A stretch of DNA of 64,000 nucleotides from Rhodohalobacter sp. SW132 (GTDB taxonomy: Bacteria; Bacteroidota; Rhodothermia; Balneolales; Balneolaceae), in contig NZ_QUOK01000001.1 of the NCBI RefSeq assembly GCF_003390325.1, positions 558,001-622,000 of the forward strand, given 5' to 3'. Below are positions 1 to 64,000 of the stretch, piece by piece. Positions within the stretch are counted from its first letter, which is position 1; every line of letters starts with the position of its first letter. The translations under genes were made by a program, and so were the position numbers. Under the pieces are notes generated by a model that saw only the letters and a list, made by a program, of their open reading frames with translations, made no database searches and was not told the DNA's origin.

Positions 1-69
1 ACGGAAATCTTCGTATTTTTCGGGTCTATCAAAAAACTGATTTTATATTTTTGAATACAACACCAGGTT

Positions 70-228
70 ATGAAACGCACATATCAACCCAGTAAACGGA
101 AGAGATCAAATAAACATGGATTTCGCAAGAGAATGAAATCCAAAAACGGACGTGATGTTCTGAAACGCCGGCGTGCCAAAGGCCGACATAAGCTTACAGT
201 TAGTGACGCAGGAAAAGGCGCGAAATAG
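70..228 (+). CDS. rpmH: 50S ribosomal protein L34
   Basis: A 52-residue, extremely basic protein that begins [19 protein letters not shown] and contains the family's characteristic N-terminal block followed by a run of Arg/Lys residues. L34 is a small structural protein of the large ribosomal subunit. The start ATG at 70 and stop TAG at 226-228 give the usual L34 core plus a short C-terminal extension (SDAGKGAK). It is followed at once, with overlap, by rnpA and then yidC, the conserved order found beside dnaA in most bacteria, so dnaA or the origin may lie just to the left of the window. The first 69 bases hold no gene and probably its leader. Confidence 0.97.
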
Positions 229-667
229 AGTAAGGATCCATCAGAATCCTGACCGTACCCTGCCCCGCTCAAAAATTTTGCGGGGCAAGCTAAATTTCCA
301 GCGTCTTTTTGAGCGCTCCTCTGTCATAAAACAGTCTCCCCTTTTGTGCCGGTATCGCATCGACTCCAATATAGACTCAAGGTCGATGTTCGGATTTATC
401 GCTCCTAAAAAAGTTTTCAGGCGGGCCGTAGATCGTAACCGCACGAAGCGACTTTTACGAGAGGCTTTCCGCTTAAACCAGCACCTGCTGCCTGAATCTG
501 TCAGGAATAATAAAATCGGCTTTCATGCAGTATTTATCGCAACCGGCAATAATCTCTCCTTTTCTGATACCGAGAAACGGATGATCTCCATTTTAAATGA
601 AATTTCACGAAGGTTAACGTCCGGCAGCACCTCTGAATCAGACAATAACCCACAAAAAACAGATTAG
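173..667 (+). CDS. rnpA: Ribonuclease P protein component
   Basis: Protein subunit of RNase P, which helps the catalytic RNA bind and cleave tRNA 5' leaders. The hallmark RNR motif is present as [18 protein letters not shown], preceded by [13 protein letters not shown], and the conserved LPRSKILRG entry segment lies near residue 31. The frame opens at ATG 173, inside rpmH, giving 164 residues and a 56-base overlap; GTG at 203 is an alternative that shortens the overlap to 26 bases. The first possible start beyond the rpmH stop (TTG 278) would cut off the conserved LPR segment, so the overlap is real whichever start is used. The C-terminal tail is polar and not conserved in the family. Confidence 0.93.
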
Positions 668-669
668 AT

Positions 670-2511
670 TTGGACAGAAACACCATAACCGGGCTCTTAC
701 TGATTTTCTTGATTACCATTGCCTGGGCTTTTTACACGATGCCAAGCGAAGAAGACCTCGAGCGGCAGCGTGCAGAGCAAGCCCGGCAGGATAGTATTGC
801 CGCAGCACAAGCCCAGGAACGCGGAGTTGACGAACTCCCCCCTCCCGACGAACCGCGCGAAACCGACCCTTTTACCGATCAGGTGGAGGATGAGGAAGAG
901 GAACCTGCCGAGCTTGGCGCTTTTGAGAGTGCCGGGATAGCCGATACAGTGCGAACCATCGTTCGAACGCCTCTCTATGAAATTGAACTGACTAATCTTG
1001 GTGCAGGCCCATCCAAGCACACGCTGCTTGGACACAAAACCTGGGATCAGCACCAGATGCAGATGATTCGGGATACCACCCGGTCTACATATTCTCTCGG
1101 GTTTTTGTCATTCCAGAATTACAACATTGAAACGCAGGATCTCCTTTTTGAGCCGCTCTTTGATCATTCAGAGATTGAGCTCGATCTTGAAGAATCGGAA
1201 CAGCTGAGTTACCAGCTGCAGCTCGATGAGAATTCGAGAATTGTTTTTACCTATACATTTTATGCGGATCGTTACCAGTATGACCTGGATATCCGCTTTG
1301 ATGACATGATGGACTACATCAGCGACAGTAATGTCGATTTTATGTGGACATCGCCTCTAAATCTCTCTGAACGAGACATTGCCCAGGATGCCCAGAACTC
1401 AGCTGCATATGTTTATGCAGGTGGCGAACTTGAAAAATTTCAGCTTACGGAGACCGGCACCCGCGAACAATTTATAAACGGCACGATCGACTGGGTCACC
1501 ACTCGTACACGTTTTTTCGGGCAGTATATCAAACCCACAGCCAATTCCAACGCAGCCATTTTACGTGGTGAAATTATCGGGACACCGGGTCAGCCCGACG
1601 CCATCCATCACTATCAAGCCGGTGTTACCTCAAACATTGCGACGGACAACACGCTTACCTACGAATTTTATTCCGGGCCGCTGCGCTATTACGACCTGCG
1701 TGAATTTGATTCAAGCGCATACGATGTGATTGAAATCGGGTACGCGCTGATTCGCTGGTTTGCCGATCCGATTGTGCGCTTCCTGGTTATTCCATTCTTC
1801 GGCTTTGGAAGTCTGTTTATTGCCAATTACGGCGTATTGATTATTCTTTTTGGTGTGATTGTAAAGCTCGTTCTCTTTCCCCTCACCCAGAAAAGTTTTA
1901 AAAGTATGGCGGCGATGAAAGAACTTCAGCCGCAAATGCAGGAGATAAAAGAGAAATACAAAGATGATCCCCAAAAGCAGCAGAAGGAGACGATTGCGCT
2001 TTATAAAAAAGCCGGTGTAAATCCGCTGGGTGGATGTTTACCAATGCTCCTGCAGTTCCCGATCCTTATCACGCTATTTTTCTTCTTCCAGAACTCGATG
2101 CTGATCCGGCAGGAGCCATTCCTGTGGGCAGACGATTTGTCTGCGCCGGATTATATCATCAATCTGCCATTCAGCATTCCGTTTTTGGGTGACCAGATTG
2201 CAGGTTTTGTACTGCTTATGACAGCCGCCATGTTTGTTCAAACCAAAGTAATGGGTGGAATTGGCGGCATGGGTGGAGGTTCATCACCAGCTGGTGCGCC
2301 TAATATGAAGGCATTTACCTATATCCTTCCATTTATTCTGCTCTTTGTATTTAATAACTTTGCAGCGGGACTAAGTCTCTATTACCTCGTTTACAATGTG
2401 CTTTCTGTTGCTCAGCAGGCGATTATCAAAAAGCAAATTGATCCGCCGGAGGTAAATACCTCAGGGAAAAAAGGATCTAAACGAAAAGGAAAGAAAAAGA
2501 GTAAGAAGTAA
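670..2511 (+). CDS. yidC: Membrane protein insertase YidC
   Basis: Inner-membrane insertase that acts with SecYEG or alone to integrate membrane proteins. The 613 residues show the Gram-negative plan: an N-terminal membrane anchor (about 5-23), an acidic, charged linker, a large periplasmic domain to about residue 350, then the conserved 60KD_IMP core with transmembrane segments around 365-410, 455-480 and 500-580, including NPLGGCLPMLLQFPILI. The tail is a run of lysines (KKGSKRKGKKKSKK), often seen in YidC and thought to touch the ribosome. The start codon is TTG at 670, two bases after the rnpA stop; no ATG in frame lies near enough to keep the anchor helix. A terminator follows at 2535. 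Confidence 0.97.
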   Translation: MDRNTITGLLLIFLITIAWAFYTMPSEEDLERQRAEQARQDSIAAAQAQERGVDELPPPDEPRETDPFTDQVEDEEEEPAELGAFESAGIADTVRTIVRTPLYEIELTNLGAGPSKHTLLGHKTWDQHQMQMIRDTTRSTYSLGFLSFQNYNIETQDLLFEPLFDHSEIELDLEESEQLSYQLQLDENSRIVFTYTFYADRYQYDLDIRFDDMMDYISDSNVDFMWTSPLNLSERDIAQDAQNSAAYVYAGGELEKFQLTETGTREQFINGTIDWVTTRTRFFGQYIKPTANSNAAILRGEIIGTPGQPDAIHHYQAGVTSNIATDNTLTYEFYSGPLRYYDLREFDSSAYDVIEIGYALIRWFADPIVRFLVIPFFGFGSLFIANYGVLIILFGVIVKLVLFPLTQKSFKSMAAMKELQPQMQEIKEKYKDDPQKQQKETIALYKKAGVNPLGGCLPMLLQFPILITLFFFFQNSMLIRQEPFLWADDLSAPDYIINLPFSIPFLGDQIAGFVLLMTAAMFVQTKVMGGIGGMGGGSSPAGAPNMKAFTYILPFILLFVFNNFAAGLSLYYLVYNVLSVAQQAIIKKQIDPPEVNTSGKKGSKRKGKKKSKK

Positions 2512-2534
2512 TTTCTTTTAAGAACCAGTGATAG

Positions 2535-2570
2535 AAAAGGGGATTCAACATTTTGAATCCCCTTTTTTTA
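2535..2570 (+). terminator. Intrinsic terminator of the rpmH-rnpA-yidC operon
   Basis: A 14-bp stem AAAAGGGGATTCAA pairs with TTGAATCCCCTTTT across a four-base loop and runs into a T tract. It lies 24 bases after the yidC stop and before the start chosen for the next gene, which supports starting that gene at ATG 2582 and not within the hairpin. The A-rich left arm could also allow termination in the other direction. Confidence 0.85.
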
Positions 2571-2581
2571 TTTTTCCAAAC

Positions 2582-3499
2582 ATGCACACATTTTCCTGTA
2601 CACATTTCCCGCAGATCCGGTTCAGTAACGGAGATAAGTTTCTTTATAATTCCATACTGAAAACACGGTTCAAGAATCGACCGGAGGAGCGCGTGAGGCT
2701 TCGTTATGTGGAATATCTTCTTAACGAGGCGGGATTCAGCAAAAACCGCATCGCTTTTGAAGCCCCGGTTGAAATCCGTCAATCGGAACAAATGCTCCGG
2801 GCCGATCTCCTTCTCTATAACCGGAAAATGGAACCGTTTGCGCTGATTGAGTGTAAATCAGAAAAAATTAAACTATCGGAGAAAGCGGCGGAACAGATCG
2901 CCCGGTATAACCAGAACTTCCGGGCTCCCTACCTGATGATCACCAACGGAACCGAATCACTCTGGTTTCATCACACCGAAAGTGAAATTAAGCCGATCGA
3001 ATCACCAATCAATGGCGGTAACACAGCTGATATTACGCGCAATTCTGTTTATTGGGCCGACCGCGGATTTATAGCACCCGATTCCGCTCCGATCACCCGG
3101 CAGCTTGCCGAAACAGTTTTGAACAGCATAATTACAACGGCTGATCCGAAATCGATTCATTATCTGGATATTCCAGCCGGAATCACTCCGTTCCCTGCAA
3201 ACCACTACTACCGGGTGTATCCTGCAAAATCAACCATGAAAGTCGCGGTTTCACTACTCAATAATGGGCTTGGTGATACACTCCTGACCTCACTGCTCAA
3301 TCATAACGGGAAAACACGATCTATACTATGGATGCAGCTGGACGACCTCATTGAATCGAAAGATCAAACCTACATGCTTTTGACAGAAAATGGTCCACAG
3401 CAGAAACCACTGCCGGATCATTTTCGGAATCCATTGAAAAACAGAGATGAAAATTTCATGAAAAATTTGGCGAAAGAGCTTCTAAATTTTTTTGATTAA
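2582..3499 (+). CDS. HsdR N-terminal-like nuclease-fold protein
   Basis: A 305-residue protein whose first half resembles the HsdR-N (HSDR_N_2) module that gives type I restriction enzymes their PD-(D/E)xK nuclease. The visible core is RADLLLYN (Asp75) followed by FALIECKSE (Glu90, Lys92), with the upstream EERVRLRYVEYLLNEAG helix typical of this family. The second half shows no domain I recognise. There is no helicase motor and no methylase or specificity gene nearby, so this is a stand-alone member, not a restriction system. The start at 2582 was preferred over 2528 because the upstream in-frame start lies before the yidC terminator hairpin. Its DNA substrate, if any, is unknown. Confidence 0.75.
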   Translation: MHTFSCTHFPQIRFSNGDKFLYNSILKTRFKNRPEERVRLRYVEYLLNEAGFSKNRIAFEAPVEIRQSEQMLRADLLLYNRKMEPFALIECKSEKIKLSEKAAEQIARYNQNFRAPYLMITNGTESLWFHHTESEIKPIESPINGGNTADITRNSVYWADRGFIAPDSAPITRQLAETVLNSIITTADPKSIHYLDIPAGITPFPANHYYRVYPAKSTMKVAVSLLNNGLGDTLLTSLLNHNGKTRSILWMQLDDLIESKDQTYMLLTENGPQQKPLPDHFRNPLKNRDENFMKNLAKELLNFFD

Positions 3500-3556
3500 A
3501 CCCATCATCTGCTAACTTCACTTCACTACTAATATAAATTTAATCCACGACTGATC

Positions 3557-4894
3557 ATGCCGGCACAACTTCACAGAAAAAAACTACTCTCACTTTTTGA
3601 TGAATCCCAGGAAGGTGCGGTATATATAAAAGGCGGTGAGTTAATGTACCGCTACCAGACCGACTATGAGTTTCCTTTCCGGCAGGAGAGCAATTTCTGG
3701 TATCTGACCGGCGTGGATGAACCCGATTACCACATGATTCTGGACCTGAAAACCCAGACCTATCACCTCTTTGCGCCAAAACGGGATGCACAGTTCGCAG
3801 TTTGGCACGGCCACGTAAAAACGATGGATGATATTAAAACCCTGTATGAGCCTGACGAACTGCATTTTGAAAATAAACTTCTCTCAGTGCTGAAGGATAT
3901 CAATCCATCAACCATTTACTGCCTGAACGAAGAGCAGGCGGAGTTCCTGGAAGATCTCGATCGAAATTTCAGCGTAGATACGGAATCGCTCGTTGATGCG
4001 ATAACATACTGCCGTTCGATTAAAACTGATGATGAACTGAATATGCTTCGCGAATCAGCATCCATCAACAATATATCCCACCGAAAAGTGATGGAATCTG
4101 TGAAGCCGGGAATGTATGAGTACGAACTGAAAGCAATTTTTGATTTCCATCAGCAATCGCGCGGTCTGCTTTTTGATGCGTATAACGGGATTCATGCAGC
4201 GGGCCGAAATAGCTCCGTTCTTCATTATACTGACTGTGACAGCCGCCTGAACAACGGTGATCTCTACCTGATTGACGCCGGTTTTGAGTATGAAGGGTAT
4301 GCCTCTGACGTCACCCGAACCTACCCGTGCAACGGCCGATTCACCGGGGATCAGGCTAAAGTGTATCAAACCGTTCTGAATGCGCTGAACGAAGTGATTA
4401 AAGCGACAAAGCCCGGTGTAAAAATGGAAGATCTGCACATGATGTCTGCTGAAATCATTATCCGCGGACTGAAAGATATGGGGCTTGTGAAAGGGAGTGT
4501 GGAAGACCTGATGGAGAACGATATTTTCGCTCTCTTTTTCCCGCACGGACTTGGCCATTTTCTTGGGCTCGACACCCACGATGTTGGCGGATATCCCAAA
4601 GGAGTAGAACGAATCGACCGGCCCGGAATCCGGTTCCTTCGTGCACGGCGCGAACTGCAAACCGGTATGGTGATCACCGTGGAACCCGGCCTCTACTTTA
4701 TCCCCGCTTTACTAAAACCGGCATTTGAGGATGAGGAAAAATCAAAATTCCTTAACCAGTCAAAGCTTGAAGCTTTTTTCGATTTTGGCGGTGTTCGGAT
4801 TGAAGACAACCTGGTCATCACAGAGGATGGCTACGAAAATCTGACCGACGTACCTAAAGAAATCAAAGAAATTGAGGATCTGATTAAAGGATAA
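3557..4894 (+). CDS. pepP: Xaa-Pro aminopeptidase (M24B family)
   Basis: A 445-residue pita-bread metallopeptidase that removes N-terminal residues preceding proline. The N-terminal aminopeptidase-P domain (about 1-150, with EFPFRQESNFWYLTGVDEPD) is followed by the M24 catalytic domain. The dinuclear metal ligands are visible in order: LIDAGFEYEGYASDVTR (two Asp), FFPHGLGHFLGLDTHD (His), ITVEPGLY (Glu) and GGVRIEDN (Glu). No signal peptide is seen, so it should be cytosolic. It probably has its own promoter in the 57-base gap after the previous gene. Prolidase is the main alternative, but the N-terminal domain favours aminopeptidase P. Confidence 0.92.
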   Translation: MPAQLHRKKLLSLFDESQEGAVYIKGGELMYRYQTDYEFPFRQESNFWYLTGVDEPDYHMILDLKTQTYHLFAPKRDAQFAVWHGHVKTMDDIKTLYEPDELHFENKLLSVLKDINPSTIYCLNEEQAEFLEDLDRNFSVDTESLVDAITYCRSIKTDDELNMLRESASINNISHRKVMESVKPGMYEYELKAIFDFHQQSRGLLFDAYNGIHAAGRNSSVLHYTDCDSRLNNGDLYLIDAGFEYEGYASDVTRTYPCNGRFTGDQAKVYQTVLNALNEVIKATKPGVKMEDLHMMSAEIIIRGLKDMGLVKGSVEDLMENDIFALFFPHGLGHFLGLDTHDVGGYPKGVERIDRPGIRFLRARRELQTGMVITVEPGLYFIPALLKPAFEDEEKSKFLNQSKLEAFFDFGGVRIEDNLVITEDGYENLTDVPKEIKEIEDLIKG

Positions 4895-4924
4895 ATAGTC
4901 TGATTTTTTAACTTTTGATATTAA

Positions 4925-4952
4925 CTGGCGGACCGCATCTGCAGCCCGCCAG
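4925..4952. terminator. Possible terminator between convergent pepP and nrdA
   Basis: CTGGCGG and CCGCCAG form a 7-bp GC-rich stem with a 14-base loop in the short gap between two convergent genes. No strong T tract follows on either strand, so termination is inferred from position as much as from sequence. Confidence 0.4.
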
Positions 4953-4960
4953 ATTTCATT

Positions 4961-7405
4961 CTATTCACAACTCGGGCATATTTTGCTCAGCAGCGGATCT
5001 GTCGGGCAACCGTTCATATCCCCGGATTTTACCTGGTCAACCACCTCATCCCCGTGCTTTTTCCGGGCTTCGGCTTCGAGTTCAGCCACGGATTTTTCAG
5101 AGTTCACGGTCTTTTCGGCCGCCTTACCGAATCCTATTCGCTTTGCTGATCCGTTCTTCTCCTCAGCTTTACCTGCCGGTTTGCCAAACCCTTTCCGCGT
5201 TCCCCGTTTATTTACATTCGAGGTGTATTTCTCGCCTTTAATCACTTTATCCACAAAACAGTAGTAGGTTGATTTCAGCCTCTTTTTCCATGCGTAGATA
5301 TAGATTTTTTCCATCTCGCTGCGGTACCGCTCATCCAGGTAGATCGATTTTGACACCGCCTGATCAATTGATTCCTGGAATGCTGCGGCGATATCAATCT
5401 GCCGGTTTGGGTGAATTTCATAGGCCGATTTATAGAGATCCTTATCGATTTTTCCATCCAGCTCGCGGATCGGCTGTATTGAACCGTTGTTGGCTTTGAT
5501 CTCGTTCGCCATTTCTTCACTCCACAATCCTTTCGCTTCAAGATCACGAACCAGTTGCTGGTTGATCACAATATGCTTTCCGGAGAGTGTATCACGGGAA
5601 TAGACATTGCTGAAATAGCTATCGATGGATGACGTGGTTCCGGCGATGATCGAAATGGTAGCCGTTGGCGCAATCGCCAGCAGCACCGCATTTCGGCGGG
5701 GCTTGTAGTCATACGATTTGCCGGCTGCTTTCATCTCATCATAATGAGCAAATGCGCCCCGCTCTTCCGCCAGTTTTTCAGACTGATCGTAGGCAATCTT
5801 TTTAGTAAACGCCCCCAGTTGCCGGGCGGCCATCACCGCTTCTTCCGAATCGTACGATATGCCGAGTTGAACCAGTGCCTCAGCAAATCCCATCACGCCA
5901 ATACCAAGTGGGCGAAGGTCGGTGGTGTTTCGCTTCGATTCTTCGGATGGATAGAAATTTTTATCGAGGATCGTATCCAGCCCGGTTACCATCAGCCTGA
6001 CAGACTCTTCCAGTTTATCCCAATCAAAACCCGAACTATCCTGTTTGATGTGTTTCGAAAGGTTGATCGATGCCAGCGTACACACAGCGGTGGAATCCGG
6101 CCGGTTGGGGATGGAGATCTCCGTGCAGAGATTTGAACTGTTAATGACGCTGTACTCCGGGCAGGGATTTGTATCGTTATGGCGATCTTTAAACGTAAGC
6201 CACGGATGGCCCGTTTTAGCCAGTTTAAAGAGGTATTTTTTGAAAAATGTACGGCTCTCCACTTTTTTAAACTGAACCAGTTCTCCATCTTCAGCCTGCT
6301 GAATGCGTTGTTCATATTTTTCTCGAAACTCATCTCCGCAGGCGTCCACCAACTCCGGACATTCGCCCGGATCAAACAGGTAGATCGGTTCATCCTGTTC
6401 AATTCTCCGCATCATCTCATCGGGCATCCAGAGTTTTGTATTGAGTGACGGCGTTCGGAAATAAGCGTTACCGGTGGTTTCGCGCAGATCGAGAAATCCA
6501 TCGATATCGAGGTGCCACGGCTGCATCGACACAACCTGCGAGCTCCGGCGGCGGCCGCCCTGCTGGATAGAGTTGACAAGCGTATCAAACACTTTCAGAA
6601 ACGGGATCACGCCGGATGACTTTGCATTCAGTGATCGGATCATCGACCCGGTGGATCGTATTCGGGTTACATCTGTCCCCACTCCGCCGGCATATTTCGC
6701 CAGGAATGCGGTTTCACGGGCTTTGTCCATGATCGATTCAAGCGAATCATCCACCACGCTCACGTAACAGGAGGAGTATTGCGAAACCGGGGTGCCGGAG
6801 TTAAAAAGCGTAGGTGTGGAGTGAAGGTATTCCAGGCGCGATAGTTTGTTGTACATTTTGATCACCTCTTCGTTGGATGATCCGATGCCCATCGCCACAC
6901 GCATAAAAAACCACTGTGGTTTTTCAATGGTCTGATTGTCCCGGTTTTTTGCGAGATATCGATCCTTTAGCGTTGTGAGGCCAAAATAACCGAACTCGTG
7001 ATCTCTGTCGTGATCGATCGCGGAACTCAGCAGTTCAATATCAAACTCTTTGAGTTCTTCACTGATGAGGTTCTGACCGATTGAGTGATCCAGGTAGCTG
7101 CTGAACGAATCCAGCCTTCGTTCGATATCGGTGTGAATCAATTTCAGAAGCTGACGGGTGGCCAGCGTATCGTAGATGGGATGGCGCGGAATGAGCTGCT
7201 CGATCGCCTTCAGCACAAGCTGATCCAATTCTTCGGATGAGACCCGTTCCGGCACTTTCAGGTCCAGTTCCTTCATAATCAGGAAAACCAGCTCGTAGTC
7301 ATCTTCCACCTCAAGCCCCTGGATGATATTAAAAATTGCGTTGATAATTTTCTGTGTCTGGAAAGGCTCTTCCTTACCGTTTCGTTTAATGACCGTTCGT
7401 TTCAT
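4961..7405 (-). CDS. nrdA: Class I ribonucleotide reductase, large (alpha) subunit
   Basis: Catalytic subunit that reduces ribonucleoside diphosphates to deoxyribonucleotides. The 814 residues begin with an ATP-cone (about 1-95, MKRTVIKRNGKEEPFQ), so overall activity is probably regulated by ATP/dATP. The catalytic barrel is recognisable: STPTLFNSGTPVSQYSSCYV carries the first redox cysteine, NSSNLCTEISIPN holds the Asn-Cys-Glu active-site triad, and CTLASINL follows. The extreme C-terminus ends CPTDPLLSKICPSCE, the mobile cysteine pair that passes reducing equivalents to the active site. A lysine/glycine-rich linker precedes it. It is the second gene after a cobalamin riboswitch and is separated from nrdB by a small repeat element, so the two are probably still co-transcribed. 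Confidence 0.95.
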   Translation of the reverse strand: MKRTVIKRNGKEEPFQTQKIINAIFNIIQGLEVEDDYELVFLIMKELDLKVPERVSSEELDQLVLKAIEQLIPRHPIYDTLATRQLLKLIHTDIERRLDSFSSYLDHSIGQNLISEELKEFDIELLSSAIDHDRDHEFGYFGLTTLKDRYLAKNRDNQTIEKPQWFFMRVAMGIGSSNEEVIKMYNKLSRLEYLHSTPTLFNSGTPVSQYSSCYVSVVDDSLESIMDKARETAFLAKYAGGVGTDVTRIRSTGSMIRSLNAKSSGVIPFLKVFDTLVNSIQQGGRRRSSQVVSMQPWHLDIDGFLDLRETTGNAYFRTPSLNTKLWMPDEMMRRIEQDEPIYLFDPGECPELVDACGDEFREKYEQRIQQAEDGELVQFKKVESRTFFKKYLFKLAKTGHPWLTFKDRHNDTNPCPEYSVINSSNLCTEISIPNRPDSTAVCTLASINLSKHIKQDSSGFDWDKLEESVRLMVTGLDTILDKNFYPSEESKRNTTDLRPLGIGVMGFAEALVQLGISYDSEEAVMAARQLGAFTKKIAYDQSEKLAEERGAFAHYDEMKAAGKSYDYKPRRNAVLLAIAPTATISIIAGTTSSIDSYFSNVYSRDTLSGKHIVINQQLVRDLEAKGLWSEEMANEIKANNGSIQPIRELDGKIDKDLYKSAYEIHPNRQIDIAAAFQESIDQAVSKSIYLDERYRSEMEKIYIYAWKKRLKSTYYCFVDKVIKGEKYTSNVNKRGTRKGFGKPAGKAEEKNGSAKRIGFGKAAEKTVNSEKSVAELEAEARKKHGDEVVDQVKSGDMNGCPTDPLLSKICPSCE

Positions 7406-7450
7406 TTTGTTGGATATATTTTGTTTGGATTATGAATGAGTTGTTAGAGG

Positions 7451-7620
7451 GAAAAGTGAAAGGGCAAAAGTGAGAAGAAAAGTCCCTTACCCCCCGAGGG
7501 ACGTGCCTTTGGCAAAAGGGGTGTCCAATAAAATCTTTCCAGATCTTGAAAAACATCCCCCTAAATCCCCCTTTAATAAGGGGGGACTTTTCACCTTTCA
7601 CATTTGCCTTTTCACTTCTC
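7451..7620. repeat. MITE-like inverted-repeat element between nrdB and nrdA
   Basis: The left end GAAAAGTGAAAGGGCAAAAG and the reverse complement of the right end GAGAAGTGAAAAGGCAAATG match closely, and both continue to a second matched block ending AAAAGTCCC (7478-7486) and GGGACTTTT (7583-7591). This gives imperfect terminal inverted repeats of about 36 bp around roughly 100 bp of C-rich filler (ACCCCCCGAGGG, CCCCCTAAATCCCCC). No protein is encoded. It resembles the C/G-rich hairpin elements at 33385-33525 and 48712-48911 in this window, which suggests a dispersed family. It separates two genes of one operon and could fold into a long hairpin in the message. Confidence 0.7.
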
Positions 7621-7629
7621 GCCTCAGCC

Positions 7630-8610
7630 CTAATAATTTGTATACTCTGTCGAGGAGACCTCAAAGAAATTGATCAGTTTTTTCACGTCCTCTTTTTGCA
7701 GAAACCGGAGCGGATTCTCGGTGATATGAAACTCAGGCTCAAACCCAAGCTCCTGGAGCCTGCGATCGGTGATATATTTCAGGTAGCGCTCCAGCTCACC
7801 GAACGAGATTCCCAGGATGGTGTGATCTCCGAATTTGTGCTCTACATATTCGATTTCGAGTTCGGCGCCTTCCAGGATCAGATCCCGGATTTCGTTCACA
7901 AACGCCTCATCTTCTGTGATTTCCGGGTTTTCGTCCAGCATGATCAGGATCGCTTCAATTCCGTTCTGCAGGTGAAGGGATTCATCAATCAGCACCAACT
8001 CCACTCCGGAAACCACATTATTCATTTTCCCCATATCCTTGAGGGCGAAAAAATGGGCAAATGAGGAATAGAAAAAGATTCCTTCCATCACGATGTTGTT
8101 CAGCAGTATCGCTTTCAGTATCTGTTTCTGACCGGCAATTGTATCCGGATCGATCCCGTCCTGGCTGATTTTATCGATTGCATCCACAATCAGCGACTGC
8201 TTCTTGCGGAGAATCGGATCTTCAAACGCCACTTCATACATCTTGTCGCGATCCATGCCGAAGGATTGCAGCACAATTTCAAAAAAATCACTGTGGATAT
8301 TTTCCATGAAGAGTTGTGTACTGAAACTCATTTTTGCGTGGGGATCGGTAAGCAGCGGGAAAAAGGTGTTCACCAACACGTTTTGCACCAGCAGTTCGGA
8401 AGAGCAAAAATATCCCACGGCAGTATCGAACAGATCTTTTTCATTCTCTGAAAGAGATTGGTAATCGAGAGCATCCTGCTGGATGTTCAGCTCTTCGGGA
8501 AACCAGATCGCTTTTTTCTGTTTTTCGTACAGCTCTTTGAAAATCGGGTAGGATGGATCTTCCGTGAGCTTGATGTTCTCTCGCACAGAGGTTTTGCCGG
8601 TTAATTTCAT
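7630..8610 (-). CDS. nrdB: Class I ribonucleotide reductase, small (beta) subunit lacking the radical tyrosine
   Basis: Radical-generating ferritin-like subunit, 326 residues. Metal ligands can be placed by spacing: Glu72 (SSELLVQN), Glu103 and His106 (FMENIHSDFF), Glu176 (MEGIFFYSS), Glu210 and His213 (LIDESLHLQNG). The residue seven after Glu103, where class Ia and Ib enzymes carry the radical tyrosine, is Phe110, and the first ligand is Glu where class Ia has Asp. Both features match subclass Ic (Mn/Fe, Chlamydia type) or the related tyrosine-free Mn subclass. The C-terminus ends SSTEYTNY, keeping the tyrosine used for radical transfer to NrdA. It is the first gene behind the cobalamin riboswitch. 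Confidence 0.95.
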   Translation of the reverse strand: MKLTGKTSVRENIKLTEDPSYPIFKELYEKQKKAIWFPEELNIQQDALDYQSLSENEKDLFDTAVGYFCSSELLVQNVLVNTFFPLLTDPHAKMSFSTQLFMENIHSDFFEIVLQSFGMDRDKMYEVAFEDPILRKKQSLIVDAIDKISQDGIDPDTIAGQKQILKAILLNNIVMEGIFFYSSFAHFFALKDMGKMNNVVSGVELVLIDESLHLQNGIEAILIMLDENPEITEDEAFVNEIRDLILEGAELEIEYVEHKFGDHTILGISFGELERYLKYITDRRLQELGFEPEFHITENPLRFLQKEDVKKLINFFEVSSTEYTNY

Positions 8611-8776
8611 AAGTCTTCGTCTATTTTAATCAATTAGGCGGGCGCTAAAATAGAACAGGAGAAAAGTTAATCCGGGCGGGCTGATTCTACGAATACGGAT
8701 ACAGGACAGCCACAAAACGGGTTCATGATCTTTTCAACTGCACCTTAACTCCCGAAGGTTTGTTTACTTGATCTAA

Positions 8777-8946
8777 GGCAGGTCTCCTGGCTCATTGGAA
8801 TCTTCGGTCCGCCTTCCCGCTTATTTTTGGGCTTAAGCAGTGGCACCGGGCCGAAGTCGTCAATTTACAGTTGCGGGTACAGCTCCCGTTTTTCACGGGA
8901 TTCCCTTTTCATTCCGAAGCCGCACAATTGCCGGCACCGAAACACC
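8777..8946 (-). promoter_or_regulatory. Cobalamin (adenosylcobalamin) riboswitch upstream of nrdB-nrdA
   Basis: Read on the minus strand, this stretch begins GGTGTTTCGGTGCCGG, then has AAAAGGGAATCCCGTGAAAA, the B12 box GTACCCGCAACTGTAA, a variable stem, and ends with AGCCAGGAGACCTGCC, matching the cobalamin riboswitch core in the right order and spacing. The direction points to nrdB, whose ATG lies about 170 bases downstream. In known cases bound B12 lowers expression of the gene behind it. I could not resolve the expression platform; the leader between 8611 and 8776 contains a small hairpin but no clear terminator with a T tract, so translational control is more likely. Confidence 0.93.
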
Positions 8947-9238
8947 TTATCTCACACGTATAACTTGATGAAAATTAAGTCGCTAAACAATCTTACTTTT
9001 CCACAAAATGGCGAAGTTGTCCACAATATTCAGGAGAAATAGGAAATTTCAGAGATCGAAAAAGCAGAAACCTACCGTTTGTGTTTCCTGAGATTGGTAA
9101 ATATCAGTGATTCTCAACCAAGATTTTGCCCCCAGACGCTGACGATGAACCGCATTCATATGCTATGTTTTGGCCCTCGTGATGTAACTATGTTATAAGT
9201 GATAGCCATTATTCGGACAAATTTAATCAATCACCAAA
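8947..9238. other. Divergent intergenic region, riboswitch promoter side
   Basis: About 290 bases between the 5' end of the minus-strand riboswitch and the plus-strand lipoprotein. It must hold the promoter for the nrd transcript and probably that of the lipoprotein gene. No ORF, hairpin or repeat stands out. Confidence 0.5.
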
Positions 9239-9817
9239 ATGATGAGGAAATTGAACGGTCTCATAGCCCTGGCGTTCATTTTTGTGATAAGCGCTCTTGT
9301 TCTTTCCTCGTGTTATACACAGGTGAAACCCTCGGTTTCCAAATTTAGTAATCCTGCCTATCCTCCACTGCCAGACCGTATTTTGCAGCTTGCCCCTGAG
9401 AACTCCGACCTTATCCAACTTGGAATAGAAAAAGAAAAAACTTTGAAAGATATTGCAATGAGGCTGGAATGGGAGGGATTTTCCATCTGCCATATCGATG
9501 AGGAGATTCAGACACTTGCCGCTCAGCAGCGATTCAGGAATGAACGGTTTACGCTGCAAATCAACCTTATTAAGTCAGGTGATATTTTAGAAGGCATTAT
9601 CATCTGGAGTCCCCCACGGTCATTTCCACATCCTATGTCACCCAGAAAAAGTAACCCACAACGCTGGCACAAAGCTTATCGTGATAGAAATCTCTCGTCA
9701 AAGAATGCCAAAGCATTTGCAATTGGAACCTTTCACCTGCTGCACATTCCGCATCATTCCCTTACATTTGAATCAGGATATCAGCTAAACGTTGGCACCG
9801 CTGGTTTTTGCAGGTAA
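9239..9817 (+). CDS. Uncharacterised lipoprotein
   Basis: A 192-residue protein that starts MMRKLNGLIALAFIFVISAL and continues VLSSC, a clear lipoprotein signal with the lipidated cysteine at about residue 28. ATG codons at 9239 and 9242 are both possible starts. The mature part is mixed polar and hydrophobic with no domain I recognise; there are segments rich in proline and serine (SPPRSFPHPMSPRKSNP). It is transcribed away from the nrd riboswitch and stands alone. Membrane-attached location is inferred from the lipobox; function is unknown. Confidence 0.65.
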   Translation: MMRKLNGLIALAFIFVISALVLSSCYTQVKPSVSKFSNPAYPPLPDRILQLAPENSDLIQLGIEKEKTLKDIAMRLEWEGFSICHIDEEIQTLAAQQRFRNERFTLQINLIKSGDILEGIIIWSPPRSFPHPMSPRKSNPQRWHKAYRDRNLSSKNAKAFAIGTFHLLHIPHHSLTFESGYQLNVGTAGFCR

Positions 9818-9978
9818 TGCAAGATCATCGTTTATTACACAGATCAAGCTTTATCTATTCTTGCATCGCTTTCTTATATTTGGACGAAACAAATCGTTAC
9901 GCGATCGATAAACCCATATCAGCTTATTTACCTAACTGAGATCGACCGGAACGGACAGAACATTTTTAGCCATATTTC

Positions 9979-10494
9979 ATGTACCAGCAATTTCATATCA
10001 ACATCCAGTATAAATCACGCGAACGCCGAATTCTGAATGCCGTGCTTGCGCTGGCTACAGGTGTACTGACGCTCATCTATCCCAGCTTTCTCTACCTGAT
10101 TGCCGGCGGATACCTGATTGCTCTCGGTTTGATGTTTCTCTATTTTAAAATTCCTGCTATTATCGCCGCTTTCCCCATTCTTTTCGGTGCACTGATTTTT
10201 GCCATGCCCGACCTGATTCCGATCTCATTTGCCGCATTTCTCGGGCTTTTTGGCTTGCTGCTGCTGCTGAGTTTCGGATTTATGTTTATGGGGGTTCTTA
10301 CCCTCATTTTAGCAGCGCTGATCTTGTCAAATCCTGATTCTGTCGCTTATTTAATTGCCGCATTTCTCCTGCTCTACGGTTTTTCAAACCTGATCAAGCT
10401 TTTCCAAAAAAAGAGCGGCGGCGGGCAAAATCCAAACAAGGGACCTGAACCCTTAAAACCCAGGGACAGGGAAGAAATTGTGATCGATGATTAA
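9979..10494 (+). CDS. Small integral membrane protein
   Basis: A 171-residue protein with a short soluble N-terminus, then about six closely spaced hydrophobic segments between residues 22 and 138 (for example YLIAGGYLIALGLMFLYF and AAFLGLFGLLLLLSFGF), and a charged C-terminal tail containing KKSGGGQNPNKG. The internal repetition of short helix pairs resembles small DUF-type membrane proteins such as the HdeD/DUF308 or DUF3096 groups, but I cannot assign it to one. No enzymatic motif is visible. It is a single gene, followed by a repeat-bearing convergent gap. Confidence 0.7.
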   Translation: MYQQFHINIQYKSRERRILNAVLALATGVLTLIYPSFLYLIAGGYLIALGLMFLYFKIPAIIAAFPILFGALIFAMPDLIPISFAAFLGLFGLLLLLSFGFMFMGVLTLILAALILSNPDSVAYLIAAFLLLYGFSNLIKLFQKKSGGGQNPNKGPEPLKPRDREEIVIDD

Positions 10495-10639
10495 TGTCGC
10501 CTTTTTGGTAAGCTATTCAGATTGTGTCAGCGGATGAGTCATCCATAAATCATTATTGATCCAGCGTGACTCGAATTTTTGAAGAACTCATCTGATGACG
10601 GTACGACATTTTATCGATCGCGCTACGCCAATGTCATGT

Positions 10640-10800
10640 AATTGATGTAGTTACGGATATGTTGGATGAGAATCTTCACCAGAGAAATTCGCTTCATCTG
10701 GTGAATTGTCCGGCCTTCACATTATTCATTGTATACCAGTATAAATTAACCTTTAGCCCTCTACACTCATCCGATGACGAGAAGTCATCGGATGAGGATA
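10640..10800 (-). repeat. Two-hairpin intergenic repeat, copy 1
   Basis: The stretch holds two hairpins: TTCACCAGA/TCTGGTGAA (10675-10705) and CTCATCCGATGAC/GTCATCGGATGAG (10766-10796). Its reverse complement aligns along its length with 56620-56800: same hairpin order, the shared block GATGAAGCGAATT, and similar spacers (AGGGCTA, AATGTGAAGG versus AATGTAAAGG). The two copies lie in opposite orientation in unrelated intergenic gaps. Further half-copies of the CTCATCYGATGAC arm occur nearby at about 10527 and 10586. No ORF is present. The rest of the gap 10495-10851 holds nothing else I recognise. Confidence 0.8.
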
Positions 10801-10851
10801 TTTTTAAGCCCATAAATCAGCATTGAGATGACACTAATCTGAAACGTTTGC

Positions 10852-11622
10852 TCAGTTCAAATCATCCAGCAGCTCACGGGCCTCTTCCAGCTTACGGGGA
10901 TCATCCATCGTCCGGGGCTCCATCTCAATAATTTTTTCGAGAACCTCTTTGGCTTTCTCATCCTCTCCCACTTCCAGGTAATATCGGGCGAGATCGAGAC
11001 GAATGAGGATATGGTTATCATCAAGGTCAACAGCTTTCAAAAGATACTCCTCTGCTTTCTCATTACTTGCATCCGGTATCCCTCCGGATATAAATCTCGC
11101 AGCGATTCGTTCTGTCCGGCCGACATTTGCCACATCCCGGTGCCAGACACCCCAAAAGTGCCACACAGGAGCATAATCCGGTATTAACTCGGCAGCTTTT
11201 TCGATCACATCCCGAATTTCATGTGCTGTGCGGATCCGGTCACGGTTTCCCATAACATCGGTCATCCGCCCTTTTGCTACCGCATAGGCATAATGGGAAA
11301 AACCTTCATCCGGATGATGTTCAACTGCTTTTTCCGCAAGTTCCAGTGCCTTGTTATACTTTTGTTCCTGTTCTGACTCATCTTCCAGTCGAAATCCTGC
11401 TCTCGCATAGAGAAGACTGGCATTCCAGAGCGCATCAAAGTTTTCAGGATCCTGCTCCAGTACTCTTTCATACAATTCGAGAGCTTCAGGCTCATTACCG
11501 CTGTCAAACTTCTCTTTTGCCTCTTCATTCCACTCTTCTACAGAACTACTTTGTGCAATGGCTGCGGAATGGATCACAAAAAGAAGACACACCAAACAGT
11601 AAAATATCTGTTGAATTTTCAT
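10852..11622 (-). CDS. Exported tetratricopeptide-repeat protein
   Basis: A 256-residue protein with a Sec signal peptide (MKIQQIFYCLVCLLFVIHSA, cleavage likely after AIAQ) followed by TPR helices: AKEKFDSGNEPEALELYERV, then a second unit around residues 60-100 and a C-terminal unit ARYYLEVGEDEKAKEVLEKI. The middle part, with YAPVWHFWGVWHRDVANV and a RTERIAARFI segment, resembles proteins often annotated as similar to regulators of microtubule dynamics, a TPR family found in many FCB genomes. A scaffold or protein-binding role in the periplasm is likely; the partner cannot be told. It converges on the membrane protein gene to its left. Confidence 0.8.
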   Translation of the reverse strand: MKIQQIFYCLVCLLFVIHSAAIAQSSSVEEWNEEAKEKFDSGNEPEALELYERVLEQDPENFDALWNASLLYARAGFRLEDESEQEQKYNKALELAEKAVEHHPDEGFSHYAYAVAKGRMTDVMGNRDRIRTAHEIRDVIEKAAELIPDYAPVWHFWGVWHRDVANVGRTERIAARFISGGIPDASNEKAEEYLLKAVDLDDNHILIRLDLARYYLEVGEDEKAKEVLEKIIEMEPRTMDDPRKLEEARELLDDLN

Positions 11623-11849
11623 GGGATGGAACCTTGATTTTTAATTTAACGGCAGTTGACATCAGCCTCATTCTGTTGACATAACAGAATATACGCCAAA
11701 TCCGTTGATCTTTATCGTAGGGTATGAACGTTTAACTCACAAATGCCAGCTATCCGGATTGATACGGAGGTTGCGCAATACGCCGAAATTCTCTTATTTC
11801 CATCAGAAACTCAATCGCTGGAATTTCGATTTCACTCAATCTTCTTGTC

Positions 11850-13580
11850 TTGCCATCAAGTATAGTTGCTGCACTTTCACTCCTTCTTTTTTTCATCGGA
11901 TACCGATACTATTCGCGGTTTTTGGCAGAGAAAATCTATCAGCTCGACCCTGACTACATGACTCCGGCTCACCGGTTTAATGATGGTGTTGACTATGTTC
12001 CGGCCAATAAATTTGTGCTGCTGGGGCACCATTTCACATCCATTGCGGGTGCGGCTCCCATTGTAGGGCCGGCCATCGCGGTTTACTGGGGCTGGCTGCC
12101 GGCGATGCTCTGGGTGGTATTCGGAACCCTCTTTGCCGCCGGCGTGCACGATTTCGGAACGATGGTACTTTCGGTCAGGAACAGGGGCCAATCCGTTGGG
12201 ATTTTGGCGGATAAGCTGGTGGGGCACCGCGCTAAGCTGCTCTTTCTCTTTATCATTCTGATCCTGGTGTTGATGGTAAACGCCGTGTTTGCCTGGGTGA
12301 TCTCCAGCCTCTTTATCAGTTTTCCATCGAGTGTGCTCTCCATTTTCATTCAGATTCCTCTTGCTATCTGGATCGGTTTCCGGGCCTACCGAAAAACCGG
12401 CAGCATGGTGATACCCTCAGTCATCGTTCTGGTTGTGATGTACGCCACTGCCGTTATCGCCAGCTACGTGCCGCTGCTGCAGATCGACCTGGTCAGCTAT
12501 TTTGGCGGCGAGGAAGCAACGTCATGGTTTGGTTTGTCGGCCACCGAGTGGGCTTTTCTTACCTGGATCATCATCCTGATGACCTATGTCTATTTTGCCT
12601 CCACACTGCCGGTATGGATGCTGCTGCAGCCGCGCGATCTGATCAACGCGTACCAGCTTATTTTTGGCCTGGTTATTCTATACCTGGCGTTGTTCATCAC
12701 CAGCCCCGAAATTACGGCCCCCGCCACAAATCCCAACACCGGTGATGTGAGCTGGTTTCCACTGCTCTTTATTACCATCGCCTGCGGGGCGATATCCGGG
12801 TTTCACGGACTGGTCTCCTCAGGTACTACGGCCAAACAGCTCGACAAAGAGACTGATGCACGATTCGTTGGATACCTGGGAGCCATCGGGGAAGGATCGC
12901 TGGCGCTGATCACCATTGTGGCGATCGTCACCTATTTTAATACCACCGGTGAGTTCCTGGAACACTATCACTCCTTTGAAGCTGCCGGGGCAACCGGACT
13001 CGCCATTTTTGTTGAAGGCGCCGCGTACCTCGCAACAGGGTTGATGATTCCGCTCCAGGCTGCAGAAACGATTATTGCCGTGATCGTCATCAGTTTTGCC
13101 GCCACCACGCTCGATACCTCCGTTCGCCTGATGCGCTACATTATCAACGAACTGGGAGAGGAGTACTCCATCAAACCGCTGAAGCAGATGCATCCATCCA
13201 CCATGATAGCGGTTGGTTTGAGTGCGGCTCTTGTTTTGCTGCCTGAGGGACCCCGCGGGCTTGGCTCGGGGGGATATCTCCTTTGGCCGCTTTTCGGCAC
13301 TTCCAACCAGCTATTGGCGGGAATCAGTTTGTTGCTTGTCACCATCTGGCTGAAAAGAAAAGGGCGCAGCATCATATACACGCTGATCCCGATGCTCTTT
13401 GTGCTGTTTATGACCCTATGGGCGATGACCGAGCAGGTGGTGTTTCAGTGGTCGGGCTACGGAGAGGCGGACGCCAACCTGCTGCTCTTCAGCTTCGGGG
13501 CGCTTATTCTTGGATTTACAATCTGGATCTTTTTGGAGGCGATAAACTTATTCAGAAAAGAGAGCCAGCAGAACTCATAG
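11850..13580 (+). CDS. cstA: Carbon starvation protein CstA-type transporter
   Basis: A 576-residue, multi-pass membrane protein (about 16 hydrophobic segments) with the CstA N-terminal signature SRFLAEKIYQLDPDYMTPAHRFNDGVDYVP and GHHFTSIAGAAPIVGPAIAV. CstA proteins take up peptides or pyruvate during carbon limitation. CHGLVSSGTTAKQL-like sequence (GFHGLVSSGTTAKQLDKETD) and DTSVRLMRYIINEL are also typical. The start is TTG at 11850, which gives MPSSIVAALSLLLFFIGYRY, aligning well with family starts; no ATG lies nearby in frame. It is monocistronic. Peptide uptake would fit the peptidase-rich content of this region, but that link is inference. Confidence 0.92.
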   Translation: MPSSIVAALSLLLFFIGYRYYSRFLAEKIYQLDPDYMTPAHRFNDGVDYVPANKFVLLGHHFTSIAGAAPIVGPAIAVYWGWLPAMLWVVFGTLFAAGVHDFGTMVLSVRNRGQSVGILADKLVGHRAKLLFLFIILILVLMVNAVFAWVISSLFISFPSSVLSIFIQIPLAIWIGFRAYRKTGSMVIPSVIVLVVMYATAVIASYVPLLQIDLVSYFGGEEATSWFGLSATEWAFLTWIIILMTYVYFASTLPVWMLLQPRDLINAYQLIFGLVILYLALFITSPEITAPATNPNTGDVSWFPLLFITIACGAISGFHGLVSSGTTAKQLDKETDARFVGYLGAIGEGSLALITIVAIVTYFNTTGEFLEHYHSFEAAGATGLAIFVEGAAYLATGLMIPLQAAETIIAVIVISFAATTLDTSVRLMRYIINELGEEYSIKPLKQMHPSTMIAVGLSAALVLLPEGPRGLGSGGYLLWPLFGTSNQLLAGISLLLVTIWLKRKGRSIIYTLIPMLFVLFMTLWAMTEQVVFQWSGYGEADANLLLFSFGALILGFTIWIFLEAINLFRKESQQNS

Positions 13581-13881
13581 CCCACATCTGCTCCCCCGAG
13601 CTTGTTTTGATTGCCTACGTCATCAAAACTGTACTTCCCCATCCGTGGAGGGTAGAAATCCCTGACCTACCGGCCACACTTGGTCCCGGTTTTATGGAAA
13701 TGAGACACCTTCCAAGCGATTTCCGCAGGCAAAGCAGAGGTGGTGCGACCAAGCTTTAACTTGCTTATGATTTTCGAGCACCGTTCGGGAAGCTCGTCAA
13801 TTACACTTCTCCCCTTCATGCAGCATGCTTTTCCCTGGAGGAACTGGAGGAAGGGGAAAATGAGAGGAGTGCGGCCCCAAC
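13581..13881. other. Gap between convergent cstA and DUF2237 gene
   Basis: About 300 bases. The translated frames are short and show nothing recognisable; the sequence has the look of worn coding DNA but I cannot name a parent gene. No clear terminator was found. Confidence 0.4.
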
Positions 13882-14250
13882 TTACTCCTTCACCGCAAAC
13901 GACACCAGCGTATCCAGGTCTACGATTTCCAGTGTTTTTTCATGAGTCGCTTCCAGTTTTACTTTCGGCGCTTTTCCAGCCCGATACGCCTCCAGCCATC
14001 TGGGAGCACATAAACACCAGCGATCACCCGGTTTTAATCCCGGGAAATTCCACTGTGGCTTTGGCGTTGACAGGTCATTACCTTTCGATTTAGAAAATTC
14101 CAGAAACTCTTCTGTCATTACCGCACATACGGTATGAATACCGTGATCCTGCGGACCCGTATTGCAGCATCCATCGCGATAAAAACCGGTCATCGGGTCT
14201 TCGCTGCAGGCGATCAGTTTGGTGCCAAAAATGTTTTTCTCAGGTTCCAT
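13882..14250 (-). CDS. DUF2237 family protein
   Basis: A 122-residue protein almost entirely covered by the conserved DUF2237 pattern: SEDPMTGFYRDGCCNTGPQD, then HTVCAVMTEEFLEFSKSKGN, FPGLKPGDRWCLCAPRWLEA and a closing EATHEKTLEIV. The clustered cysteines (GCCNTG, WCLC) are invariant in the family and suggest metal or redox chemistry, but no biochemical function is established that I know of. It is a single gene transcribed towards cstA and divergent from uvrA. Confidence 0.9.
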   Translation of the reverse strand: MEPEKNIFGTKLIACSEDPMTGFYRDGCCNTGPQDHGIHTVCAVMTEEFLEFSKSKGNDLSTPKPQWNFPGLKPGDRWCLCAPRWLEAYRAGKAPKVKLEATHEKTLEIVDLDTLVSFAVKE

Positions 14251-14485
14251 AGGCTATTTCTTAGTCTGTCAATTTCATTATAAAAATTCGAAGAAGTATT
14301 TCTTCAAAGATGATCTGTTATACCAACATAATCAATTATCCTTTGGAAGAGTTGCCTGTCGACGTAATTCAGACGAACGTTGTCGCACTACTGACTCGTT
14401 ACACTATTTCGCAAAGATCCGTAATTCAGAATCAAAGCAATTATTCGTATCTTAACTGTTTAGTCAACACTACATTTATCACTGC

Positions 14486-17305
14486 ATGAGCAACCCCAAA
14501 GCGGAACCAGCTGCCCCATCAAAAAACGGAACTCCCGCACAAGAGCGGCCCATTGTTGTAAAAGGAGCACGTGTCCACAATCTCAAAAATATTGATGTTG
14601 AGATCCCTCGTAATAAATTAACCGTCATTACCGGCGTATCGGGTTCGGGTAAATCGAGCCTGGCATTTGATACGATCTACGCCGAAGGACAGCGCCGGTA
14701 CGTGGAGAGCCTTTCGAGCTATGCACGTCAGTTCCTGGAGCGGATGGACAAGCCCGATGTGGACTACATGCACGGCATCTCGCCCGCCATGGCGATTCAA
14801 CAGAAAACCACTTCCTCCAACCCGCGGTCAACAGTAGGAACCACCACCGAAATTTATGACTACGTCCGACTGCTTTTTGCACGGATCGGCAGAACCATAT
14901 CCCCAAAATCCGGAAAAGAAGTTCAAAAAGATTCCACAAAAACCATCCTCAAAGAGCTTTATGAGCAGTTTGATGATGGAACGAAATTCTACGTTCTATT
15001 TCCGATCGATCTGCGCGAGGGGCGAAAAATAGAGGAACATCTCGCCGTTCTGAAAGAGAAAGGTCTCACGCGGATATTGAATGTGAAAGATGAATCCATG
15101 ACCGATCTATCGCGTGATGAAGTGGATCCAAAAAGTATCAAACCGAAAACACACCGGGTGCTGATCGACCGGCTTGCGCTTAAGCAGGATGACGGTACCC
15201 GCAGCCGGATTGCAGATTCTCTTGAAACGGCCTTTCGTGAAGGAAGCGGGCGATGTTCCGTATTGATTCGCGGCGGAGAGGAACTGCCGTTCAGCGAGCG
15301 CTTTGAGCGCGACGGTATGGAGTTCCTGGAACCCTCACCACAGATGTTCTCCTTTAATAATCCATTTGGCGCATGTGATTCATGCGAAGGATTTGGAAAA
15401 GTATCCGGGATTGATGAAGACCTGGTGATTCCCGATCACGATAAATCACTACGCAATGGCGCCATCGCCCCGTTTGATTCGCCCAAATTCAGCAGCAACC
15501 TGAAGGATCTGATCAAAGTGGCGGCTAAGTACCAGCTGCCGATTGATGTTCCCTATAAAGATCTCGATAAGGAGACGAAGAAAATCATTTGGAACGGGAA
15601 AGATCAATACGTTGGAATCCGCGGGTTTTTTGAACAGGTGAAGAGTCAGTTTTATAAAGTTCACATGCGGGTTTTTTACTCACGCTATCGCGGATACAGC
15701 CGCTGCCCGGAGTGTGAAGGATATCGTGTGAGGAAAGATGCGCTCTACGTTATTGTAGGCGGACTCCATATCGGGGAAGTTACCGAAATGACGATCGGGC
15801 ACGCCCGTGAGTTTTTTGATGATCTGAAGATCACCGATTTTGAGCAGGAAGTGGCAGGACAGATTTTATATGAGATCCGCAAGCGGCTGAAATACCTGGA
15901 TGAAGTCGGGCTGGACTACCTGACGCTCGACCGGCTGACAAATACGCTCAGCGGCGGTGAATCGCAGCGTATCAGCCTGGCGAACTCACTCGGCAGCTCG
16001 CTTATCGGAAGTCTCTATGTGCTTGATGAACCGACCATCGGGCTTCATCCACGCGATAACGACCGGCTGATCAACATTCTGAAATCACTTCGTGATATCG
16101 GAAACACCGTTTTGGTGGTTGAGCACGATCCCGAGATGATGAAAGCCGCTGACAACATTATTGATATCGGACCATTTGCCGGTTCACACGGTGGCGAAGT
16201 TGTGTTTAGCGGATCGTATGAGAATCTATTGAAAGCCAAAACCCTGACCGGCAAATACCTGAGCGGACGGATGGAGATTCCGATTCCTGAGAAGCGCAGA
16301 AAAGGAAACGGAAAATCGATCTCTATTACCGGAGCAACCGAACACAACCTGAAGAGTATTGATGTGGATTTCCCGCTCGGGAAACTGATCTGTGTGACGG
16401 GTGTTTCAGGATCGGGTAAATCCACCCTGGTGCACGACACACTTTACGCACACATTCAGAAGCAGCTTGGCACATGGAAAGAGAAGGTTGGGCGAAACCG
16501 CGGAATTGACGGCGTTCGAAATGTTGAGGCTGTTGAGATGGTGGATCAAAGCCCGATCGGGCGTTCCACGCGTTCCAATCCTGCTACCTATACCAAGGCG
16601 TTTGATGGCATCCGTGATCTTTTTTCCAATACACGTCAGTCAAAGATCATGGGCTATACACCCGGTCACTTCTCCTTCAATGTGCCGGGCGGGCGATGTG
16701 AAAGCTGCCAGGGCGAGGGCGTTCAGAAAATTGAGATGCAGTTTATGGCTGACATCGAACTGGTGTGCGAGGAGTGCAGCGGCACACGCTTTAGGAAAGA
16801 TATTCTGCAGGTAAAATACCGCGGACATAACATTCACGATGTGCTGGAGATGAGTGTGAGCGACGCGATTGAGTTTTTTGTGGATGAAACATCCATTATC
16901 AGTAAGCTGCAGCCACTTGAGGATGTTGGGCTTGGCTACCTGAAACTGGGTCAGAGTGCCACAACGCTATCCGGCGGGGAGGCACAGCGGGTGAAGCTGG
17001 CCAAATTCTTATCCAAAACGAACACCGATCAAACCCTCTACTTTTTTGATGAACCGACCACCGGCCTGCATTTTGAAGATATCTCCAAGCTGCTGAAATC
17101 GTTTAACGAACTTGTGAACCAGGGGCATTCGGTGATTATCATCGAACACAACCTGGATGTGATTAAAGCGGCCGACTGGCTGATCGATATCGGTCCTGAA
17201 GGCGGGTTCAGAGGCGGGCAGATTGTAGGTACCGGCACGCCTGAAGAGATTGCGGAAATTGAAGAGAGCCATACGGGACGTTTTTTGAGGGATGTTTTGG
17301 GTTAG
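14486..17305 (+). CDS. uvrA: Excinuclease ABC subunit A
   Basis: Damage-recognition ATPase of nucleotide excision repair, 939 residues, the usual length. Two ABC modules are visible: Walker [10 protein letters not shown] at 50-58 and a second GVSGSGKST in the C-terminal half; signature motifs [14 protein letters not shown] and [14 protein letters not shown]; Walker B segments [13 protein letters not shown] and [13 protein letters not shown]. Zinc-binding cysteines appear as CDSCEGFGK and CPECEGYRV in the first half and CESCQGEG with CEECSGTRF in the second. All catalytic features of a functional UvrA are present. ATG 14486 starts a short Pro/Ala-rich leader before the conserved [14 protein letters not shown]. 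Confidence 0.98.
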
Positions 17306-17717
17306 GGGAAGGCAAATGAGAAATAAAACTGTACGGGTGGTGCTCGCAACGGCGCGAAGGCGCAGCTTGTAGATTGATGGATGTGACTTTATCTTCGCCA
17401 TCGGGCTCGCGGCGGCGCAATGGCGCAGTGTTGGGGTGAGTGGGTATTCAATTCTGTTTTGATTAATGAAAGATTGATGTGCCTTTCATTAAATTACGTT
17501 CATTTTAGTACTTTAAATTAATTTGTAACAATCATCTTGCTAAAGCCTCTTGTAGTCAGGAGCATTCTATTAATCCGGCAGTCTTCTGCTCCGGGAGTGA
17601 TGAACATGTGCCAGGTCGTTATGCCTTTTGGGGTGTTTCGGGTTGATTAAGCGCTTATCTCAAAATCGGTTCGGATTCTGCAAAAAAAGCTAACTGAAAA
17701 ACCTTATTCAATTTATT
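17306..17717. other. Intergenic region with two copies of a GC-rich 23-mer
   Basis: About 410 bases. Near its left end the 23-mer CTCGCAACGGCGCGAAGGCG(CAG) at 17343 recurs as CTCGCGGCGGCGCAATGGCG(CAG) at 17406, 19 of 23 positions the same, spaced 63 bp. The remainder is AT-rich and must contain the promoter of the beta-barrel gene. No ORF is supported. Confidence 0.5.
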
Positions 17718-18344
17718 ATGATGAAAAAACTAACAACTGCTGTCCTATCGATCTTCGTGATCGTTTCATTCGGGCTTACACATCAAGTAAATGCGCAAAG
17801 TCCGATTGATTTTGGGGTCAAAGGCGGACTCAATTTTGCAACCTTATCCAGTGATGATGATGTGGACTCAAGGTCCGGATTTCATGCCGGACTCGTCCTG
17901 GACTTTTCCCTTCCCATGCTTCCTTTGGGAGTGGAATCGGGCCTTTACTATACGCAGAAAGGTGCGGAGTTTACAGAGGAAGGAATCACAATCACTGGAA
18001 AACTCGACTATATCGAAATTCCCGTTCTTGCTAAGATCAGTGTGGGCCCTCCGGGACCATTTAGTCCACATATAGTAGCAGGGCCATATGCTGCCTATAA
18101 TATTAATTCTGAATTGGAAGCTTCCAGCGGATCCGCATCATTCTCTGAAGATTTTAGTAATGAGACAACCGATCTTGATTTTGGTGGTATCGTAGGAGTA
18201 GGTGCTGATTTCAATTTTGGAATCACCAAACTGAATGTATCTGCACGCTACAGTTTTGGGTTTTCAAACATCAACGACACTGAGTTTGAAGTAGACGACG
18301 AAAAAAACCGTGTCTTTATGATTTCTGCAGGAATCATGTTTTAA
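17718..18344 (+). CDS. Outer-membrane beta-barrel protein (PorT-like family)
   Basis: A 208-residue protein with a Sec signal (MMKKLTTAVLSIFVIVSFGL, cleavage after VNAQ), then an opening strand IDFGVKGGLNFATLSSDDDV typical of the OMP_b-brl_2/PorT-like barrels of Bacteroidota. Alternating-residue strands and the aromatic end (NRVFMISAGIMF) support an eight-stranded outer-membrane barrel. The segment GLYYTQKGAEF is another family hallmark. Its specific role is unknown; members include gliding/secretion accessory proteins and many orphans. A strong terminator follows. Confidence 0.87.
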   Translation: MMKKLTTAVLSIFVIVSFGLTHQVNAQSPIDFGVKGGLNFATLSSDDDVDSRSGFHAGLVLDFSLPMLPLGVESGLYYTQKGAEFTEEGITITGKLDYIEIPVLAKISVGPPGPFSPHIVAGPYAAYNINSELEASSGSASFSEDFSNETTDLDFGGIVGVGADFNFGITKLNVSARYSFGFSNINDTEFEVDDEKNRVFMISAGIMF

Positions 18345-18362
18345 ACTTCTCTCATATAAAGT

Positions 18363-18400
18363 GATAGGTTATTACTGCCGATAATAACCTATCTTTTTTA
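18363..18400 (+). terminator. Intrinsic terminator after the beta-barrel gene
   Basis: GATAGGTTATTA (18363-18374) pairs perfectly with TAATAACCTATC (18382-18393), and a run of six T follows. It separates the beta-barrel gene from the ABC exporter operon, which starts 25 bases later. Confidence 0.9.
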
Positions 18401-18424
18401 TTGCAGTGCACTTCATTCTAAACC

Positions 18425-19981
18425 ATGATCCCCCGACTCTTATACCTGAACTGGAAACTTTTCCTGGCTCGCTTAACACGGCTTCAGGCGGCGCTTTTTA
18501 TCGGGTATACCCTTTTCCTGGTTGGCATGTTTATTAATATTCTTGGAACTGCGGTTGTGGTTATTTTTCTCGATTCCACCACCACTCAGCTTGAGATGGA
18601 TCTCCCATGGCTTACGGCCGAGATGCATCATCTAATCTTACTTACATTTGCCAATGTTTTCTGGCTGATCCATTTTTCGTTCACGAACACCCGCCTCATC
18701 AACATCGAAGAGAACAGAAAGCTTCTCGCTTTCGGATATCCGTCCCGAAAACTGGCATGGCACCTCAACCTGATGAGCCTATATCACCCCGTGAATGTCA
18801 TCTATAATTTCACATGGTTGGTTTTTCTGGGTCTGCAAATCCATTCCGGAATCAATATACCGCTGATGGTGGCCGCACTTCTGCTGAATTATGGTTTAAT
18901 CTATTCCGTCAAACAACGTTTTCTCAGGCTGATGGAACAGAGGTTTCGGCTGATCATCGGCAGCGGACTGTTCATCTTTTTTGGAGTTATCCTCGCTGTA
19001 GCAATCATTTCACGCGATCCCGAAGCAATTCTGGGGCCGCTCGCTATTCAGCTTTCACAGGTGATGAACGTGCTTTATTGGCTCCCTGGCGGAATTCTCT
19101 ATCAAACCGCAACCTATCCCTTTATTTTCACTGAAGCTGCTGCCATAATGCTTGCTGTTTTGGCTGCAACCTGGGTGATTTTTTTAGATCATTACCGGTT
19201 GACTCGCAGCGGTTTACAGAATCCATCGGCCAGAAAGAGCGGAAATCGTCAGTTCAGCTCATTGTGGGCGTTTCTTAAAAGATGGCTCGGTCCCAATGCC
19301 GGTAAATATTTATACTACGTGATCATTCACCCCTATAATAAACTTCAACTTGTAGCTATTCTGATCATCCCGCTTGTGTACATTCCGATCCTTCTGTTTA
19401 TGGATTTTGGTGTGATCACACAGGTTTTGGTTCTCACAATGCTTGCGGCTATTCCGGTTGCGCTGCTTGCCATGGGAATGGCGAACATGTTCGGTTATGA
19501 ACATCGCGAGATGCTGCTGCACCTTCAGTTTCCCGTTTCGCTGAAGCACCAGCTGCAAGAGCGATTTCTGGGCGTCATCACTCTGCCGATCATTATCTTC
19601 TTTGTGATTACGGTACTCGAAATTATCTATCTGCCGCAGCTCGGTACGGTTTACGGCATCTACATCGCCAATACCTTCTTTTTTCTCTGTTTTATGCTCT
19701 TTTTTATGTGGAGCTCCTTTTATCAATATCAAACCGCACAATACAGTACATTCAGTTATAAACACCCGATTGTGCCGCAGAAAGTTACATTTACAATTTC
19801 GCTGATGATATTTATTCTTGGCTATGCGGTTTTTATCCCGCTAGGAGACTGGCAAATTCACAGACTCTGGTTTATGGGTGCATTGATAGGAATTATCTGC
19901 GTATACCTGATGGCAAATATCGAACTGCTGGCCAACGCTTTTCGAAAAAAGATTCTGCTTCAACTTTGGAATGATTTTTAA
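18425..19981 (+). CDS. ABC transporter permease, large integral membrane protein
   Basis: A 518-residue protein with roughly twelve hydrophobic helices in two groups, separated by a polar segment around residues 255-285. No known enzymatic motif is visible. It is followed after 15 bases by an ABC ATPase gene, which makes it the membrane partner of an export-type ABC transporter of the ABC-2 kind. The substrate cannot be deduced. The ATG at 18425 gives a positively charged N-terminus (MIPRLLYLNWKLFLARLTR) before the first helix, consistent with an inside N-terminus. Confidence 0.8.
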   Translation: MIPRLLYLNWKLFLARLTRLQAALFIGYTLFLVGMFINILGTAVVVIFLDSTTTQLEMDLPWLTAEMHHLILLTFANVFWLIHFSFTNTRLINIEENRKLLAFGYPSRKLAWHLNLMSLYHPVNVIYNFTWLVFLGLQIHSGINIPLMVAALLLNYGLIYSVKQRFLRLMEQRFRLIIGSGLFIFFGVILAVAIISRDPEAILGPLAIQLSQVMNVLYWLPGGILYQTATYPFIFTEAAAIMLAVLAATWVIFLDHYRLTRSGLQNPSARKSGNRQFSSLWAFLKRWLGPNAGKYLYYVIIHPYNKLQLVAILIIPLVYIPILLFMDFGVITQVLVLTMLAAIPVALLAMGMANMFGYEHREMLLHLQFPVSLKHQLQERFLGVITLPIIIFFVITVLEIIYLPQLGTVYGIYIANTFFFLCFMLFFMWSSFYQYQTAQYSTFSYKHPIVPQKVTFTISLMIFILGYAVFIPLGDWQIHRLWFMGALIGIICVYLMANIELLANAFRKKILLQLWNDF

Positions 19982-19996
19982 CCCGGCCGATGACCT

Positions 19997-20779
19997 ATGC
20001 AAAACCGATCTTCAGATACCCGACATGCACTCCGCGTTACCGACCTCCGGAAAAGCTATGAAGGCGAACCGGTACTCCAGAACCTGAACCTTGATGTTCC
20101 GGCCGGTACCATCTTCGGGTTGATTGGTCCGAATGGCGCTGGAAAAAGCACCTTTATTGGTCTTTTAACCGGGCTTTTAGAACGAGATTCCGGAGATATT
20201 TTCATCAATGACCGTGAACTGACCCTAGACAACGAACTGGAAATTAAAAATGAGATCGCGTCTGTCCTTCAGCCGCCGCTCTTATTTGAAAATTTCACCA
20301 GTTACGAGTTTACCACCTATGTTTGTGAGATGTATGGAACGTCCGGGCCGGATCTTAATGATAAGATCAAATCGCTGTTTACCTATTTTGAGATCGAGGA
20401 ATATCTCTATGTAAAAGTACGTCAGCTCTCCTCCGGAAGCCGAAAAAAACTGGCGTTCTGCACCGCCATTTTAACCGAACCGAAACTGCTTTTTCTGGAT
20501 GAACCATTTGAAAGCGTGGATGTGATATCCATCGGTCGAATGAAAACCGTAATTCGAAAACTTAAGGATAAAGGGACCACCATTTTCATTACCAGCCACA
20601 TCCTTGAGGTTGTCGAAAATTTGTGTGATGATATCGCCATACTGCACCAGGGAAAAATCCTCGCCTACCTCGACGCCAAATCACGACACGAACTTCAAAA
20701 AGACTCCAACCTTAACGAAATCTTCGAAAACTATATCGACATACACGATAAAGGAGATGAGTTGTTGAATTGGTTTTAG
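19997..20779 (+). CDS. ABC transporter ATP-binding protein
   Basis: A 260-residue nucleotide-binding subunit. Walker A is GPNGAGKS at 44-51, the signature motif is the variant QLSSGSRKKLAF, Walker B is LLFLDEPFESVD, and the switch histidine lies in IFITSHILEVVE. The order of motifs and length are those of ABC-2 type exporters. It forms a two-gene operon with the permease just upstream. The acidic C-terminal tail (LNEIFENYIDIHDKGDELL) resembles that of other exporters in this group. Export of a lipid, polysaccharide or antibiotic cannot be distinguished. Confidence 0.93.
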   Translation: MQNRSSDTRHALRVTDLRKSYEGEPVLQNLNLDVPAGTIFGLIGPNGAGKSTFIGLLTGLLERDSGDIFINDRELTLDNELEIKNEIASVLQPPLLFENFTSYEFTTYVCEMYGTSGPDLNDKIKSLFTYFEIEEYLYVKVRQLSSGSRKKLAFCTAILTEPKLLFLDEPFESVDVISIGRMKTVIRKLKDKGTTIFITSHILEVVENLCDDIAILHQGKILAYLDAKSRHELQKDSNLNEIFENYIDIHDKGDELLNWF

Positions 20780-20796
20780 ATAAGTCTCAGTTAGCT

Positions 20797-21428
20797 TTCC
20801 CGTTCGGTGAACCACGTACCGCGGTTCGCTGAACCGCTACTCAAATTTCAGCAAAAAGAGCAGAGTTAACTTAAGCCAAAACACCTTTTCCAGCCAACAT
20901 CTTAAATCCATGTTGAAGGCATCCAAAAACCAGATGAATTCGTTGGTAGCAAAATTATGTATGAGTAAGTCTGTCTCCATTGCCAACTTTCAACCCTTCC
21001 GGTTCGGCGAACAGGCGTACGTACCGCGGTTCGCTGAACCGCTACTCACATTTTAGCAGAAAGAACAGAGTAACTTAAGCCAAAACACCTTTTCCACCCT
21101 ACATCTCAATCCATTTTACAGGCATCCAAAAACCAGATGAGTTCGCTGGTGGCACGACGTTGAGTGAGTAAACTTGTCTCCATTGCCAGCCTTCAGCCAT
21201 TCCCGGTTCGGCGAACCGGCGTATGTACCGCGGTTCGCTGAACCGCTACACAGATTTTAGCAGAAAGAGCAGAGTAACTTAAGCCAAAACACCTTTTCCA
21301 CCCTACATCTCAATCCATTTTACAGGCATCCAAAAACCAGATGAGTTCGCTGGTGGCACGACTTTGAGTGAGTAAACTTGTCTCCATTGCCAGCCTTCAG
21401 CCATTCCCGGTTCGGCGAACCGGGGTAC
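20797..21428. repeat. Three-copy tandem repeat, unit about 205 bp
   Basis: Anchoring on GTACCGCGGTTCGCTGAACC, copies begin at 20816, 21021 and 21225, giving periods of 205 and 204 bp; the third copy ends near 21423 in a shortened form. Copies 2 and 3 are nearly identical and copy 1 is more diverged. Each unit carries an inner conserved block (CTTAAGCCAAAACACCTTTT, then GGCATCCAAAAACCAGATGA) and a junction of two palindromes, CCGGTTCGGCGAACCGG and CGGTTCGCTGAACCG. No consistent reading frame crosses the copies. The array fills the gap between the ABC operon and the hydrolase gene, ending 10 bases from the latter's stop. Confidence 0.9.
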
Positions 21429-21433
21429 AAACG

Positions 21434-22234
21434 CTATTTGTATTGATTTAGGATCTCTTTGAGGCGTTCCCAGGATTTGTCTCTCGCTTCTTTGTTTTCG
21501 GGGGAAGCATCGGGGCTGTCACCACTGCGCATGTATGCGTGGCCGGCTCCGTCATAAATTTCATAATTGAATATCTTATCGAACTGATCCATCCGCTCTT
21601 CAGTTGCAGGGATTGTAGCATTTATCCGCTGATCGTTTTCCCCATAAAAGCCATAAATCGGAGCGTTGATATATTGATATACCTCTTCTTCATCCGGTGC
21701 GCTTCCGTAAAAAACGAGTGAAGCCTCAATGCCCTCGGTGTAGGTTGCAAAACGGAATGTTTGAGAACCGCCCCAGCAAAATCCGGCAACAATAACCTTC
21801 CCATTTGATGAGCTTAACATACCTGAGTAGTTCTGAACAGCAATCAGATCATTGATAATCTGATCAGGATCCAGCCGGTAGAGTGCATCACGGGCAGCAT
21901 CTGAGTTTTCAAAATCGGAAGTGCGCGCATGATCCTCATCAAAACCTGAAAGCAGGTCCGGTGCGATAGCGATATATCCCGCTTCGGCTATTTGATCTGA
22001 AAAACTCCTCACCCAGTCCGTCAGTCCGCGGTTTTCGTGGATAACAATCACAACGGGTACATTTTCCGATACTTCCGGATAGGCTACAAAATTGTAGAGC
22101 GTGCGATCATTTATTCCCAGCTCAATCCACTCGTGATGACGGGGCGAGTTTTCGAGCTGCTGCACGGCAAAATCCTGGGCTAATGCTGTTTGAAACAGAA
22201 ACAGGAAGCAGATTAAAACAGGGATGGTTTTCAT
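21434..22234 (-). CDS. Exported dienelactone hydrolase family protein
   Basis: An alpha/beta hydrolase of 266 residues with a Sec signal (MKTIPVLICFLFLFQTALAQ). The dienelactone hydrolase triad is clear: Cys153 in VAGFCWGGSQ, Asp201 in YGENDQR and His232 in GAGHAYM, with the family's Glu in VIHENRGL (Glu67). The export signal places it in the periplasm, unlike the classical cytosolic enzyme of chlorocatechol breakdown, so the true substrate is probably a different ester or lactone. It is followed on the same strand (upstream in this view) by a lipoprotein gene 17 bases away, so the two may form an operon. Confidence 0.9.
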   Translation of the reverse strand: MKTIPVLICFLFLFQTALAQDFAVQQLENSPRHHEWIELGINDRTLYNFVAYPEVSENVPVVIVIHENRGLTDWVRSFSDQIAEAGYIAIAPDLLSGFDEDHARTSDFENSDAARDALYRLDPDQIINDLIAVQNYSGMLSSSNGKVIVAGFCWGGSQTFRFATYTEGIEASLVFYGSAPDEEEVYQYINAPIYGFYGENDQRINATIPATEERMDQFDKIFNYEIYDGAGHAYMRSGDSPDASPENKEARDKSWERLKEILNQYK

Positions 22235-22251
22235 ATCAGAACTTTATTTTT

Positions 22252-22830
22252 TTATTCATGTCCCCAGGGCGCCGGCGGATTTTCTTCAAGAGGTTCAGTC
22301 AGGTCAAAATCTACGCGCCAGCTCCAGGTTGTATCGCGAATGGTGCCGTATGTGTAGCGCACTCCCGGCACGATTTCAATCCGCCAGCCGCGGAAATGCC
22401 CCATCTCTTCGCTTCTCTCGACCGACTGAAACTCCTGTCTCATCGCCGTTCCATCGCCAACAGAGTGGCCGCCGTACATCGTCAGGTCATCTTCGGTACC
22501 GTCCGGTTTTCGATGGTCGTGACGAATCTCAAGGCCGTCATCATGTCTCGTGTAAATCCATGTTCTGGACCGGTCCCAGTCGTTTTCATCTTCGAGCTCA
22601 ATATGGAACGGGAGTTTTAGCTGATTTTCATCACATTCGCGGAAATGGACGATCAGCATTTCTGTTCCGGTCAGCATTTCATCGCCTTCCGGTTCTAGGG
22701 TCAATCCACCCGGATAGGCGTTGCCGCACTGTTCTGCCAGCTGATCAAAAAACAGATCGTAGGGTTTCGGTTCCGAATTGCACGCGGCAATAAATAATAT
22801 CATCGAAAAAAGTAGAAAGGATCTATTCAT
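22252..22830 (-). CDS. Uncharacterised lipoprotein
   Basis: A 192-residue protein with a lipoprotein signal, MNRSFLLFSMILFIAAC, lipidated at Cys17. The mature part is rich in acidic and aromatic residues, with a stretch DDGLEIRHDHRKPDGTEDD and a Trp-rich segment near the end (TTWSWRVDFDL). The layout recalls the CpeT/CpcT-like or chromophore lyase-like small beta-barrel proteins of marine bacteria, but this is only a resemblance. It is the first gene of a probable two-gene operon with the dienelactone hydrolase-like enzyme. Confidence 0.7.
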   Translation of the reverse strand: MNRSFLLFSMILFIAACNSEPKPYDLFFDQLAEQCGNAYPGGLTLEPEGDEMLTGTEMLIVHFRECDENQLKLPFHIELEDENDWDRSRTWIYTRHDDGLEIRHDHRKPDGTEDDLTMYGGHSVGDGTAMRQEFQSVERSEEMGHFRGWRIEIVPGVRYTYGTIRDTTWSWRVDFDLTEPLEENPPAPWGHE

Positions 22831-22929
22831 ACGTTTCAGAAGCTGTGTTAATTTTTTCCTGAACTAAAGTATCATAAAGAAACTCAATAATAAAACGATA
22901 TTACGATAGCCCAGATATTGAAGAGTGAT

Positions 22930-22996
22930 CGCAGATTATGCGGATGAATCAGCTGAGTTTCGCAGAGGGAAGATTCAGCATCAGCGAAAATCTGCG
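22930..22996. repeat. Left flanking repeat of the GxxExxY gene
   Basis: A 67-bp unit that opens CGCAGATTATGCGGATGAA, continues GCTGAGTTTCGC and closes GCGAAAATCTGCG. Its ends are inverted repeats of each other (CGCAGATT/AATCTGCG). A longer version in the same orientation sits on the other side of the GxxExxY gene (23457-23543). Confidence 0.85.
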
Positions 22997-23070
22997 TGAA
23001 TAACTGTAAGGTATTTATCTTTTTCAGATCGTATAAGTAAAACACCTATATATCAAAAAGAGAGGATACT

Positions 23071-23448
23071 ATGCATGAAAATGATTTGAGCTACAGAATT
23101 CGAGGAGCTGCATTTACTGTTCACACCGAATTGGGTCCGGGGCTATTTGAATCTGTTTACGAAGTTGCGTTAGCGCATGAGTTACAAAAAGACGGATTGG
23201 ATGTAAAAAGGCAGCTGGGCATTCCCGTACATTATGATGGTTTAAGGATGGATCAGGGATACCGCGCGGATCTTCTTGTGGTCGGAAAAGTAATCGTTGA
23301 AATAAAATCTGTAGAAACGTTACAGGATGTACATTACAAGCAGTTGCTCACCTATATTCGACTGGCCGATATACGTTTAGGTTTGCTGATGAACTTCAAC
23401 TCTGTATCTCTTAAGGATTCCATTACCAGGATTGTAAATGACCTTTAA
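23071..23448 (+). CDS. GxxExxY family PD-(D/E)xK nuclease-fold protein
   Basis: A 125-residue protein with the defining GxxExxY motif at Gly24-Glu27-Tyr30 (GPGLFESVYEVAL) and a nuclease-like core: Asp67 in GYRADLLV and Glu77/Lys79 in VIVEIKSVE. The family is common and often multi-copy in genomes, but its function is not established to my knowledge. It stands alone, preceded by an AT-rich leader, and is bracketed by two similar palindrome-ended repeats in direct orientation. That arrangement suggests a small mobile or repeat-borne cassette. ATG 23071 gives the usual family length. Confidence 0.92.
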   Translation: MHENDLSYRIRGAAFTVHTELGPGLFESVYEVALAHELQKDGLDVKRQLGIPVHYDGLRMDQGYRADLLVVGKVIVEIKSVETLQDVHYKQLLTYIRLADIRLGLLMNFNSVSLKDSITRIVNDL

Positions 23449-23456
23449 GGATAACT

Positions 23457-23543
23457 CGCAGATTACACAGATGAAACGCTGAGTTTCGCTAAGGGTAATC
23501 TCAACTCTGCGAAACTCAGCGGCATACTCGGCGAAAATCTGCG
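23457..23543. repeat. Right flanking repeat of the GxxExxY gene
   Basis: An 87-bp unit beginning CGCAGATTACACAGATGAAA and ending GCGAAAATCTGCG, in the same direction as the left repeat. It contains an extra internal hairpin, GCTGAGTTTCGC paired with GCGAAACTCAGC, which the left copy lacks or has lost. It starts 9 bases after the GxxExxY stop codon and ends 13 bases before the stop of the convergent peptidase. Confidence 0.85.
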
Positions 23544-23555
23544 TGGTAACCAGCG

Positions 23556-25916
23556 TCAATCCAGGTGATCGGGAATATTATAATCCACTCCGTCTTCCCG
23601 GTAATCCAGCAGGTGTTCGGCAAAATAATCCCAGAGCATCCGTTCGAAGTAGCTGGAGTAACGGCCGAACCCATGGCGTGCTTCAGGGAAAATCATCATA
23701 TCAAACCGCTTGCCTGCGCGAATCAGAGCATCTGCCATTCGATAGGTGTGAGCGGGGTGAACATTGTTGTCCATCTCCCCGTGAACCAGAAGCAATCTCC
23801 CCTGCAGATTATCAGCCAGTTCCTGGTTTGCAGGAATACGCGAACTGAACGTGGTTTTTTCCTCTTTCACCTCTTCACCATCCTCATTTTCCACGGTTAC
23901 AGAGTCTGTCGATGCGGTTACGCCGTGATGAAATTCACTCCACCAGATGTTATAAACGTTATTGTCGTGATTTCCGGCAGATGAAACCGCTACTTTAAAA
24001 AATTCGGGGTAGGTCAGCAGTGCGGCCGTGCTCATAAATCCACCGCCGGAATGACCGTAAATTCCTACGCGGCTGAGGTCGATATAGTCACGGCGGGCAC
24101 CGAGCTGTTCAATTCCGTAGCGGTTATCTGCCAGCGCGTAATCCCGCAGATTATCGTAACCATAGCTGTGATACCATTTTTCCCGCAACGGGCTTCCTCC
24201 ACGGTTCCCCATCGCGATCACCACAAATCCAACTTGCGAAAGTGAGTGAGCTCTTGCTGCCGTTCCGCCTACCGAAAACCCTCTCGGATAGGGCTCAACC
24301 TGCGGACCCGGATAGACGTACGAAATGATCGGGTACGATTTAGAAGAATCAAAATCAGCCGGTTTCCACATCACACCGAACAGATCTGTGGTGCCATCTG
24401 CAGCTTTCACACTGAACTCTTCCGGCAGAGTGTAGCCGACCTCATACATTTTGGTGAGGTCCACCTCTTCAAGATCCATTATCGTCCGGCCCTGATTATC
24501 TCTCAACACAGCTTTTGTCGGCAGATCGGGACGTGAAAAGTTCTGCACAAAGTAATCCCGGGAATCACTCATACTCACGGAATGGTTTCCGTTTTCGGAT
24601 GTGATGAGTTCCTGGCCTGATCCGTCAAATTCAACCTTGTAATAATGAGCATGGAACGGATTTCGATCTTCTTCCAGACCAAACCCTTCAAAATAGATGG
24701 TGCTCGCGGCCGTATCGATGGCAGCCACATCAGCTACCATAAAGTGTCCGTCCGTAATTCGGTTCACCAGGTTGCCTTCGCTGTCGTATCGATAAAGCTG
24801 TCCCCAGCCGGTGCGTTCGCTCCACCAGATGTACTCCTCGCCGTTGTTAATGACCCCAAGATAGGAGTTCATCACATTAAAATAGGGTTCACTTTTTTCC
24901 GACCATAACACTTCCGTTTCACCCGTTGTGGTATTGGCTTTTACGACGTCAATTTCATCCCACGTTCGGTTTCGCCGTAAAATCCACAGATAGTCCGATT
25001 CATCCGATGTATAAACTCCGCCGCCGCTGACGTAAACTCCGCCAAGGGACTGATCGGGCCATTTATCGGTATCGAGCCGGATTCCTTCGTGGGTTTCCAT
25101 ATCAAACACCATAATTTCATCCTGGTAATGATTTTCCTCACCCGGCAGATTGTATTTGTAGGTCTCCAGTTCCGGACGCTGCGCGATGGTGTTTATCACC
25201 CAAAGTTCATCCACATCGCGCCAGTCCTGACGCTTTACATACAGTTTTTGAGAATCTTCAAACCAGCTGGCACGGGATCGCAGTCTTTCTGTGGATGTTG
25301 TATCGCCGTGATCGGCCTGGTAGCTGTACCAGCGTTCCCCGTCGTTCGTCAGGCGGATTTCCGTACTATCCGGGTCATCGGCCTGCATCACATAGAGATC
25401 GTGCTCACGGGAAAATGCGATCCAGGTACTGTCGGGCGAGAAACTTTGCCAGCTCTCACTTTCATCCGGTTTCAGCGAATCACCCCGAACCAGCTCATCC
25501 CGGTCGATGTGATATTTGAATTCCAGGCTATCGATATGAAAGGTGAAAAAACCGCGATCGGTATCGTAATCAAATTCTTTGAGATCGAGGTCTTTTGCAT
25601 TGAATCCCCGGCTGAACTCTTCAGAAAGCTGAGCGGCCATTTCATCCCGATCGAAAAGCGGGCGCCGGGTTTGGTTTCCTGCATCCACAAACTCCCATCG
25701 TTTCCCGTTTGTATCTTCCCATTCGTACCAGAAACGGTCTTCATCTTCAATCCAACGGGTACGCAAAAAAGTGTTGCCCGTCATTTTTTGCATTTGTTGA
25801 GAAGTAAACTGCTCGGCGAGTTCAAAGTTGGCGTCCTGGGCAATTGTATCAGATGAGAAGAGTGCAAATGTGATAAAAAGGGAGATTGAAATCGAAAGAG
25901 AGTAGCGTAAGATCAT
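23556..25916 (-). CDS. Dipeptidyl peptidase IV-like S9 serine peptidase, exported
   Basis: A 786-residue prolyl-oligopeptidase-fold enzyme. An N-terminal signal peptide (ends DTIAQ) is followed by a beta-propeller of about 500 residues and then an alpha/beta hydrolase domain. The catalytic triad is visible: Ser623 in YGHSGGGFMS, Asp716 in HGEMDNNVHP and His748 in EARHGFG. Family members release dipeptides from peptide N-termini, often after proline. Location should be periplasmic. The segment TVENEDGEEVKEEKTTF is a charged insertion within the hydrolase domain. It is a single gene upstream of the SusCD region and may assist peptide use. Confidence 0.94.
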   Translation of the reverse strand: MILRYSLSISISLFITFALFSSDTIAQDANFELAEQFTSQQMQKMTGNTFLRTRWIEDEDRFWYEWEDTNGKRWEFVDAGNQTRRPLFDRDEMAAQLSEEFSRGFNAKDLDLKEFDYDTDRGFFTFHIDSLEFKYHIDRDELVRGDSLKPDESESWQSFSPDSTWIAFSREHDLYVMQADDPDSTEIRLTNDGERWYSYQADHGDTTSTERLRSRASWFEDSQKLYVKRQDWRDVDELWVINTIAQRPELETYKYNLPGEENHYQDEIMVFDMETHEGIRLDTDKWPDQSLGGVYVSGGGVYTSDESDYLWILRRNRTWDEIDVVKANTTTGETEVLWSEKSEPYFNVMNSYLGVINNGEEYIWWSERTGWGQLYRYDSEGNLVNRITDGHFMVADVAAIDTAASTIYFEGFGLEEDRNPFHAHYYKVEFDGSGQELITSENGNHSVSMSDSRDYFVQNFSRPDLPTKAVLRDNQGRTIMDLEEVDLTKMYEVGYTLPEEFSVKAADGTTDLFGVMWKPADFDSSKSYPIISYVYPGPQVEPYPRGFSVGGTAARAHSLSQVGFVVIAMGNRGGSPLREKWYHSYGYDNLRDYALADNRYGIEQLGARRDYIDLSRVGIYGHSGGGFMSTAALLTYPEFFKVAVSSAGNHDNNVYNIWWSEFHHGVTASTDSVTVENEDGEEVKEEKTTFSSRIPANQELADNLQGRLLLVHGEMDNNVHPAHTYRMADALIRAGKRFDMMIFPEARHGFGRYSSYFERMLWDYFAEHLLDYREDGVDYNIPDHLD

Positions 25917-26010
25917 AAGACTGCGTAGTTACTTGTTTTAATAATCAGGATAATATCATAAAACATACGCACGGATGCACGGGCCTTTACAATATTTATC
26001 TCTCTCATAA

Positions 26011-26040
26011 AAAAACCGCCCTCATGTTAAAGGGCGGCTT
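26011..26040 (-). terminator. Intrinsic terminator of the SusC-SusD-lipoprotein operon
   Basis: On the minus strand AAGCCGCCCT pairs with AGGGCGGTTT around a short loop and runs into a T tract (the plus strand shows seven A before CCGCCCT). It lies 36 bases after the stop of the small lipoprotein. Confidence 0.88.
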
Positions 26041-26075
26041 TAAATAACGCGGTAATAAATAGTGACTACGTTTTA

Positions 26076-26582
26076 TTAATCATCATCCTCAGGTTCTTCT
26101 TTTTCAATTGTGAGACTCAGATCTTTCAGATTGACTGCAGCTCTAAGCTCATTCCCATCCTGCAGCTCCAGTATGGTTGAGACGCTTTCACCATTTCCAA
26201 TGTTTGACGCCAAAATTTGAACCTCCACAGTACCGCTGCTACTATTTGCAGGGATCACTACTTCATTATTTGAATTGAGGATTTCAAAATGCTGACCTTC
26301 TTCGGCATCTCCATCTTCAGAAACTGCAACACCAACTATACGGTCTGAACCGGTTTGTGCACCAATAAGCTGCACCTCCAGAGTTATCGTTACATTTTCT
26401 GACTGATCTGCTTCCAGCGTTGCCGTATAGGAAAGGGAGCTTGAGGATCGGTCTGGCGGAGCCCATTCTACCTGATTTACATCATCGAGATGAAATTGAG
26501 ATGCGTGATCTTCAAAACAACCCCACAACAACAATGGAAGTGCGAGCAATATGAAAAGTTTGGAAATTGTTTGATATTTCAT
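26076..26582 (-). CDS. Surface lipoprotein with Calx-beta-like domain, third gene of the SusCD operon
   Basis: A 168-residue lipoprotein: signal MKYQTISKLFILLALPLLLW ends at Gly-Cys22. The mature part has the pattern of DUF4843/Calx-beta-like domains seen in SusE/SusF-position lipoproteins: VSEDGDAEEGQHFEIL followed by VVIPANSSSGTVEVQI and a closing strand with SVSTILELQDGNELRAA. A very acidic tail (EKEEPEDDD) ends it. It is 40 bases after the SusD gene and is followed by the operon terminator, so it is probably a ligand-binding surface partner of the SusCD importer. Confidence 0.8.
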   Translation of the reverse strand: MKYQTISKLFILLALPLLLWGCFEDHASQFHLDDVNQVEWAPPDRSSSSLSYTATLEADQSENVTITLEVQLIGAQTGSDRIVGVAVSEDGDAEEGQHFEILNSNNEVVIPANSSSGTVEVQILASNIGNGESVSTILELQDGNELRAAVNLKDLSLTIEKEEPEDDD

Positions 26583-26622
26583 AGCTATTGTCAGTTTTAA
26601 TTTTTTGATAATCTTGATTGAA

Positions 26623-28014
26623 TTAATATCCGGGGTTCTGATCCAGATTAGGGTTATTATCTACCTCGGATTGGGAGATAATAGACAATAACCTGTAATC
26701 AGTATAGGGCACAGTTGTCGCACCCGCCTGTTTTGGAATATCCATCCCTCGACGCTTCAGATCAAACCATCTGTGACCTTCGAAATGAAGCTCACGACGT
26801 CTTTCAACCATGATCTCTTCAATGATCTCATCCTTGTCCGCAGACACAAATGGCGAGAGTCCCCGTGCTGTCTGAAGCTCTTCAAGATTGGAAAGAGCAT
26901 CAGATAACTGATCGAGCTCGGCATGAGCTTCTGCCTTAATCAGATAGAGTTCGGGTAATCGGATAATCGGCACATTGTCATCAAACGGACCTGTAGAACA
27001 TGCCCATTTCAAGGTATAAGGAAACCCATCCGAATGAACCGCAAAAAGATTCAACCGATAGTCATCCTCGTCAAATGTTTCCATCAGGTTTTCAGATATA
27101 GTAATGTCGAACCAGTGTGTTGGGTTGGTCCACGGACAAAGCCCAACATTTGACCCAAGGCTCTCTTCAACAGGATCTATATTGAGTTCCCAAAGAGATT
27201 CCGGGTTTGGAACACTATTGAATGGATTTGATTCGAAATCGGATACATCATCAAGAAGCTGAATACTTGTATTGGCAAGTGCTTCGTCAGCATATTCAAT
27301 GGCTTCTTGCCAGTTTTCAAGGTAAAGGTGTACTCTTGCCATTAATGCATTTGCAGCAACATAATTGGCAAAATATACTCCCCGATCATCAGAGGATAGC
27401 AACTGAATTGCTTCATCAAGATCATCTACTACCTGCTGATATATAACGGTGTTACTTTCACGGCCTCTATAGTCAGCATCGTTCACATCACGAGTTGGTT
27501 CTGTGCGAAGAATGGCACTTTGCGTCCATCCATCAACTTCACGCCCAGGCTCATACCCGTACGTTCTTGCAAGGTCAAAGTAAGCAAGACCTCTTTGAAA
27601 CAGGGCTTCGCCACGTAATCGGTCGCGTGTTGACTGTGGCACGTTTTCAACTTCTGAAGAACCTGCAATAACATAATTGGCCTCATTTATGGTAAGATAT
27701 GCAGTGTTCCAAAAGGAGATGTGTGATCCCTGACTGTTCACTGCATAATTATCACCGCGACCGGATGTCGTCGGGTGCTGATCGGTATTATCTGCTAAAA
27801 TATCCGGGGTGAGAACAAGTTCTCTGCCATAACGGAATTCGCTTTGCAATCGGTTGTAAACTGAGGTTAGAATCGCCTCAATTCCCTGGATATTCTCCTG
27901 TGCCGTTACCGGATCCACATTGGTGGTTGGACTGGTATCCAATAAACCGTCACAGCTCATAAACAACACCACGCCGAACAAAGCGATAGTAATTTTACTT
28001 GCTAATTTATACAT
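26623..28014 (-). CDS. susD: RagB/SusD family nutrient-uptake outer-membrane lipoprotein
   Basis: A 463-residue substrate-capture lipoprotein lidding a SusC channel. The signal ends VVLFMSC (lipid Cys21). The SusD pattern follows: NIQGIEAILTSVYNRL, a TPR-like helical body with RLRGEALFQRGLAYFDLART, and the C-terminal RagB signature IIRLPELYLIKAEAHAEL followed by EIMVERRRELHFEGHRWFDL. It lies 42 bases downstream of susC. The peptide-hydrolase genes across the divergent gap suggest that the ligand is a peptide or acylated amino compound, not a glycan; this is inferred from context only. Confidence 0.94.
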   Translation of the reverse strand: MYKLASKITIALFGVVLFMSCDGLLDTSPTTNVDPVTAQENIQGIEAILTSVYNRLQSEFRYGRELVLTPDILADNTDQHPTTSGRGDNYAVNSQGSHISFWNTAYLTINEANYVIAGSSEVENVPQSTRDRLRGEALFQRGLAYFDLARTYGYEPGREVDGWTQSAILRTEPTRDVNDADYRGRESNTVIYQQVVDDLDEAIQLLSSDDRGVYFANYVAANALMARVHLYLENWQEAIEYADEALANTSIQLLDDVSDFESNPFNSVPNPESLWELNIDPVEESLGSNVGLCPWTNPTHWFDITISENLMETFDEDDYRLNLFAVHSDGFPYTLKWACSTGPFDDNVPIIRLPELYLIKAEAHAELDQLSDALSNLEELQTARGLSPFVSADKDEIIEEIMVERRRELHFEGHRWFDLKRRGMDIPKQAGATTVPYTDYRLLSIISQSEVDNNPNLDQNPGY

Positions 28015-28056
28015 AGTATTAAATTTAATTTTTTTAAAAATGATTTCTGAGATGGT

Positions 28057-31000
28057 TTAGAACCTGATTTCAGCCCCAAATTCTAATGAACGGGGTAATG
28101 GATATCGTGTCTGATTATGGGCGAATACCTCAGGATCGAGACCAGGGTAGTTTGTCCATGTAAGCAAGTTTTCCGCTCTCGCAAAAACTGAAAGTGAGCT
28201 CAGACTCATCCTTTGAACCAACCCTGCAGGTAAATTGTAGCTTACGTTAATGCTCTTCAACCTTATATATGAACCATCATACAGTCTTCTGTCAGAGAAC
28301 AAGTTATGCCCTGTTCCTCCCGGGAAAGAAGACAAAGTGTATGGCTTTGGAATATCTGTAATGTCACCAGGTTGTTGCCAACGCCTGAACATATCAGGTG
28401 AAAGGTTACGACCTCTATGGGGAGCGAGATGGAAGTTGGAGTACTGTTCATCCAGAATACGGCTTCCGAATTCATACTGGAAGAAAATATCCATAGATAC
28501 CGGGCCATAAGAAAACTGGTTACTCCAACCGCCATAATAGTCCGGTTCAATACTACCAGCGGTAAAGTAGTCACTGCCGCCAACTGAATAGGTTAGTTCC
28601 CCATCCGCGTCATAAAACAAAGCACGCCCATCTGCAGGGTTAACACCGGCATAATTACGTACCCACCACTGATGGCGCTGCTGGCCGACATAAATTCTGG
28701 AGGAGGTAATGTTCGGATCACTCATCCATTCCTGGTCTCCTTCAAGTGATAGAACTTCACTTCGGGGAAAAGTAATATTGAAATCGGATGACCATGAAAA
28801 TTGTCCGTAACTCAGAACTACAGCTCCAAGCTCGATTTCAAGACCTTCGTTTCTTACAGATCCTACGTTTTCAGTGATACTGCTGAAGCCACTATCATTA
28901 GGCAGATTTCTGTTTAATAACAGGTTTTCATTATCGGTTCTGTAAGCACCAAAACTACCGTAAACCCGATCTTCAAACAGAGCAAAATCAACTGCGATAT
29001 CGGTACTTCTTGCTTGCTCCCAGCCCAAATTGGCATTACCCAATTGAGAAGGTCTCAGGCCTGTACTGCCCATATATGTTCCGCCAGAACCAAAAAGCGC
29101 GAGGCTGGAAAAATCATCGATACCAGCATTTCCGGTAATTCCATAGCTGACACGAGGTTTCAATTGGTTAACCCAAGCGACATCCTGCAAAAAGCCTTCC
29201 CGTGCAGCATCCCACGCGAAAGCCATGGAGTAAAAGAGCCCCCACCGTGTATCAGAACCAAACCGGGAGTGTCCATCATACCTCAGATTAAAGCTGGCAA
29301 AATAGCGCTGGTCATAGTTGTACTGAAACCTTGAGAACGCTCCAGCTGTTTTATACTGTGTGGTACGTCCCGCAACAGCGGATGCAACACCAGCCAGATT
29401 TAATTGACCTAATAAAGGGTTTGGTATCATTTCACCTGTTGCTGAGTGAAACCGGTAATCGCGCACCCTGTACTCAGTGCCACCTACAACACTTATATTA
29501 TGTACAGCCTGAAAGCTGGTAATGTAATCAGCAACAATGTTACCGCTGAAATTCTCATTCTCAGTTGTGCGCTCAAAAACAGACCCGCCATAGTTATTGT
29601 ATCTTGGAATACTTGGATTATTATACCTGCGGTCCCGTGAGAGTCGAATATCGGTGTTAAATTGACCTCTGAAGGCGAGATTTTCATTAACATTGTATGT
29701 AGCAGCAAGGTTACCGATTAATTGGAATTCCCGGCCAATTCGTTCTTCTTCTCTAAGTACCTGCAGCATATTGTAGGTAATGGCAGGAATATCCTGATTA
29801 TAGGTCCCGTCTTCATTGAAGATTGGGGTTGTAGGCCGGGTAGTAACCGCACCATGAAACGGACTATTGATAAAATTACCGCCGGTTTCACTTTGTCCAG
29901 TCATTGTTGAACGGGATAGATTAACATTGGAAGTAAAAGATAATCTATCTGATGCGTCGTGATCGATATTGACACGAAGGGTAGTTCGCTCATATGATGA
30001 ACTTAAAATGGCTCCCTCTACATTATTATATCCACCGGAAACGAAAAAGCGAGTTGTTTCACTGCCACCTGCTGCAGAGAGATTATAGTTTGAATTTGTC
30101 CCGGTTCTCGTCATTGCATCAAACCAGTCGTAAGTACCCACTTCATCAGGATGTCCATATGTATTAATGGCACTTTGGCGTGCTGCTTCCGGATCATTTC
30201 CAAGATCTAAAGCCCGGTTTACAGCTGCTTCCTGCATAAATTCAACAAATTGAGGACCGGTCATGAGATCATATGTACTATTTAACTCTTGGGTGCCAAA
30301 TCTTACATTTGCCGTGAACTGAGTAGCCCCCTGCTGTCCTCTTCTTGTGGTAATAAGAACTACACCATTGGCACCCTGAGCACCATATATAGCAGTTGCT
30401 TCAGCATCACGAAGAACATCGATAGATTCTATATCAGAGGGATTTAATCCTGACAATAATGCTGTATTGGTAGTGGCAATGTTAGAGCGAAAATAATCTT
30501 CGAGCGGAACGCCATCTACTATATAAAGAGGTGTATTACTGGAGTTGATCGAACCTGTACCGCGGATCAAAATTTCTGCCTGAGATCCGGGAGCACCACT
30601 CGAACCAACAAATTGCAACCCCGCTGAGCGTCCCTGAAGGGCTTGATCAGGTGTTTGAATAGCACGAGAAGTAATTTGATCAGCCCTGACCGAACTTATT
30701 GCACCGGTAACTTCGCGTCTTTGACGAATTCCATACCCGGTTACAACGAGTTCATCAAGCCCAATCTCTTCGGGTGATAGCTGGAGATCCAGCTGCAGCA
30801 TTTCTCCGGAAGATACTGAAATTGACTGCTGGAGTTGATTATACCCGATAAAAGAAACTTGTATCGTGTAATCTCCGGGGTCTATTCCGGTAAGTTCGAA
30901 TTCTCCATCGACATTTGTATTCGTACCCTGTTCGGTTTCCAGGATAAAAATTGTCGCTCCCACAAGGGATTCATTTGTGATTTCGTCCGATACCGTTCCC

Positions 31001-31113
31001 TGCAACCCGGTTTGTGCAGAAACTGCCAATGGGATTGACATGCAGAGTGCAATAAAAAGTGAGCAGAACCATCCTACTCTCGGTTTTTTAAATGTTGTAT
31101 CTCTATTTATCAT
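28057..31113 (-). CDS. susC: SusC/RagA family TonB-linked outer-membrane transporter
   Basis: A 1018-residue TonB-dependent channel. After the signal (ends AVSAQ) come a carboxypeptidase-D regulatory-like domain (about 37-120, GTVSDEITNESLVGATIFIL), a TonB-box-like stretch DELVVTGYG, the plug with the SusC signature LQGRSAGLQF and SIDVLRDAEATAIYGAQGAN, and a barrel ending LPRSLEFGAEIRF. It is the first gene of a three-gene operon with susD and a Calx-beta-like lipoprotein. There is no sigma/anti-sigma pair next to it and no extended N-terminal signalling domain. Its operon points away from five exported peptidase and amidase genes. Confidence 0.96.
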   Translation of the reverse strand: MINRDTTFKKPRVGWFCSLFIALCMSIPLAVSAQTGLQGTVSDEITNESLVGATIFILETEQGTNTNVDGEFELTGIDPGDYTIQVSFIGYNQLQQSISVSSGEMLQLDLQLSPEEIGLDELVVTGYGIRQRREVTGAISSVRADQITSRAIQTPDQALQGRSAGLQFVGSSGAPGSQAEILIRGTGSINSSNTPLYIVDGVPLEDYFRSNIATTNTALLSGLNPSDIESIDVLRDAEATAIYGAQGANGVVLITTRRGQQGATQFTANVRFGTQELNSTYDLMTGPQFVEFMQEAAVNRALDLGNDPEAARQSAINTYGHPDEVGTYDWFDAMTRTGTNSNYNLSAAGGSETTRFFVSGGYNNVEGAILSSSYERTTLRVNIDHDASDRLSFTSNVNLSRSTMTGQSETGGNFINSPFHGAVTTRPTTPIFNEDGTYNQDIPAITYNMLQVLREEERIGREFQLIGNLAATYNVNENLAFRGQFNTDIRLSRDRRYNNPSIPRYNNYGGSVFERTTENENFSGNIVADYITSFQAVHNISVVGGTEYRVRDYRFHSATGEMIPNPLLGQLNLAGVASAVAGRTTQYKTAGAFSRFQYNYDQRYFASFNLRYDGHSRFGSDTRWGLFYSMAFAWDAAREGFLQDVAWVNQLKPRVSYGITGNAGIDDFSSLALFGSGGTYMGSTGLRPSQLGNANLGWEQARSTDIAVDFALFEDRVYGSFGAYRTDNENLLLNRNLPNDSGFSSITENVGSVRNEGLEIELGAVVLSYGQFSWSSDFNITFPRSEVLSLEGDQEWMSDPNITSSRIYVGQQRHQWWVRNYAGVNPADGRALFYDADGELTYSVGGSDYFTAGSIEPDYYGGWSNQFSYGPVSMDIFFQYEFGSRILDEQYSNFHLAPHRGRNLSPDMFRRWQQPGDITDIPKPYTLSSFPGGTGHNLFSDRRLYDGSYIRLKSINVSYNLPAGLVQRMSLSSLSVFARAENLLTWTNYPGLDPEVFAHNQTRYPLPRSLEFGAEIRF

Positions 31114-31814
31114 AGTTATCTACATTTAGTTGATTAGGTGAGGTTTTAATTCTGATTGAGCAATTGTGATTGTATTTATGAAAAGCGATAGCTTTACCAC
31201 TTCGGTCAATGTAAGACAATTAAACTATTTGATCCAAGCTTAATTATTTGATTATTTTTGTAGGAGTAATGTCATATTAATTTCAAAAAATAAAGCTATT
31301 ATTACGCTGATAGTTAAATTTTTAACAAATGAAAAGCTATGTATTCATTAAATTTTATTTGAGTTTGAACAACACGTATCGCCCCCTTTACCGTATAAAA
31401 GATCAACCATTAATTGGAAAATTAACTTCCAGAATACTTGTACGACTATATAGTTTAGAAGCTCAAAAATACGCCTCAACTAATTTAAACGAGCCTCGTG
31501 AAAACTATTAGAATAAAGTTATTCCAAAAGAACCTGGCATTTAGCTCACTTTCCAAATCAGGTTGGGTATCTTCTACAAGTCACATAATTACGCCTACAT
31601 GTTTAAACTGGAAAAATCTGAATTTCAAATAATGGTTATGCTTGTAAGTGAAAGAAAAAGTGACCCAGATCGAATAGAGATTTCAAACCCTTTAATTAAC
31701 GCAGAAATATGGATGAAATAGTTATATATAACTGATGAATTCTCAGGTAAAACATCAGTCATGCCTGATGGATATCTGGCTCAAAAAAATATTCTTAAAC
31801 TAAAAATACCATTT
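31114..31814. other. Divergent AT-rich control region between susC and the hydrolase cluster
   Basis: About 700 bases, much more AT-rich than the flanking genes, between two divergent transcription units. It must contain the promoters for both. A possible FCB-type promoter is seen on the plus strand near 31232-31260 (TTG, then TATTTTTG after about 21 bases). A 60-codon frame at 31329 has no coding look and was not called. No operator palindrome was clear. Confidence 0.5.
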
Positions 31815-33377
31815 ATGAAAAAGTTGATACTGTTCGCAGTACTTTTTGCCATTCCATTTACTGCTTTATCTTTGCAAATGGAAACAAAAACGGATGACTA
31901 TCGGGTAGCGGTTGTCCGCTTTTCTCATGAAACCTGCACCTTCTGTCCCGGGGGAGATCCGGGCATTGAAGACTGGACCCATCGCGGAGAGCCGGCCGTT
32001 GGGGAAGAGGTATTCGGTATGAGTGGATATATGCGCGGATTTGTTTCCCAGTCTGAAGAATTTGGGGATATCAACCTGATTGGCCTTTCAACCCCAAGAG
32101 GTGTTTTTGGCGGAACGTCCAGAAGCTGGAACCAGGAAGAGGCGTTCGACCACTTTGTAAATCTCATGCTGGAAGACCTGAAAGAAGCGATGCCGGTGGA
32201 TGGGGTTTACCTGTCACTTCACGGAGCCATGGCTGTAAGAAATATCGAACGTCCCGAGGCAGAAATTGCGAAACGGTTTCGAGAGGTAGTTGGCCCCGAT
32301 GTACCGATTGTAGGAACATTTGATCTGCACGGAAATGAAGATGAAGAATTCCTTAAGTGGGCAGACGGTGCTTTTGTGACCAAGCGCTTTCCGCACTATG
32401 ATGCCTTTCGCCAGGGCCAAAGAGCTTCCCGCTATCTTCGAAGTGTAATGAGAGGCACCTATGAGCCAACAACAGCATCACGCCGCCCGCCAATTCTGAC
32501 AGCAACCGTACTGCAATGGACGGGTCAGTCGCCGATTATGGATGTAATGGAACGTGCCCGCCGCTGGGAAGATCGCGAGCCGGGTGCATATGTAAATGTA
32601 TTTTTAGGGTTCCCATGGTCGGATGCACCAACAGTTGGGACCAGTATCCATGTGATGACTAACAACGACCAGGAACTGGCCGATGAGATCGCCACCGATA
32701 TGGCAGAGTTTATCTGGCGGGTTCGCAGCGACTGGGCTCATGGAGAATATCCCATGCCTGAAGAAGCTGTTCGGCTAACCCGTCAAGCCATTGCTGCAGG
32801 AGAAACACCTGTAGTATTGGCCGACTATTGGGATCGGCCCGGGGATGCTACCTGGACTCTTCAGGAATTGATTAACCAGAGCGTGAGTAATGTTCTTATA
32901 TCTGCCCTGACAGATCAGCCCGCACTCGATTATATCTGGGAAGAAGACCTTCAGCCGGGCGATGCGTTCGACCGTGAAGTTGGGGGGTACACCGGGGAGC
33001 AGGCAGGCTCACCCGTTCGCATTCAGGGTGAACTTGTCTGGAGGGGTTCCCGGTGGGGATATGACCGGACAGCTGCCATTTCATTCGGTGATGGAAATAT
33101 GCTTCTTCTTGCCCCAGGTTATCAGCAAAACAGCACACTCGCCAGTTCAAGGGTGGGCCCTGTTGATCCGTACGATTACGATGTGTATGTACTCAAAACG
33201 AGGGTGCATTTCCGCAGAGGGTATGATGAAACCGGGTATGCAAAAACCATCCACATCGTGGATGCACCGGGCGATTGGTTCGGAACCATCCGGCTGGAGG
33301 CTCTCGACTATCAAAATGTAAATATCGAGGAATTTTATCCCTTTGGAAATCCTGAATACGATCCTGCTGAAAAGTAA
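31815..33377 (+). CDS. Exported M81 family metallopeptidase (microcystinase MlrC-like)
   Basis: A 520-residue protein with a Sec signal (MKKLILFAVLFAIPFTALSL) followed by the M81 domain. Family motifs: VRFSHETCTF (His38-Glu39), LSLHGAM (His136), GTFDLHGNEDEE (Asp170, His172) and RFPHYDA (His194). The spacing of His136, Asp170, His172 and His194 equals, as I recall it, that of the zinc site of MlrC, the enzyme that cleaves linear microcystin products. The M81 C-terminal domain occupies the last 200 residues. The start at 31815 was chosen over 31761 because it places the signal peptide at the N-terminus. Most family members lack an export signal. Confidence 0.9.
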   Translation: MKKLILFAVLFAIPFTALSLQMETKTDDYRVAVVRFSHETCTFCPGGDPGIEDWTHRGEPAVGEEVFGMSGYMRGFVSQSEEFGDINLIGLSTPRGVFGGTSRSWNQEEAFDHFVNLMLEDLKEAMPVDGVYLSLHGAMAVRNIERPEAEIAKRFREVVGPDVPIVGTFDLHGNEDEEFLKWADGAFVTKRFPHYDAFRQGQRASRYLRSVMRGTYEPTTASRRPPILTATVLQWTGQSPIMDVMERARRWEDREPGAYVNVFLGFPWSDAPTVGTSIHVMTNNDQELADEIATDMAEFIWRVRSDWAHGEYPMPEEAVRLTRQAIAAGETPVVLADYWDRPGDATWTLQELINQSVSNVLISALTDQPALDYIWEEDLQPGDAFDREVGGYTGEQAGSPVRIQGELVWRGSRWGYDRTAAISFGDGNMLLLAPGYQQNSTLASSRVGPVDPYDYDVYVLKTRVHFRRGYDETGYAKTIHIVDAPGDWFGTIRLEALDYQNVNIEEFYPFGNPEYDPAEK

Positions 33378-33384
33378 AATTTAA

Positions 33385-33525
33385 AGTCCCCCTTTGAAGG
33401 GGGAGAGTGAACGAAGTGAGCAGGGGGATGACGGTGATGAGTGTTGTTTTGATTCAAATAAATTATTTAAGCATGAAATACACTTCTTTTCATCCCCCAT
33501 TGCCCCCTTCGAAGGGGGACACTCC
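33385..33525. repeat. C/G-rich inverted-repeat element between M81 and S12 genes
   Basis: The left part reads AGTCCCCCTTTGAAGGGGG and then GAGTGAACGAAGTGAGCAGG with GGGGATGA; the right part is its approximate inverse, TCATCCCCCATTGCCCCC then TTCGAAGGGGGACACT. Each end is itself a small hairpin. About 60 bp of AT-rich filler lies between. It resembles the elements at 7451-7620 and 48712-48911. Confidence 0.75.
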
Positions 33526-33580
33526 TTAAATCAGCTCTTAACTCGAACTCACGTTATTTAACCATTACACTCAAACTCTT

Positions 33581-34660
33581 ATGAAAACCCAAACATCTCT
33601 TTTAAGTAGTGCCATTTTTGCTGCCATTTTATTCGTCTCATGCACATCAACAGAAACATCAGAAATGGCTTTCCCGGGGTCAGAATGGGAATGGATGTCT
33701 GATGTAACAGAATATGGCTGGTCGGAAGAAGGTTTACAGGCCGCCCGCGATTTGACCGACGAGCTTCATACATCGGCCGTAATGATAGTCCACAAAGGCA
33801 AAGTTGTGGATGCCTGGGGTGATCTTGACTACAAACATCGATGCCATTCCATCCGTAAAAGTTTCCTGAGTGCTCTCTATGGTATACATATTGAAAACGG
33901 AACTATAAGCAGGGATGCGACTATTGAAGATCTGGGTATTGATGACAATGAAGGCTTGTCCGATCTTGAAAAGCAGGCAACTGTTCAGATGATACTGCAG
34001 GCCCGTTCAGGAGTCTACCATCCTGCACTTTTTGAAACGGCAGCAATGACTGCGGCCAAACCAGATCGCCATTCTGCTGCGCCTGGTGAGCAGTATCACT
34101 ACAACAACTGGGATTTTAATGTCGCGGGGACTATTTATGAGCAGGAAACAGGTGAAGCAATTCACCAGTCATTTATGGATCGTATAGCAATGCCAATTGG
34201 AATGCAGGACTATGCCCCTGAAGATGGGCGCTATGTAACTGGTGAGGAATCTCGGCATGCAGCCTATCCGTTTGTGATGAGCACACGAGATATGGCACGT
34301 TTTGGCCACCTTTTTTTAAATTATGGTTTATGGGATGGAGAATATGTTTTACCGGAGGGCTGGGTTGAAGAAAGCACTGCTGTGCACTCTGCCCTGGAAG
34401 AAGAACGGACCGATCGAGGAGGCTACGGCTACATGTGGTGGGTTGAAGTAGATGGCCGGCATTTTGGCAGTGTGGATCGGGTACCGGAAGGAACCTACAC
34501 CGGGCGAGGTGCCAGAGGGCATGTACTTGCAGTAGTACCAAAACTTGACCTTGTTTTCGTTCACAGAACCAATACGGCAGTTTCAGGTCAGCGAACTACC
34601 TATGATGACATCGGCAGGGTTTTTGAACTTGTTGTTGATGCCCTCGAAACATCCAATTAA
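33581..34660 (+). CDS. Serine hydrolase lipoprotein, beta-lactamase fold (S12)
   Basis: A 359-residue protein with a lipoprotein signal (lipid Cys21 in AAILFVSCTST). The S12 catalytic residues are visible: Ser90-x-x-Lys93 in CHSIRKSFLSALYG, Tyr174 in YHYNNWDFN, and a C-terminal GARGH element in place of the KTG box. Relatives include esterases, D-aminopeptidases, 6-aminohexanoate-dimer hydrolase (with a similar YxNW segment) and MlrB, which opens linear microcystin. It sits between the M81 enzyme and the cyanophycinase fusion, all on the same strand. Substrate choice cannot be told from sequence, but an amide or ester in an unusual peptide is plausible. Confidence 0.88.
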   Translation: MKTQTSLLSSAIFAAILFVSCTSTETSEMAFPGSEWEWMSDVTEYGWSEEGLQAARDLTDELHTSAVMIVHKGKVVDAWGDLDYKHRCHSIRKSFLSALYGIHIENGTISRDATIEDLGIDDNEGLSDLEKQATVQMILQARSGVYHPALFETAAMTAAKPDRHSAAPGEQYHYNNWDFNVAGTIYEQETGEAIHQSFMDRIAMPIGMQDYAPEDGRYVTGEESRHAAYPFVMSTRDMARFGHLFLNYGLWDGEYVLPEGWVEESTAVHSALEEERTDRGGYGYMWWVEVDGRHFGSVDRVPEGTYTGRGARGHVLAVVPKLDLVFVHRTNTAVSGQRTTYDDIGRVFELVVDALETSN

Positions 34661-34677
34661 ACCGAATTACTAAATAT

Positions 34678-36672
34678 ATGTATAAGCTTTCAACAATCAC
34701 TTCCTTCCTGATTTTCCTCTTTATATCAATGAGTGTACATCAGAGCTTTTCCCAGAACCTGGTGATTGCAGGAGGAGGAGGCCTTTCTGATGAAATTCGT
34801 CTCCATCTCCTGTCCCTTAGTGAAAAGGAACAGCCAAATGTACTGATTATTCCACATGCCACTGCTGAGGACAACTGGACTGCCCGCGGTGAACAGCAAA
34901 CGGAAGTGTTCAACACATTAGGAGCTGAACATGTTTCGGTTTTGGAGCTGGATAACCGGGAAGAAGCGATAAGGCTGATTGAAAGGAGTGACGTGATCTG
35001 GATGCCGGGCGGAAGCCAGCAGCGGCTGATGAACGCATTGGTTGAAGCCGGTGTGGCCGATGCCGTGAGGCAGCATGTGGCATCGGGGATCCCAACGGGA
35101 GGAACCAGTGCCGGTGCGGCAATAATGAGTAAAACGATGATCGCCAACAGCGAGCGTGATGAGGAGACAGGGGCTCTCTTGCCAGTGATGTCGGAAGGGC
35201 TGGGATTTTGGGAAGAGGTGATCATCGATCAGCACTTTTCAGAACGAAACCGTCTCGAACGCCTGGAGTATGCTGTTGAAAACCATCCCGGGTATGTTGG
35301 GATCGGTATTGATGAAGGCACTGCTGTTGTGTTTGATGGAAGCCAATTTAAGGTGATTGGAGAAGGCACGGTTACGGTGGTTTCCAATACAGGCAGCAGT
35401 GTTGATGTCAGGGTTTTAGATAGCGGAGTAACGGTCAATACGGAAGGTTTTTCAGGGCTTCAAAAACCATTCAAAGATGAAGTTTTTGCTTTGGCCGACA
35501 AAGAGATAGTTCAGCAGGCATTCCGTTTTATAAAAGAGTATGACGATCAAACTGTGGCCAACCAGATTCACATCACGGAAATACCTGCACCCCCTTTTTC
35601 GGAAGAACGTCGTGCGGCAAGGTATGCGGAAATGATGCGTGAATTTGGCCTTACTGATGTAACCATTGATGAAGAGGGTAACGCCCTTGGCAGGCGCCCG
35701 GGCCGATCGGGTGACCGAACCATCGTCTTTTCTGCCCATCTCGATACTGTTTTCCCTGAGGAGACCGATGTGACCGTAACCGTTCGCAACGATACACTTT
35801 TTGCGCCTGGAATTTCCGACGATGGAAGGGGGCTTACTACGCTGCTCACTGTGCTAAAAACCATGGAAGAACTGGGTATCGAAACCGAAGATGATATCCT
35901 CTTTGTCGGTACAGTGGGCGAAGAGGGTCTCGGTGATCTGAGAGGTGTGAAATACCTGTTCAGGGAAGACGGCCCTCAAATTGATGCGTTTATTTCTGTG
36001 GATGGAAGCCACGGCACGCGAATTGTTAACCAGGCCCTCGGGTCGTACCGGTATCGGGTTACCTTTAATGGCACCGGCGGACACTCCTGGGGTGCTTTTG
36101 GCACTGCAAATCCGGCGCATGCCCTCGGTCGTGCCATACATCATTTTGATGAAATGGCATCCGAATATGTAGCTGAGGGTCCGCGCACAAGCTATAATGT
36201 GGGCCGGATCGGGGGAGGGACTTCCGTCAACTCCGTACCGTTTTCAAACTGGATGGAGGTGGATATGCGCTCGGTTGATCAGGCCCGGCTGTATGATATG
36301 GATGAAATTCTTAAAACAGCGGTTCAGCGTGGAGTTGATGAAGCCAATGAAGTTCGTACCCGGGGTGGTGAGTTGTCTGCTGATCTGGATATGATCGGAA
36401 AGAGGCCTTCGGGAGATATTGCCCCGTCTGTTCCATTTATCCAGAGAGCCAAAGCAGCAACCGTCTATTTTGGTGATGACTATGTATTACGCCGCTCTTC
36501 AACCGATTCGAATGTATCGATTTCTTTGGGAATCCCATCCATGACACTTGGCGGAGGTGGCAGCAGCGGTGGCGCTCACTCCCTTGATGAATGGTGGTAC
36601 AATAATGAAGGACACAAAGGTATTCAAAGAGCCTTTTTGATTCTACTATCTGAAGTGAAATTGGCTGAATAA
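34678..36672 (+). CDS. Cyanophycinase-like S51 domain fused to an M20 metallopeptidase, exported
   Basis: A 664-residue two-domain enzyme. The signal (ends HQSFSQ) is followed by a cyanophycinase-like domain (about 28-265) with nucleophile Ser144 in GGTSAGAAIM and the family segment IIDQHFSERNRLERL (His186). The second domain (about 275-664) is an M20 peptidase with ligands His354 and Asp356 (AHLDTVF), Asp381/382 (GISDDGRG), Glu415/416 (TVGEEGLGD), Asp442 and His634 (GAHSLDEWW), plus a dimerisation insert. Cyanophycinase releases beta-Asp-Arg dipeptides from cyanophycin; an attached M20 unit could cleave the product. Both active sites look intact. It begins 18 bases after the S12 gene. Confidence 0.92.
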   Translation: MYKLSTITSFLIFLFISMSVHQSFSQNLVIAGGGGLSDEIRLHLLSLSEKEQPNVLIIPHATAEDNWTARGEQQTEVFNTLGAEHVSVLELDNREEAIRLIERSDVIWMPGGSQQRLMNALVEAGVADAVRQHVASGIPTGGTSAGAAIMSKTMIANSERDEETGALLPVMSEGLGFWEEVIIDQHFSERNRLERLEYAVENHPGYVGIGIDEGTAVVFDGSQFKVIGEGTVTVVSNTGSSVDVRVLDSGVTVNTEGFSGLQKPFKDEVFALADKEIVQQAFRFIKEYDDQTVANQIHITEIPAPPFSEERRAARYAEMMREFGLTDVTIDEEGNALGRRPGRSGDRTIVFSAHLDTVFPEETDVTVTVRNDTLFAPGISDDGRGLTTLLTVLKTMEELGIETEDDILFVGTVGEEGLGDLRGVKYLFREDGPQIDAFISVDGSHGTRIVNQALGSYRYRVTFNGTGGHSWGAFGTANPAHALGRAIHHFDEMASEYVAEGPRTSYNVGRIGGGTSVNSVPFSNWMEVDMRSVDQARLYDMDEILKTAVQRGVDEANEVRTRGGELSADLDMIGKRPSGDIAPSVPFIQRAKAATVYFGDDYVLRRSSTDSNVSISLGIPSMTLGGGGSSGGAHSLDEWWYNNEGHKGIQRAFLILLSEVKLAE

Positions 36673-36984
36673 TAAGATCATTTATGTGGGTAATAAATGA
36701 GTTACAGATACGATAAATAGGTTTTCCGCTAATTCTCTAAGGTCTGGTAATACAAAAAAAGTCCCTGAAACTAAATAATGATATCAGAACTGATTCTACT
36801 TTATGATATATATTTTTTCAAATAACCGAATGTATTTTAACTACTTTCTGAGAGTTTGAAAATGGAATTGCGTTAATTGTTTCTTTTTAAAACTACTTCC
36901 ATTCACTTTCATTGGTTACAGAATACCGTCCTGATAAAGGATGAATCCCAGTTATAATTATCAACTTATTACTATAACAGATCA
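36673..36984. other. AT-rich intergenic region
   Basis: About 310 bases between the fused peptidase and the D-aminoacylase-like gene. It is strongly AT-rich and likely holds a second promoter for the downstream two-gene unit. I see no terminator, repeat or ORF. Confidence 0.45.
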
Positions 36985-38640
36985 TTGAAGAAATCCCGGC
37001 TTACATCCTACCTAAAATTCCTGCGCTTGCTTGCAATCGCTTTATGTTCAGGACTAGTTTTGACAGGAATTCTCTATTCAAACATACATGCCAAAACAGA
37101 CCAATCAGAAAATAACACCGTTTATGATGAACCATTCGATATCCTCATCAAAAACGGACGAATCTTAGATGGCACTGGCAATCCCTGGTATTATGCTGAT
37201 ATCGGGATTAATGAAGACCGTATTGTTTGGGTTGGAAAGTCAGATGATGTAACAGCCAATGTAACTCTCGATGCAGAAGGACTTTACGTATCCCCCGGTT
37301 TTATTGATGTTCATTCACACGCAGGGTCCGGACTGGCATCGGAATCACTTAGCCATGGTCAGCCACTCCTTGCACAGGGTATTACTTCAGTGGTCGTCAA
37401 TCCGGACGGCGGCGGAAGTATCGACATTGCAGGTCAGCGGGAAAGCCTTGAAGAACACGGTATCGGGGTGAATGTGATGCAGCTTGTACCCCACGGGACA
37501 ATTCGGAGAGAAGTGATTGGCAATGATAATCGCCAGCCAACCGAACAAGAGCTTGAAGAGATGAAATCGATCGTGAAAAAAGGAATGCAGGAAGGAGCAT
37601 TCGGACTTTCAAGCGGGCTTTTTTACACTCCGGGAGCCTACGCGGAGACCGAAGAGGTAATTGAGCTGGCAAAAGTTGCGGCACAATATAATGGCGTATA
37701 CAGCAGCCATATTCGGGATGAATCGGATTATGATGTGGGGCTTATTGCGTCGGTTGATGAAGTAATTCGCATTGCTGAAGAGGCCAAACTTCCCGGGATT
37801 GTTTCTCATATAAAAGCGCTGGGGACCGGGGTCTGGGGATATTCATCGGCTGTGATTAATCGAATAGATCGTGCGCGCGATGAAGGAATTGAAGTTTTTG
37901 CTGATCAGTATCCATACCCGGCTTCATCTACAAATCTTACGGCTGTGCTGATACCGGCCTGGGCGCGTGAAGGCGGACGAGCAGACATGCTCCAGCGGCT
38001 GGATGACCCGGAGTTGCTGGAGGAAATAAAAACGGAGATGGTGGCGAACCTGGAACGCCGGGGCGGTGCGGAAAGCATTCAGATTGCTGACTATTCTGCC
38101 GATGTTGATCAGGAAGGAAAAAGATTGAGTGAAATCGCCGCGCAGATGGACGAAGATGCAATTGATGCCGCCATCAGTTTGATCAAAGTTCAGAACCCAA
38201 GAATTGTATCGTTTAATATGCTTGATGAAGATGTAAACCGATTTATGCAGCAGTCCTGGACGATGACAAGCTCCGACGGCGGCCTGGTTGAAATGGGGGA
38301 AGGCGTTGTCCATCCACGGAATTATGGTTCATTCCCACGAAAAATCCATCACTATGTTCAAAACGAAAATGTCATCGAACTGTCGTTTGCAATCCGAAGT
38401 ATGACCAGCCTGCCGGCATCCGTATTTGGCCTTTACGATCGCGGGTTACTCAGGGCCGGTCAGATTGCGGATATCACCATTTTTAACCCCGAAACAGTCC
38501 GGGATCTTGCCACCTACAGCGATCCCCATCAGCTTTCTGAAGGTGTGGAGCATGTGCTGATCAATGGAAAGTTTGCGGTAAAAAATGGGGAATTCCAGAA
38601 TGAACTCACCGGCAGGGTACTTTTTAATCAAAGAGATTGA
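36985..38640 (+). CDS. D-aminoacylase / N-acyl-D-amino-acid deacylase family amidohydrolase
   Basis: A 551-residue metal-dependent amidohydrolase. An N-terminal membrane anchor or uncleaved signal (about 13-32) precedes the domain. Motifs match the D-aminoacylase group: GFIDVHSH (His110, His112), GLSSGLFYTPGAYAE, YSSHIRDES, VSHIKALG, the metal-binding MTSSDGG and HPRNYGSFPR. The enzymes remove acyl groups from N-acyl-D-amino acids or act on related N-acyl peptides. The start is TTG at 36985. The stop overlaps or abuts the next gene region, suggesting one transcript with the acylase. Export distinguishes it from most cytosolic family members. Confidence 0.92.
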   Translation: MKKSRLTSYLKFLRLLAIALCSGLVLTGILYSNIHAKTDQSENNTVYDEPFDILIKNGRILDGTGNPWYYADIGINEDRIVWVGKSDDVTANVTLDAEGLYVSPGFIDVHSHAGSGLASESLSHGQPLLAQGITSVVVNPDGGGSIDIAGQRESLEEHGIGVNVMQLVPHGTIRREVIGNDNRQPTEQELEEMKSIVKKGMQEGAFGLSSGLFYTPGAYAETEEVIELAKVAAQYNGVYSSHIRDESDYDVGLIASVDEVIRIAEEAKLPGIVSHIKALGTGVWGYSSAVINRIDRARDEGIEVFADQYPYPASSTNLTAVLIPAWAREGGRADMLQRLDDPELLEEIKTEMVANLERRGGAESIQIADYSADVDQEGKRLSEIAAQMDEDAIDAAISLIKVQNPRIVSFNMLDEDVNRFMQQSWTMTSSDGGLVEMGEGVVHPRNYGSFPRKIHHYVQNENVIELSFAIRSMTSLPASVFGLYDRGLLRAGQIADITIFNPETVRDLATYSDPHQLSEGVEHVLINGKFAVKNGEFQNELTGRVLFNQRD

Positions 38641-38678
38641 TCCTTTTCACTTCAGTAAAATTATTTCAGCACAAAATT

Positions 38679-40979
38679 ATGCGATACCTCATACTGCTCA
38701 CTTTTATCACTTTTTCCTTTTACTCCTGCGGCTCGGCCGAACCGGCAACGGAACCGGCTGAAAATGTTATAGAAACCAGGGTATCGAATAATGATCTTTC
38801 TGAACGGGTTGTTGTCCGCCGCGCTCAACACGGCGTACCTCATATTTATGCAAATGATATCGAAGCAGCCGGTTATGCGATGGGATATCTGCAGCTGGAA
38901 GATTACGGTGAGCAAGTTGCCGAACTGCTGCTGAAAGCGAGGGGAGAATGGGCAAAATACAACGAATTGTCCGGGCCGGAACGCACGAGTGCCATCAACA
39001 ACGATGCCGTAAACCGCCTGGAATATCGCCGTGCTGTTGAAACGTGGCAGAAGCTTGAACCCGACACTCGCAAGATGCTCAGCGGATTTGCAAAGGGTGT
39101 TAACCGCTACATTGAACTTCACCCGGATGAGTTTGACGATTGGGTGGAACCGCACTACACCGGCTATGATGTCCATGCCCGCGATATCGTCTCTCCGAGC
39201 GGAGGATCGATCCGGAGGTTTCTTGCAGCCCATGAACGCAGAATGCGGGATGAAGATCGCAATGAATCGATCGGATCAGCAGAACAACAAAATTTTTATG
39301 AAAATCAAACCGTTTGGGCGAGTGTAGCGTCTGAAACAGAAGAGCCACATCACGACGCTGGTTCCAACGTCTGGGCTTTCTCCCCGGAGCGGACCACATC
39401 CGGAAATGCCATTCTTATGCGAAATCCGCATCTTTCATGGGATGCCGGCTACTACGAGGCAAGGATCCACATCCCGGGAAAACTGGATTTCTATGGCGAT
39501 TTCAGGATTGGCCGAGCGCTCGGAATCATCGGCGGTTTTAATGAACGCCTGGGCTGGTCAACCACCAACAACAATCCGGATCTGGATGAAATCTACGCCT
39601 TCGAAGCTGACCCTGACCGCCCGGACCATTTCTTGCTGGATGGGGCTTCCATCCCGCTTACCCATGAATCTTTGCGAATTGAATTTAAACACGGCAGCGC
39701 ACTCGGAACGGAAACCCGCGAGTTCTGGAGTACACCATTCGGACCGGTTATCCATCGCGGGGAAGGAAATATCTACATCATAAAATCTGCAGGTGATGGC
39801 GAATTCAGAACCGGAGAGCAGTTTTTTAAAATGATGAAATCTCAATCACTGGAAGAGTGGAAATCGGCGATGCAGATTCGGGCACGGATTTCATCAAACC
39901 TGACCTATGCAGATGCAGACGGAAATATATTTTATGTATGGAATGCCTCCCTGCCTGTCCGTCCCCATGAATCGGGAAATGATACAACCGCTATTTCAGT
40001 CACTCAGTCAGACGAAATGTGGCAGGATATTATTGATTGGGATGATCTGCCTCAGCTTTTGAATCCCGAAGGCGGCTACCTTAGAAACGAAAATGACACC
40101 TTCCACTTTACCAACCTGCACGAAATCCTTCACCCCGACGATTTTTCTGATGATTTTCCAGAGCCGCAATTCAGGCTCCGAAGCCAGCTCTCACACGAAC
40201 TGATTCATAACAATCAAACCTTTTCCCTCGAAGATGTTGTGGAACTGAAACACAGTATGCGCATGCTGATGGCTGATCGTGTGCTGGAAGATTTGATTGA
40301 TGCCGTCGAGAATACAGATCCACACGGCGAAATTGCCGACGCCCTGCAACTGATGAAAAATTGGGATAGTACCGTTGCCCGGGAAAGCCGCGGCGGCGTC
40401 CTGTTCAAAACCTGGTGGAGCCGGTATGTCTCCACTGCTGATACCATTCGTACAGATAGTTCTCCCGCTTCGGTTGGCTACTCTGCCGATGCCGAAAAGC
40501 TATTCCGTCAGCCCTGGTCATTCGAAAATCCTGAAACAACCCCTAACGGTCTTGCTGATTTCGATCGTGCTGCAGAAGCGTTTGAATGGGCTGTAGAAGA
40601 GGCAAAAGAAAGGTATGGTCACTGGAACCTCCCGTGGGGTGATGTTCATCGTGCAGTAATCGGGGATACAGATGTTGCCGTAGGCGGGTGTACCGGCCTT
40701 CTCGGGTGTTACCGCGTGCTTTGGTTTACGGATCATCGTGATGATGATAAAAAATATGAAGTCCGCGGCGGTGACGGTTGGGTATCTGCGGTAGAATTTG
40801 GTGAAACTCCCCGGGCATATACGATCCTTGCTTATGGACAAAGTTCTAAAGAAGATTCTCCGTTCTATAACGATCAGCTAACGCTATTCGCAAACAATGA
40901 AATGACACCTGCCGCCTTTTCCCTGCAAGAGGTAGAAAGTCAGCTGATCCGTGAATACCGGCCGGGAGCTGATCATTAA
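38679..40979 (+). CDS. Penicillin acylase family (Ntn-hydrolase) lipoprotein
   Basis: A 766-residue enzyme that should self-cleave into alpha and beta chains. The lipoprotein signal ends FYSCGS (lipid Cys17), which fixes the start at ATG 38679, not at 38637. The alpha region carries the family's opening ERVVVRRAQHGVPHIYANDI. The nucleophile is Ser229 in HHDAGSNVWAF, the expected GSN start of the beta chain, followed by NPHLSW and GFNERLGWSTTNNNPD. Relatives cleave penicillins, acyl-homoserine lactones, and N-acyl peptides. It is 38 bases after the D-aminoacylase-like gene and probably co-transcribed with it. Confidence 0.92.
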   Translation: MRYLILLTFITFSFYSCGSAEPATEPAENVIETRVSNNDLSERVVVRRAQHGVPHIYANDIEAAGYAMGYLQLEDYGEQVAELLLKARGEWAKYNELSGPERTSAINNDAVNRLEYRRAVETWQKLEPDTRKMLSGFAKGVNRYIELHPDEFDDWVEPHYTGYDVHARDIVSPSGGSIRRFLAAHERRMRDEDRNESIGSAEQQNFYENQTVWASVASETEEPHHDAGSNVWAFSPERTTSGNAILMRNPHLSWDAGYYEARIHIPGKLDFYGDFRIGRALGIIGGFNERLGWSTTNNNPDLDEIYAFEADPDRPDHFLLDGASIPLTHESLRIEFKHGSALGTETREFWSTPFGPVIHRGEGNIYIIKSAGDGEFRTGEQFFKMMKSQSLEEWKSAMQIRARISSNLTYADADGNIFYVWNASLPVRPHESGNDTTAISVTQSDEMWQDIIDWDDLPQLLNPEGGYLRNENDTFHFTNLHEILHPDDFSDDFPEPQFRLRSQLSHELIHNNQTFSLEDVVELKHSMRMLMADRVLEDLIDAVENTDPHGEIADALQLMKNWDSTVARESRGGVLFKTWWSRYVSTADTIRTDSSPASVGYSADAEKLFRQPWSFENPETTPNGLADFDRAAEAFEWAVEEAKERYGHWNLPWGDVHRAVIGDTDVAVGGCTGLLGCYRVLWFTDHRDDDKKYEVRGGDGWVSAVEFGETPRAYTILAYGQSSKEDSPFYNDQLTLFANNEMTPAAFSLQEVESQLIREYRPGADH

Positions 40980-41078
40980 CAAACCGCTGTAAATGGTAAA
41001 TTTCGTATCCGGAATTTTAACCCGTATCTTTTGTGTTAAGCTATTGAAAAACAACCTACAAATAATCAAACGTTTATA

Positions 41079-41447
41079 ATGAAATTAGTAGATCCATCAG
41101 GTAAAGAAGTAACAAGTAAAGAGAATAAAGAAGCCGGTCAGCTCGAAAAGCAGCTCACTCAGAAAATTGAAAAACTTCTCGAGCCGGTTATGAACAAAAT
41201 TAAACTTGCCGGAGGACAGGTTCCTCAGCAACAGCTCATGCAGCTTTCATCTGCTGCACACCAGATGCTATTCAACCGAATGGTTTACAATCTGGCCGTT
41301 AAAGTAGGTGTGGAAGACATCAGTGAGCTGGTCAGTGATGATGATGTGGATGAGTTACAGACATCACTCAACAATCAGCTGCAGTTTGTAGATCAGCCCC
41401 AGGAAGGTCAGAATCCGGGACAAGCAGATAAGGATAATAAAGAGTAG
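41079..41447 (+). CDS. Small uncharacterised protein
   Basis: A 122-residue soluble, Gln- and Lys-rich protein with mostly helical character (QLEKQLTQKIEKLLEPVMNK, then a central LMQLSSAAHQMLFNRMVYNL) and an acidic, Pro/Gln-rich tail (DQPQEGQNPGQADKDNKE). No signal peptide, no known domain. Good codon structure and an ATG start support it as real. It lies alone between the acylase and the universal stress protein. Confidence 0.65.
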   Translation: MKLVDPSGKEVTSKENKEAGQLEKQLTQKIEKLLEPVMNKIKLAGGQVPQQQLMQLSSAAHQMLFNRMVYNLAVKVGVEDISELVSDDDVDELQTSLNNQLQFVDQPQEGQNPGQADKDNKE

Positions 41448-41737
41448 AATTATTGGTGACATAAAAGTAGAATGGCTTAGAAGGTTTCAACCAATCTAAC
41501 GGGCCCATCCGAAAAGGCAGCAGAAACAAAGGAACTGCTGCCGATGTCACACAGACTTAAAATTTGGTAATCACCAACCGATTTATATCCGGGATTCCAG
41601 ACGAAATGGAAATTGATATCCTGTATGGCTCTTTAAAAATGTTTTTAATTCTTTGCGATGTTAATGGCAGAACCGGTTACATTTATGATTAAGGCAATCT
41701 GCCACCAATCAAAACAACCTATTAACCGGATTTTATT
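41448..41737. other. Intergenic region with a strong orphan hairpin
   Basis: Within this gap GGCAGCAG (41516-41523) pairs perfectly with CTGCTGCC (41535-41542) over an 11-base loop. No T tract follows on the plus strand, so it is not a typical terminator. Nothing else is recognisable. Confidence 0.5.
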
Positions 41738-42661
41738 ATGATCTCTTTCTTTCGTCATGCTGCTGTTGCACTGGATCTCTCCGAAGCGAGCGACCTGATT
41801 GTTGAGTGCGTCTCAACTTTTCATAATCTGGGAACGAAAAAAATTACGCTTGTTACCGTCCTGCCGGTGCCTTATGAAAAAGAGGGCACAGAACTGGATA
41901 CAAGTAAGGAGAAGAATCAACTTGAGGAATATCAAAAAACGCTTGAACAAGCCGGTTTTGAAGTTGATATCCGCATTCGGTCCGGACTGAATTATTACCC
42001 TCCTACCGAGATTCTGACTGCGGCAAATGAGGTAAATGCAGATTTTGTTGTGATCAGCAACCGGGGGCAAAGCAAGGTTCTTGAGCTATTGTCTGGCAGT
42101 ATCTCCACAGAGTTGCTGCAGCGATCAGAACTGCCGGTTTACCTGATTAATCTTGATTTGATTGAAAATCCGGAAAAATCCGGCGGCCGATCCCTTAAAC
42201 TTCCACAGCCTTGCAATGAAGCTGTAAAACATGTTCTGTATGCCACTGATTTCTCAGATAGCGCATATAGAACTTATAAAGTCCTCAGAGATATGGAGGG
42301 CGCCGGAATTGTGGATAGAATTTCGATGATCCATGTACAGGGACATCATGCTATTGCGATTAAAGACCCGGTAAGCCGCGACCGGTTAACAGAGCAAAAT
42401 CGTGAACAGCTCGATCGTATCCGCAATAAACTATCGGACCGGACGAGAGAAGAAACTGAACTGATTATAACATATGGCACCCCTGCAAAAGAGATTGTTA
42501 ATACAGCCAAAGAAAGAAATGCTACCATGATTATGATGGGAAGTCAGGGTGAGGGATATGTAAAAGACTTATTCCTGGGAAGTGTCAGCAGTAAAGTCAC
42601 CCGGCTTAGTGATATTCCGGTCTTACTGATTCCTGCAGAACGAGTAGATGAAGAATCCTGA
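41738..42661 (+). CDS. Universal stress protein, two UspA domains
   Basis: A 307-residue tandem UspA protein. Domain 1 (about 1-145) ends with VVISNRGQSKVLELLSGSIS and domain 2 (about 160-305) with MGSQGEGYVKDLFLGSVSSK, the second close to the ATP-binding G-2X-G-9X-G(S/T) pattern. Both start with the usual hydrophobic strand (AAVALDLSEASD and HVLYATDFSDSAY). Such proteins help cells survive stress; ATP-binding capacity is likely in the second domain. A single gene. Confidence 0.92.
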   Translation: MISFFRHAAVALDLSEASDLIVECVSTFHNLGTKKITLVTVLPVPYEKEGTELDTSKEKNQLEEYQKTLEQAGFEVDIRIRSGLNYYPPTEILTAANEVNADFVVISNRGQSKVLELLSGSISTELLQRSELPVYLINLDLIENPEKSGGRSLKLPQPCNEAVKHVLYATDFSDSAYRTYKVLRDMEGAGIVDRISMIHVQGHHAIAIKDPVSRDRLTEQNREQLDRIRNKLSDRTREETELIITYGTPAKEIVNTAKERNATMIMMGSQGEGYVKDLFLGSVSSKVTRLSDIPVLLIPAERVDEES

Positions 42662-42754
42662 TCTATAGTTTTTCGGTTATCGCTGGAGTTCGCCTTCACT
42701 TTATCACATGCTGTATAACTTCACACTGATGCGATTCGGATTATCCCATTTCCT

Positions 42755-43879
42755 ATGAATTTCCAACCGCTCAAAGATATCCTTGTTGTTAGCGTAGAAC
42801 AGGCCGCCTCTGCTCCGCTTGCCAGCTGCAGATTAGCAGATGCCGGCGCACGCGTGATTAAAATTGAGCGGGATACCGGTGATTTTGCCCGACAATATGA
42901 TGAAGCAGTAAAAGGGCTGAGCACCTATTTCGTTTGGCTGAACCGGGGAAAAGAGTCCATAAGGCTGGATTTAAAATCAGATGAAGGGAAAGACCTTTTT
43001 CTCAGGATTGTTGACAAAGCGGATGTGTTTATTCAAAATCTTGCTCCCGGAGCAATGAATCGCCTGAAACTGAATAGCGAAAGGCTCAGGAAGCGAAATG
43101 AAACGCTGATCACCTGCGACATCAGCGGTTACGGCGAGGAGGGTGAATACTCTCAGATGAAAGCGTACGATAACCTTGTGCAGGCGGAGTCAGGGCTAAT
43201 CGATGTGACAGGGAGTGGTGATACCCGTGCAAAAGTTGGGATTTCCATTGCCGATATCAGCACAGGCATGCACGCTTATTCCGCAATTCTTGAAGCGCTC
43301 ATTCAACGAGGGAAAACCGGTGAGGGAGTCTCCATCAAACTTTCCATGTTCGATTCAATGGCCGACTGGATGATGGTGCCGTGGCTGCATCAGGAATACG
43401 GAGGAGCAGCTCCAGAGCGCACCGGTGTTCATCACGCCTCTATCTCACCCTATGGATCGTTCAAAACGCGCGACGAGAAAGAGATCATGATCGGCATCCA
43501 GAATGAAAGAGAGTGGAAAAGGTTTTGTAAAGAGATACTCAACGGCGCGATCGCTGAAGATGATGATCGATTCAACCGGAACTCGAAAAGAGTAAAACAC
43601 AGGAAGTTATTGAACCAAATTATTCAAAAAACGTTTATCAAACAGAGTCTTGATGAACTCGTTGAAAAGCTGGATGAAGCAAAAATTGCCTATTCAAGAC
43701 TCCGGACCATTCATGAGTTTTCAAAACATCCGCAGCTTCGGTTAGCGGATCTTGAAACCGAAAATGGTACCATTCGGATAGCTGACCGGCCGGCCCGGTT
43801 TAAAGGTTTTGAATCTGATTTTAAGCCCGTTCCAAAACTGGGTGAGCACGATTATAAAATAAAAAAGGAGTTTACCTGA
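42755..43879 (+). CDS. CaiB/BaiF family (class III) CoA-transferase
   Basis: A 374-residue enzyme with the family III pattern: QAASAPLASCRLADAGARVI near the N-terminus, WLNRGKESIRLDLKSDEG, DISGYGEEGEYS and the catalytic Asp167 in VGISIADISTGMHA. Such enzymes move CoA between carboxylic acids. The next gene, one base away, is a MaoC-type hydratase, so the pair likely activates and hydrates an unsaturated dicarboxylic or branched acid. Mesaconate or itaconate are known substrates of such pairs. The sequence alone does not fix the acid. Confidence 0.9.
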   Translation: MNFQPLKDILVVSVEQAASAPLASCRLADAGARVIKIERDTGDFARQYDEAVKGLSTYFVWLNRGKESIRLDLKSDEGKDLFLRIVDKADVFIQNLAPGAMNRLKLNSERLRKRNETLITCDISGYGEEGEYSQMKAYDNLVQAESGLIDVTGSGDTRAKVGISIADISTGMHAYSAILEALIQRGKTGEGVSIKLSMFDSMADWMMVPWLHQEYGGAAPERTGVHHASISPYGSFKTRDEKEIMIGIQNEREWKRFCKEILNGAIAEDDDRFNRNSKRVKHRKLLNQIIQKTFIKQSLDELVEKLDEAKIAYSRLRTIHEFSKHPQLRLADLETENGTIRIADRPARFKGFESDFKPVPKLGEHDYKIKKEFT

Positions 43880-43880
43880 T

Positions 43881-44726
43881 ATGGACTACAACGAATGGAT
43901 CGGAAAATCGATGACCCGCCAGGATTCACTGGCACCTGAACAGCTTCGCCGGTTTGAAGCGATGCTGAATCGGCGCCCTGATAGTATTGATGAAGGTTCT
44001 GAGCTAAGTATGTGCGCGCACTGGGCTTATTTTACACCGGTTCACACGCGGTCTGATCTCACCGTGCAGGGATATCCGCGTGAAAACACATTTCTGCCGC
44101 CTCTTGAGTTATCAAGCCGTCTCTGGACCGGCGGTAAACTCACATTCAAATCGCCCCTCACAATCGGAACTCCCGCCAAACAGTACTCCACAATTGTGGC
44201 ACTGGAAGAGGCTGCGAAAGAAGGCCAGAATCGTGTAAAGATGACGCTTCAGCATCAGATTAGCACCAGGGGATCTGTTGCGATACAGGAAGATCAGAAA
44301 TTCATCTACAGAAACCCCTCAGAAAAAGGAGCACATCCCACCCGGAACCGGGCCATGGATTTGGATCCCGACTGGGAGAAATCAACCAAACCGGACTCCA
44401 TTCTTCTCTTCCGGTTTTCAGCTCTCACATTCAACGCCCACCGTATCCATTTTGACCAGGATTATGCGCGTGATGTTGAGGGATATCCCAATGTAATGGT
44501 TCATGGACAGCTGCTTCTTTTACTGGCACTCGAAGCCTTCCGCAGTCAGTTTGACGGAAAAGTTCTGGAAGAGGTGGAATACAATATCAGCGGGCCTGTC
44601 TACCTGGGCGAACAGATTTCGATTTCAGGAAAAAGCGTGGACAATCACCGGTCGGAGCTCAGAATATGCGGACATGAAAACAATATTGCGCTCAGTGCTT
44701 CGGTAAAATGGGGTTATAAATGGTAG
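43881..44726 (+). CDS. MaoC-like hydratase (mesaconyl-C4-CoA hydratase type)
   Basis: A 281-residue double-hotdog protein. The C-terminal half shows LFRFSALTFNAHRIHFDQDY followed by VEGYPNVMVHGQL, the pattern of HTD2/mesaconyl-C4-CoA hydratase-like enzymes, with the hydratase His in FNAHRIHFD and His-Gly in MVHG. The N-terminal half (WAYFTPVHTRSDL, PRENTFLPPLELSSRLW) is the companion FAS1-like dehydratase hotdog. It starts one base after the CoA-transferase stop and is almost certainly co-translated. A lyase to complete the route is not seen here. Confidence 0.88.
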   Translation: MDYNEWIGKSMTRQDSLAPEQLRRFEAMLNRRPDSIDEGSELSMCAHWAYFTPVHTRSDLTVQGYPRENTFLPPLELSSRLWTGGKLTFKSPLTIGTPAKQYSTIVALEEAAKEGQNRVKMTLQHQISTRGSVAIQEDQKFIYRNPSEKGAHPTRNRAMDLDPDWEKSTKPDSILLFRFSALTFNAHRIHFDQDYARDVEGYPNVMVHGQLLLLLALEAFRSQFDGKVLEEVEYNISGPVYLGEQISISGKSVDNHRSELRICGHENNIALSASVKWGYKW

Positions 44727-44919
44727 ACGTTTCGAGATAAAAGGCAGGGCTCAAGACAACCTGGCAGAGCACTGAGCGGAGCGAAGTTCCTGCCAGAGTT
44801 GGCGATTCAGGGTACCTCGGCGTTCGCCCAGACACCAATAACCTCAGCTTCTAGACCTTGAAACGCGGGTCAGCGACGCCGCGCTACATATTCCCTAAAC
44901 TCTTTTAAAGATAACCCCC

Positions 44920-45885
44920 TCACCCGCCATTTCTTACCCTGTCGATGACTTCCATATTTCCGATGGTATCATCCAGTGAAATCAATTCCGGTTTGTCATC
45001 CAGAACGGATTCTGCAAATGAATCAGCCTGTAGCGAAAATTGATTGCACGGGGCAAACCGCTCTACTGTCTCTTCATCCCCGACAGACATTTGCAGGAGA
45101 GTCTCCTTATCAAAATCGTAGTTAAACGACCAATCGAGCTTTAACGCACCTTTGGTGCCGTAAATTTTCACGTATTGATCGTGCTGACTCTGTGTTGAAC
45201 AGCTGAATACGGATGTTCCGGATCCAAAATTGAGCAATCCGGAGGTCAATCTGTCTGTCCCGAACTTCGGGTCTTCTTCTGAATATGCCGATACTTCATC
45301 CGGTTCACGTCCGTAAATCATTCTGGCTACCGAAATGCAGTAACACCCGACATCCATCAGGGCTCCGCCCCCCTGCTCCGGGTTGTTCCGATAGTTATCA
45401 GGATCATCATTATAGAAAGCAAAAAATGAGTGAACCGCTTTGATATCTCCCAGCCGGCCAGACTGAACAAGTTCTATTGTACGTTTCCATCTCGGGTGAT
45501 GACGATACATGAACGCCTCCATCACCTTCAGATCAGGATATTTTTCTGACTCCTCTTTCAGTTTCCGGGCATCATCTGCGTTCATCCCAATCGGCTTTTC
45601 ACAGAGTACATGTTTTCCCGCCTCCAGGGCTTTAATAGCCCATTTCACATGCAAATGATTCGGCAGCGGAATGTAGACGGCAGCGATATTTTCATCCTCA
45701 AGCAGTTCCTCATATGAACCGTACGATCTCTTAATTCCCAGTTCCCGGGCAACCTCACCGGCCCTATCCGCCTTTCTGGACGCGATCGCATCAACCACAC
45801 ACCGCTCTGATATTTGAATTGCCGGGATCACTTTTTCACGTCCGATTTTTGCAGTGCTAAGCACGCCGAATCTGAGCTTTTTCAT
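44920..45885 (-). CDS. Gfo/Idh/MocA family NAD(P)-dependent oxidoreductase
   Basis: A 321-residue dehydrogenase. The Rossmann start FGVLSTAKIGREKVIPAI, the cofactor/substrate lysine in VLCEKPIGMNAD, and the C-terminal domain opening at about residue 125 (EAFMYRHHPRWKRTIELV) are typical. The second-domain segment GGGALMDVGCYCISVARMIY is also characteristic. Family members oxidise sugars or related alcohols such as deoxyglucose or xylose; the substrate is unknown. It lies alone, convergent with the CoA gene pair. The gap between them carries a CTGGCAG/CTGCCAG hairpin at about 44760-44795. Confidence 0.92.
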   Translation of the reverse strand: MKKLRFGVLSTAKIGREKVIPAIQISERCVVDAIASRKADRAGEVARELGIKRSYGSYEELLEDENIAAVYIPLPNHLHVKWAIKALEAGKHVLCEKPIGMNADDARKLKEESEKYPDLKVMEAFMYRHHPRWKRTIELVQSGRLGDIKAVHSFFAFYNDDPDNYRNNPEQGGGALMDVGCYCISVARMIYGREPDEVSAYSEEDPKFGTDRLTSGLLNFGSGTSVFSCSTQSQHDQYVKIYGTKGALKLDWSFNYDFDKETLLQMSVGDEETVERFAPCNQFSLQADSFAESVLDDKPELISLDDTIGNMEVIDRVRNGG

Positions 45886-46184
45886 CGTTTTAACCGATTG
45901 AAATTCAACATTTTAATGTATTAGATGATAACGCTTTGCCTGAATATATCAAGAGATAAACAGCGATAAATTTTGACCTAATCAGACGAATAACAGATCT
46001 GATTTCTGATATCTCCTTAAAGAGATTGGCATCAGGAATGTTCCGTGTGAAGCGAAGTCATGAAAGTCGAATCGAAAATCAAAAAGCGCGGTGCTGCCCG
46101 TTTTCTTCAGGGCCAATATAAAACAACAGTAACTTCTCGTTGTATTTCGTTTGATTTACCCCTAATTTTCAATTCTGTTAAAAA
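45886..46184. other. Intergenic region before tRNA-Pro
   Basis: About 300 bases between a minus-strand oxidoreductase and the plus-strand tRNA. It should contain promoters for both. No repeat or ORF was found. Confidence 0.4.
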
Positions 46185-46258
46185 CGGGACGTGGCTCAGT
46201 TAGGTAGAGCGCTCGGCTGGGGGTCGAGAGGTCGCAAGTTCAAATCTTGTCGTCCCGA
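46185..46258 (+). tRNA. tRNA-Pro (anticodon GGG)
   Basis: A full cloverleaf can be drawn: acceptor CGGGACG pairs with CGTCCCG; D arm GCTC/GAGC; anticodon stem CTCGG/TCGAG around the loop CTGGGGG, placing GGG at positions 34-36; T arm GCAAG/CTTGT around TTCAAAT; discriminator A. CCA is not encoded. A terminator-like hairpin follows directly. Confidence 0.95.
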
Positions 46259-46264
46259 CTTAAA

Positions 46265-46294
46265 AAAAGCTCATCGAATGTTCGGTGGGCTTTT
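46265..46294 (+). terminator. Terminator of tRNA-Pro
   Basis: AAAAGCTCATCGAA pairs along its full length (with G-T pairs) with TTCGGTGGGCTTTT, loop of two bases, ending in a T run. It overlaps closely with the end of the convergent mogA gene and may also serve it. Confidence 0.8.
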
Positions 46295-46295
46295 C

Positions 46296-46829
46296 TCATT
46301 TCTCCCCCGGACGAAATGCCTTACCATATTCCGGTTCAAACTCCATTCGCGGGCCTTCAATCAAATCAATACAGTAAGGAATTGCCCCCAAAACTCCATC
46401 CAGGCACTCGGCAATCGCTTTCGGCTTGCCCGGCAGATTGATAATCAGGCTGTTGCCTCGAATGCCGGCCGTCTGACGGGACAAAATTGCGGTGGGCACG
46501 TATTGGAGGGACACCTTCCGCATCGACTCGCCGAAACCGGGTAGCATCTTTTCGCACACCGATTCTGTGGCTTCAGGGGTTACATCCCGTTTGGCCGGAC
46601 CGGTTCCGCCCGTTGTACAGATCAGCGAACAGCCGGATTCATCACACATGGAGATTATCGTTTTTTCGAGCATTTCCTGTTCATCAGGGATCACTTGCTC
46701 TACCCATTCAATCTTGTTTTGCAGTCTTTCGCTCCAGTATTTCTTAATCGCAGGGCCCGAGCGGTCTTCATACTCTCCCTTGCTTGCACGGTCTGATGAA
46801 GTTATTATGCCTATTCGGATTGTGTCCAT
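46296..46829 (-). CDS. mogA: Molybdopterin adenylyltransferase MogA-type
   Basis: A 177-residue protein of the MoCF fold that adenylylates molybdopterin before metal insertion. Motifs: IGIITSSDRASKGEYEDRSG at the start, CTTGGTGPAKRDVTPEAT for the nucleotide loop, and GIRGNSLIINLPGKPKAI near the end. The start at 46829 (MDTIRIGIITSS) fits the family; an upstream in-frame start would add a non-conserved leader. It belongs to a loose group of Mo-cofactor genes here with the ThiF/rhodanese protein and MoaC-MoaB. A second MoCF domain exists in the MoaC fusion, so the roles may be divided. Confidence 0.9.
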   Translation of the reverse strand: MDTIRIGIITSSDRASKGEYEDRSGPAIKKYWSERLQNKIEWVEQVIPDEQEMLEKTIISMCDESGCSLICTTGGTGPAKRDVTPEATESVCEKMLPGFGESMRKVSLQYVPTAILSRQTAGIRGNSLIINLPGKPKAIAECLDGVLGAIPYCIDLIEGPRMEFEPEYGKAFRPGEK

Positions 46830-46966
46830 TGTAATATTTATGTGGTAATTGAAGTTAACAGATAGAACGAAACGTGCTTGAACCAAGACGTTTACATTTC
46901 AACTCATATTTTCAGTTTGATGCCTCAATATTGAAAACAACTTTCTAAACTAAAAACCAGACTCTT

Positions 46967-47173
46967 ATGGAAACCGTTAAGATTTCAGAAAATTTCGAGG
47001 TGAAACTACCTGACAAAATCAGAAAGGCGCTTAATCTGCAACCTGGACAAAAACTGAGAATTATTACCTATCAAGACCGAATAGAATTAATACCTGACAT
47101 TGACACAAAAAAAACTCAGGGTATGTTGAAAAGGATCAACACAGATTTTGAAAGAGAAAATGATCGCGTATGA
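46967..47173 (+). CDS. vapB: AbrB/MazE-type antitoxin (VapB-like)
   Basis: A 68-residue protein with a swapped-hairpin AbrB DNA-binding domain (METVKISENFEVKLPDKIRK, then ALNLQPGQKLRIITYQDRIELIP) and a short charged C-terminus that would wrap the toxin. It overlaps the PIN-domain gene by four bases (ATGA), the classical toxin-antitoxin arrangement. The promoter is likely in the 80-base AT-rich gap upstream and should be self-repressed by the complex. Confidence 0.9.
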   Translation: METVKISENFEVKLPDKIRKALNLQPGQKLRIITYQDRIELIPDIDTKKTQGMLKRINTDFERENDRV

Positions 47174-47544
47174 ATGTATTAGATTCATCCGCGTGGCTCG
47201 CCTTTTTTGCAGATGAAAAAAACGCAGAAATTTTCAGACTGATTGTCTTGGACACAAAAAAATTATTCGTACCAACTATATGTATCTACGAAGTATTTAA
47301 AGTGATTTTACGAGAAAGTGACGAATCGTCTGCTCTCTTCTTTATAAGTGTCATGCAAAAAGCGAGGATCATTAATATAGATTTTGAAATTTCTTTGAAT
47401 GCAGCAAAGTTAAACAGCTCGTTAAAGTTACCAATGGCAGATTCCATGATACTCGCATCGGCAAATAAGGTGAATGCAACTTTATGGACTCAAGATTCTG
47501 ACTTTAAAGAAATTGAATCCGTTAGGTATTATCCTAAAAAATAA
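47170..47544 (+). CDS. vapC: PIN-domain ribonuclease toxin (VapC-like)
   Basis: A 124-residue PIN nuclease with the acidic metal-binding residues in place: Asp5 (MNVLDSSAW), Glu41 (ICIYEVFK), Asp91 (LPMADSMI) and Asp109/Asp111 (TQDSDF). VapC toxins cut specific RNAs such as initiator tRNA or rRNA loops. It pairs with the AbrB-type antitoxin just upstream. The pair sits between Mo-cofactor genes, probably as an independent insertion; its AT content is slightly higher than that of its neighbours. Confidence 0.92.
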   Translation: MNVLDSSAWLAFFADEKNAEIFRLIVLDTKKLFVPTICIYEVFKVILRESDESSALFFISVMQKARIINIDFEISLNAAKLNSSLKLPMADSMILASANKVNATLWTQDSDFKEIESVRYYPKK

Positions 47545-47560
47545 AAGTCTTCCGATTTTT

Positions 47561-48700
47561 ATGAACTCACCCAAATCAAATCATTTCACCCCTGACGAAC
47601 TCCGCCACTACTCCCGGCAGATGGCGATGCCGCAGTTTGGTGGAGAGGGTCAAAAGAAACTGAAGCGTGCAAAAGTTGCCGTGATTGGTGCGGGCGGTCT
47701 GGGTGCGCCGGTACTTCAATATCTCTCCGCAGCCGGTGTGGGAACCATCGGCATTTTTGATTTTGATGTGATTGAAGAGAGCAATCTTCATCGTCAGGTA
47801 TTGTTCAACACGGAGGATATCGGCAAATCGAAAGCAAGAGTGGCATCGAAGCGACTTGAGAAACTCAATCCGCATATCAACATTATCGCAAACCAGGTCC
47901 GCATCACCCCTGAAAATGTGATAAACCAGTTTCGGCTCTATGATCTGATCGTTGACGGAAGTGACAATTTTCAAACACGTTATATCGTGAATGATGCCGC
48001 CCTGCTTCTCGATCTTCCACTGGTGTATGGATCTATCTACCGTTTTGAAGGTCAGATTACCGTTTTTAATTATGTTGATGAAGAAAAAAAGCGCGGTCCG
48101 GATCTTCGCGATCTCTACCCCAAACCGCCCGACACCGGGTTTATCCCCGATTGCAGCACAGCCGGCGTTCTTGGAGTCTTGCCCGGCGTGATTGGATCCA
48201 TCCAGGCCACGGAGGCGATCAAAATTCTTGCTGACATTGGTGATGTGCTCAGCGGAAAGCTTCTTGTGATGGATTTGCTGAATATAGATACCCAGATGAT
48301 TACGTTTGCGCAACCGGCTCAAAAAAGAACCATTGATCGCCCAGCAATTGAAGAGAGACTCAAAAGTTACCGGAATGATTATGATGCTCCCCGGGGAGTA
48401 TCAGCCCAAACAGTTTCAGATTGGATAAATTCATCAGAAAAAATAAACCTGGTCGATGTTCGCTCACCTGAAGAGCACGAACGATTCAACATCGGCGGGA
48501 CACTCATTCCATTGGACGAAATTGAATTACGGTCTAATGAGATTAACACCGAAACCAAAACCGTAATCTACTGCAAGAGCGGTCAGCGCAGTGCAGAAGC
48601 GATCCGCAGATTAAGTGATCATAAGGAGACCGATCTGCTATACAATCTTGATGGAGGCGTCGACTCGTGGAGAGATTTGTTTAACAGGAGGGAAAGGTGA
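47561..48700 (+). CDS. ThiF/MoeB-type adenylyltransferase with C-terminal rhodanese domain
   Basis: A 379-residue E1-like enzyme that adenylates the C-terminus of a ThiS/MoaD-type sulfur carrier. The ATP loop is VIGAGGLGAPV (42-51), with FDFDVIEESNLHRQVLF and Cys198 in CSTAGVLGVLPG. The rhodanese domain (about 280-375) has the active-site loop YCKSGQRSAEA with its Cys. The first zinc CxxC is replaced by Asp181-x-x-Asp184 (GPDLRDLYP) and no second CxxC is seen, so the structural zinc of MoeB is missing. The start at 47561 gives the usual HYSRQ beginning. It may serve both Mo-cofactor and thiamine or tRNA thiolation routes. Confidence 0.92.
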   Translation: MNSPKSNHFTPDELRHYSRQMAMPQFGGEGQKKLKRAKVAVIGAGGLGAPVLQYLSAAGVGTIGIFDFDVIEESNLHRQVLFNTEDIGKSKARVASKRLEKLNPHINIIANQVRITPENVINQFRLYDLIVDGSDNFQTRYIVNDAALLLDLPLVYGSIYRFEGQITVFNYVDEEKKRGPDLRDLYPKPPDTGFIPDCSTAGVLGVLPGVIGSIQATEAIKILADIGDVLSGKLLVMDLLNIDTQMITFAQPAQKRTIDRPAIEERLKSYRNDYDAPRGVSAQTVSDWINSSEKINLVDVRSPEEHERFNIGGTLIPLDEIELRSNEINTETKTVIYCKSGQRSAEAIRRLSDHKETDLLYNLDGGVDSWRDLFNRRER

Positions 48701-48711
48701 AAAGTTGGAAA

Positions 48712-48911
48712 ACCTCCCCTTTTGGGAGGGGAAAGTGAAGTCCCGATAGCGAAGCAGATCGGGACAAGCTCGGGGTGGGCCCGGAGTGTTGATTTGGTTT
48801 TATGTACTTTCGACGATCATAAACGTCACGGACCCACCTCTGGGCAGTCGCTTTCCGTCAGCCGACGGATCGTTTTGTGCTCTGCCTCCTCCGGCGGAGG
48901 AGAGTGATTCA
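48712..48911. repeat. Composite hairpin-rich intergenic element
   Basis: Begins ACCTCCCCTTTTGGGAGGGG (hairpin), then AAGTGAAGTCCCGATAGCG, a GGTGGGCCCGGAG block whose inverse GGACCCACCTCTGGG lies 50 bases on, and ends with CTCCTCCGGCGGAGGAGAG (hairpin). The layout of C/G-rich hairpins around an AT-richer centre is like that of the elements at 7451 and 33385. It lies between two convergent Mo-cofactor genes. Confidence 0.65.
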
Positions 48912-48917
48912 CGACGA

Positions 48918-48948
48918 GACCTCCAAGGTTTTCAAAACCTTGGAGGTC
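48918..48948. repeat. Perfect 15-bp inverted repeat
   Basis: GACCTCCAAGGTTTT is followed after one base (C) by AAAACCTTGGAGGTC, a perfect 31-base palindrome next to the composite element and just beyond the stop of moaC-moaB. I know nearly identical palindromes as common dispersed repeats in FCB and other genomes. It could act as a bidirectional terminator between the convergent genes. Confidence 0.85.
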
Positions 48949-48955
48949 TTCGGAA

Positions 48956-49876
48956 TCACTCTATCTTCCTCAACTTCCCTTTATTCATCATTCGCAGCGC
49001 GTGCTTTAATCCCGGAAACAGCGCATGTACACTCTCTTTTGCGCCTCGCGAACTGCCGGGCAGATTGATGATGATGGTTCCTCCCCGAACACCTGCAGCG
49101 GTTCGGGAGTAGTTGGCATACGGCGTCCGGTTTCGGCCAAATTCCCGCATTGCTTCCGGAATGCCGGGTACCTCATATTCGATCAGCTTTTTTGTGATCT
49201 CTGCCACAATATCACCATGGTCCAGCCCGGTGGCTCCAATCGTAAAAAGAAGGTGATAATCGTTGCTGTCAGCAAGTTCCTTTATTTTTTTTGCGACCTC
49301 TTCCCTGCCGGACCGTATCACCACTTCCTTAGCGACTTCCACATTGAAGTGATCTAAAACGTCCTCTACGGCGCTTGTACTGTTATCCTCCCGCGTTCCA
49401 TCCGCAACATTGTCTGAAATACGAACCAGGGCTGCTTTTACGGGATGATCGAATTCATCATCAAAATCACTCTTCCCGCCTGTTTTCTCCAGCAGGCGAA
49501 TCGAAGAAATTTCCATCTCTTTATCCAGCGGTTTCAGCATGTCGTAAATATTCAACAACGCAGTGCTGGCCGCAGTAAGCGCCTCCATCTCTACACCCGT
49601 TCGTGCGATTGCCTCCGCTTCTGCTTTTACGTGAATGGTATCTCCATCGAGATGAAAGGTTATATCCACCCACTCCAGGGGCAGATTATGGCAGAAAATC
49701 AGCAGTTCGGATGTCTTTTTTGCCGCCTGAATTCCTGCAACACGGCTGACTTCAAGCACATCTCCTTTTTCAATTTCATCATCCACAATCTTCCGGATAA
49801 CATCTTCTCGTGTTTTTATCGAACCGCCTGCGCGGGCAAATCGAAGCGTGCTGATTTTGTTGCTTACGTTGATCAT
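48956..49876 (-). CDS. moaCB: Bifunctional molybdenum cofactor protein MoaC-MoaB
   Basis: A 306-residue fusion. The N-terminal half (about 1-150) is MoaC, cyclic pyranopterin monophosphate synthase: EKGDVLEVSRVAGIQAAKKT, CHNLPLEWVDITF and GVEMEALTAASTALLNIYDM. The C-terminal half (about 160-300) is a MoaB/MogA MoCF domain: ALVRISDNVADGTREDNS, TIGATGLDHGDIVAE and GVRGGTIIINLPGSSRGAKE. MoaC makes the pterin intermediate; the MoCF domain adenylylates molybdopterin. A fusion like this is known in other bacteria. The convergent neighbour is the ThiF/rhodanese gene. Together with mogA it indicates that the cell makes Mo-cofactor. Confidence 0.92.
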   Translation of the reverse strand: MINVSNKISTLRFARAGGSIKTREDVIRKIVDDEIEKGDVLEVSRVAGIQAAKKTSELLIFCHNLPLEWVDITFHLDGDTIHVKAEAEAIARTGVEMEALTAASTALLNIYDMLKPLDKEMEISSIRLLEKTGGKSDFDDEFDHPVKAALVRISDNVADGTREDNSTSAVEDVLDHFNVEVAKEVVIRSGREEVAKKIKELADSNDYHLLFTIGATGLDHGDIVAEITKKLIEYEVPGIPEAMREFGRNRTPYANYSRTAAGVRGGTIIINLPGSSRGAKESVHALFPGLKHALRMMNKGKLRKIE

Positions 49877-50000
49877 ACAATCTCATTTAAATTAAACTAT
49901 GCGATCACAATAGGAAGTTTCGGGCTGCAACTCAACAGAATTTCTATCTTCTTATTCTTTTCGTATTCATTGATTAGATTTGGCCCATCGATCCACAATT

Positions 50001-50672
50001 ATGCTAAAAAAAGTTCCGTTCATTACCGGTTTTACCTTGTTTGCCATACTGCTTATCTGGCTTATCTGGCAAACCGTCTATCCGGATATTCCACGGGGCG
50101 GCCCTCTCCATATTTCCGGGCAACTCCTGGTTTTATCCGGACTTCTTACCGTCTCAATGTGGCTCTATCTCCGTTCAAGGCCAAAGACTCCTCTGCAAAT
50201 GTCTCACCGGACAGAGTTCCAGGTCTGGGCATGGCTGATTTTAATCCTGATCCTCATCCAGGTATTCTGGGGCGGAATTACTTCCGGCCTCCACGGCGGA
50301 CATGTCTATAATACGTTCCCGAAGATGAATCAAAACTGGATTCCGCCTGAGATTTTGATCATGGAACCGGTCAGGCTCAATTTTATTGAAAACGCAGCTA
50401 CCGCACAGTGGATGCACAGAGTATTTGGAACGGTCTTGGGAGTGTTGATTGTCATCACCTGGGTTCGCTCATTTGTTGCTGAAACTCCATTCACCACTAA
50501 AAAATGGCTGCTGGCGATATTTGCACTTTTCCTGGTGCAGTACGCCCTCGGTGTGTTTGCATTAATCTATCACGTTCCCCCGTTAATGGGATTATCACAC
50601 CTCTTGCTGTCGTTCCTGCTCATCGCGGTCTCAACGCGCCTGCTTTATCACGTCCAATCAAAACGATCGTAG
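50001..50672 (+). CDS. Half-length heme A synthase-like protein (CtaA/COX15 family)
   Basis: A 223-residue membrane protein with about six helices, compared with about 300-350 residues and eight helices in CtaA/COX15. Its last 140 residues match the C-terminal half of the family: WGGITSGLHGGHVYNTFPKM, then FIENAATAQWMHRVFG (His139) and YALGVFALIYHVPPLMGLSH (His200), the two histidines expected to bind a heme. The N-terminal half's active-site signature is absent, and the first two helices are not recognisable as that half. A compact archaeal variant is known, so a functional short enzyme is possible. ATG 50001 was chosen over TTG 49980. Confidence 0.82.
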   Translation: MLKKVPFITGFTLFAILLIWLIWQTVYPDIPRGGPLHISGQLLVLSGLLTVSMWLYLRSRPKTPLQMSHRTEFQVWAWLILILILIQVFWGGITSGLHGGHVYNTFPKMNQNWIPPEILIMEPVRLNFIENAATAQWMHRVFGTVLGVLIVITWVRSFVAETPFTTKKWLLAIFALFLVQYALGVFALIYHVPPLMGLSHLLLSFLLIAVSTRLLYHVQSKRS

Positions 50673-50776
50673 TGAATCTCTCTGATTTTTAGAATCTGGT
50701 ACATACGCACATTATAAAACGTCTCACCATCCGTCTTCAGGTGAGTTTGAACACGGATGATGTGACGCACAGGACA

Positions 50777-51205
50777 TTAGCTTTCAAGCTCAATTTCGAG
50801 CTCAATCTTTGCTGCTGCCAGAACTTTCGATACCGGGCACCCTTCCTTGGCACCGTTCGCTATTTCCATAAATTCATCCTCATCGATTCCCGGCACGTTC
50901 GCTTTGGAAATCAACCGGATGGTTGTGATTTCAGGACCGTCATCTTTCATCTCCAAAACAACTTCTGCTTTGGTGTGAACCGATTTCGGATCGTGTCCGG
51001 CACTGGCCAGTTCGTTCGACAGCGCCATAGAAAAACAGCCTGCATGGGCTGCTCCTATCAGCTCTTCCGGATTTGTTTTGCTGCCGGTTTCAAATCTAGA
51101 GGCGGAATCATAATCTGTCTTAAATGCTCCGCTCTCAACTTTTATCGTTCCCTTTCCATTTTTTAAATCTCCTTTCCATTCGGCTTCTGCAGATCGTGTT
51201 GGCAT
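50777..51205 (-). CDS. OsmC family peroxiredoxin
   Basis: A 142-residue thiol peroxidase of the OsmC/Ohr group. The two catalytic cysteines are Cys57 in GAAHAGCFSMAL and Cys123 in GAKEGCPVSKVL, both in their family context, and the start TRSAEAEWKGDLKNGKG is typical of the OsmC branch. Such enzymes reduce organic hydroperoxides. It is a single gene, divergent from the esterase, with the promoter of each in the 170-base gap between them. Confidence 0.94.
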   Translation of the reverse strand: MPTRSAEAEWKGDLKNGKGTIKVESGAFKTDYDSASRFETGSKTNPEELIGAAHAGCFSMALSNELASAGHDPKSVHTKAEVVLEMKDDGPEITTIRLISKANVPGIDEDEFMEIANGAKEGCPVSKVLAAAKIELEIELES

Positions 51206-51373
51206 AATATTTATTTGGTTTTATTGATGTTCGTAATTCATTTACCTCAATGCATTTATACGCATTTCCGTTCGTCGTGTCAATCAAACCACTCACTTTA
51301 TTTTTATAAAAAATTTAAACTGATATGTTTGATCTTTATTATACGCGCGTCCACTCACAATATAAATTTCTGC

Positions 51374-52270
51374 ATGTCAAAACTGCTAACAGTTCTACTC
51401 GTTTTTTTAATGATTACGCCAACTCTTGCCGCGCAGGATCTGGTTCACTGGCAGGATCTTCTTGATGCGGAAACCACACGATCTTTCGAACGGATTCAGG
51501 TTGGGACCGACTCTCTGCAATTTGCCGATCTCTGGCTGCCGGATGGCGAAGGGCCTCACCCGGTTGTAATCTTGATTCACGGCGGATGCTGGCAAAGTAT
51601 CTACCCTGGTGTCGCTCTCACAAATCCGATGGCGGACGCACTTGCCCGAGATGGATTTGCGGTTTGGAATGTGGAATACAGACGGCTGGGAGACGATGGC
51701 GGTGCCTACCCCGGAACGTTTCTTGATGTGGCACAGTCAGCAGACTTTTTGCGGGAAATTGCCGAAATAAACCATTTAAACCTCGATCTCGTCATTGCTT
51801 CCGGCCACTCTGCGGGAGGACATCTCGCCACCTGGCTTGCTTCACGAAAAAATATCAGTCCCGAAAGTCCGCTTTATAAATCCAATCCGCTGCAAATTCA
51901 TCAATCCATATCCCTTGCCGGAATCAACAACCTTGAAGAGTACGCCCGCTATGGATCAGCGCCATGCGGCGAAAAAACCGTTGAGAAATTAGTGGATTAT
52001 CTGAACCGTGAATCCCCTTTTCTAGATACATCTCCAGCTGAACTTTTACCTTTCTCAGCATCCCATGTTGAAATATCTGCAGCTTTTGATTCACCTGTTC
52101 CGCCTTTTTTCGGACGCAATTTCGTCCGGCAGGTTCAAAACTCCGGCGGCAATGCATCATTAATTCTTCAACCCGAAGCCGGACACTACGAGATGACCGC
52201 ACCCTGGACCCACGAATGGAACCAGGTTTTAGACCTCTTCAGACAATCAATAATTCCAATCCCTGAATAA
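51374..52270 (+). CDS. Exported alpha/beta hydrolase (esterase/lipase)
   Basis: A 298-residue protein with a signal peptide (MSKLLTVLLVFLMITPTLAA). The oxyanion-hole motif VILIHGGCW, the nucleophile elbow SGHSAGGHL and a C-terminal His in PEAGHYEMT define a carboxylesterase of the BD-FAE/hormone-sensitive-lipase-like group. The substrate is unknown. The long in-frame extension upstream to 51215 was rejected because it would bury the signal peptide. It is followed by a heptanucleotide tandem repeat. Confidence 0.85.
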   Translation: MSKLLTVLLVFLMITPTLAAQDLVHWQDLLDAETTRSFERIQVGTDSLQFADLWLPDGEGPHPVVILIHGGCWQSIYPGVALTNPMADALARDGFAVWNVEYRRLGDDGGAYPGTFLDVAQSADFLREIAEINHLNLDLVIASGHSAGGHLATWLASRKNISPESPLYKSNPLQIHQSISLAGINNLEEYARYGSAPCGEKTVEKLVDYLNRESPFLDTSPAELLPFSASHVEISAAFDSPVPPFFGRNFVRQVQNSGGNASLILQPEAGHYEMTAPWTHEWNQVLDLFRQSIIPIPE

Positions 52271-52280
52271 AAAAATTTCA

Positions 52281-52335
52281 CCCCTGTCCCCTGTCCCCTG
52301 TCCCCTGTCCCCTGTCCCCTGTCCCCTGTCCCCTG
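52281..52335. repeat. Heptanucleotide tandem repeat (CCCCTGT)n
   Basis: 55 bases made of seven perfect copies of CCCCTGT plus a final CCCCTG, starting 10 bases after the esterase stop codon. It is non-coding. Perfect identity of all copies suggests recent expansion, so the copy number is likely to vary between strains. Confidence 0.95.
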
Positions 52336-52460
52336 AAAAAATCTTTACAAAATTCACCTTTTATATCAGACGATCAGTCCTTAAATTTCCGAAACTTTAA
52401 AAACGACAAACGGGTGAACCACCAATCAGACGTTTTCACATACCAGAATTTCTTATCCAG

Positions 52461-52493
52461 ATCCGACACGGTTTCCGTAGTCGGATTTTTTTT
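52461..52493 (+). terminator. Strong intrinsic terminator just before carA
   Basis: ATCCGACACGG pairs with CCGTAGTCGGAT (one bulged A) over a three-base loop, followed by eight T. It lies 45 bases upstream of the carA ATG. It may end the esterase transcript, 190 bases upstream, or act as an attenuator in the carAB leader. Confidence 0.88.
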
Positions 52494-52537
52494 GGCCTCG
52501 CAAACCCGTTATTTAAATCCACATCCTATCCGTATTT

Positions 52538-53659
52538 ATGAGTCCCGACACTAAAAAACCTTGTATCCTTGCTCTGTCAGATGGCACCGTTGTTCGCGGT
52601 AAAGCGATCGGAAAAATCGGCACAACCGGCGGTGAACTTTGCTTTAACACCAGTATGACCGGTTACCAGGAAATTTTTACAGACCCAAGCTATTATGGCC
52701 AGCTTATGATGATGACCTATCCCCACATCGGGAATTACGGCACCATGAGCCGCGATGATGAAGCCAACCGGGTAATGATTGCCGGACTGATTGTCCGGTC
52801 TTTTTCTGATGATTTCAGCAATCCCATTGCCGACGGAAGCCTGCAGGAGTACCTTGAACGTAATAATGTAGTTGGAATCACCGGGGTTGATACCCGGCGT
52901 CTTGTCCGCCATATTCGCACCGAAGGTGTGATGAACGCCGTCATCAGCAGTGAAACTACCGATGAAGATGAGCTGGTGAAACAAGCAAAAGAGTGGGACT
53001 CCATGATGGGCCTGGAACTTGCCACAAAAGTCACACGGAAAGAAGCGCAAACCATCCCATCCGACGGGCCTTATAAACTTGCTGTTTTTGATTACGGAGT
53101 GAAAAAGAGCATTCTCGATAATTTCGTTAAACGAGGATGCACGCTTCGGGTATTTCCCGCAGAAGCTGAGCTCGACGAGGTTAAATCCTGGGGTGCCGAC
53201 GGTTATTTTTTCAGCAACGGCCCGGGCGATCCTAACGCTTCAGCAGATTACGCACTACCGATTATTGAATATGCTAAATCAACCGGCAAGCCGCTCTTCG
53301 GCATCTGCCTGGGACATCAGCTGATCGCAATGTCGGAAGGAATAGAAGTGAAGAAAATGTTTGTAGGTCATCGCGGGGCAAATCAGCCAGTCAAAAATAT
53401 TGAAACCGGCCTCGTAGAAATATCCACCCAAAATCACGGGTTTGCAGTAGATGAAGATAAAATGGACGAATCAGTAGCAGATATCAGCCACATCAACCTT
53501 AATGATCAAACAATTGAAGGGTTAAAGTTCAAAAACTTCCCCGGAATGTCCGTTCAATATCACCCCGAAGCCTCCCCCGGCCCGCACGATTCACAATATC
53601 TGTTTGATCAGTTTCTGGAGATGGTGAAGGAAGGCGCAGGTGACAAGGTCCAAGGTTAA
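52538..53659 (+). CDS. carA: Carbamoyl-phosphate synthase, small (glutaminase) subunit
   Basis: A 373-residue protein that releases ammonia from glutamine for carbamoyl phosphate, used in arginine and pyrimidine synthesis. The N-terminal CPSase small domain has GELCFNTSMTGYQEIFTDPS and VGITGVDTRRLVRHIR; the class I amidotransferase domain has the catalytic Cys in FGICLGHQLIA and the His-Glu pair in VQYHPEASPGP. Length is normal. carB follows after 102 bases. The strong hairpin in its leader may be an attenuator. Confidence 0.97.
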   Translation: MSPDTKKPCILALSDGTVVRGKAIGKIGTTGGELCFNTSMTGYQEIFTDPSYYGQLMMMTYPHIGNYGTMSRDDEANRVMIAGLIVRSFSDDFSNPIADGSLQEYLERNNVVGITGVDTRRLVRHIRTEGVMNAVISSETTDEDELVKQAKEWDSMMGLELATKVTRKEAQTIPSDGPYKLAVFDYGVKKSILDNFVKRGCTLRVFPAEAELDEVKSWGADGYFFSNGPGDPNASADYALPIIEYAKSTGKPLFGICLGHQLIAMSEGIEVKKMFVGHRGANQPVKNIETGLVEISTQNHGFAVDEDKMDESVADISHINLNDQTIEGLKFKNFPGMSVQYHPEASPGPHDSQYLFDQFLEMVKEGAGDKVQG

Positions 53660-53761
53660 GGGCGCCGACTAATAAAAAATCTCAGACATACTCAACACTC
53701 CTCCTCACGCGAAATTCTTGCGGGGAGATTTACTCAACATTCAAAACTAACAACTCAATAG

Positions 53762-56590
53762 ATGCCACGTCGCGAAGATATCAGTAAAATTCTCATTATC
53801 GGGTCCGGTCCAATCGTAATTGGCCAGGCCTGTGAATTTGATTACTCAGGAACCCAGGCATGCCGTTCATTAAAAGAAGAAGGGTATGAAGTGGTTTTGA
53901 TTAATTCGAATCCCGCCACCATCATGACCGACCCGATGATGGCAGACTCAATTTACCTGAAGCCGCTCACTACCGAATCGATCAAAGAAATTGTTGAGAT
54001 CGAGAAACCCGATGCCGTTCTGCCCACAATGGGCGGCCAGACGGCGCTGAACCTTGCCGGTGATCTGCAGAAGGAGAACTTCTGGGTGAATAACGGCATC
54101 AAAATCATCGGGGTGAACATGGACGCGGTGGAGATTACCGAAGATCGCCAGCAGTTCAAAGACCTGATGGATTCCATCGGTATTGACCAGTGCAGAAGCC
54201 GCGCGGCAAACTCACTGCTTGATGCTAAAGAGATTGTGGAAGAGCTTGGCGGCCTGCCTATTGTGATCCGCCCTTCGTTCACTCTCGGAGGGTCAGGCGG
54301 CGGCATCGTCTGGAATGAGGATGAATTTGAGCGAAAAATCCTGCGGGGACTTGAACTGAGCCCGGTTCACCAGGTGCTTATCGAGGAGAGTATCTTTGGA
54401 TGGAAAGAGTTTGAACTGGAACTTCTGCGTGATAAAAATGATAACGTGGTGATCATCTGTTCGATCGAAAATCTCGATCCGATGGGTGTTCATACAGGCG
54501 ATTCAGTTACTGTGGCACCCACCCAGACTCTAACGGACAAGCAGTATCAAAAAATGCGGGACGCTGCCATCAAGATGATGCGGTCAATTGGTGATTTTGC
54601 CGGAGGCTGTAATGTGCAGTTTGCGATGGAGCCCGGCAGTGACCGCCTGGTTGCCATTGAAATCAACCCGCGAGTAAGCCGCTCATCAGCACTTGCATCC
54701 AAAGCAACGGGTTACCCGATTGCAAAAATTGCCACAAAACTCGCGGTTGGCTACTCGCTTGATGAACTCCCCAACCCGATCACACAAGTTTCATCGGCCT
54801 GTTTTGAGCCGTCAATCGATTATGTGGTCGTGAAAATCCCGCGGTTTAATTTTGATAAGTTCTCTGCCGTTGATGAAGAACTGACCACGCAAATGAAAGC
54901 TGTGGGTGAAGTGATGTCTATTGGACGAAACTTTCCCGAAGCGCTGAATAAAGCGTGGCAATCGCTCGAAGTTGGCCGATCTGGCCTGGGTGCTGATGGA
55001 TATGCAAACCCCGACCGAAAAGAGATTCGCCAGCGGCTGATGAAACCGTATTGGGATCGCACCATGCAAATCAGGAACGCTTTTAAGATGGGTGCCTCTG
55101 TTGAAGAGATTGCAGATATCACAAAAGTAGACCCCTGGTTTCTGCAGCAAATCCGGCACATGGTTACGCTCGAAAACCGCGCTGAAGGAGAAACTCTTGA
55201 CAGCATCTCCCGTGAGTTGCTTTATGAAATAAAACAGGCCGGTTTTTCCGATGTGCAGATCGCCTGGCTGCTGAGTAAAAGCGGCAAAAAGTTTACAGAG
55301 GGTGATGTCCGCAAAAAACGTCATGAGCTGAATATGAAACCCGTATTTAAGCTTGTTGATACCTGTGCTGCTGAATTCCCGGCAAAAACACCTTATTACT
55401 ACTCCAGTTACGAGTTTGAAAATGAGAGTGAAGTATCCGACCGCAAAAAAGTGATGATTCTTGGAAGCGGCCCGAACCGGATTGGTCAGGGCATTGAGTT
55501 TGATTACTCCTGCGTTCATGCCGTCTTTGCCGCCCAGGAGATGGGGTATGAAGCGATCATGGTAAACTGCAATCCCGAAACGGTATCTACCGATTTTGAT
55601 GTAGCAGATAAACTCTATTTCGAACCTGTTTTCTGGGAACGCGTGCTCGACATTTATGAGCACGAAAAACCGGAGGGTGTGATTCTGCAGGTGGGCGGAC
55701 AAACCGCACTCAAACTTGGTAAAAAGTTTGTTGAAGCTGGAATCAAAATCTTCGGTACAGAGTTCGAAAAAATTGATTTTGCAGAAGATCGCGGCGAATT
55801 CTCTCAGTTTCTCAAACGGCTCGATATCACCTTTCCGGAATACGGCACCGCACGAAATGTGGAAGACGCGCTGAAAATTGCTGATCGGATCAAATATCCT
55901 GTCCTGATCCGACCCAGTTATGTGCTTGGTGGACAGGGTATGCGAATTGCCGTGAAAGAAGAAGAGCTTAAAAAATATGTTACAAACATCCTCAAAACCC
56001 ACCCGGAAAACGATTTCCTGATCGACAAATATCTGGATAAAGCGGTTGAGGTGGATGTAGATTCCGTTTTTGATGGCGAAGAACTTCATATAGCGGGTAT
56101 TATGCAGCATATCGAACCGGCAGGAGTTCACTCCGGGGATTCAACAGCTGTGCTACCGCCCTACTCCCTCAGCGAGGAAGTCATTCGCACAATTGAAAGC
56201 CACCAGTACCGTATCGCAAAAGAGATGGGAATTCTCGGCTTTTTAAACGTACAATATGCCGTGAAAAATGAACAGGTCTATGTACTCGAAGCCAACCCCC
56301 GTACCACGCGTACCATTCCTTTCCTGGCAAAAGCCACACAGCGGCCCGAAGCGAAAATTGGTGTTAAAGTGATGCTTGGAGCAAAGCTGAGTGAATTTGA
56401 CCTGGTATCAAAACTGGAGCACTGGGCGATTAAAGAGCCGGTATTCCCGTTTGATAAATTTCCGGAAGTAAAAAAGGAGCTCGGTCCCGAAATGAAGTCT
56501 ACAGGCGAAAGCATCTACTTTATGAAAGATTTCAACGACGAGCGATTCAAGAAACCGTATGAGTTTAAGAATCTGTACCTAAGCAAGTAG
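53762..56590 (+). CDS. carB: Carbamoyl-phosphate synthase, large subunit lacking the MGS regulatory domain
   Basis: A 942-residue enzyme with two homologous ATP-grasp halves: [20 protein letters not shown] at the start and [20 protein letters not shown] near residue 570, each followed by an ATP-grasp fold, plus [12 protein letters not shown] and [13 protein letters not shown] loops. It ends [13 protein letters not shown], soon after the second ATP-grasp domain. The 130-residue methylglyoxal-synthase-like C-terminal domain of E. coli CarB (about 1070 residues), which binds UMP and ornithine, is missing. Shorter CarB proteins occur in FCB bacteria, so this seems natural and not truncated. Allosteric control must differ. 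Confidence 0.97.
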
Positions 56591-56619
56591 GTCAAGTCAA
56601 TTTTGATTTGTCAGGTGAA

Positions 56620-56800
56620 GGAAATAGCCTCATCCGCTGACTTCCCGTCATCGGATGAGTGGTAGGGCTACATGTTACTCTGTCATTTTATGCGATGAAG
56701 AATGTAAAGGTCAGACAAATCACCGGATGAAGCGAATTCATCCGGTGAAGATTTACACCAAGCATATTCGCCCCTACATCAATGACACGGCAGTAGTTCA
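56620..56800 (+). repeat. Two-hairpin intergenic repeat, copy 2
   Basis: Contains CTCATCCGCTGAC/GTCATCGGATGAG (56629-56659) and TCACCGGATGAA/TTCATCCGGTGA (56720-56748), with AGGGCTA and AATGTAAAGG between them. This matches the reverse complement of copy 1 at 10640-10800. It fills most of the carB-ddl gap of about 330 bases, which otherwise holds only AT-rich promoter-like sequence near 56860-56900. Confidence 0.8.
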
Positions 56801-56918
56801 TAGATATGAAATTTTAGGTGAACGATAATAGATAAATGATAGCGGTATAAGCCACTAACTCTGTCTATTATCGGCTGATTTTCGTATTATACTATTCGAC
56901 TTTCAACCGAATTCATCT

Positions 56919-58103
56919 ATGAAAAAACCAACCGTAGTTGTTGCTTTTGGCGGTGTTTCTCCAGAACACGAAGTCTCTGTCTTAACCGGCGTGCAGGCAC
57001 TTTCTGCCCTTGAAGATTCTGAGTACCACACGTTACCGCTTTATATCTCGAAATCTGGCAAATGGTTTACAGGGGAGCCTCTTCGTGATCTGAAAAATTA
57101 CGAAAAACTCGATACACTCATTGGCAGCTCAACCCCCTGTGTGCTAACCCACAACAGAGACGGTGCACCGGTCATTAAAACTCTCCCGGATGGATTGTTT
57201 TCAAAATCATCCGAATTTCCTGTCTACGCCGTTTTGACCTCATTTCATGGATCAGCCGGGGAAAACGGTTCCTTCCAGGGAATTTTCGAGGCATACAATA
57301 TCCCCTATACCGGCAGCGGGGTGATGGCATCCGCCATCGGCATGGATAAAGTTACAGCCAAACGATTATGCGCATCTGAAGAGATTCCGGTAGTTGAAGA
57401 CATCGATTTTACTGAAAAAGATTGGATTGAAAACAAAGATGTTCTTCTTCAGAAAATCTCCGCTTTAGGGGAGTCTGCTGTTGTAAAACCGGTACATCTC
57501 GGCAGCAGTATTGGCGTTGAAGTGGTAAAAAGCACCGAAGAGACTATAACAGCTGTGGAGACCGCATTCAGGTACGATGACCACCTGATGGTTGAAAAAG
57601 CAATCTCCCCTCTCATGGAGATCAATTGCTCCGTTCTTGGCACTGCGGATAAGTGCAGGGCAAGCGTTTGTGAACGCCCGGTTGGACGTGAAGAACTCCT
57701 CTCATTCACTGATAAATATCAAAATGATGAAGCCGCGAAAGGTATGGCCGCGGCGGATCGCATTATCCCCGCCGATATACCTGATGAGCTCGCTGAAAAC
57801 ATCCAGGAAACGTCAGTTCGCGTTTTTAAACTGCTCCAATCCTCCGGGCTTGCTCGCCTGGATTTCCTGGTCAACGCAGATACCAATACCTTTTACTTTA
57901 ATGAAATCAATACAATTCCGGGGTCTTTCTCCTTCTATTTGTGGAAAGAGAATGGAATTGATTTTAAAGATTTACTTGTGGAGCTCATTGAAATTGCGAT
58001 TCAACAACACCAAAAAAAGAATGGGCGCGTTCAAAGCTACGAAACAAACTTACTGAGCCAAAAAGCCGTTAAGGGTATGAAAGGTTTAAAAAGATCAAAA
58101 TAG
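56919..58103 (+). CDS. ddl: D-alanine--D-alanine ligase
   Basis: A 394-residue ATP-grasp ligase that makes the D-Ala-D-Ala dipeptide for peptidoglycan. Motifs: FGGVSPEHEVSVLTG at the start, LTSFHGSAGENGSFQGIFEA, AVVKPVHLGSSIGVEVV and the metal/ATP site FYFNEINTIPGSFSFYLW. A C-terminal extension of about 30 residues (KKNGRVQSYETNLLSQK) is unusual but basic and unremarkable. It is the first gene of a tight cluster with the substrate-binding lipoprotein (3-base gap) and nadK. Nothing indicates a D-Ala-D-Lac ligase. Confidence 0.94.
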   Translation: MKKPTVVVAFGGVSPEHEVSVLTGVQALSALEDSEYHTLPLYISKSGKWFTGEPLRDLKNYEKLDTLIGSSTPCVLTHNRDGAPVIKTLPDGLFSKSSEFPVYAVLTSFHGSAGENGSFQGIFEAYNIPYTGSGVMASAIGMDKVTAKRLCASEEIPVVEDIDFTEKDWIENKDVLLQKISALGESAVVKPVHLGSSIGVEVVKSTEETITAVETAFRYDDHLMVEKAISPLMEINCSVLGTADKCRASVCERPVGREELLSFTDKYQNDEAAKGMAAADRIIPADIPDELAENIQETSVRVFKLLQSSGLARLDFLVNADTNTFYFNEINTIPGSFSFYLWKENGIDFKDLLVELIEIAIQQHQKKNGRVQSYETNLLSQKAVKGMKGLKRSK

Positions 58104-58106
58104 CGA

Positions 58107-59588
58107 ATGGCACATTCTATAAAATTTTCCGGAAATCTACTTTTATTCATTTTATCTCTTCTTCTGCTGACATCCTGTGGCACAACCGAAGAGGTTCGTA
58201 CTATTGAGGAGGGGCCCAGAACGCCCGGCGATCGAACAGCCGAAGAGACAGATACGGATCAGCTCTTCCAGGAACTCACCGTGGGTATGATTGATCCCGT
58301 GGATAACCTGGATCCGCTTTTTGCAAACAATCTGAGCACTATGCGGATTCTGTCCTTAATATATGACGGCTTATTTACAATAGACCGTGATGGGGAGGTA
58401 GTACCCGCCATTGCCGACAGTGTAAATATTTCAGACGATGAACGAGTCTACACAATCACACTAAATAACGACCTGTTTTTTCATGATAGTTCCGCTTTCA
58501 TGAGCGGTATTGGCCGGCGGCTGCAGGCAGCAGATGTGAAGTGGGCATTTGAACGCACCGCACGCGCAAATGTACCAACCCGGGCCTCTGAGCTTTTAAA
58601 GAACATTCAGGGATATGAGGAATATTTCGAAGATCAGCGTAATATATATGACACTGAACGACGCACACGCGGTGAAGTAACCGGGATCAGAGTTCTGGAT
58701 TCCAGGACCATTGAATTTCGTCTTCACGAACCGGATTCCGATTTCTTAAGAAAACTCGCGTCACCCTATTTATTTATATATCCGCGGGAAGTTATCCAGC
58801 GAGATGGATTCTCTCTTAAATCGAACCCGGTAGGTACCGGCGCATATACATTTATCAATCGGTCTGAGAATTCAATCGAATTGTCAAAAGACAATTCAGA
58901 CCGGATGGCCGACCGTTTAACCCAGCCGAATCTCAATAGAATTGAATTTGTGTACTACCCCAGTGAAAGTGATCTGTTCCAGGCGCTTGCCCAAAATAAT
59001 ATCGACTGGATCCCGGAAGTCGGTCCGGAAACGTACTATACAGCTTTTACACCAGAAGGTGACCTTGAACCCGGGTATCAAAATGAGTATGTAATTTCAA
59101 GCGGAGGGGAACGTCAGGTAGATTTATATCTCAATCAGACACGAAGAGTTAATATAAACTGGCTGCATTACCGCCTTTCAGAGATTGAAGTCGATACTGC
59201 TACAACAGGCAGATATTTAACCATCAATCAGCCACCTCCTGAGGTAGATTCCGATCAGATTGGTGAGCCCGACGACCGATACCTGGTCACATTTACGAGT
59301 GATCTGTTTGCAAGAAACCTTCTCTCTAATATTCAGGCTCAATATCTTGAACCGGACTCTGAATTTAATTTGTCTGATTTACGAACACCAGTATCACGTT
59401 CCTCAATTTACACCATCTCAACAGACTCTTTTCACCGACAGATTGTCCGTCCGCGTCCATCATGGATCACCTACGTTACCCCGGTTTATGGTCTTCACCA
59501 TCAAAATATTGATGGAATCATTAATCATCAGACACCCTGGAAGTTGTTTGTTGAGGATATACGGGTTGAAAATGGAGATCAACCATGA
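58107..59588 (+). CDS. Extracellular solute-binding lipoprotein (SBP_bac_5, oligopeptide type)
   Basis: A 493-residue lipoprotein: the signal ends LLLLTSCGTT (lipid Cys24). The mature part follows the family 5 pattern: LDPLFANNLSTMRILSLIYD, a VKWAFERTARA segment, LKSNPVGTGAYTF and a C-terminal lobe. Such proteins capture oligopeptides, dipeptides or nickel for an ABC transporter. No permease or ATPase gene is adjacent, so it must work with a transporter elsewhere or has another role. It lies 3 bases after ddl and overlaps nadK by four bases, so the three are almost certainly co-transcribed. Confidence 0.88.
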   Translation: MAHSIKFSGNLLLFILSLLLLTSCGTTEEVRTIEEGPRTPGDRTAEETDTDQLFQELTVGMIDPVDNLDPLFANNLSTMRILSLIYDGLFTIDRDGEVVPAIADSVNISDDERVYTITLNNDLFFHDSSAFMSGIGRRLQAADVKWAFERTARANVPTRASELLKNIQGYEEYFEDQRNIYDTERRTRGEVTGIRVLDSRTIEFRLHEPDSDFLRKLASPYLFIYPREVIQRDGFSLKSNPVGTGAYTFINRSENSIELSKDNSDRMADRLTQPNLNRIEFVYYPSESDLFQALAQNNIDWIPEVGPETYYTAFTPEGDLEPGYQNEYVISSGGERQVDLYLNQTRRVNINWLHYRLSEIEVDTATTGRYLTINQPPPEVDSDQIGEPDDRYLVTFTSDLFARNLLSNIQAQYLEPDSEFNLSDLRTPVSRSSIYTISTDSFHRQIVRPRPSWITYVTPVYGLHHQNIDGIINHQTPWKLFVEDIRVENGDQP

Positions 59589-60463
59589 AACTTGGTGTGA
59601 TCGCCAATCCTGAAAAATATTCCATAAAAGAACCTCTGAACCGATTGCTGAACTGGTGTAGTGAAAATGATCACCAGATAACGGTATCCAAAGAATTCAA
59701 ACAGTCTGTATCCGGCGTTGAATTTAACAGTGAACTCCATGTCGCTGAATCGGAAAAAGAGTGTATTTCCGAATCTGATTTTATCATTGCCATTGGCGGC
59801 GACGGAACCATGCTGCACACAGCCAAATATGTTCGATACTCCGATTCCCCCATCCTTGGCGTAAATACCGGAAAGCTCGGTTTTATGGCTAATGTTCAGC
59901 CCGACCAGATTGAATCCGCCCTGCACGACCTCCAAAGCGGCAATTTTGATATCGATAAACGAGCCATGCTTCAGGGGGTATCACGGGAAGGTGACATCTA
60001 TTATGCGCTGAATGAATTTCTTTTTACCAAAAAGGATACTTCTTCCATGGTATCCCTGAAAGCATCTTACGACGGATACCTGCTGAACCATTTCTGGGCG
60101 GATGGCCTGTTAATATCCACTCCAACCGGATCTACGGCGTATAATCTTTCTGCAGGCGGTCCCATTGTAATGCCCGGCACTCCCGTAATGATCGTTACAC
60201 CCATCAATCCGCATACGCTAACAACACGACCGCTCGTGCTGCCCTCCGATAAAAATCTGGTAATTGAAGTTGAAGACCAGCCGGATCATATCTTATTTTC
60301 AAGTGATGGCAGGATGTCCGATCAAACACTTTCAGATATGACCATCTCTAAGAGTGATCTGTCCGTAAATCTGGTGATGCTAAAAAATCAAAACTATTTT
60401 AAAACATTGAGAAATAAGTTGATGTGGGGTCTTGACAGCAGAAAAGCACCGGGGGATTCCTGA
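59585..60463 (+). CDS. nadK: NAD kinase
   Basis: A 292-residue enzyme that phosphorylates NAD to NADP. Motifs: the catalytic GGDGT at 71-75 (FIIAIGGDGTMLHTAK), the conserved NTGKLGFMANV, and GLLISTPTGSTAYNLSAGGP. Length is typical. It overlaps the solute-binding lipoprotein gene by four bases (ATGA) and ends 59 bases before mdh. Confidence 0.95.
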   Translation: MKLGVIANPEKYSIKEPLNRLLNWCSENDHQITVSKEFKQSVSGVEFNSELHVAESEKECISESDFIIAIGGDGTMLHTAKYVRYSDSPILGVNTGKLGFMANVQPDQIESALHDLQSGNFDIDKRAMLQGVSREGDIYYALNEFLFTKKDTSSMVSLKASYDGYLLNHFWADGLLISTPTGSTAYNLSAGGPIVMPGTPVMIVTPINPHTLTTRPLVLPSDKNLVIEVEDQPDHILFSSDGRMSDQTLSDMTISKSDLSVNLVMLKNQNYFKTLRNKLMWGLDSRKAPGDS

Positions 60464-60522
60464 AAAATCTATTTTAAACGAAGAACAATTCATAAAAAGA
60501 TAAATCAAATCAATACGTAGAT

Positions 60523-61479
60523 ATGAAAGTAACTGTAGTAGGAGCAGGTGGTAATGTAGGATCAACCGTGGCACTGAGCGTGGCACAACGTGATTTTGCC
60601 AAAGAAGTCGTAATGGTTGATATTGAAAGAAAAGAGGATGACAAAACATTTTACCCCTCAAAAGGACGTGCACTCGATCAGTGGGAAGCTTCTCCGATCC
60701 ACGGATTTGATACACGCCTGACCGGAACGGTAGATTATGCAGACACCAAAGATTCAGATGTATGTGTAATTACAGCAGGTGTTCCCCGAAAACCCGGAAT
60801 GAGCCGTGACGATCTCCTCGAAATCAACGCTAAAATCGTCGATTCAGTTTCAAAAGAACTGGTAAAGCATTCACCCGATACAATCATCATTGTGGTTTCA
60901 AATCCGCTTGATGTGATGACTTATGTTGCACATGCAGCAAGCAGTCTTGATGACAGCAAAGTGATGGGTATGGCGGGAATCCTGGATACGGCACGTTACC
61001 GGTCTTTCCTCGCTGAAGAGCTGAATGTATCCCCCAAAGATATTCAGGCGCTGCTCATGGGCGGGCACGGCGATACGATGGTCCCCCTGCCGCGTTACAC
61101 CACTGTAGCCGGAATCCCTGTAACCCAGCTGATCGATTCCGATAAACTCGACGCAATTGTGGACCGAACCAAAAAAGGCGGTGGTGAGATTGTAGGGTTG
61201 ATGGGTACATCAGCCTGGTACGCACCCGGAGCTGCTGCAGCACAAATGGTTGAGGCGATTATGCTCGATCAAAATCGCATTTTCCCATGTGCAGTGAAAC
61301 CGTCAGGACAATACGGAATTGACGATATTTTCATCGGACTTCCCGTAAAACTGGGCCACGGCGGAATCAAAGAGATCATTGAGGTTGACTTAGATGAAAA
61401 AGAACGAGATCTTTTAGATAAGTCAGTTACTGCAGTCCGCTCCACGATGGGCGACTTCAACAAACTGATGGATAACTAA
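60523..61479 (+). CDS. mdh: Malate dehydrogenase (NAD)
   Basis: A 318-residue TCA-cycle enzyme of the LDH-like MDH type. The Rossmann loop is VVGAGGNVGSTVA (5-17) with Asp33 in VMVDIE pointing to NAD over NADP. Substrate and catalytic residues: Arg89 and Arg95 in TAGVPRKPGMSR, Asp155 and Arg158 in AGILDTARYR, and His182 in MGGHGDTMV. The RKPGMSR loop is that of malate and not lactate dehydrogenases. It is followed by its own terminator. Confidence 0.96.
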   Translation: MKVTVVGAGGNVGSTVALSVAQRDFAKEVVMVDIERKEDDKTFYPSKGRALDQWEASPIHGFDTRLTGTVDYADTKDSDVCVITAGVPRKPGMSRDDLLEINAKIVDSVSKELVKHSPDTIIIVVSNPLDVMTYVAHAASSLDDSKVMGMAGILDTARYRSFLAEELNVSPKDIQALLMGGHGDTMVPLPRYTTVAGIPVTQLIDSDKLDAIVDRTKKGGGEIVGLMGTSAWYAPGAAAAQMVEAIMLDQNRIFPCAVKPSGQYGIDDIFIGLPVKLGHGGIKEIIEVDLDEKERDLLDKSVTAVRSTMGDFNKLMDN

Positions 61480-61520
61480 ATCGCAAATAAACGAAGACTG
61501 GTTCTTCACTACTTGCACTT

Positions 61521-61553
61521 AACCCCGTTTCGGTCTCCGATTCGGGGTTTTTT
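61521..61553 (+). terminator. Intrinsic terminator of mdh
   Basis: AACCCCG pairs with CGGGGTT over a loop of about 16 bases and is followed by a T run (TTTTTT). It lies 42 bases after the mdh stop and separates the metabolic cluster from the pilin-like operon. Confidence 0.88.
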
Positions 61554-61749
61554 ATTGACTTTTCTTTTTTACGCTCCTCTGCCTCTCCCCATATTTTCTC
61601 TCCGCCGCACCGCAGAACATTAGGATTTGTAACAATGGCGCTCCTTTTTTCTCTTGTAAATAGGCGGTTAGCCAACCGGGCATTTTCTAATTCGTAAATA
61701 TTAGAAAATTTTAATATTTTAATAAGACAACCCTTCTTAAAGGACTCTG

Positions 61750-62268
61750 ATGATAGGCTACAGTGAGGTCATACAAACAATGGCGGCGATGATCATCTTC
61801 TCGATGATTCTGATTAATGCCAACTACATGATCCAGCGCAATTCTATAATGCAGATTGACGCGGAACTTGAGCAAGAGGTCATTTCTTTAGGCCAGGAAA
61901 TTATTGAAGAAGCTCGCGCCAAAGCTTTTGATGAAGTGACCCAGGGAGAAATGCCTCCTACTATAATTCCAGGCGGCTTTACACCTACTTCTGCATTTCC
62001 TACCGAGGAAGAACAGCAATTGGCTATTCGGTCAAATTTTTTAGCTTTTGAAGATTTTCATAACTGGAGTGAGGTTATTACTACTCCACATGGTGATTTT
62101 CATATAAGCGTGGAAGTGTATTATGTAGACGATATCAATTTTGAAAGAGTAGAAGCTCAGACAACATTCAAAAAAATTGATGTAACGGTAAGAAGTGAAT
62201 TTCTGAGGGGGATCAATGAGCCCCGAAATTATCAGTTAGAGTTTATTCGAAATTACTACGCTGAGTAG
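61750..62268 (+). CDS. Pilin-like protein with one N-terminal membrane helix, gene 1
   Basis: A 172-residue protein. Residues 1-30 form a short N-terminus then a hydrophobic helix (VIQTMAAMIIFSMILINANY) which continues as an amphipathic helix (DAELEQEVISLGQEIIEEAR), the plan of type IV pilins and pseudopilins. The rest is beta-rich (DFHISVEVYYVDDINFERVE). A standard prepilin site (Gly followed by FTLxE) is not seen; MIGYSEV is the nearest candidate, with Glu at +3 and not +5. It is the first of three similar genes on the same strand, 21 bases from the next. I do not recognise a named family. Confidence 0.72.
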   Translation: MIGYSEVIQTMAAMIIFSMILINANYMIQRNSIMQIDAELEQEVISLGQEIIEEARAKAFDEVTQGEMPPTIIPGGFTPTSAFPTEEEQQLAIRSNFLAFEDFHNWSEVITTPHGDFHISVEVYYVDDINFERVEAQTTFKKIDVTVRSEFLRGINEPRNYQLEFIRNYYAE

Positions 62269-62288
62269 TGTAACAAGGAATACTGTCC

Positions 62289-62966
62289 ATGAATTTAGGA
62301 ATCGTAACAAGTTATATAGTAGCCGGGGTAATACTTTTAGGTATTGTTATGATGAATATACGCGTTCAAAACAGTGGTGCTGAATTGACTATCTCTCAAA
62401 TGAACAGACAATATGTAACCGATATTTCGGACATGCTGAATGATGATTTATCTAATATGGGATATGATGTAAATAGAATCACCCGGGATCCCGAAACAGA
62501 TGTAGTACGAATTATGGATTGTGCACAGTCTCACAGAATCAGGTTTTATAGAAATTTGTGTGAAACTGAGGCAGAGTGCAATGATCCGAATCGAATACCT
62601 GAACGTATTGAATGGCGATTTTTGCTTGATAATGAAATCTCTGCAACCAACCCCGCCCACAGGACATTGTTGAGAACGGTAACCGAATTTGACCCTTCTA
62701 CCGGAGATCCCCTTGCCGTTAATACCCAGGAAATAAATGTAGGCGTAACACAATTCAATATCGAGTACTACGAGACGGTAGGCTCAAATAGCAATATATC
62801 ACCTGGATGCGGGTCAAATGTGACAAATGTCAGACAGTTTAAAGTTACACTTGAAGTACAAAGTGCTGAAAAAATATATAGTCGTTCATTGGCTGAAGGT
62901 CGTTATGTCCGATCGGTTTGGGAAAAACGATTTACTCCTGCAAACTTGCAGATCAATACAAACTAA
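62289..62966 (+). CDS. Pilin-like protein with one N-terminal membrane helix, gene 2
   Basis: A 225-residue protein with an immediate N-terminal helix (NLGIVTSYIVAGVILLGIVM), an amphipathic continuation (TISQMNRQYVTDISDMLNDD), and a globular domain with two cysteine pairs likely to form disulfides (MDCAQSHRIRFYRNLCETEA, then SPGCGSN). The plan resembles minor pseudopilins of the PilW/GspJ kind, which share the NxxYxxDISDMLN-like helix and a TLEVQSAE-type C-terminal strand. No typical prepilin cleavage motif is present. It lies between two similar genes, 21 bases after gene 1 and 11 bases before gene 3. Confidence 0.72.
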   Translation: MNLGIVTSYIVAGVILLGIVMMNIRVQNSGAELTISQMNRQYVTDISDMLNDDLSNMGYDVNRITRDPETDVVRIMDCAQSHRIRFYRNLCETEAECNDPNRIPERIEWRFLLDNEISATNPAHRTLLRTVTEFDPSTGDPLAVNTQEINVGVTQFNIEYYETVGSNSNISPGCGSNVTNVRQFKVTLEVQSAEKIYSRSLAEGRYVRSVWEKRFTPANLQINTN

Positions 62967-62977
62967 CAGGCAGAGTT

Positions 62978-64000
62978 ATGGGCAGAGCAATGTTAATTAT
63001 TTGTGCAGGCGTTCTTGTATCACTGGGTATCACCAGTATAAGTACATCCAATCAAGGTAAAATGCTTAACCAAAGCACGGTTAATTACGCAGAATATACC
63101 ATGGCCAAGAACTCGGCGCACACAGCTATCCAAATAGCGACACAACACATCAACCAGAATGAAGACTGGCCAAACCAATATAATAGTGAAACAAATTACT
63201 GGAATCCCACAATTCAGGGACTGGAAGTACGGCTACATACGGAATTCGAGGATAATGATTTCTGGGAAACAGGAGAGCACGACCTGCTCTGGTTTTATTC
63301 CAAAGCACAAATTGGAGAAGAATTTGGAAACAAAATTGTAGAAGTCATTAGTCATTATCGAAAACGACCATTTTTTGAATTAGTACCCGATTTTAGAGGA
63401 GCCCTTCAATTACCAACAGATATTGGAGAATTTAATGTAGATGGGAATGCTCACAATATTAGTGGAATTCCGCCCGCTTCAAGCGGCTGTGATATTGGTG
63501 ATGTAAAACCACCTGTAGTTGTTAATTCACAGGAAACTAAAGATAAACTGATAAATGCCGGTGTAAATCTGGAAGGCAAAGAAGGAGATACAAATCCGGA
63601 TGAGATTGAGGTAGATTCTGATTTGAACTACGAACCAACAGATGAACTCATTGAGCGCCTCTACCATGCAAATAATACAGTTACAGTTAATTCCGATTAC
63701 AGTGCCACATTAGGTACCGCTCAGAACCCCGGCGTATTCTTTATTGAAGGTCATGTAAGACTCACCGGACAGCAAACTGAAGGGTTCGGAATTATGGTAA
63801 TCAGAGCGGATGCCAGCATGGAAATGGAAGATCCCAGTTTAAGCGTTGCGGGTAACTTTGAATTTAATGGATTAGTTATTTTTGAAAACGCTTATGCTTT
63901 TGATGGCCGCGGAACACCAACTATAAATGGATCTGTTTTAGTTGGCGAAACACCGGATCATACCGGAGATAAAATCGACATCGACCTGGGTGGTAATATT
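62978..64000 (+). CDS. PilX-like exported protein, gene 3, incomplete at the window edge
   Basis: An open frame of 341 codons that runs to the last base without a stop. It begins MGRAMLIICAGVLVSLGITS, a hydrophobic helix, followed by a polar helix (NYAEYTMAKNSAHTAIQIAT) as in PilX-type minor pilins. The distal part has glycine-rich beta-helix-like strands (FEFNGLVIFENAYAFDG, then TINGSVLVGET), as seen in the C-terminal domains of large PilX-like proteins. It starts 11 bases after gene 2. The full length is unknown. Function as a surface filament or adhesin component is inferred from shape only. Confidence 0.75.
   Translation, partial: MGRAMLIICAGVLVSLGITSISTSNQGKMLNQSTVNYAEYTMAKNSAHTAIQIATQHINQNEDWPNQYNSETNYWNPTIQGLEVRLHTEFEDNDFWETGEHDLLWFYSKAQIGEEFGNKIVEVISHYRKRPFFELVPDFRGALQLPTDIGEFNVDGNAHNISGIPPASSGCDIGDVKPPVVVNSQETKDKLINAGVNLEGKEGDTNPDEIEVDSDLNYEPTDELIERLYHANNTVTVNSDYSATLGTAQNPGVFFIEGHVRLTGQQTEGFGIMVIRADASMEMEDPSLSVAGNFEFNGLVIFENAYAFDGRGTPTINGSVLVGETPDHTGDKIDIDLGGNI

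Follow-up and report, generated by a model that had tools for sequence, protein, structure and literature searches.

A cobalamin riboswitch precedes the class I ribonucleotide reductase genes of Rhodohalobacter sp. SW132 and its relatives and is predicted to repress them when vitamin B12 is available

The genes nrdB and nrdA of Rhodohalobacter sp. SW132, which encode a B12-independent class I ribonucleotide reductase (RNR), are preceded by a leader with the sequence features of an AdoCbl-type cobalamin riboswitch, from which we infer ligand binding. This leader quite probably represses the class I enzyme when B12 is available by hiding the nrdB start codon, the B12-dependent class II enzyme NrdJ then making the deoxynucleotides; the repressive sign and an output at translation rather than transcription are predicted from the pairing pattern of the leader. 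The genome (G000 in the comparisons below) comprises 5.08 Mb in 45 contigs and is 98% complete, and coordinates refer to a 64,000-nucleotide stretch of contig NZ_QUOK01000001.1 (positions 558,001 to 622,000), here called the window. The minus strand carries, in order, a tandem operator (9025-8997), a presumed promoter (about 8991-8958), the aptamer, the expression platform, nrdB and nrdA:

8997..9025, minus strand: tandem operator TGTGGACAA-N11-TGTGGAAAA, from an exact-pattern genome scan; its reverse complement resembles two DnaA boxes
8958..8991, minus strand: presumed promoter TTGTTT ... TTATAC, from locus comparison only
8760..8964, minus strand: cobalamin riboswitch aptamer, full length (RF00174)
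8868..8885, minus strand: aptamer hairpin with loop L5 (UACCCG), the kissing-loop partner, from pairing analysis and the published L5 consensus
8759-8611, minus strand: expression platform, between aptamer and nrdB
8742..8759, minus strand: P13 hairpin ACCUU-CGGGAGUU-AAGGU, whose loop L13 begins CGGGA, from covariation
8730..8754, minus strand: strand X, consisting of L13 and the 3' half of P13, the alternative partner of Y, from the X:Y duplex
8639..8666, minus strand: strand Y, which can pair with X or Z, from pairing analysis
8620..8629, minus strand: strand Z, 9 nt before the nrdB ATG, pairing with the core of Y (UCUAUUUUAG/UUAAAAUAGA), from pairing analysis
7630..8610, minus strand: nrdB, class I RNR beta subunit, 326 aa (PF00268, 217 bits)
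4961..7405, minus strand: nrdA, class I RNR alpha subunit with N-terminal ATP-cone, 814 aa (PF02867, PF00317, ATP-cone)

The original prediction, a cobalamin riboswitch within 7630-8946, is borne out by the covariance model: cmscan places RF00174 at 8964..8760 on the minus strand with 109.1 bits (E 2.1e-26) against a gathering score of 31.5, and the match is full length (model positions 1-189 of 189), although the aptamer is slightly longer than proposed, reaching 8964 and not 8946. The riboswitch was also said to point to nrdB-nrdA, and the aptamer does lie 149 nt upstream of the nrdB ATG with nrdA as the next gene, both being class I RNR genes, nrdA beyond the range first proposed. Only two RF00174 matches are present genome-wide.

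The association of riboswitch and nrdB is conserved. The NrdB of the window is strongly matched (E 8.9e-177 or better) in 12 of 97 relatives, and in all 12 an RF00174 match lies upstream of nrdB on the same strand, either directly upstream (six genomes, with 111-149 nt from the aptamer to the start of the NrdB match) or with metE as the sole gene between, in the order riboswitch-metE-nrdB-nrdA (six genomes). An RF00174 match also precedes nrdB in 11/11 named contigs encoding NrdB; six of these contigs are shared with the genome set, giving 17 distinct loci (12 genomes and five further contigs), and all 17, many of which come from close relatives and are not independent, have the riboswitch upstream of nrdB on the same strand. 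A phylum-wide draw of 394 genomes, searched with NrdB at E 1e-80, yielded no genome beyond the same 12. Sunxiuqinia and Mariniphaga, which we take to be Bacteroidales, are among the 17 loci with NrdB 80% identical, and because these two loci are Bacteroidales, the distribution suggests that the riboswitch-nrdBA cassette has been transferred between lineages.

Between aptamer and start codon, the most strongly constrained element is P13, which stands directly 3' of the aptamer in 17/17 leaders as a 5-bp stem with an 8-nt loop starting CGGGA. Across the 12 distinct sequences covering the 17 loci, 60 of 60 pair cells hold standard pairs and 15 cells are changed on both sides, compared with 5.2 in shuffles (0/500), and the pairing is broken by sliding the partner one to three columns. 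The L5 consensus UCCCG and the L5-L13 kissing interaction are described in the available part of PMC10653944, and every one of the 17 leaders has the potential for 4-6 bp between these loops, so that both parts of the RF00174 platform, kissing loop and P13 stem, are predicted throughout. In the SW132 leader, the X:Y duplex has an energy of -24.1 kcal/mol (z -3.32), and the Y:Z stretch alone folds no better than shuffles (z -0.41); among the 17 leaders, z is -2 or lower for X:Y in 10 and for Y:Z in eight, and one leader (L020) has no clear start hairpin. Forcing P13 costs 0.2-8.0 kcal/mol relative to the free fold in 17/17 leaders (-27.2 versus -31.7 in SW132), as would be expected if it takes ligand and kissing loop to shift the equilibrium. 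Swapping strands among nine diverged leaders showed cognate pairs to be better than non-cognate ones for both X:Y (-18.9 versus -15.1, p <5e-5) and Y:Z (-9.6 versus -6.9, p 3e-4), and in the X:Z control cognate pairs were not better than non-cognate ones (p 0.92). The leader also contains a 19-codon ATG reading frame (8667-8726, minus strand), situated between P13 and strand Y. An intrinsic terminator was considered as the output and rejected, the sole site listed being on the plus strand inside the aptamer region.

With B12 bound, L5 of the aptamer would kiss L13 and hold the P13 hairpin, and the freed strand Y would pair with Z beside the nrdB start codon and block translation, while class II NrdJ would supply deoxynucleotides in place of the class I enzyme. 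When B12 is lacking, L13 and the 3' half of P13 (strand X) would pair with Y, releasing Z and allowing nrdB to be translated. The repressing P. megaterium metE switch, as published, has the architecture predicted here, except that a start-codon hairpin takes the place of its terminator in the nrdBA leader.

Repression by B12 could instead act on transcription, by attenuation or Rho-dependent termination in the leader, a reading that is unlikely but carries appreciable weight. Control of Streptomyces nrdABS is reportedly transcriptional, as the title of Borovok 2006 is said to state. The P. megaterium metE switch is likewise transcriptional in the available part of PMC10653944. Against this, the minus strand shows no terminator-like site from aptamer to nrdB, and in 17/17 leaders the covarying output helix ends, with strand Z, at a point between 3 nt inside the start codon and 12 nt upstream of it, a position that favours start-codon hiding. 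A switch of opposite sign, with nrdBA activated by B12 in the manner of the A. halodurans cobT switch, is very improbable. Activating corrinoid riboswitches do exist (PMC10653944, available part) and the sign cannot be read from the aptamer alone, but P13 of the activating type is itself incompatible with the output hairpin, whereas here X pairs with Y and not with Z, and six relatives have metE, classically repressed by B12, in the same operon.

It is scarcely credible that the riboswitch is a degraded or non-functional relic: nothing specific speaks for this beyond a -35 box weaker than that of 12/17 relatives, and the element scores 109.1 bits over its full length with L5 and L13 intact and the platform pairing retained. 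The -35 comparison refers to TTGACA, found at the presumed promoter position in 12/17 related loci, where SW132 has TTGTTT; because a sigma-70 consensus scan gave no site there, the promoter is presumed from the comparison of loci only.

Of the two RNR large-subunit loci (PF02867) in the genome, one is nrdA and the other a frame of 1202 aa on contig C3. By the logic known from Streptomyces, a class II nrdJ had been expected elsewhere in the genome, and the frame on this other contig is one: it matches the NCBIfam equivalog PRK07562, 'vitamin B12-dependent ribonucleotide reductase', with 2022 bits against a cut-off of 1737, it matches the class II family PF08471, and its best PDB relative is the B12-dependent RNR 7b9p (alignment over residues 21 to 943). 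A B12-dependent counterpart of the class I enzyme is therefore encoded in the same genome. The 17 kb around this nrdJ hold no Rfam element, B12 type included, and nrdJ is thus not under a detected riboswitch.

Neither class III RNR (NrdD), nor CbiC, the single marker used for de novo B12 synthesis, nor metE was found in the SW132 genome, which has one metH over cut-off, and the second RF00174 copy precedes a BtuB-like TonB receptor (TIGR01779, 243.5 bits, below the cut-off of 599.7). On the basis of this gene content, the organism probably imports B12 and holds the B12-free RNR in reserve. The second riboswitch (L007:4342-7986, on contig C5 of SW132) is followed by the BtuB-like receptor, a DUF6580 membrane protein, which is a candidate B12-uptake component, and a diphthamide-synthase-like ATPase. 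Several relatives (G006:C4:295623-302008 and others) have a cobalamin riboswitch on the nrdJ strand, a few kb upstream of that gene, and nrdJ may there stand within a B12-uptake cluster. Many Balneolaceae encode MetH as two adjacent frames of about 340 and 900 aa (G043:C1:2888228-2891787 and others) in place of a single frame of about 1240 aa.

Full-length NrdJ is present in all 12 genomes with riboswitch-nrdB. Across the comparison, a B12 riboswitch accompanies the class I genes in 13/13 genomes with both class I RNR and NrdJ and in 0/2 with class I RNR but without NrdJ, a small control because the latter, G023 and G032, belong to one genus and are 89-90% complete. These two have class I RNR, their NrdJ-type matches are weak large-subunit similarity only, and no B12 riboswitch was found near their nrd genes. 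The counts of class I RNR keep 15 of 33 PF00268 rows (188 bits or more) and drop 18 at 24-89 bits, of which the SW132 one was individually identified; G094, G096 and G058, with NrdA-like frames and no PF00268 match, were left out. Together with the RF00174 match and the nrdJ gene, this distribution supports the Streptomyces-like logic of the original prediction.

In the family genomes (G000-G057), metE occurs in only 6 of 58, each time within the riboswitch-metE-nrdB-nrdA operon, and this order therefore places two B12-free isozymes under one switch in six genomes. Broken remnants of metE also lie between riboswitch and nrdB in Fodinibius roseus, where the gene is split and shortened (L010, 1765-3000), and in F. 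sediminis, where just its start is left (L012, 2469-3000); since the riboswitch and nrdBA are retained in both, metE is in the course of loss from this position. The same two B12-free isozymes are found under a different aptamer family and in reverse gene order in G095, of the same class and another family, which has an AdoCbl-II aptamer (RF01689, 50.3 bits) upstream of nrdA-nrdB-metE (L064, G095:C1:476500-487500) and encodes both NrdJ and MetH. This is a second origin of the arrangement.

The genes downstream of the riboswitch encode a complete class I enzyme, with a ferritin-like NrdB beta subunit carrying six metal ligands and an NrdA with ATP-cone and barrel. The nearest named relatives of NrdB are from Fodinibius, Aliifodinibius and Gracilimonas (85-88% identity), and its best solved relatives by sequence include 1syy, which we take to be the R2 protein of Chlamydia; the metal-ligand positions were read from the 1syy alignment, in a numbering that we presume to be correct. 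Two substitutions mark the Chlamydia type, class Ic RNR: the radical Tyr is replaced by Phe, and the first Asp ligand by Glu. Both are present in the window's NrdB, with Phe at the usual radical-Tyr position, as in 1syy, and Glu at the first metal-ligand position, and the E-xx-H-xxx-F motif is kept in 17/17 loci. NrdB is thus class Ic-like in sequence, and a Mn/Fe cofactor would be expected. A second, weak R2-like match at C1:932640 was rejected as a further class I RNR, being an R2-like ligand-binding oxidase (361.1 bits against a cut-off of 315). A 439-aa protein on contig C1 (L069:610-1929) has a weak SCP2-like stretch followed by an R2-like ligand-binding oxidase domain, and similar weak PF00268 matches occur in frames of about 440 aa in many relatives.

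In SW132, nrdB and nrdA are separated by 224 nt containing a G-rich, palindromic, repeat-like inverted repeat (7477-7486 / 7583-7592, within window 7477-7592), and a promoter of its own is therefore possible for nrdA, the riboswitch then governing nrdB, or the leader reading frame, alone. This is improbable, given that the gap is 10-16 nt in six loci, both Bacteroidales included, all of them without the G-rich repeat, and that the longer gaps look like later insertions; they measure 77-224 nt in the other 11 loci, in three of which the start taken lies upstream of the one likely used, making the true gap larger. With gaps of such different length, co-transcription of nrdA with nrdB is no more than likely.

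The tandem operator upstream of the promoter suggests a further layer of control. In the 5.08-Mb genome, the pattern TGTGGANAA-N11-TGTGGANAA is matched exactly at three places, one before the riboswitch and two before nrdJ (contig C3, 192529-192557 and 192725-192753, minus strand); reversed, it has no match, and allowing one mismatch adds a single site. In relatives, the operator lies upstream of nrdJ in 19 of 20 (18 without mismatch and one with one mismatch; none in G064) and, for 15 of the 17 riboswitch-nrd loci, at a distance of 59-63 nt upstream of the aptamer (up to two mismatches, one with N12), being absent from the two Bacteroidales loci. It also precedes the riboswitch-free class I operon of the NrdJ-less G023 and G032. 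With up to two mismatches, all sites but one stand at RNR promoters in a sequence set biased to RNR loci, a bias that makes the whole-genome scan the fair test. The repeats are direct with a 20-bp period, and the opposite strand reads TTATCCACA / TTTTCCACA, a sequence match to the DnaA-box consensus. Canonical NrdR boxes were considered and rejected as the operator: a scan of the window and of L006 with what we take to be the NrdR consensus, as two 16-bp palindromes mostly 15-16 bp apart, gave no site with up to three mismatches. A tentative proposal, its chances a little short of even, is that every RNR operon in Balneolaceae stands under a dedicated non-NrdR tandem operator (TTGTGGATAAC-...-TTGTGGAAAAG, 20-bp period), whose reader is probably DnaA or a regulator not yet described. 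The operator would then set total dNTP capacity with the replication cycle, and the B12 riboswitch downstream would select the enzyme that supplies it.

B12 riboswitches over B12-independent class I and class III RNR, and widely over metE, are already known, and the riboswitch logic described here is not new; the arrangement and the control layers are new for the Balneolaceae group. A literature search, with most subscription journals outside its reach, returned no single riboswitch over metE-nrdBA, no Balneolaceae case and no RNR-specific tandem operator, and the scope for a new finding is greatest for the operator. Present results extend B12-controlled RNR choice to Balneolaceae and two Bacteroidales, place metE and nrdBA under one riboswitch in an operon type that has also arisen with another aptamer family, and catch metE decaying out of this operon while nrdBA persists. 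As a natural system, the locus appears to combine cofactor sensing with an RNR-wide operator, both stacked on one promoter.

The closest known case is Streptomyces coelicolor nrdABS, in which, according to the available parts of PMC4991794 and PMC4342826, a cobalamin riboswitch also precedes class I RNR, in a genome that likewise has NrdJ (PMC4991794). The present locus differs in its nrdB-nrdA order, class Ic-like beta subunit, predicted translational output and upstream tandem operator, and in the presence of metE in the same operon in relatives. Bacillus methanolicus, as listed in the available part of PMC4342826, has (AdoCbl)-nrdAB and (AdoCbl)-metE and thus B12 riboswitches before both kinds of B12-independent isozyme, but as two separate riboswitches and transcripts, whereas six Balneolaceae genomes have one riboswitch before metE-nrdB-nrdA. 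In delta-proteobacteria, B12 elements precede nrdDG in genomes with NrdJ (PMC545781, available part), a similar placing of a B12-independent RNR under a B12 element, although nrdDG encodes the anaerobic class III enzyme and not class I. In P. megaterium, the metE switch free of corrinoid pairs the 3' side of P13 with the output hairpin's 5' strand (PMC10653944, available part); this pairing and the L5-L13 kissing loop have predicted equivalents here, but the output hairpin of P. megaterium is a terminator and that of the nrdBA leader is predicted to be a start-codon hairpin. The operator is reminiscent of E. coli nrdA, where two DnaA boxes also lie before the RNR operon; these are 2-3 bp apart in the available part of PMC11317965, compared with 11 bp between the DnaA-box-like sites here, for which DnaA is a putative binder.

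Follow-up and report, generated by a model that had tools for sequence, protein, structure and literature searches.

The window analysed here is a stretch of 64,000 nucleotides from Rhodohalobacter sp. SW132, a member of the Balneolaceae in the Bacteroidota (contig NZ_QUOK01000001.1, positions 558,001 to 622,000 of the forward strand), and all positions below refer to it unless another locus is named. Its central part holds a series of hydrolase genes, one of which joins a domain of the type that degrades the nitrogen-storage polymer cyanophycin (cyanophycinase, family S51) and a metallopeptidase of family M20 in a single reading frame, and a divergent group that includes a SusC/SusD-type pair. 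The features are the following:

23556-25916, minus strand: S9 DPP-IV-like peptidase
26623-28014, minus strand: SusD/RagB-type partner
28057-31113, minus strand: SusC/RagA-type TonB-dependent transporter, transcribed away from the hydrolases
31761-33377, plus strand: exported M81 (MlrC-like) protein, upstream of the fusion gene on the same strand
33581-34660, plus strand: S12 (beta-lactamase-like) serine hydrolase with a lipoprotein-type leader, 17 bases before the fusion gene
34678-36672, plus strand: S51-M20 fusion gene, ATG start, 664 aa, no internal stop
34678-34752, plus strand: signal peptide MYKLSTITSFLIFLFISMSVHQSFS, residues 1-25, without a lipobox, read from the sequence
34756-35388, plus strand: S51 cyanophycinase domain, residues 27-237 (Pfam, NCBIfam, PDB match, alignments, fold match to 3en0/7uqw)
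35107-35109, 35233-35235 and 35314-35316, plus strand: S51 catalytic codons for Ser144, His186 and Glu213
35389-35463, plus strand: linker, residues 238-262, of low pLDDT in the model
35464-36669, plus strand: PahZ2-like M20 domain, residues 263-664, up to the C-terminus (Pfam, PDB, alignment, Foldseek)
Within the M20 domain: ligand/catalytic residues His354, Asp356, Asp381, Glu415, Glu416, Asp442 and His634
Within the M20 domain: dimerisation (lid) domain, residues 455-547
36985-38640, plus strand: exported amidohydrolase (Amidohydro_3, D-aminoacylase-like), downstream
38637-40979, plus strand: penicillin-acylase-family enzyme with a lipoprotein-type leader, overlapping the amidohydrolase gene

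Domains and active sites of the fusion protein

Pfam places Peptidase_S51 at residues 29-227 of the protein (E 2.8e-32), Peptidase_M20 at residues 351-649 (E 7e-16) and M20_dimer at residues 455-547 (E 1.3e-8). The S51 half scores 177.3 bits against the NCBIfam cyanophycinase model TIGR02069, above the curated cut-off of 126.6, and residues 50-237 match the cyanophycinase 3en0 in a sequence search of the PDB (E 1.7e-30). The same search gives PahZ2 (7ljh) as the nearest solved relative of residues 279-640 (E 4e-92, 42% identity), and the scores of the M20 half against the NCBIfam models for DapE, ArgE, CPG2 and PepT are weak. Pfam found no M14 match in the fusion protein; its second domain is an M20, so it does not belong to the CphZ type. 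The fusion brings two known enzyme families together in a domain combination that is new and was found a single time.

Residues Ser144, His186, Glu213, Asp184, Arg190 and Arg192 of the S51 half are invariant across 19 aligned S51 proteins, as are all the M20 residues listed above across 16 aligned M20 proteins. Furthermore, Q114, S144, D184, Q185, H186, R190, R192, R195 and E213 align with residues of Synechocystis CphB (3en0), the motifs GGSQQRL, GGTSAGA, DQHFSERNRLERL and GIDEG of the fusion corresponding to GGDQLRL, AGTSAGA, DQHFHNRNRMARL and GIDED of CphB. We take the polymer-binding residues of the CphB structure to be the Gln, the Asp-Gln pair and the three Arg in those motifs, and this whole presumed cyanophycin-contact set (Q114, D184, Q185, R190, R192 and R195) is kept in the S51 half. 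Such conservation is not trivial, because another S51 group lacks the context of the last Arg. This subgroup, mostly from Balneolaceae (loci L049, L051-L053, L056, L059 and L158), carries the pattern DQH..xRNR.FDM, without the third CphB Arg and its surroundings (e.g. DQHVIARNRHFDM), and to judge from these residues it probably has a different specificity.

The AlphaFold2 model of the fusion built on a 14-row alignment (pLDDT 83, pTM 0.64) shows two complete, mostly confident domains joined by a flexible linker. Values of pLDDT fall below 50 at linker residues 239-241 and 245-258 and in a few M20 active-site loops, residues 630-634 among them; the N-terminus forms a helix followed by a low-confidence stretch. 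In Foldseek the M20 half of this model matches PahZ2 with an E of 5e-44 and a TM score by target of 0.77, and a weaker model (8-row alignment, pLDDT 71.6) had fold matches both to PahZ2 and to the cyanophycinase structures 3en0/7uqw.

These results bear out the original prediction of a cyanophycinase domain and an M20 unit in one chain, which the open reading frame, Pfam, NCBIfam and the PDB all support, although it had mentioned neither the signal peptide nor the kinship with PahZ2. It had also held both active sites to be intact: Ser144 and His186 were named correctly, the third member of the S51 set is Glu213, the M20 ligands are all invariant, and structure prediction, where a missing site could have come to light, returned both domains complete, some of the M20 active-site loops having a pLDDT below 50.

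Distribution of the fusion

The fusion protein was searched in 395 genomes sampled across the phylum, 4 from the genus, 245 from the class and 366 from a distant order, together about 890 distinct Bacteroidota genomes, and none of them held a second S51-M20 fusion. PahZ2-like M20 proteins are common in this genome set, and among the matches listed the strong ones other than the fusion gene itself cover only residues 250-664 or so, in open frames of at most 534 aa. Two longer frames over M20 matches (671 and 890 aa), checked apart, were stand-alone M20 genes on inspection: in the long frame of L142 the M20 has a start and a leader of its own, and M81, upstream of it, lies in another frame, and that of L019 holds an M20 reading frame with its own start at 1486. 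About 20 S51 frames of 670-760 aa also occur in Bacteroidota, and the three tested as possible S51-M20 fusions consist of an S51 domain and a T9SS sorting tail. In the 92 genomes of the family every S51 gene stands alone, and identity to the S51 half does not exceed 38%. A contig scan returned only two stand-alone M20s of 75% identity, both from Balneolaceae MAGs, and no plasmid record spanned 80% of the query. The suspicion that this is not a described enzyme has so far held, since a literature search, which was not exhaustive, found no description of an S51-M20 fusion and the Bacteroidota genomes no second copy. The fusion thus appears unique.

Origin of the fusion

A tree of 23 M20s places the window M20 inside a fully supported group (100/100) of stand-alone Balneolaceae M20s, which also contains a stand-alone paralogue from the same genome (contig C5, L002; 70% identity). 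The stand-alone Balneolaceae relatives have a leader peptide of their own; in the fusion the internal M20 leader is absent and a single leader stands at the front of the S51 domain. Therefore, the fusion is derived, an S51 domain having been added to an M20 that was native and exported. The S51 half has diverged strongly (about 38% identity at the most, about 35% to CphB) and forms the longest branch of its tree (2.98), without supported relatives or clade, so that its specificity could have drifted.

Neighbouring genes

The M81, S12, amidohydrolase and penicillin acylase genes all encode export-type leaders, by inspection in every case, and the divergent SusC/SusD/S9 group also includes a DUF4843 protein. 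The IadA model was absent among the best 25 NCBIfam matches of the D-aminoacylase-like amidohydrolase. A cyanophycin utilization locus clusters a cyanophycinase, IadA or IaaA and a transporter; here the SusC/D pair and the S51 domain are present but the IaaA-type gene lies elsewhere in the genome, so the fusion cluster does not make up such a locus. The arrangement S9-DUF4843-SusD-SusC-M81-S12 recurs in the same order in a second Balneolaceae genome (G302), with proteins 63-90% identical (90% for M81). There the contig stops just behind S12, which leaves the fusion site without a counterpart to compare, and the rest of that genome yielded no fusion.

Further contexts come from the stand-alone M20s. 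In a genome from another family of the class (G504), M81 (68%), a stand-alone M20 next to it (59%) and the amidohydrolase (59%) lie within 12 kb, a stretch that gave no S51 match. In two other genomes (G139 and G175) the stand-alone M20 adjoins both an amidohydrolase homologue and a class IV aminotransferase, the latter assigned by gene order and in G139 also by Pfam. None of the 23 contexts of stand-alone PahZ2-like M20s that were examined held an S51 match, though some of them end at contig edges. These M81, amidohydrolase and aminotransferase contexts suggest that the M20 was at first part of unusual or acidic peptide breakdown and that the cyanophycinase-type domain was fused later.

Other loci were seen alongside these. 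The stand-alone M20 paralogue in the genome carrying the fusion (C5, L080:1313-9622) follows a SusC-like gene and a gene for an 885-aa M14 peptidase, forming another exported peptide-hydrolase cluster. Secreted stand-alone S51 cyanophycinase-like genes lie beside SusC/SusD pairs in other Balneolaceae (L138:2877-8339 and L139:7448-14826). Positions 14486-17305 of the window encode a 939-aa UvrA-type ABC protein, which is unrelated to the fusion.

Cyanophycin genes of the host

The genome that carries the fusion (G000) also has a canonical cyanophycin locus on contig C7 (L081:8086-13117), composed of CphA1 (1160 bits against a cut-off of 850), a CphB-type cyanophycinase without a leader (235.8 bits) and, beside CphA1, an IaaA-type asparaginase/beta-aspartyl peptidase. 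Given this separate locus, the fusion enzyme is not needed for internal turnover, and being exported, as its leader predicts, it would more likely serve to scavenge external polymer.

M20-cyanophycinase pairing in another order

Another order of Bacteroidota has a PepT-like M20 gene directly upstream of a secreted cyanophycinase gene, usually followed by a DcuC-type carrier; 16 of 23 loci, which had been chosen because of a cyanophycinase, showed the pairing. We then searched from the M20 side, with TIGR01883 across the whole order (164 genomes). In the group scoring below the cut-off of this model, a cyanophycinase adjoins the M20 in 13 of 14 newly drawn loci, the fourteenth being at a contig edge; among members above the PepT-like cut-off, none of the six fetched loci had a cyanophycinase neighbour. 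The operon M20 belongs to another subfamily than the window M20 (about 26% identity), and because of this low identity the fusion and the operon associations look independent. Examples of the trio are found at L127:1963-5383, L132:7634-9585, L160-L173 and L192-L205, and its M20 is a candidate for the beta-Asp-Arg dipeptidase that is still undiscovered in Bacteroidota.

The S51 proteins noted above, in which the T9SS sorting tail is C-terminal, are about 690 aa long (L127:14119-16200, L129:1115-3202, L132:5569-7641 and some 17 more frames). In several genomes their genes lie within about 10 kb of a cyanophycinase gene, an M14 carboxypeptidase gene being next in L127, L128 and L132, and they are probably secreted outer cyanophycinases.

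Discussion

We tentatively favour, at rather less than even confidence, an exported two-enzyme chain that scavenges cyanophycin, or a similar polymer with an Asp backbone, from outside the cell, the S51 domain acting before the M20. Ser144 of the former would attack the poly-Asp backbone at its alpha-peptide bond to release beta-Asp-Arg, and the latter, a PahZ2-type di-zinc exopeptidase, would then hydrolyse the product (the beta-Asp-Arg isopeptide or short oligomers of Asp being the likeliest substrates), leaving Asp and Arg ready for uptake. We infer in this way the substrate of each domain, their sequential action, channelling between them and a link to uptake by the SusC/D pair.

Our preference has its grounds in the cyanophycinase cut-off passed, the aligned CphB residues, the PahZ2 match and the invariant M20 set; in the single N-terminal leader, the separate locus with a leaderless CphB and the other Balneolaceae S51s beside SusC/SusD; and in the M20-cyanophycinase pairing of another order. 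The release of beta-Asp-Arg by the S51 domain, as predicted from its sequence, has good support at the level of residues. The second step is argued from the kinship with PahZ2, the fusion in cis and the independent operon pairing. That the M20 unit could split the released beta-Asp-Arg is plausible, because its nearest solved relative hydrolyses poly-Asp and another M20 subfamily occurs in cyanophycinase operons; against it, the stand-alone M20 relatives were not found beside cyanophycinases, and their conserved M81 and amidohydrolase neighbours point to a wider peptide diet. The scavenging chain must also be weighed against the long S51 branch, the lack of S51 genes near the M20 relatives (0/23), the different subfamily of the operon M20 and the IaaA-type enzyme already present in the host.

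It is quite possible, instead, that the fusion is part of a gene cluster devoted to unusual peptides of another sort (isoaspartyl, D-amino-acid or N-acylated), with the S51 domain as an Asp- or isoAsp-peptidase, the M20 as a general exopeptidase and cyanophycin not as the main substrate. The MlrC-like M81, S12, D-aminoacylase-like amidohydrolase, penicillin acylase and DPP-IV-like S9 neighbours would fit such a diet, and so would the M20 contexts of G504, G139 and G175 and the divergence of the S51 half. Nevertheless, this half retains the entire presumed cyanophycin-contact set, including three arginines that general or PepE-type S51 peptidases need not retain, it passes the cyanophycinase cut-off, and PahZ2 itself is a poly-Asp enzyme. 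We consider it unlikely that a single catalytic domain matters, the other being a scaffold or a chance leftover after two exported enzymes that share no pathway were recently joined; the single occurrence and the long S51 branch could be read in that sense, but all recognised catalytic residues are kept in both halves, and the joint is clean, with one front leader and no internal M20 leader. An assembly or sequencing artefact joining two unrelated genes is highly improbable even though no second copy was found and the G302 contig stops short of the site, since the gene is internal to a contig of 622 kb or more, the reading frame runs across the joint without interruption, the M20 leader has gone instead of surviving behind a vanished stop codon, and the GC contents of the two halves are similar (0.52 and 0.50).

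The S51 half shares its fold and Ser-His-Glu set with CphB of Synechocystis PCC 6803 (3en0, 7uqw) and extracellular CphE, together with the GGxQ, DQHFxxRxRxxRL and GIDE motifs. CphB is a stand-alone, intracellular enzyme, whereas this S51 is exported, about 35% identical and followed by a C-terminal M20 enzyme. The M20 half resembles PahZ2, the poly(aspartic acid) hydrolase of Sphingomonas sp. KT-1, in its fold, conserved ligands and lid domain, but PahZ2 lacks an S51 domain. As in the cyanophycin utilization loci of scavengers such as L21-Spi-D4 and Flammeovirga pacifica WPAGA1, as these are cited in PMC10206079, a secreted cyanophycinase-type enzyme lies near an uptake system, here the divergent SusC/D pair; unlike them, the fusion cluster has no IadA or IaaA, bears an M20 in cis instead and belongs to a genome with its own CphA1. 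The proposed second step, cleavage of beta-Asp-Arg, is also that of CphZ, a cyanophycin dipeptide hydrolase which the same source, through its ref. 49, gives as annotated in the M14/succinylglutamate desuccinylase family, while the fusion domain is an M20.

According to Sharon and Schmeing (PMC10206079), who do not mention M20 enzymes, the isoaspartyl dipeptidases that finish cyanophycin breakdown in Firmicutes and Bacteroidota remain undiscovered. Given this statement and the M20-cyanophycinase pairing, M20 peptidases are reasonable candidates for the Bacteroidota beta-Asp-Arg dipeptidase. It is tempting to go further and speculate that one exported polypeptide takes cyanophycin fully to free Asp and Arg and that M20 peptidases, fused here and encoded by a separate operon gene in another order, are the undiscovered dipeptidases of the phylum; we hold this larger proposal to be doubtful, but if true, a one-chain enzyme leading from polymer to amino acids would be useful for arginine or dipeptide production from cyanophycin. 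The fusion is most valuable for directing attention to M20 enzymes in the breakdown of cyanophycin: together with the M20-cyanophycinase-carrier trio it provides concrete candidates for the missing Bacteroidota isoaspartyl dipeptidases, a question that now can be put to a simple beta-Asp-Arg assay.
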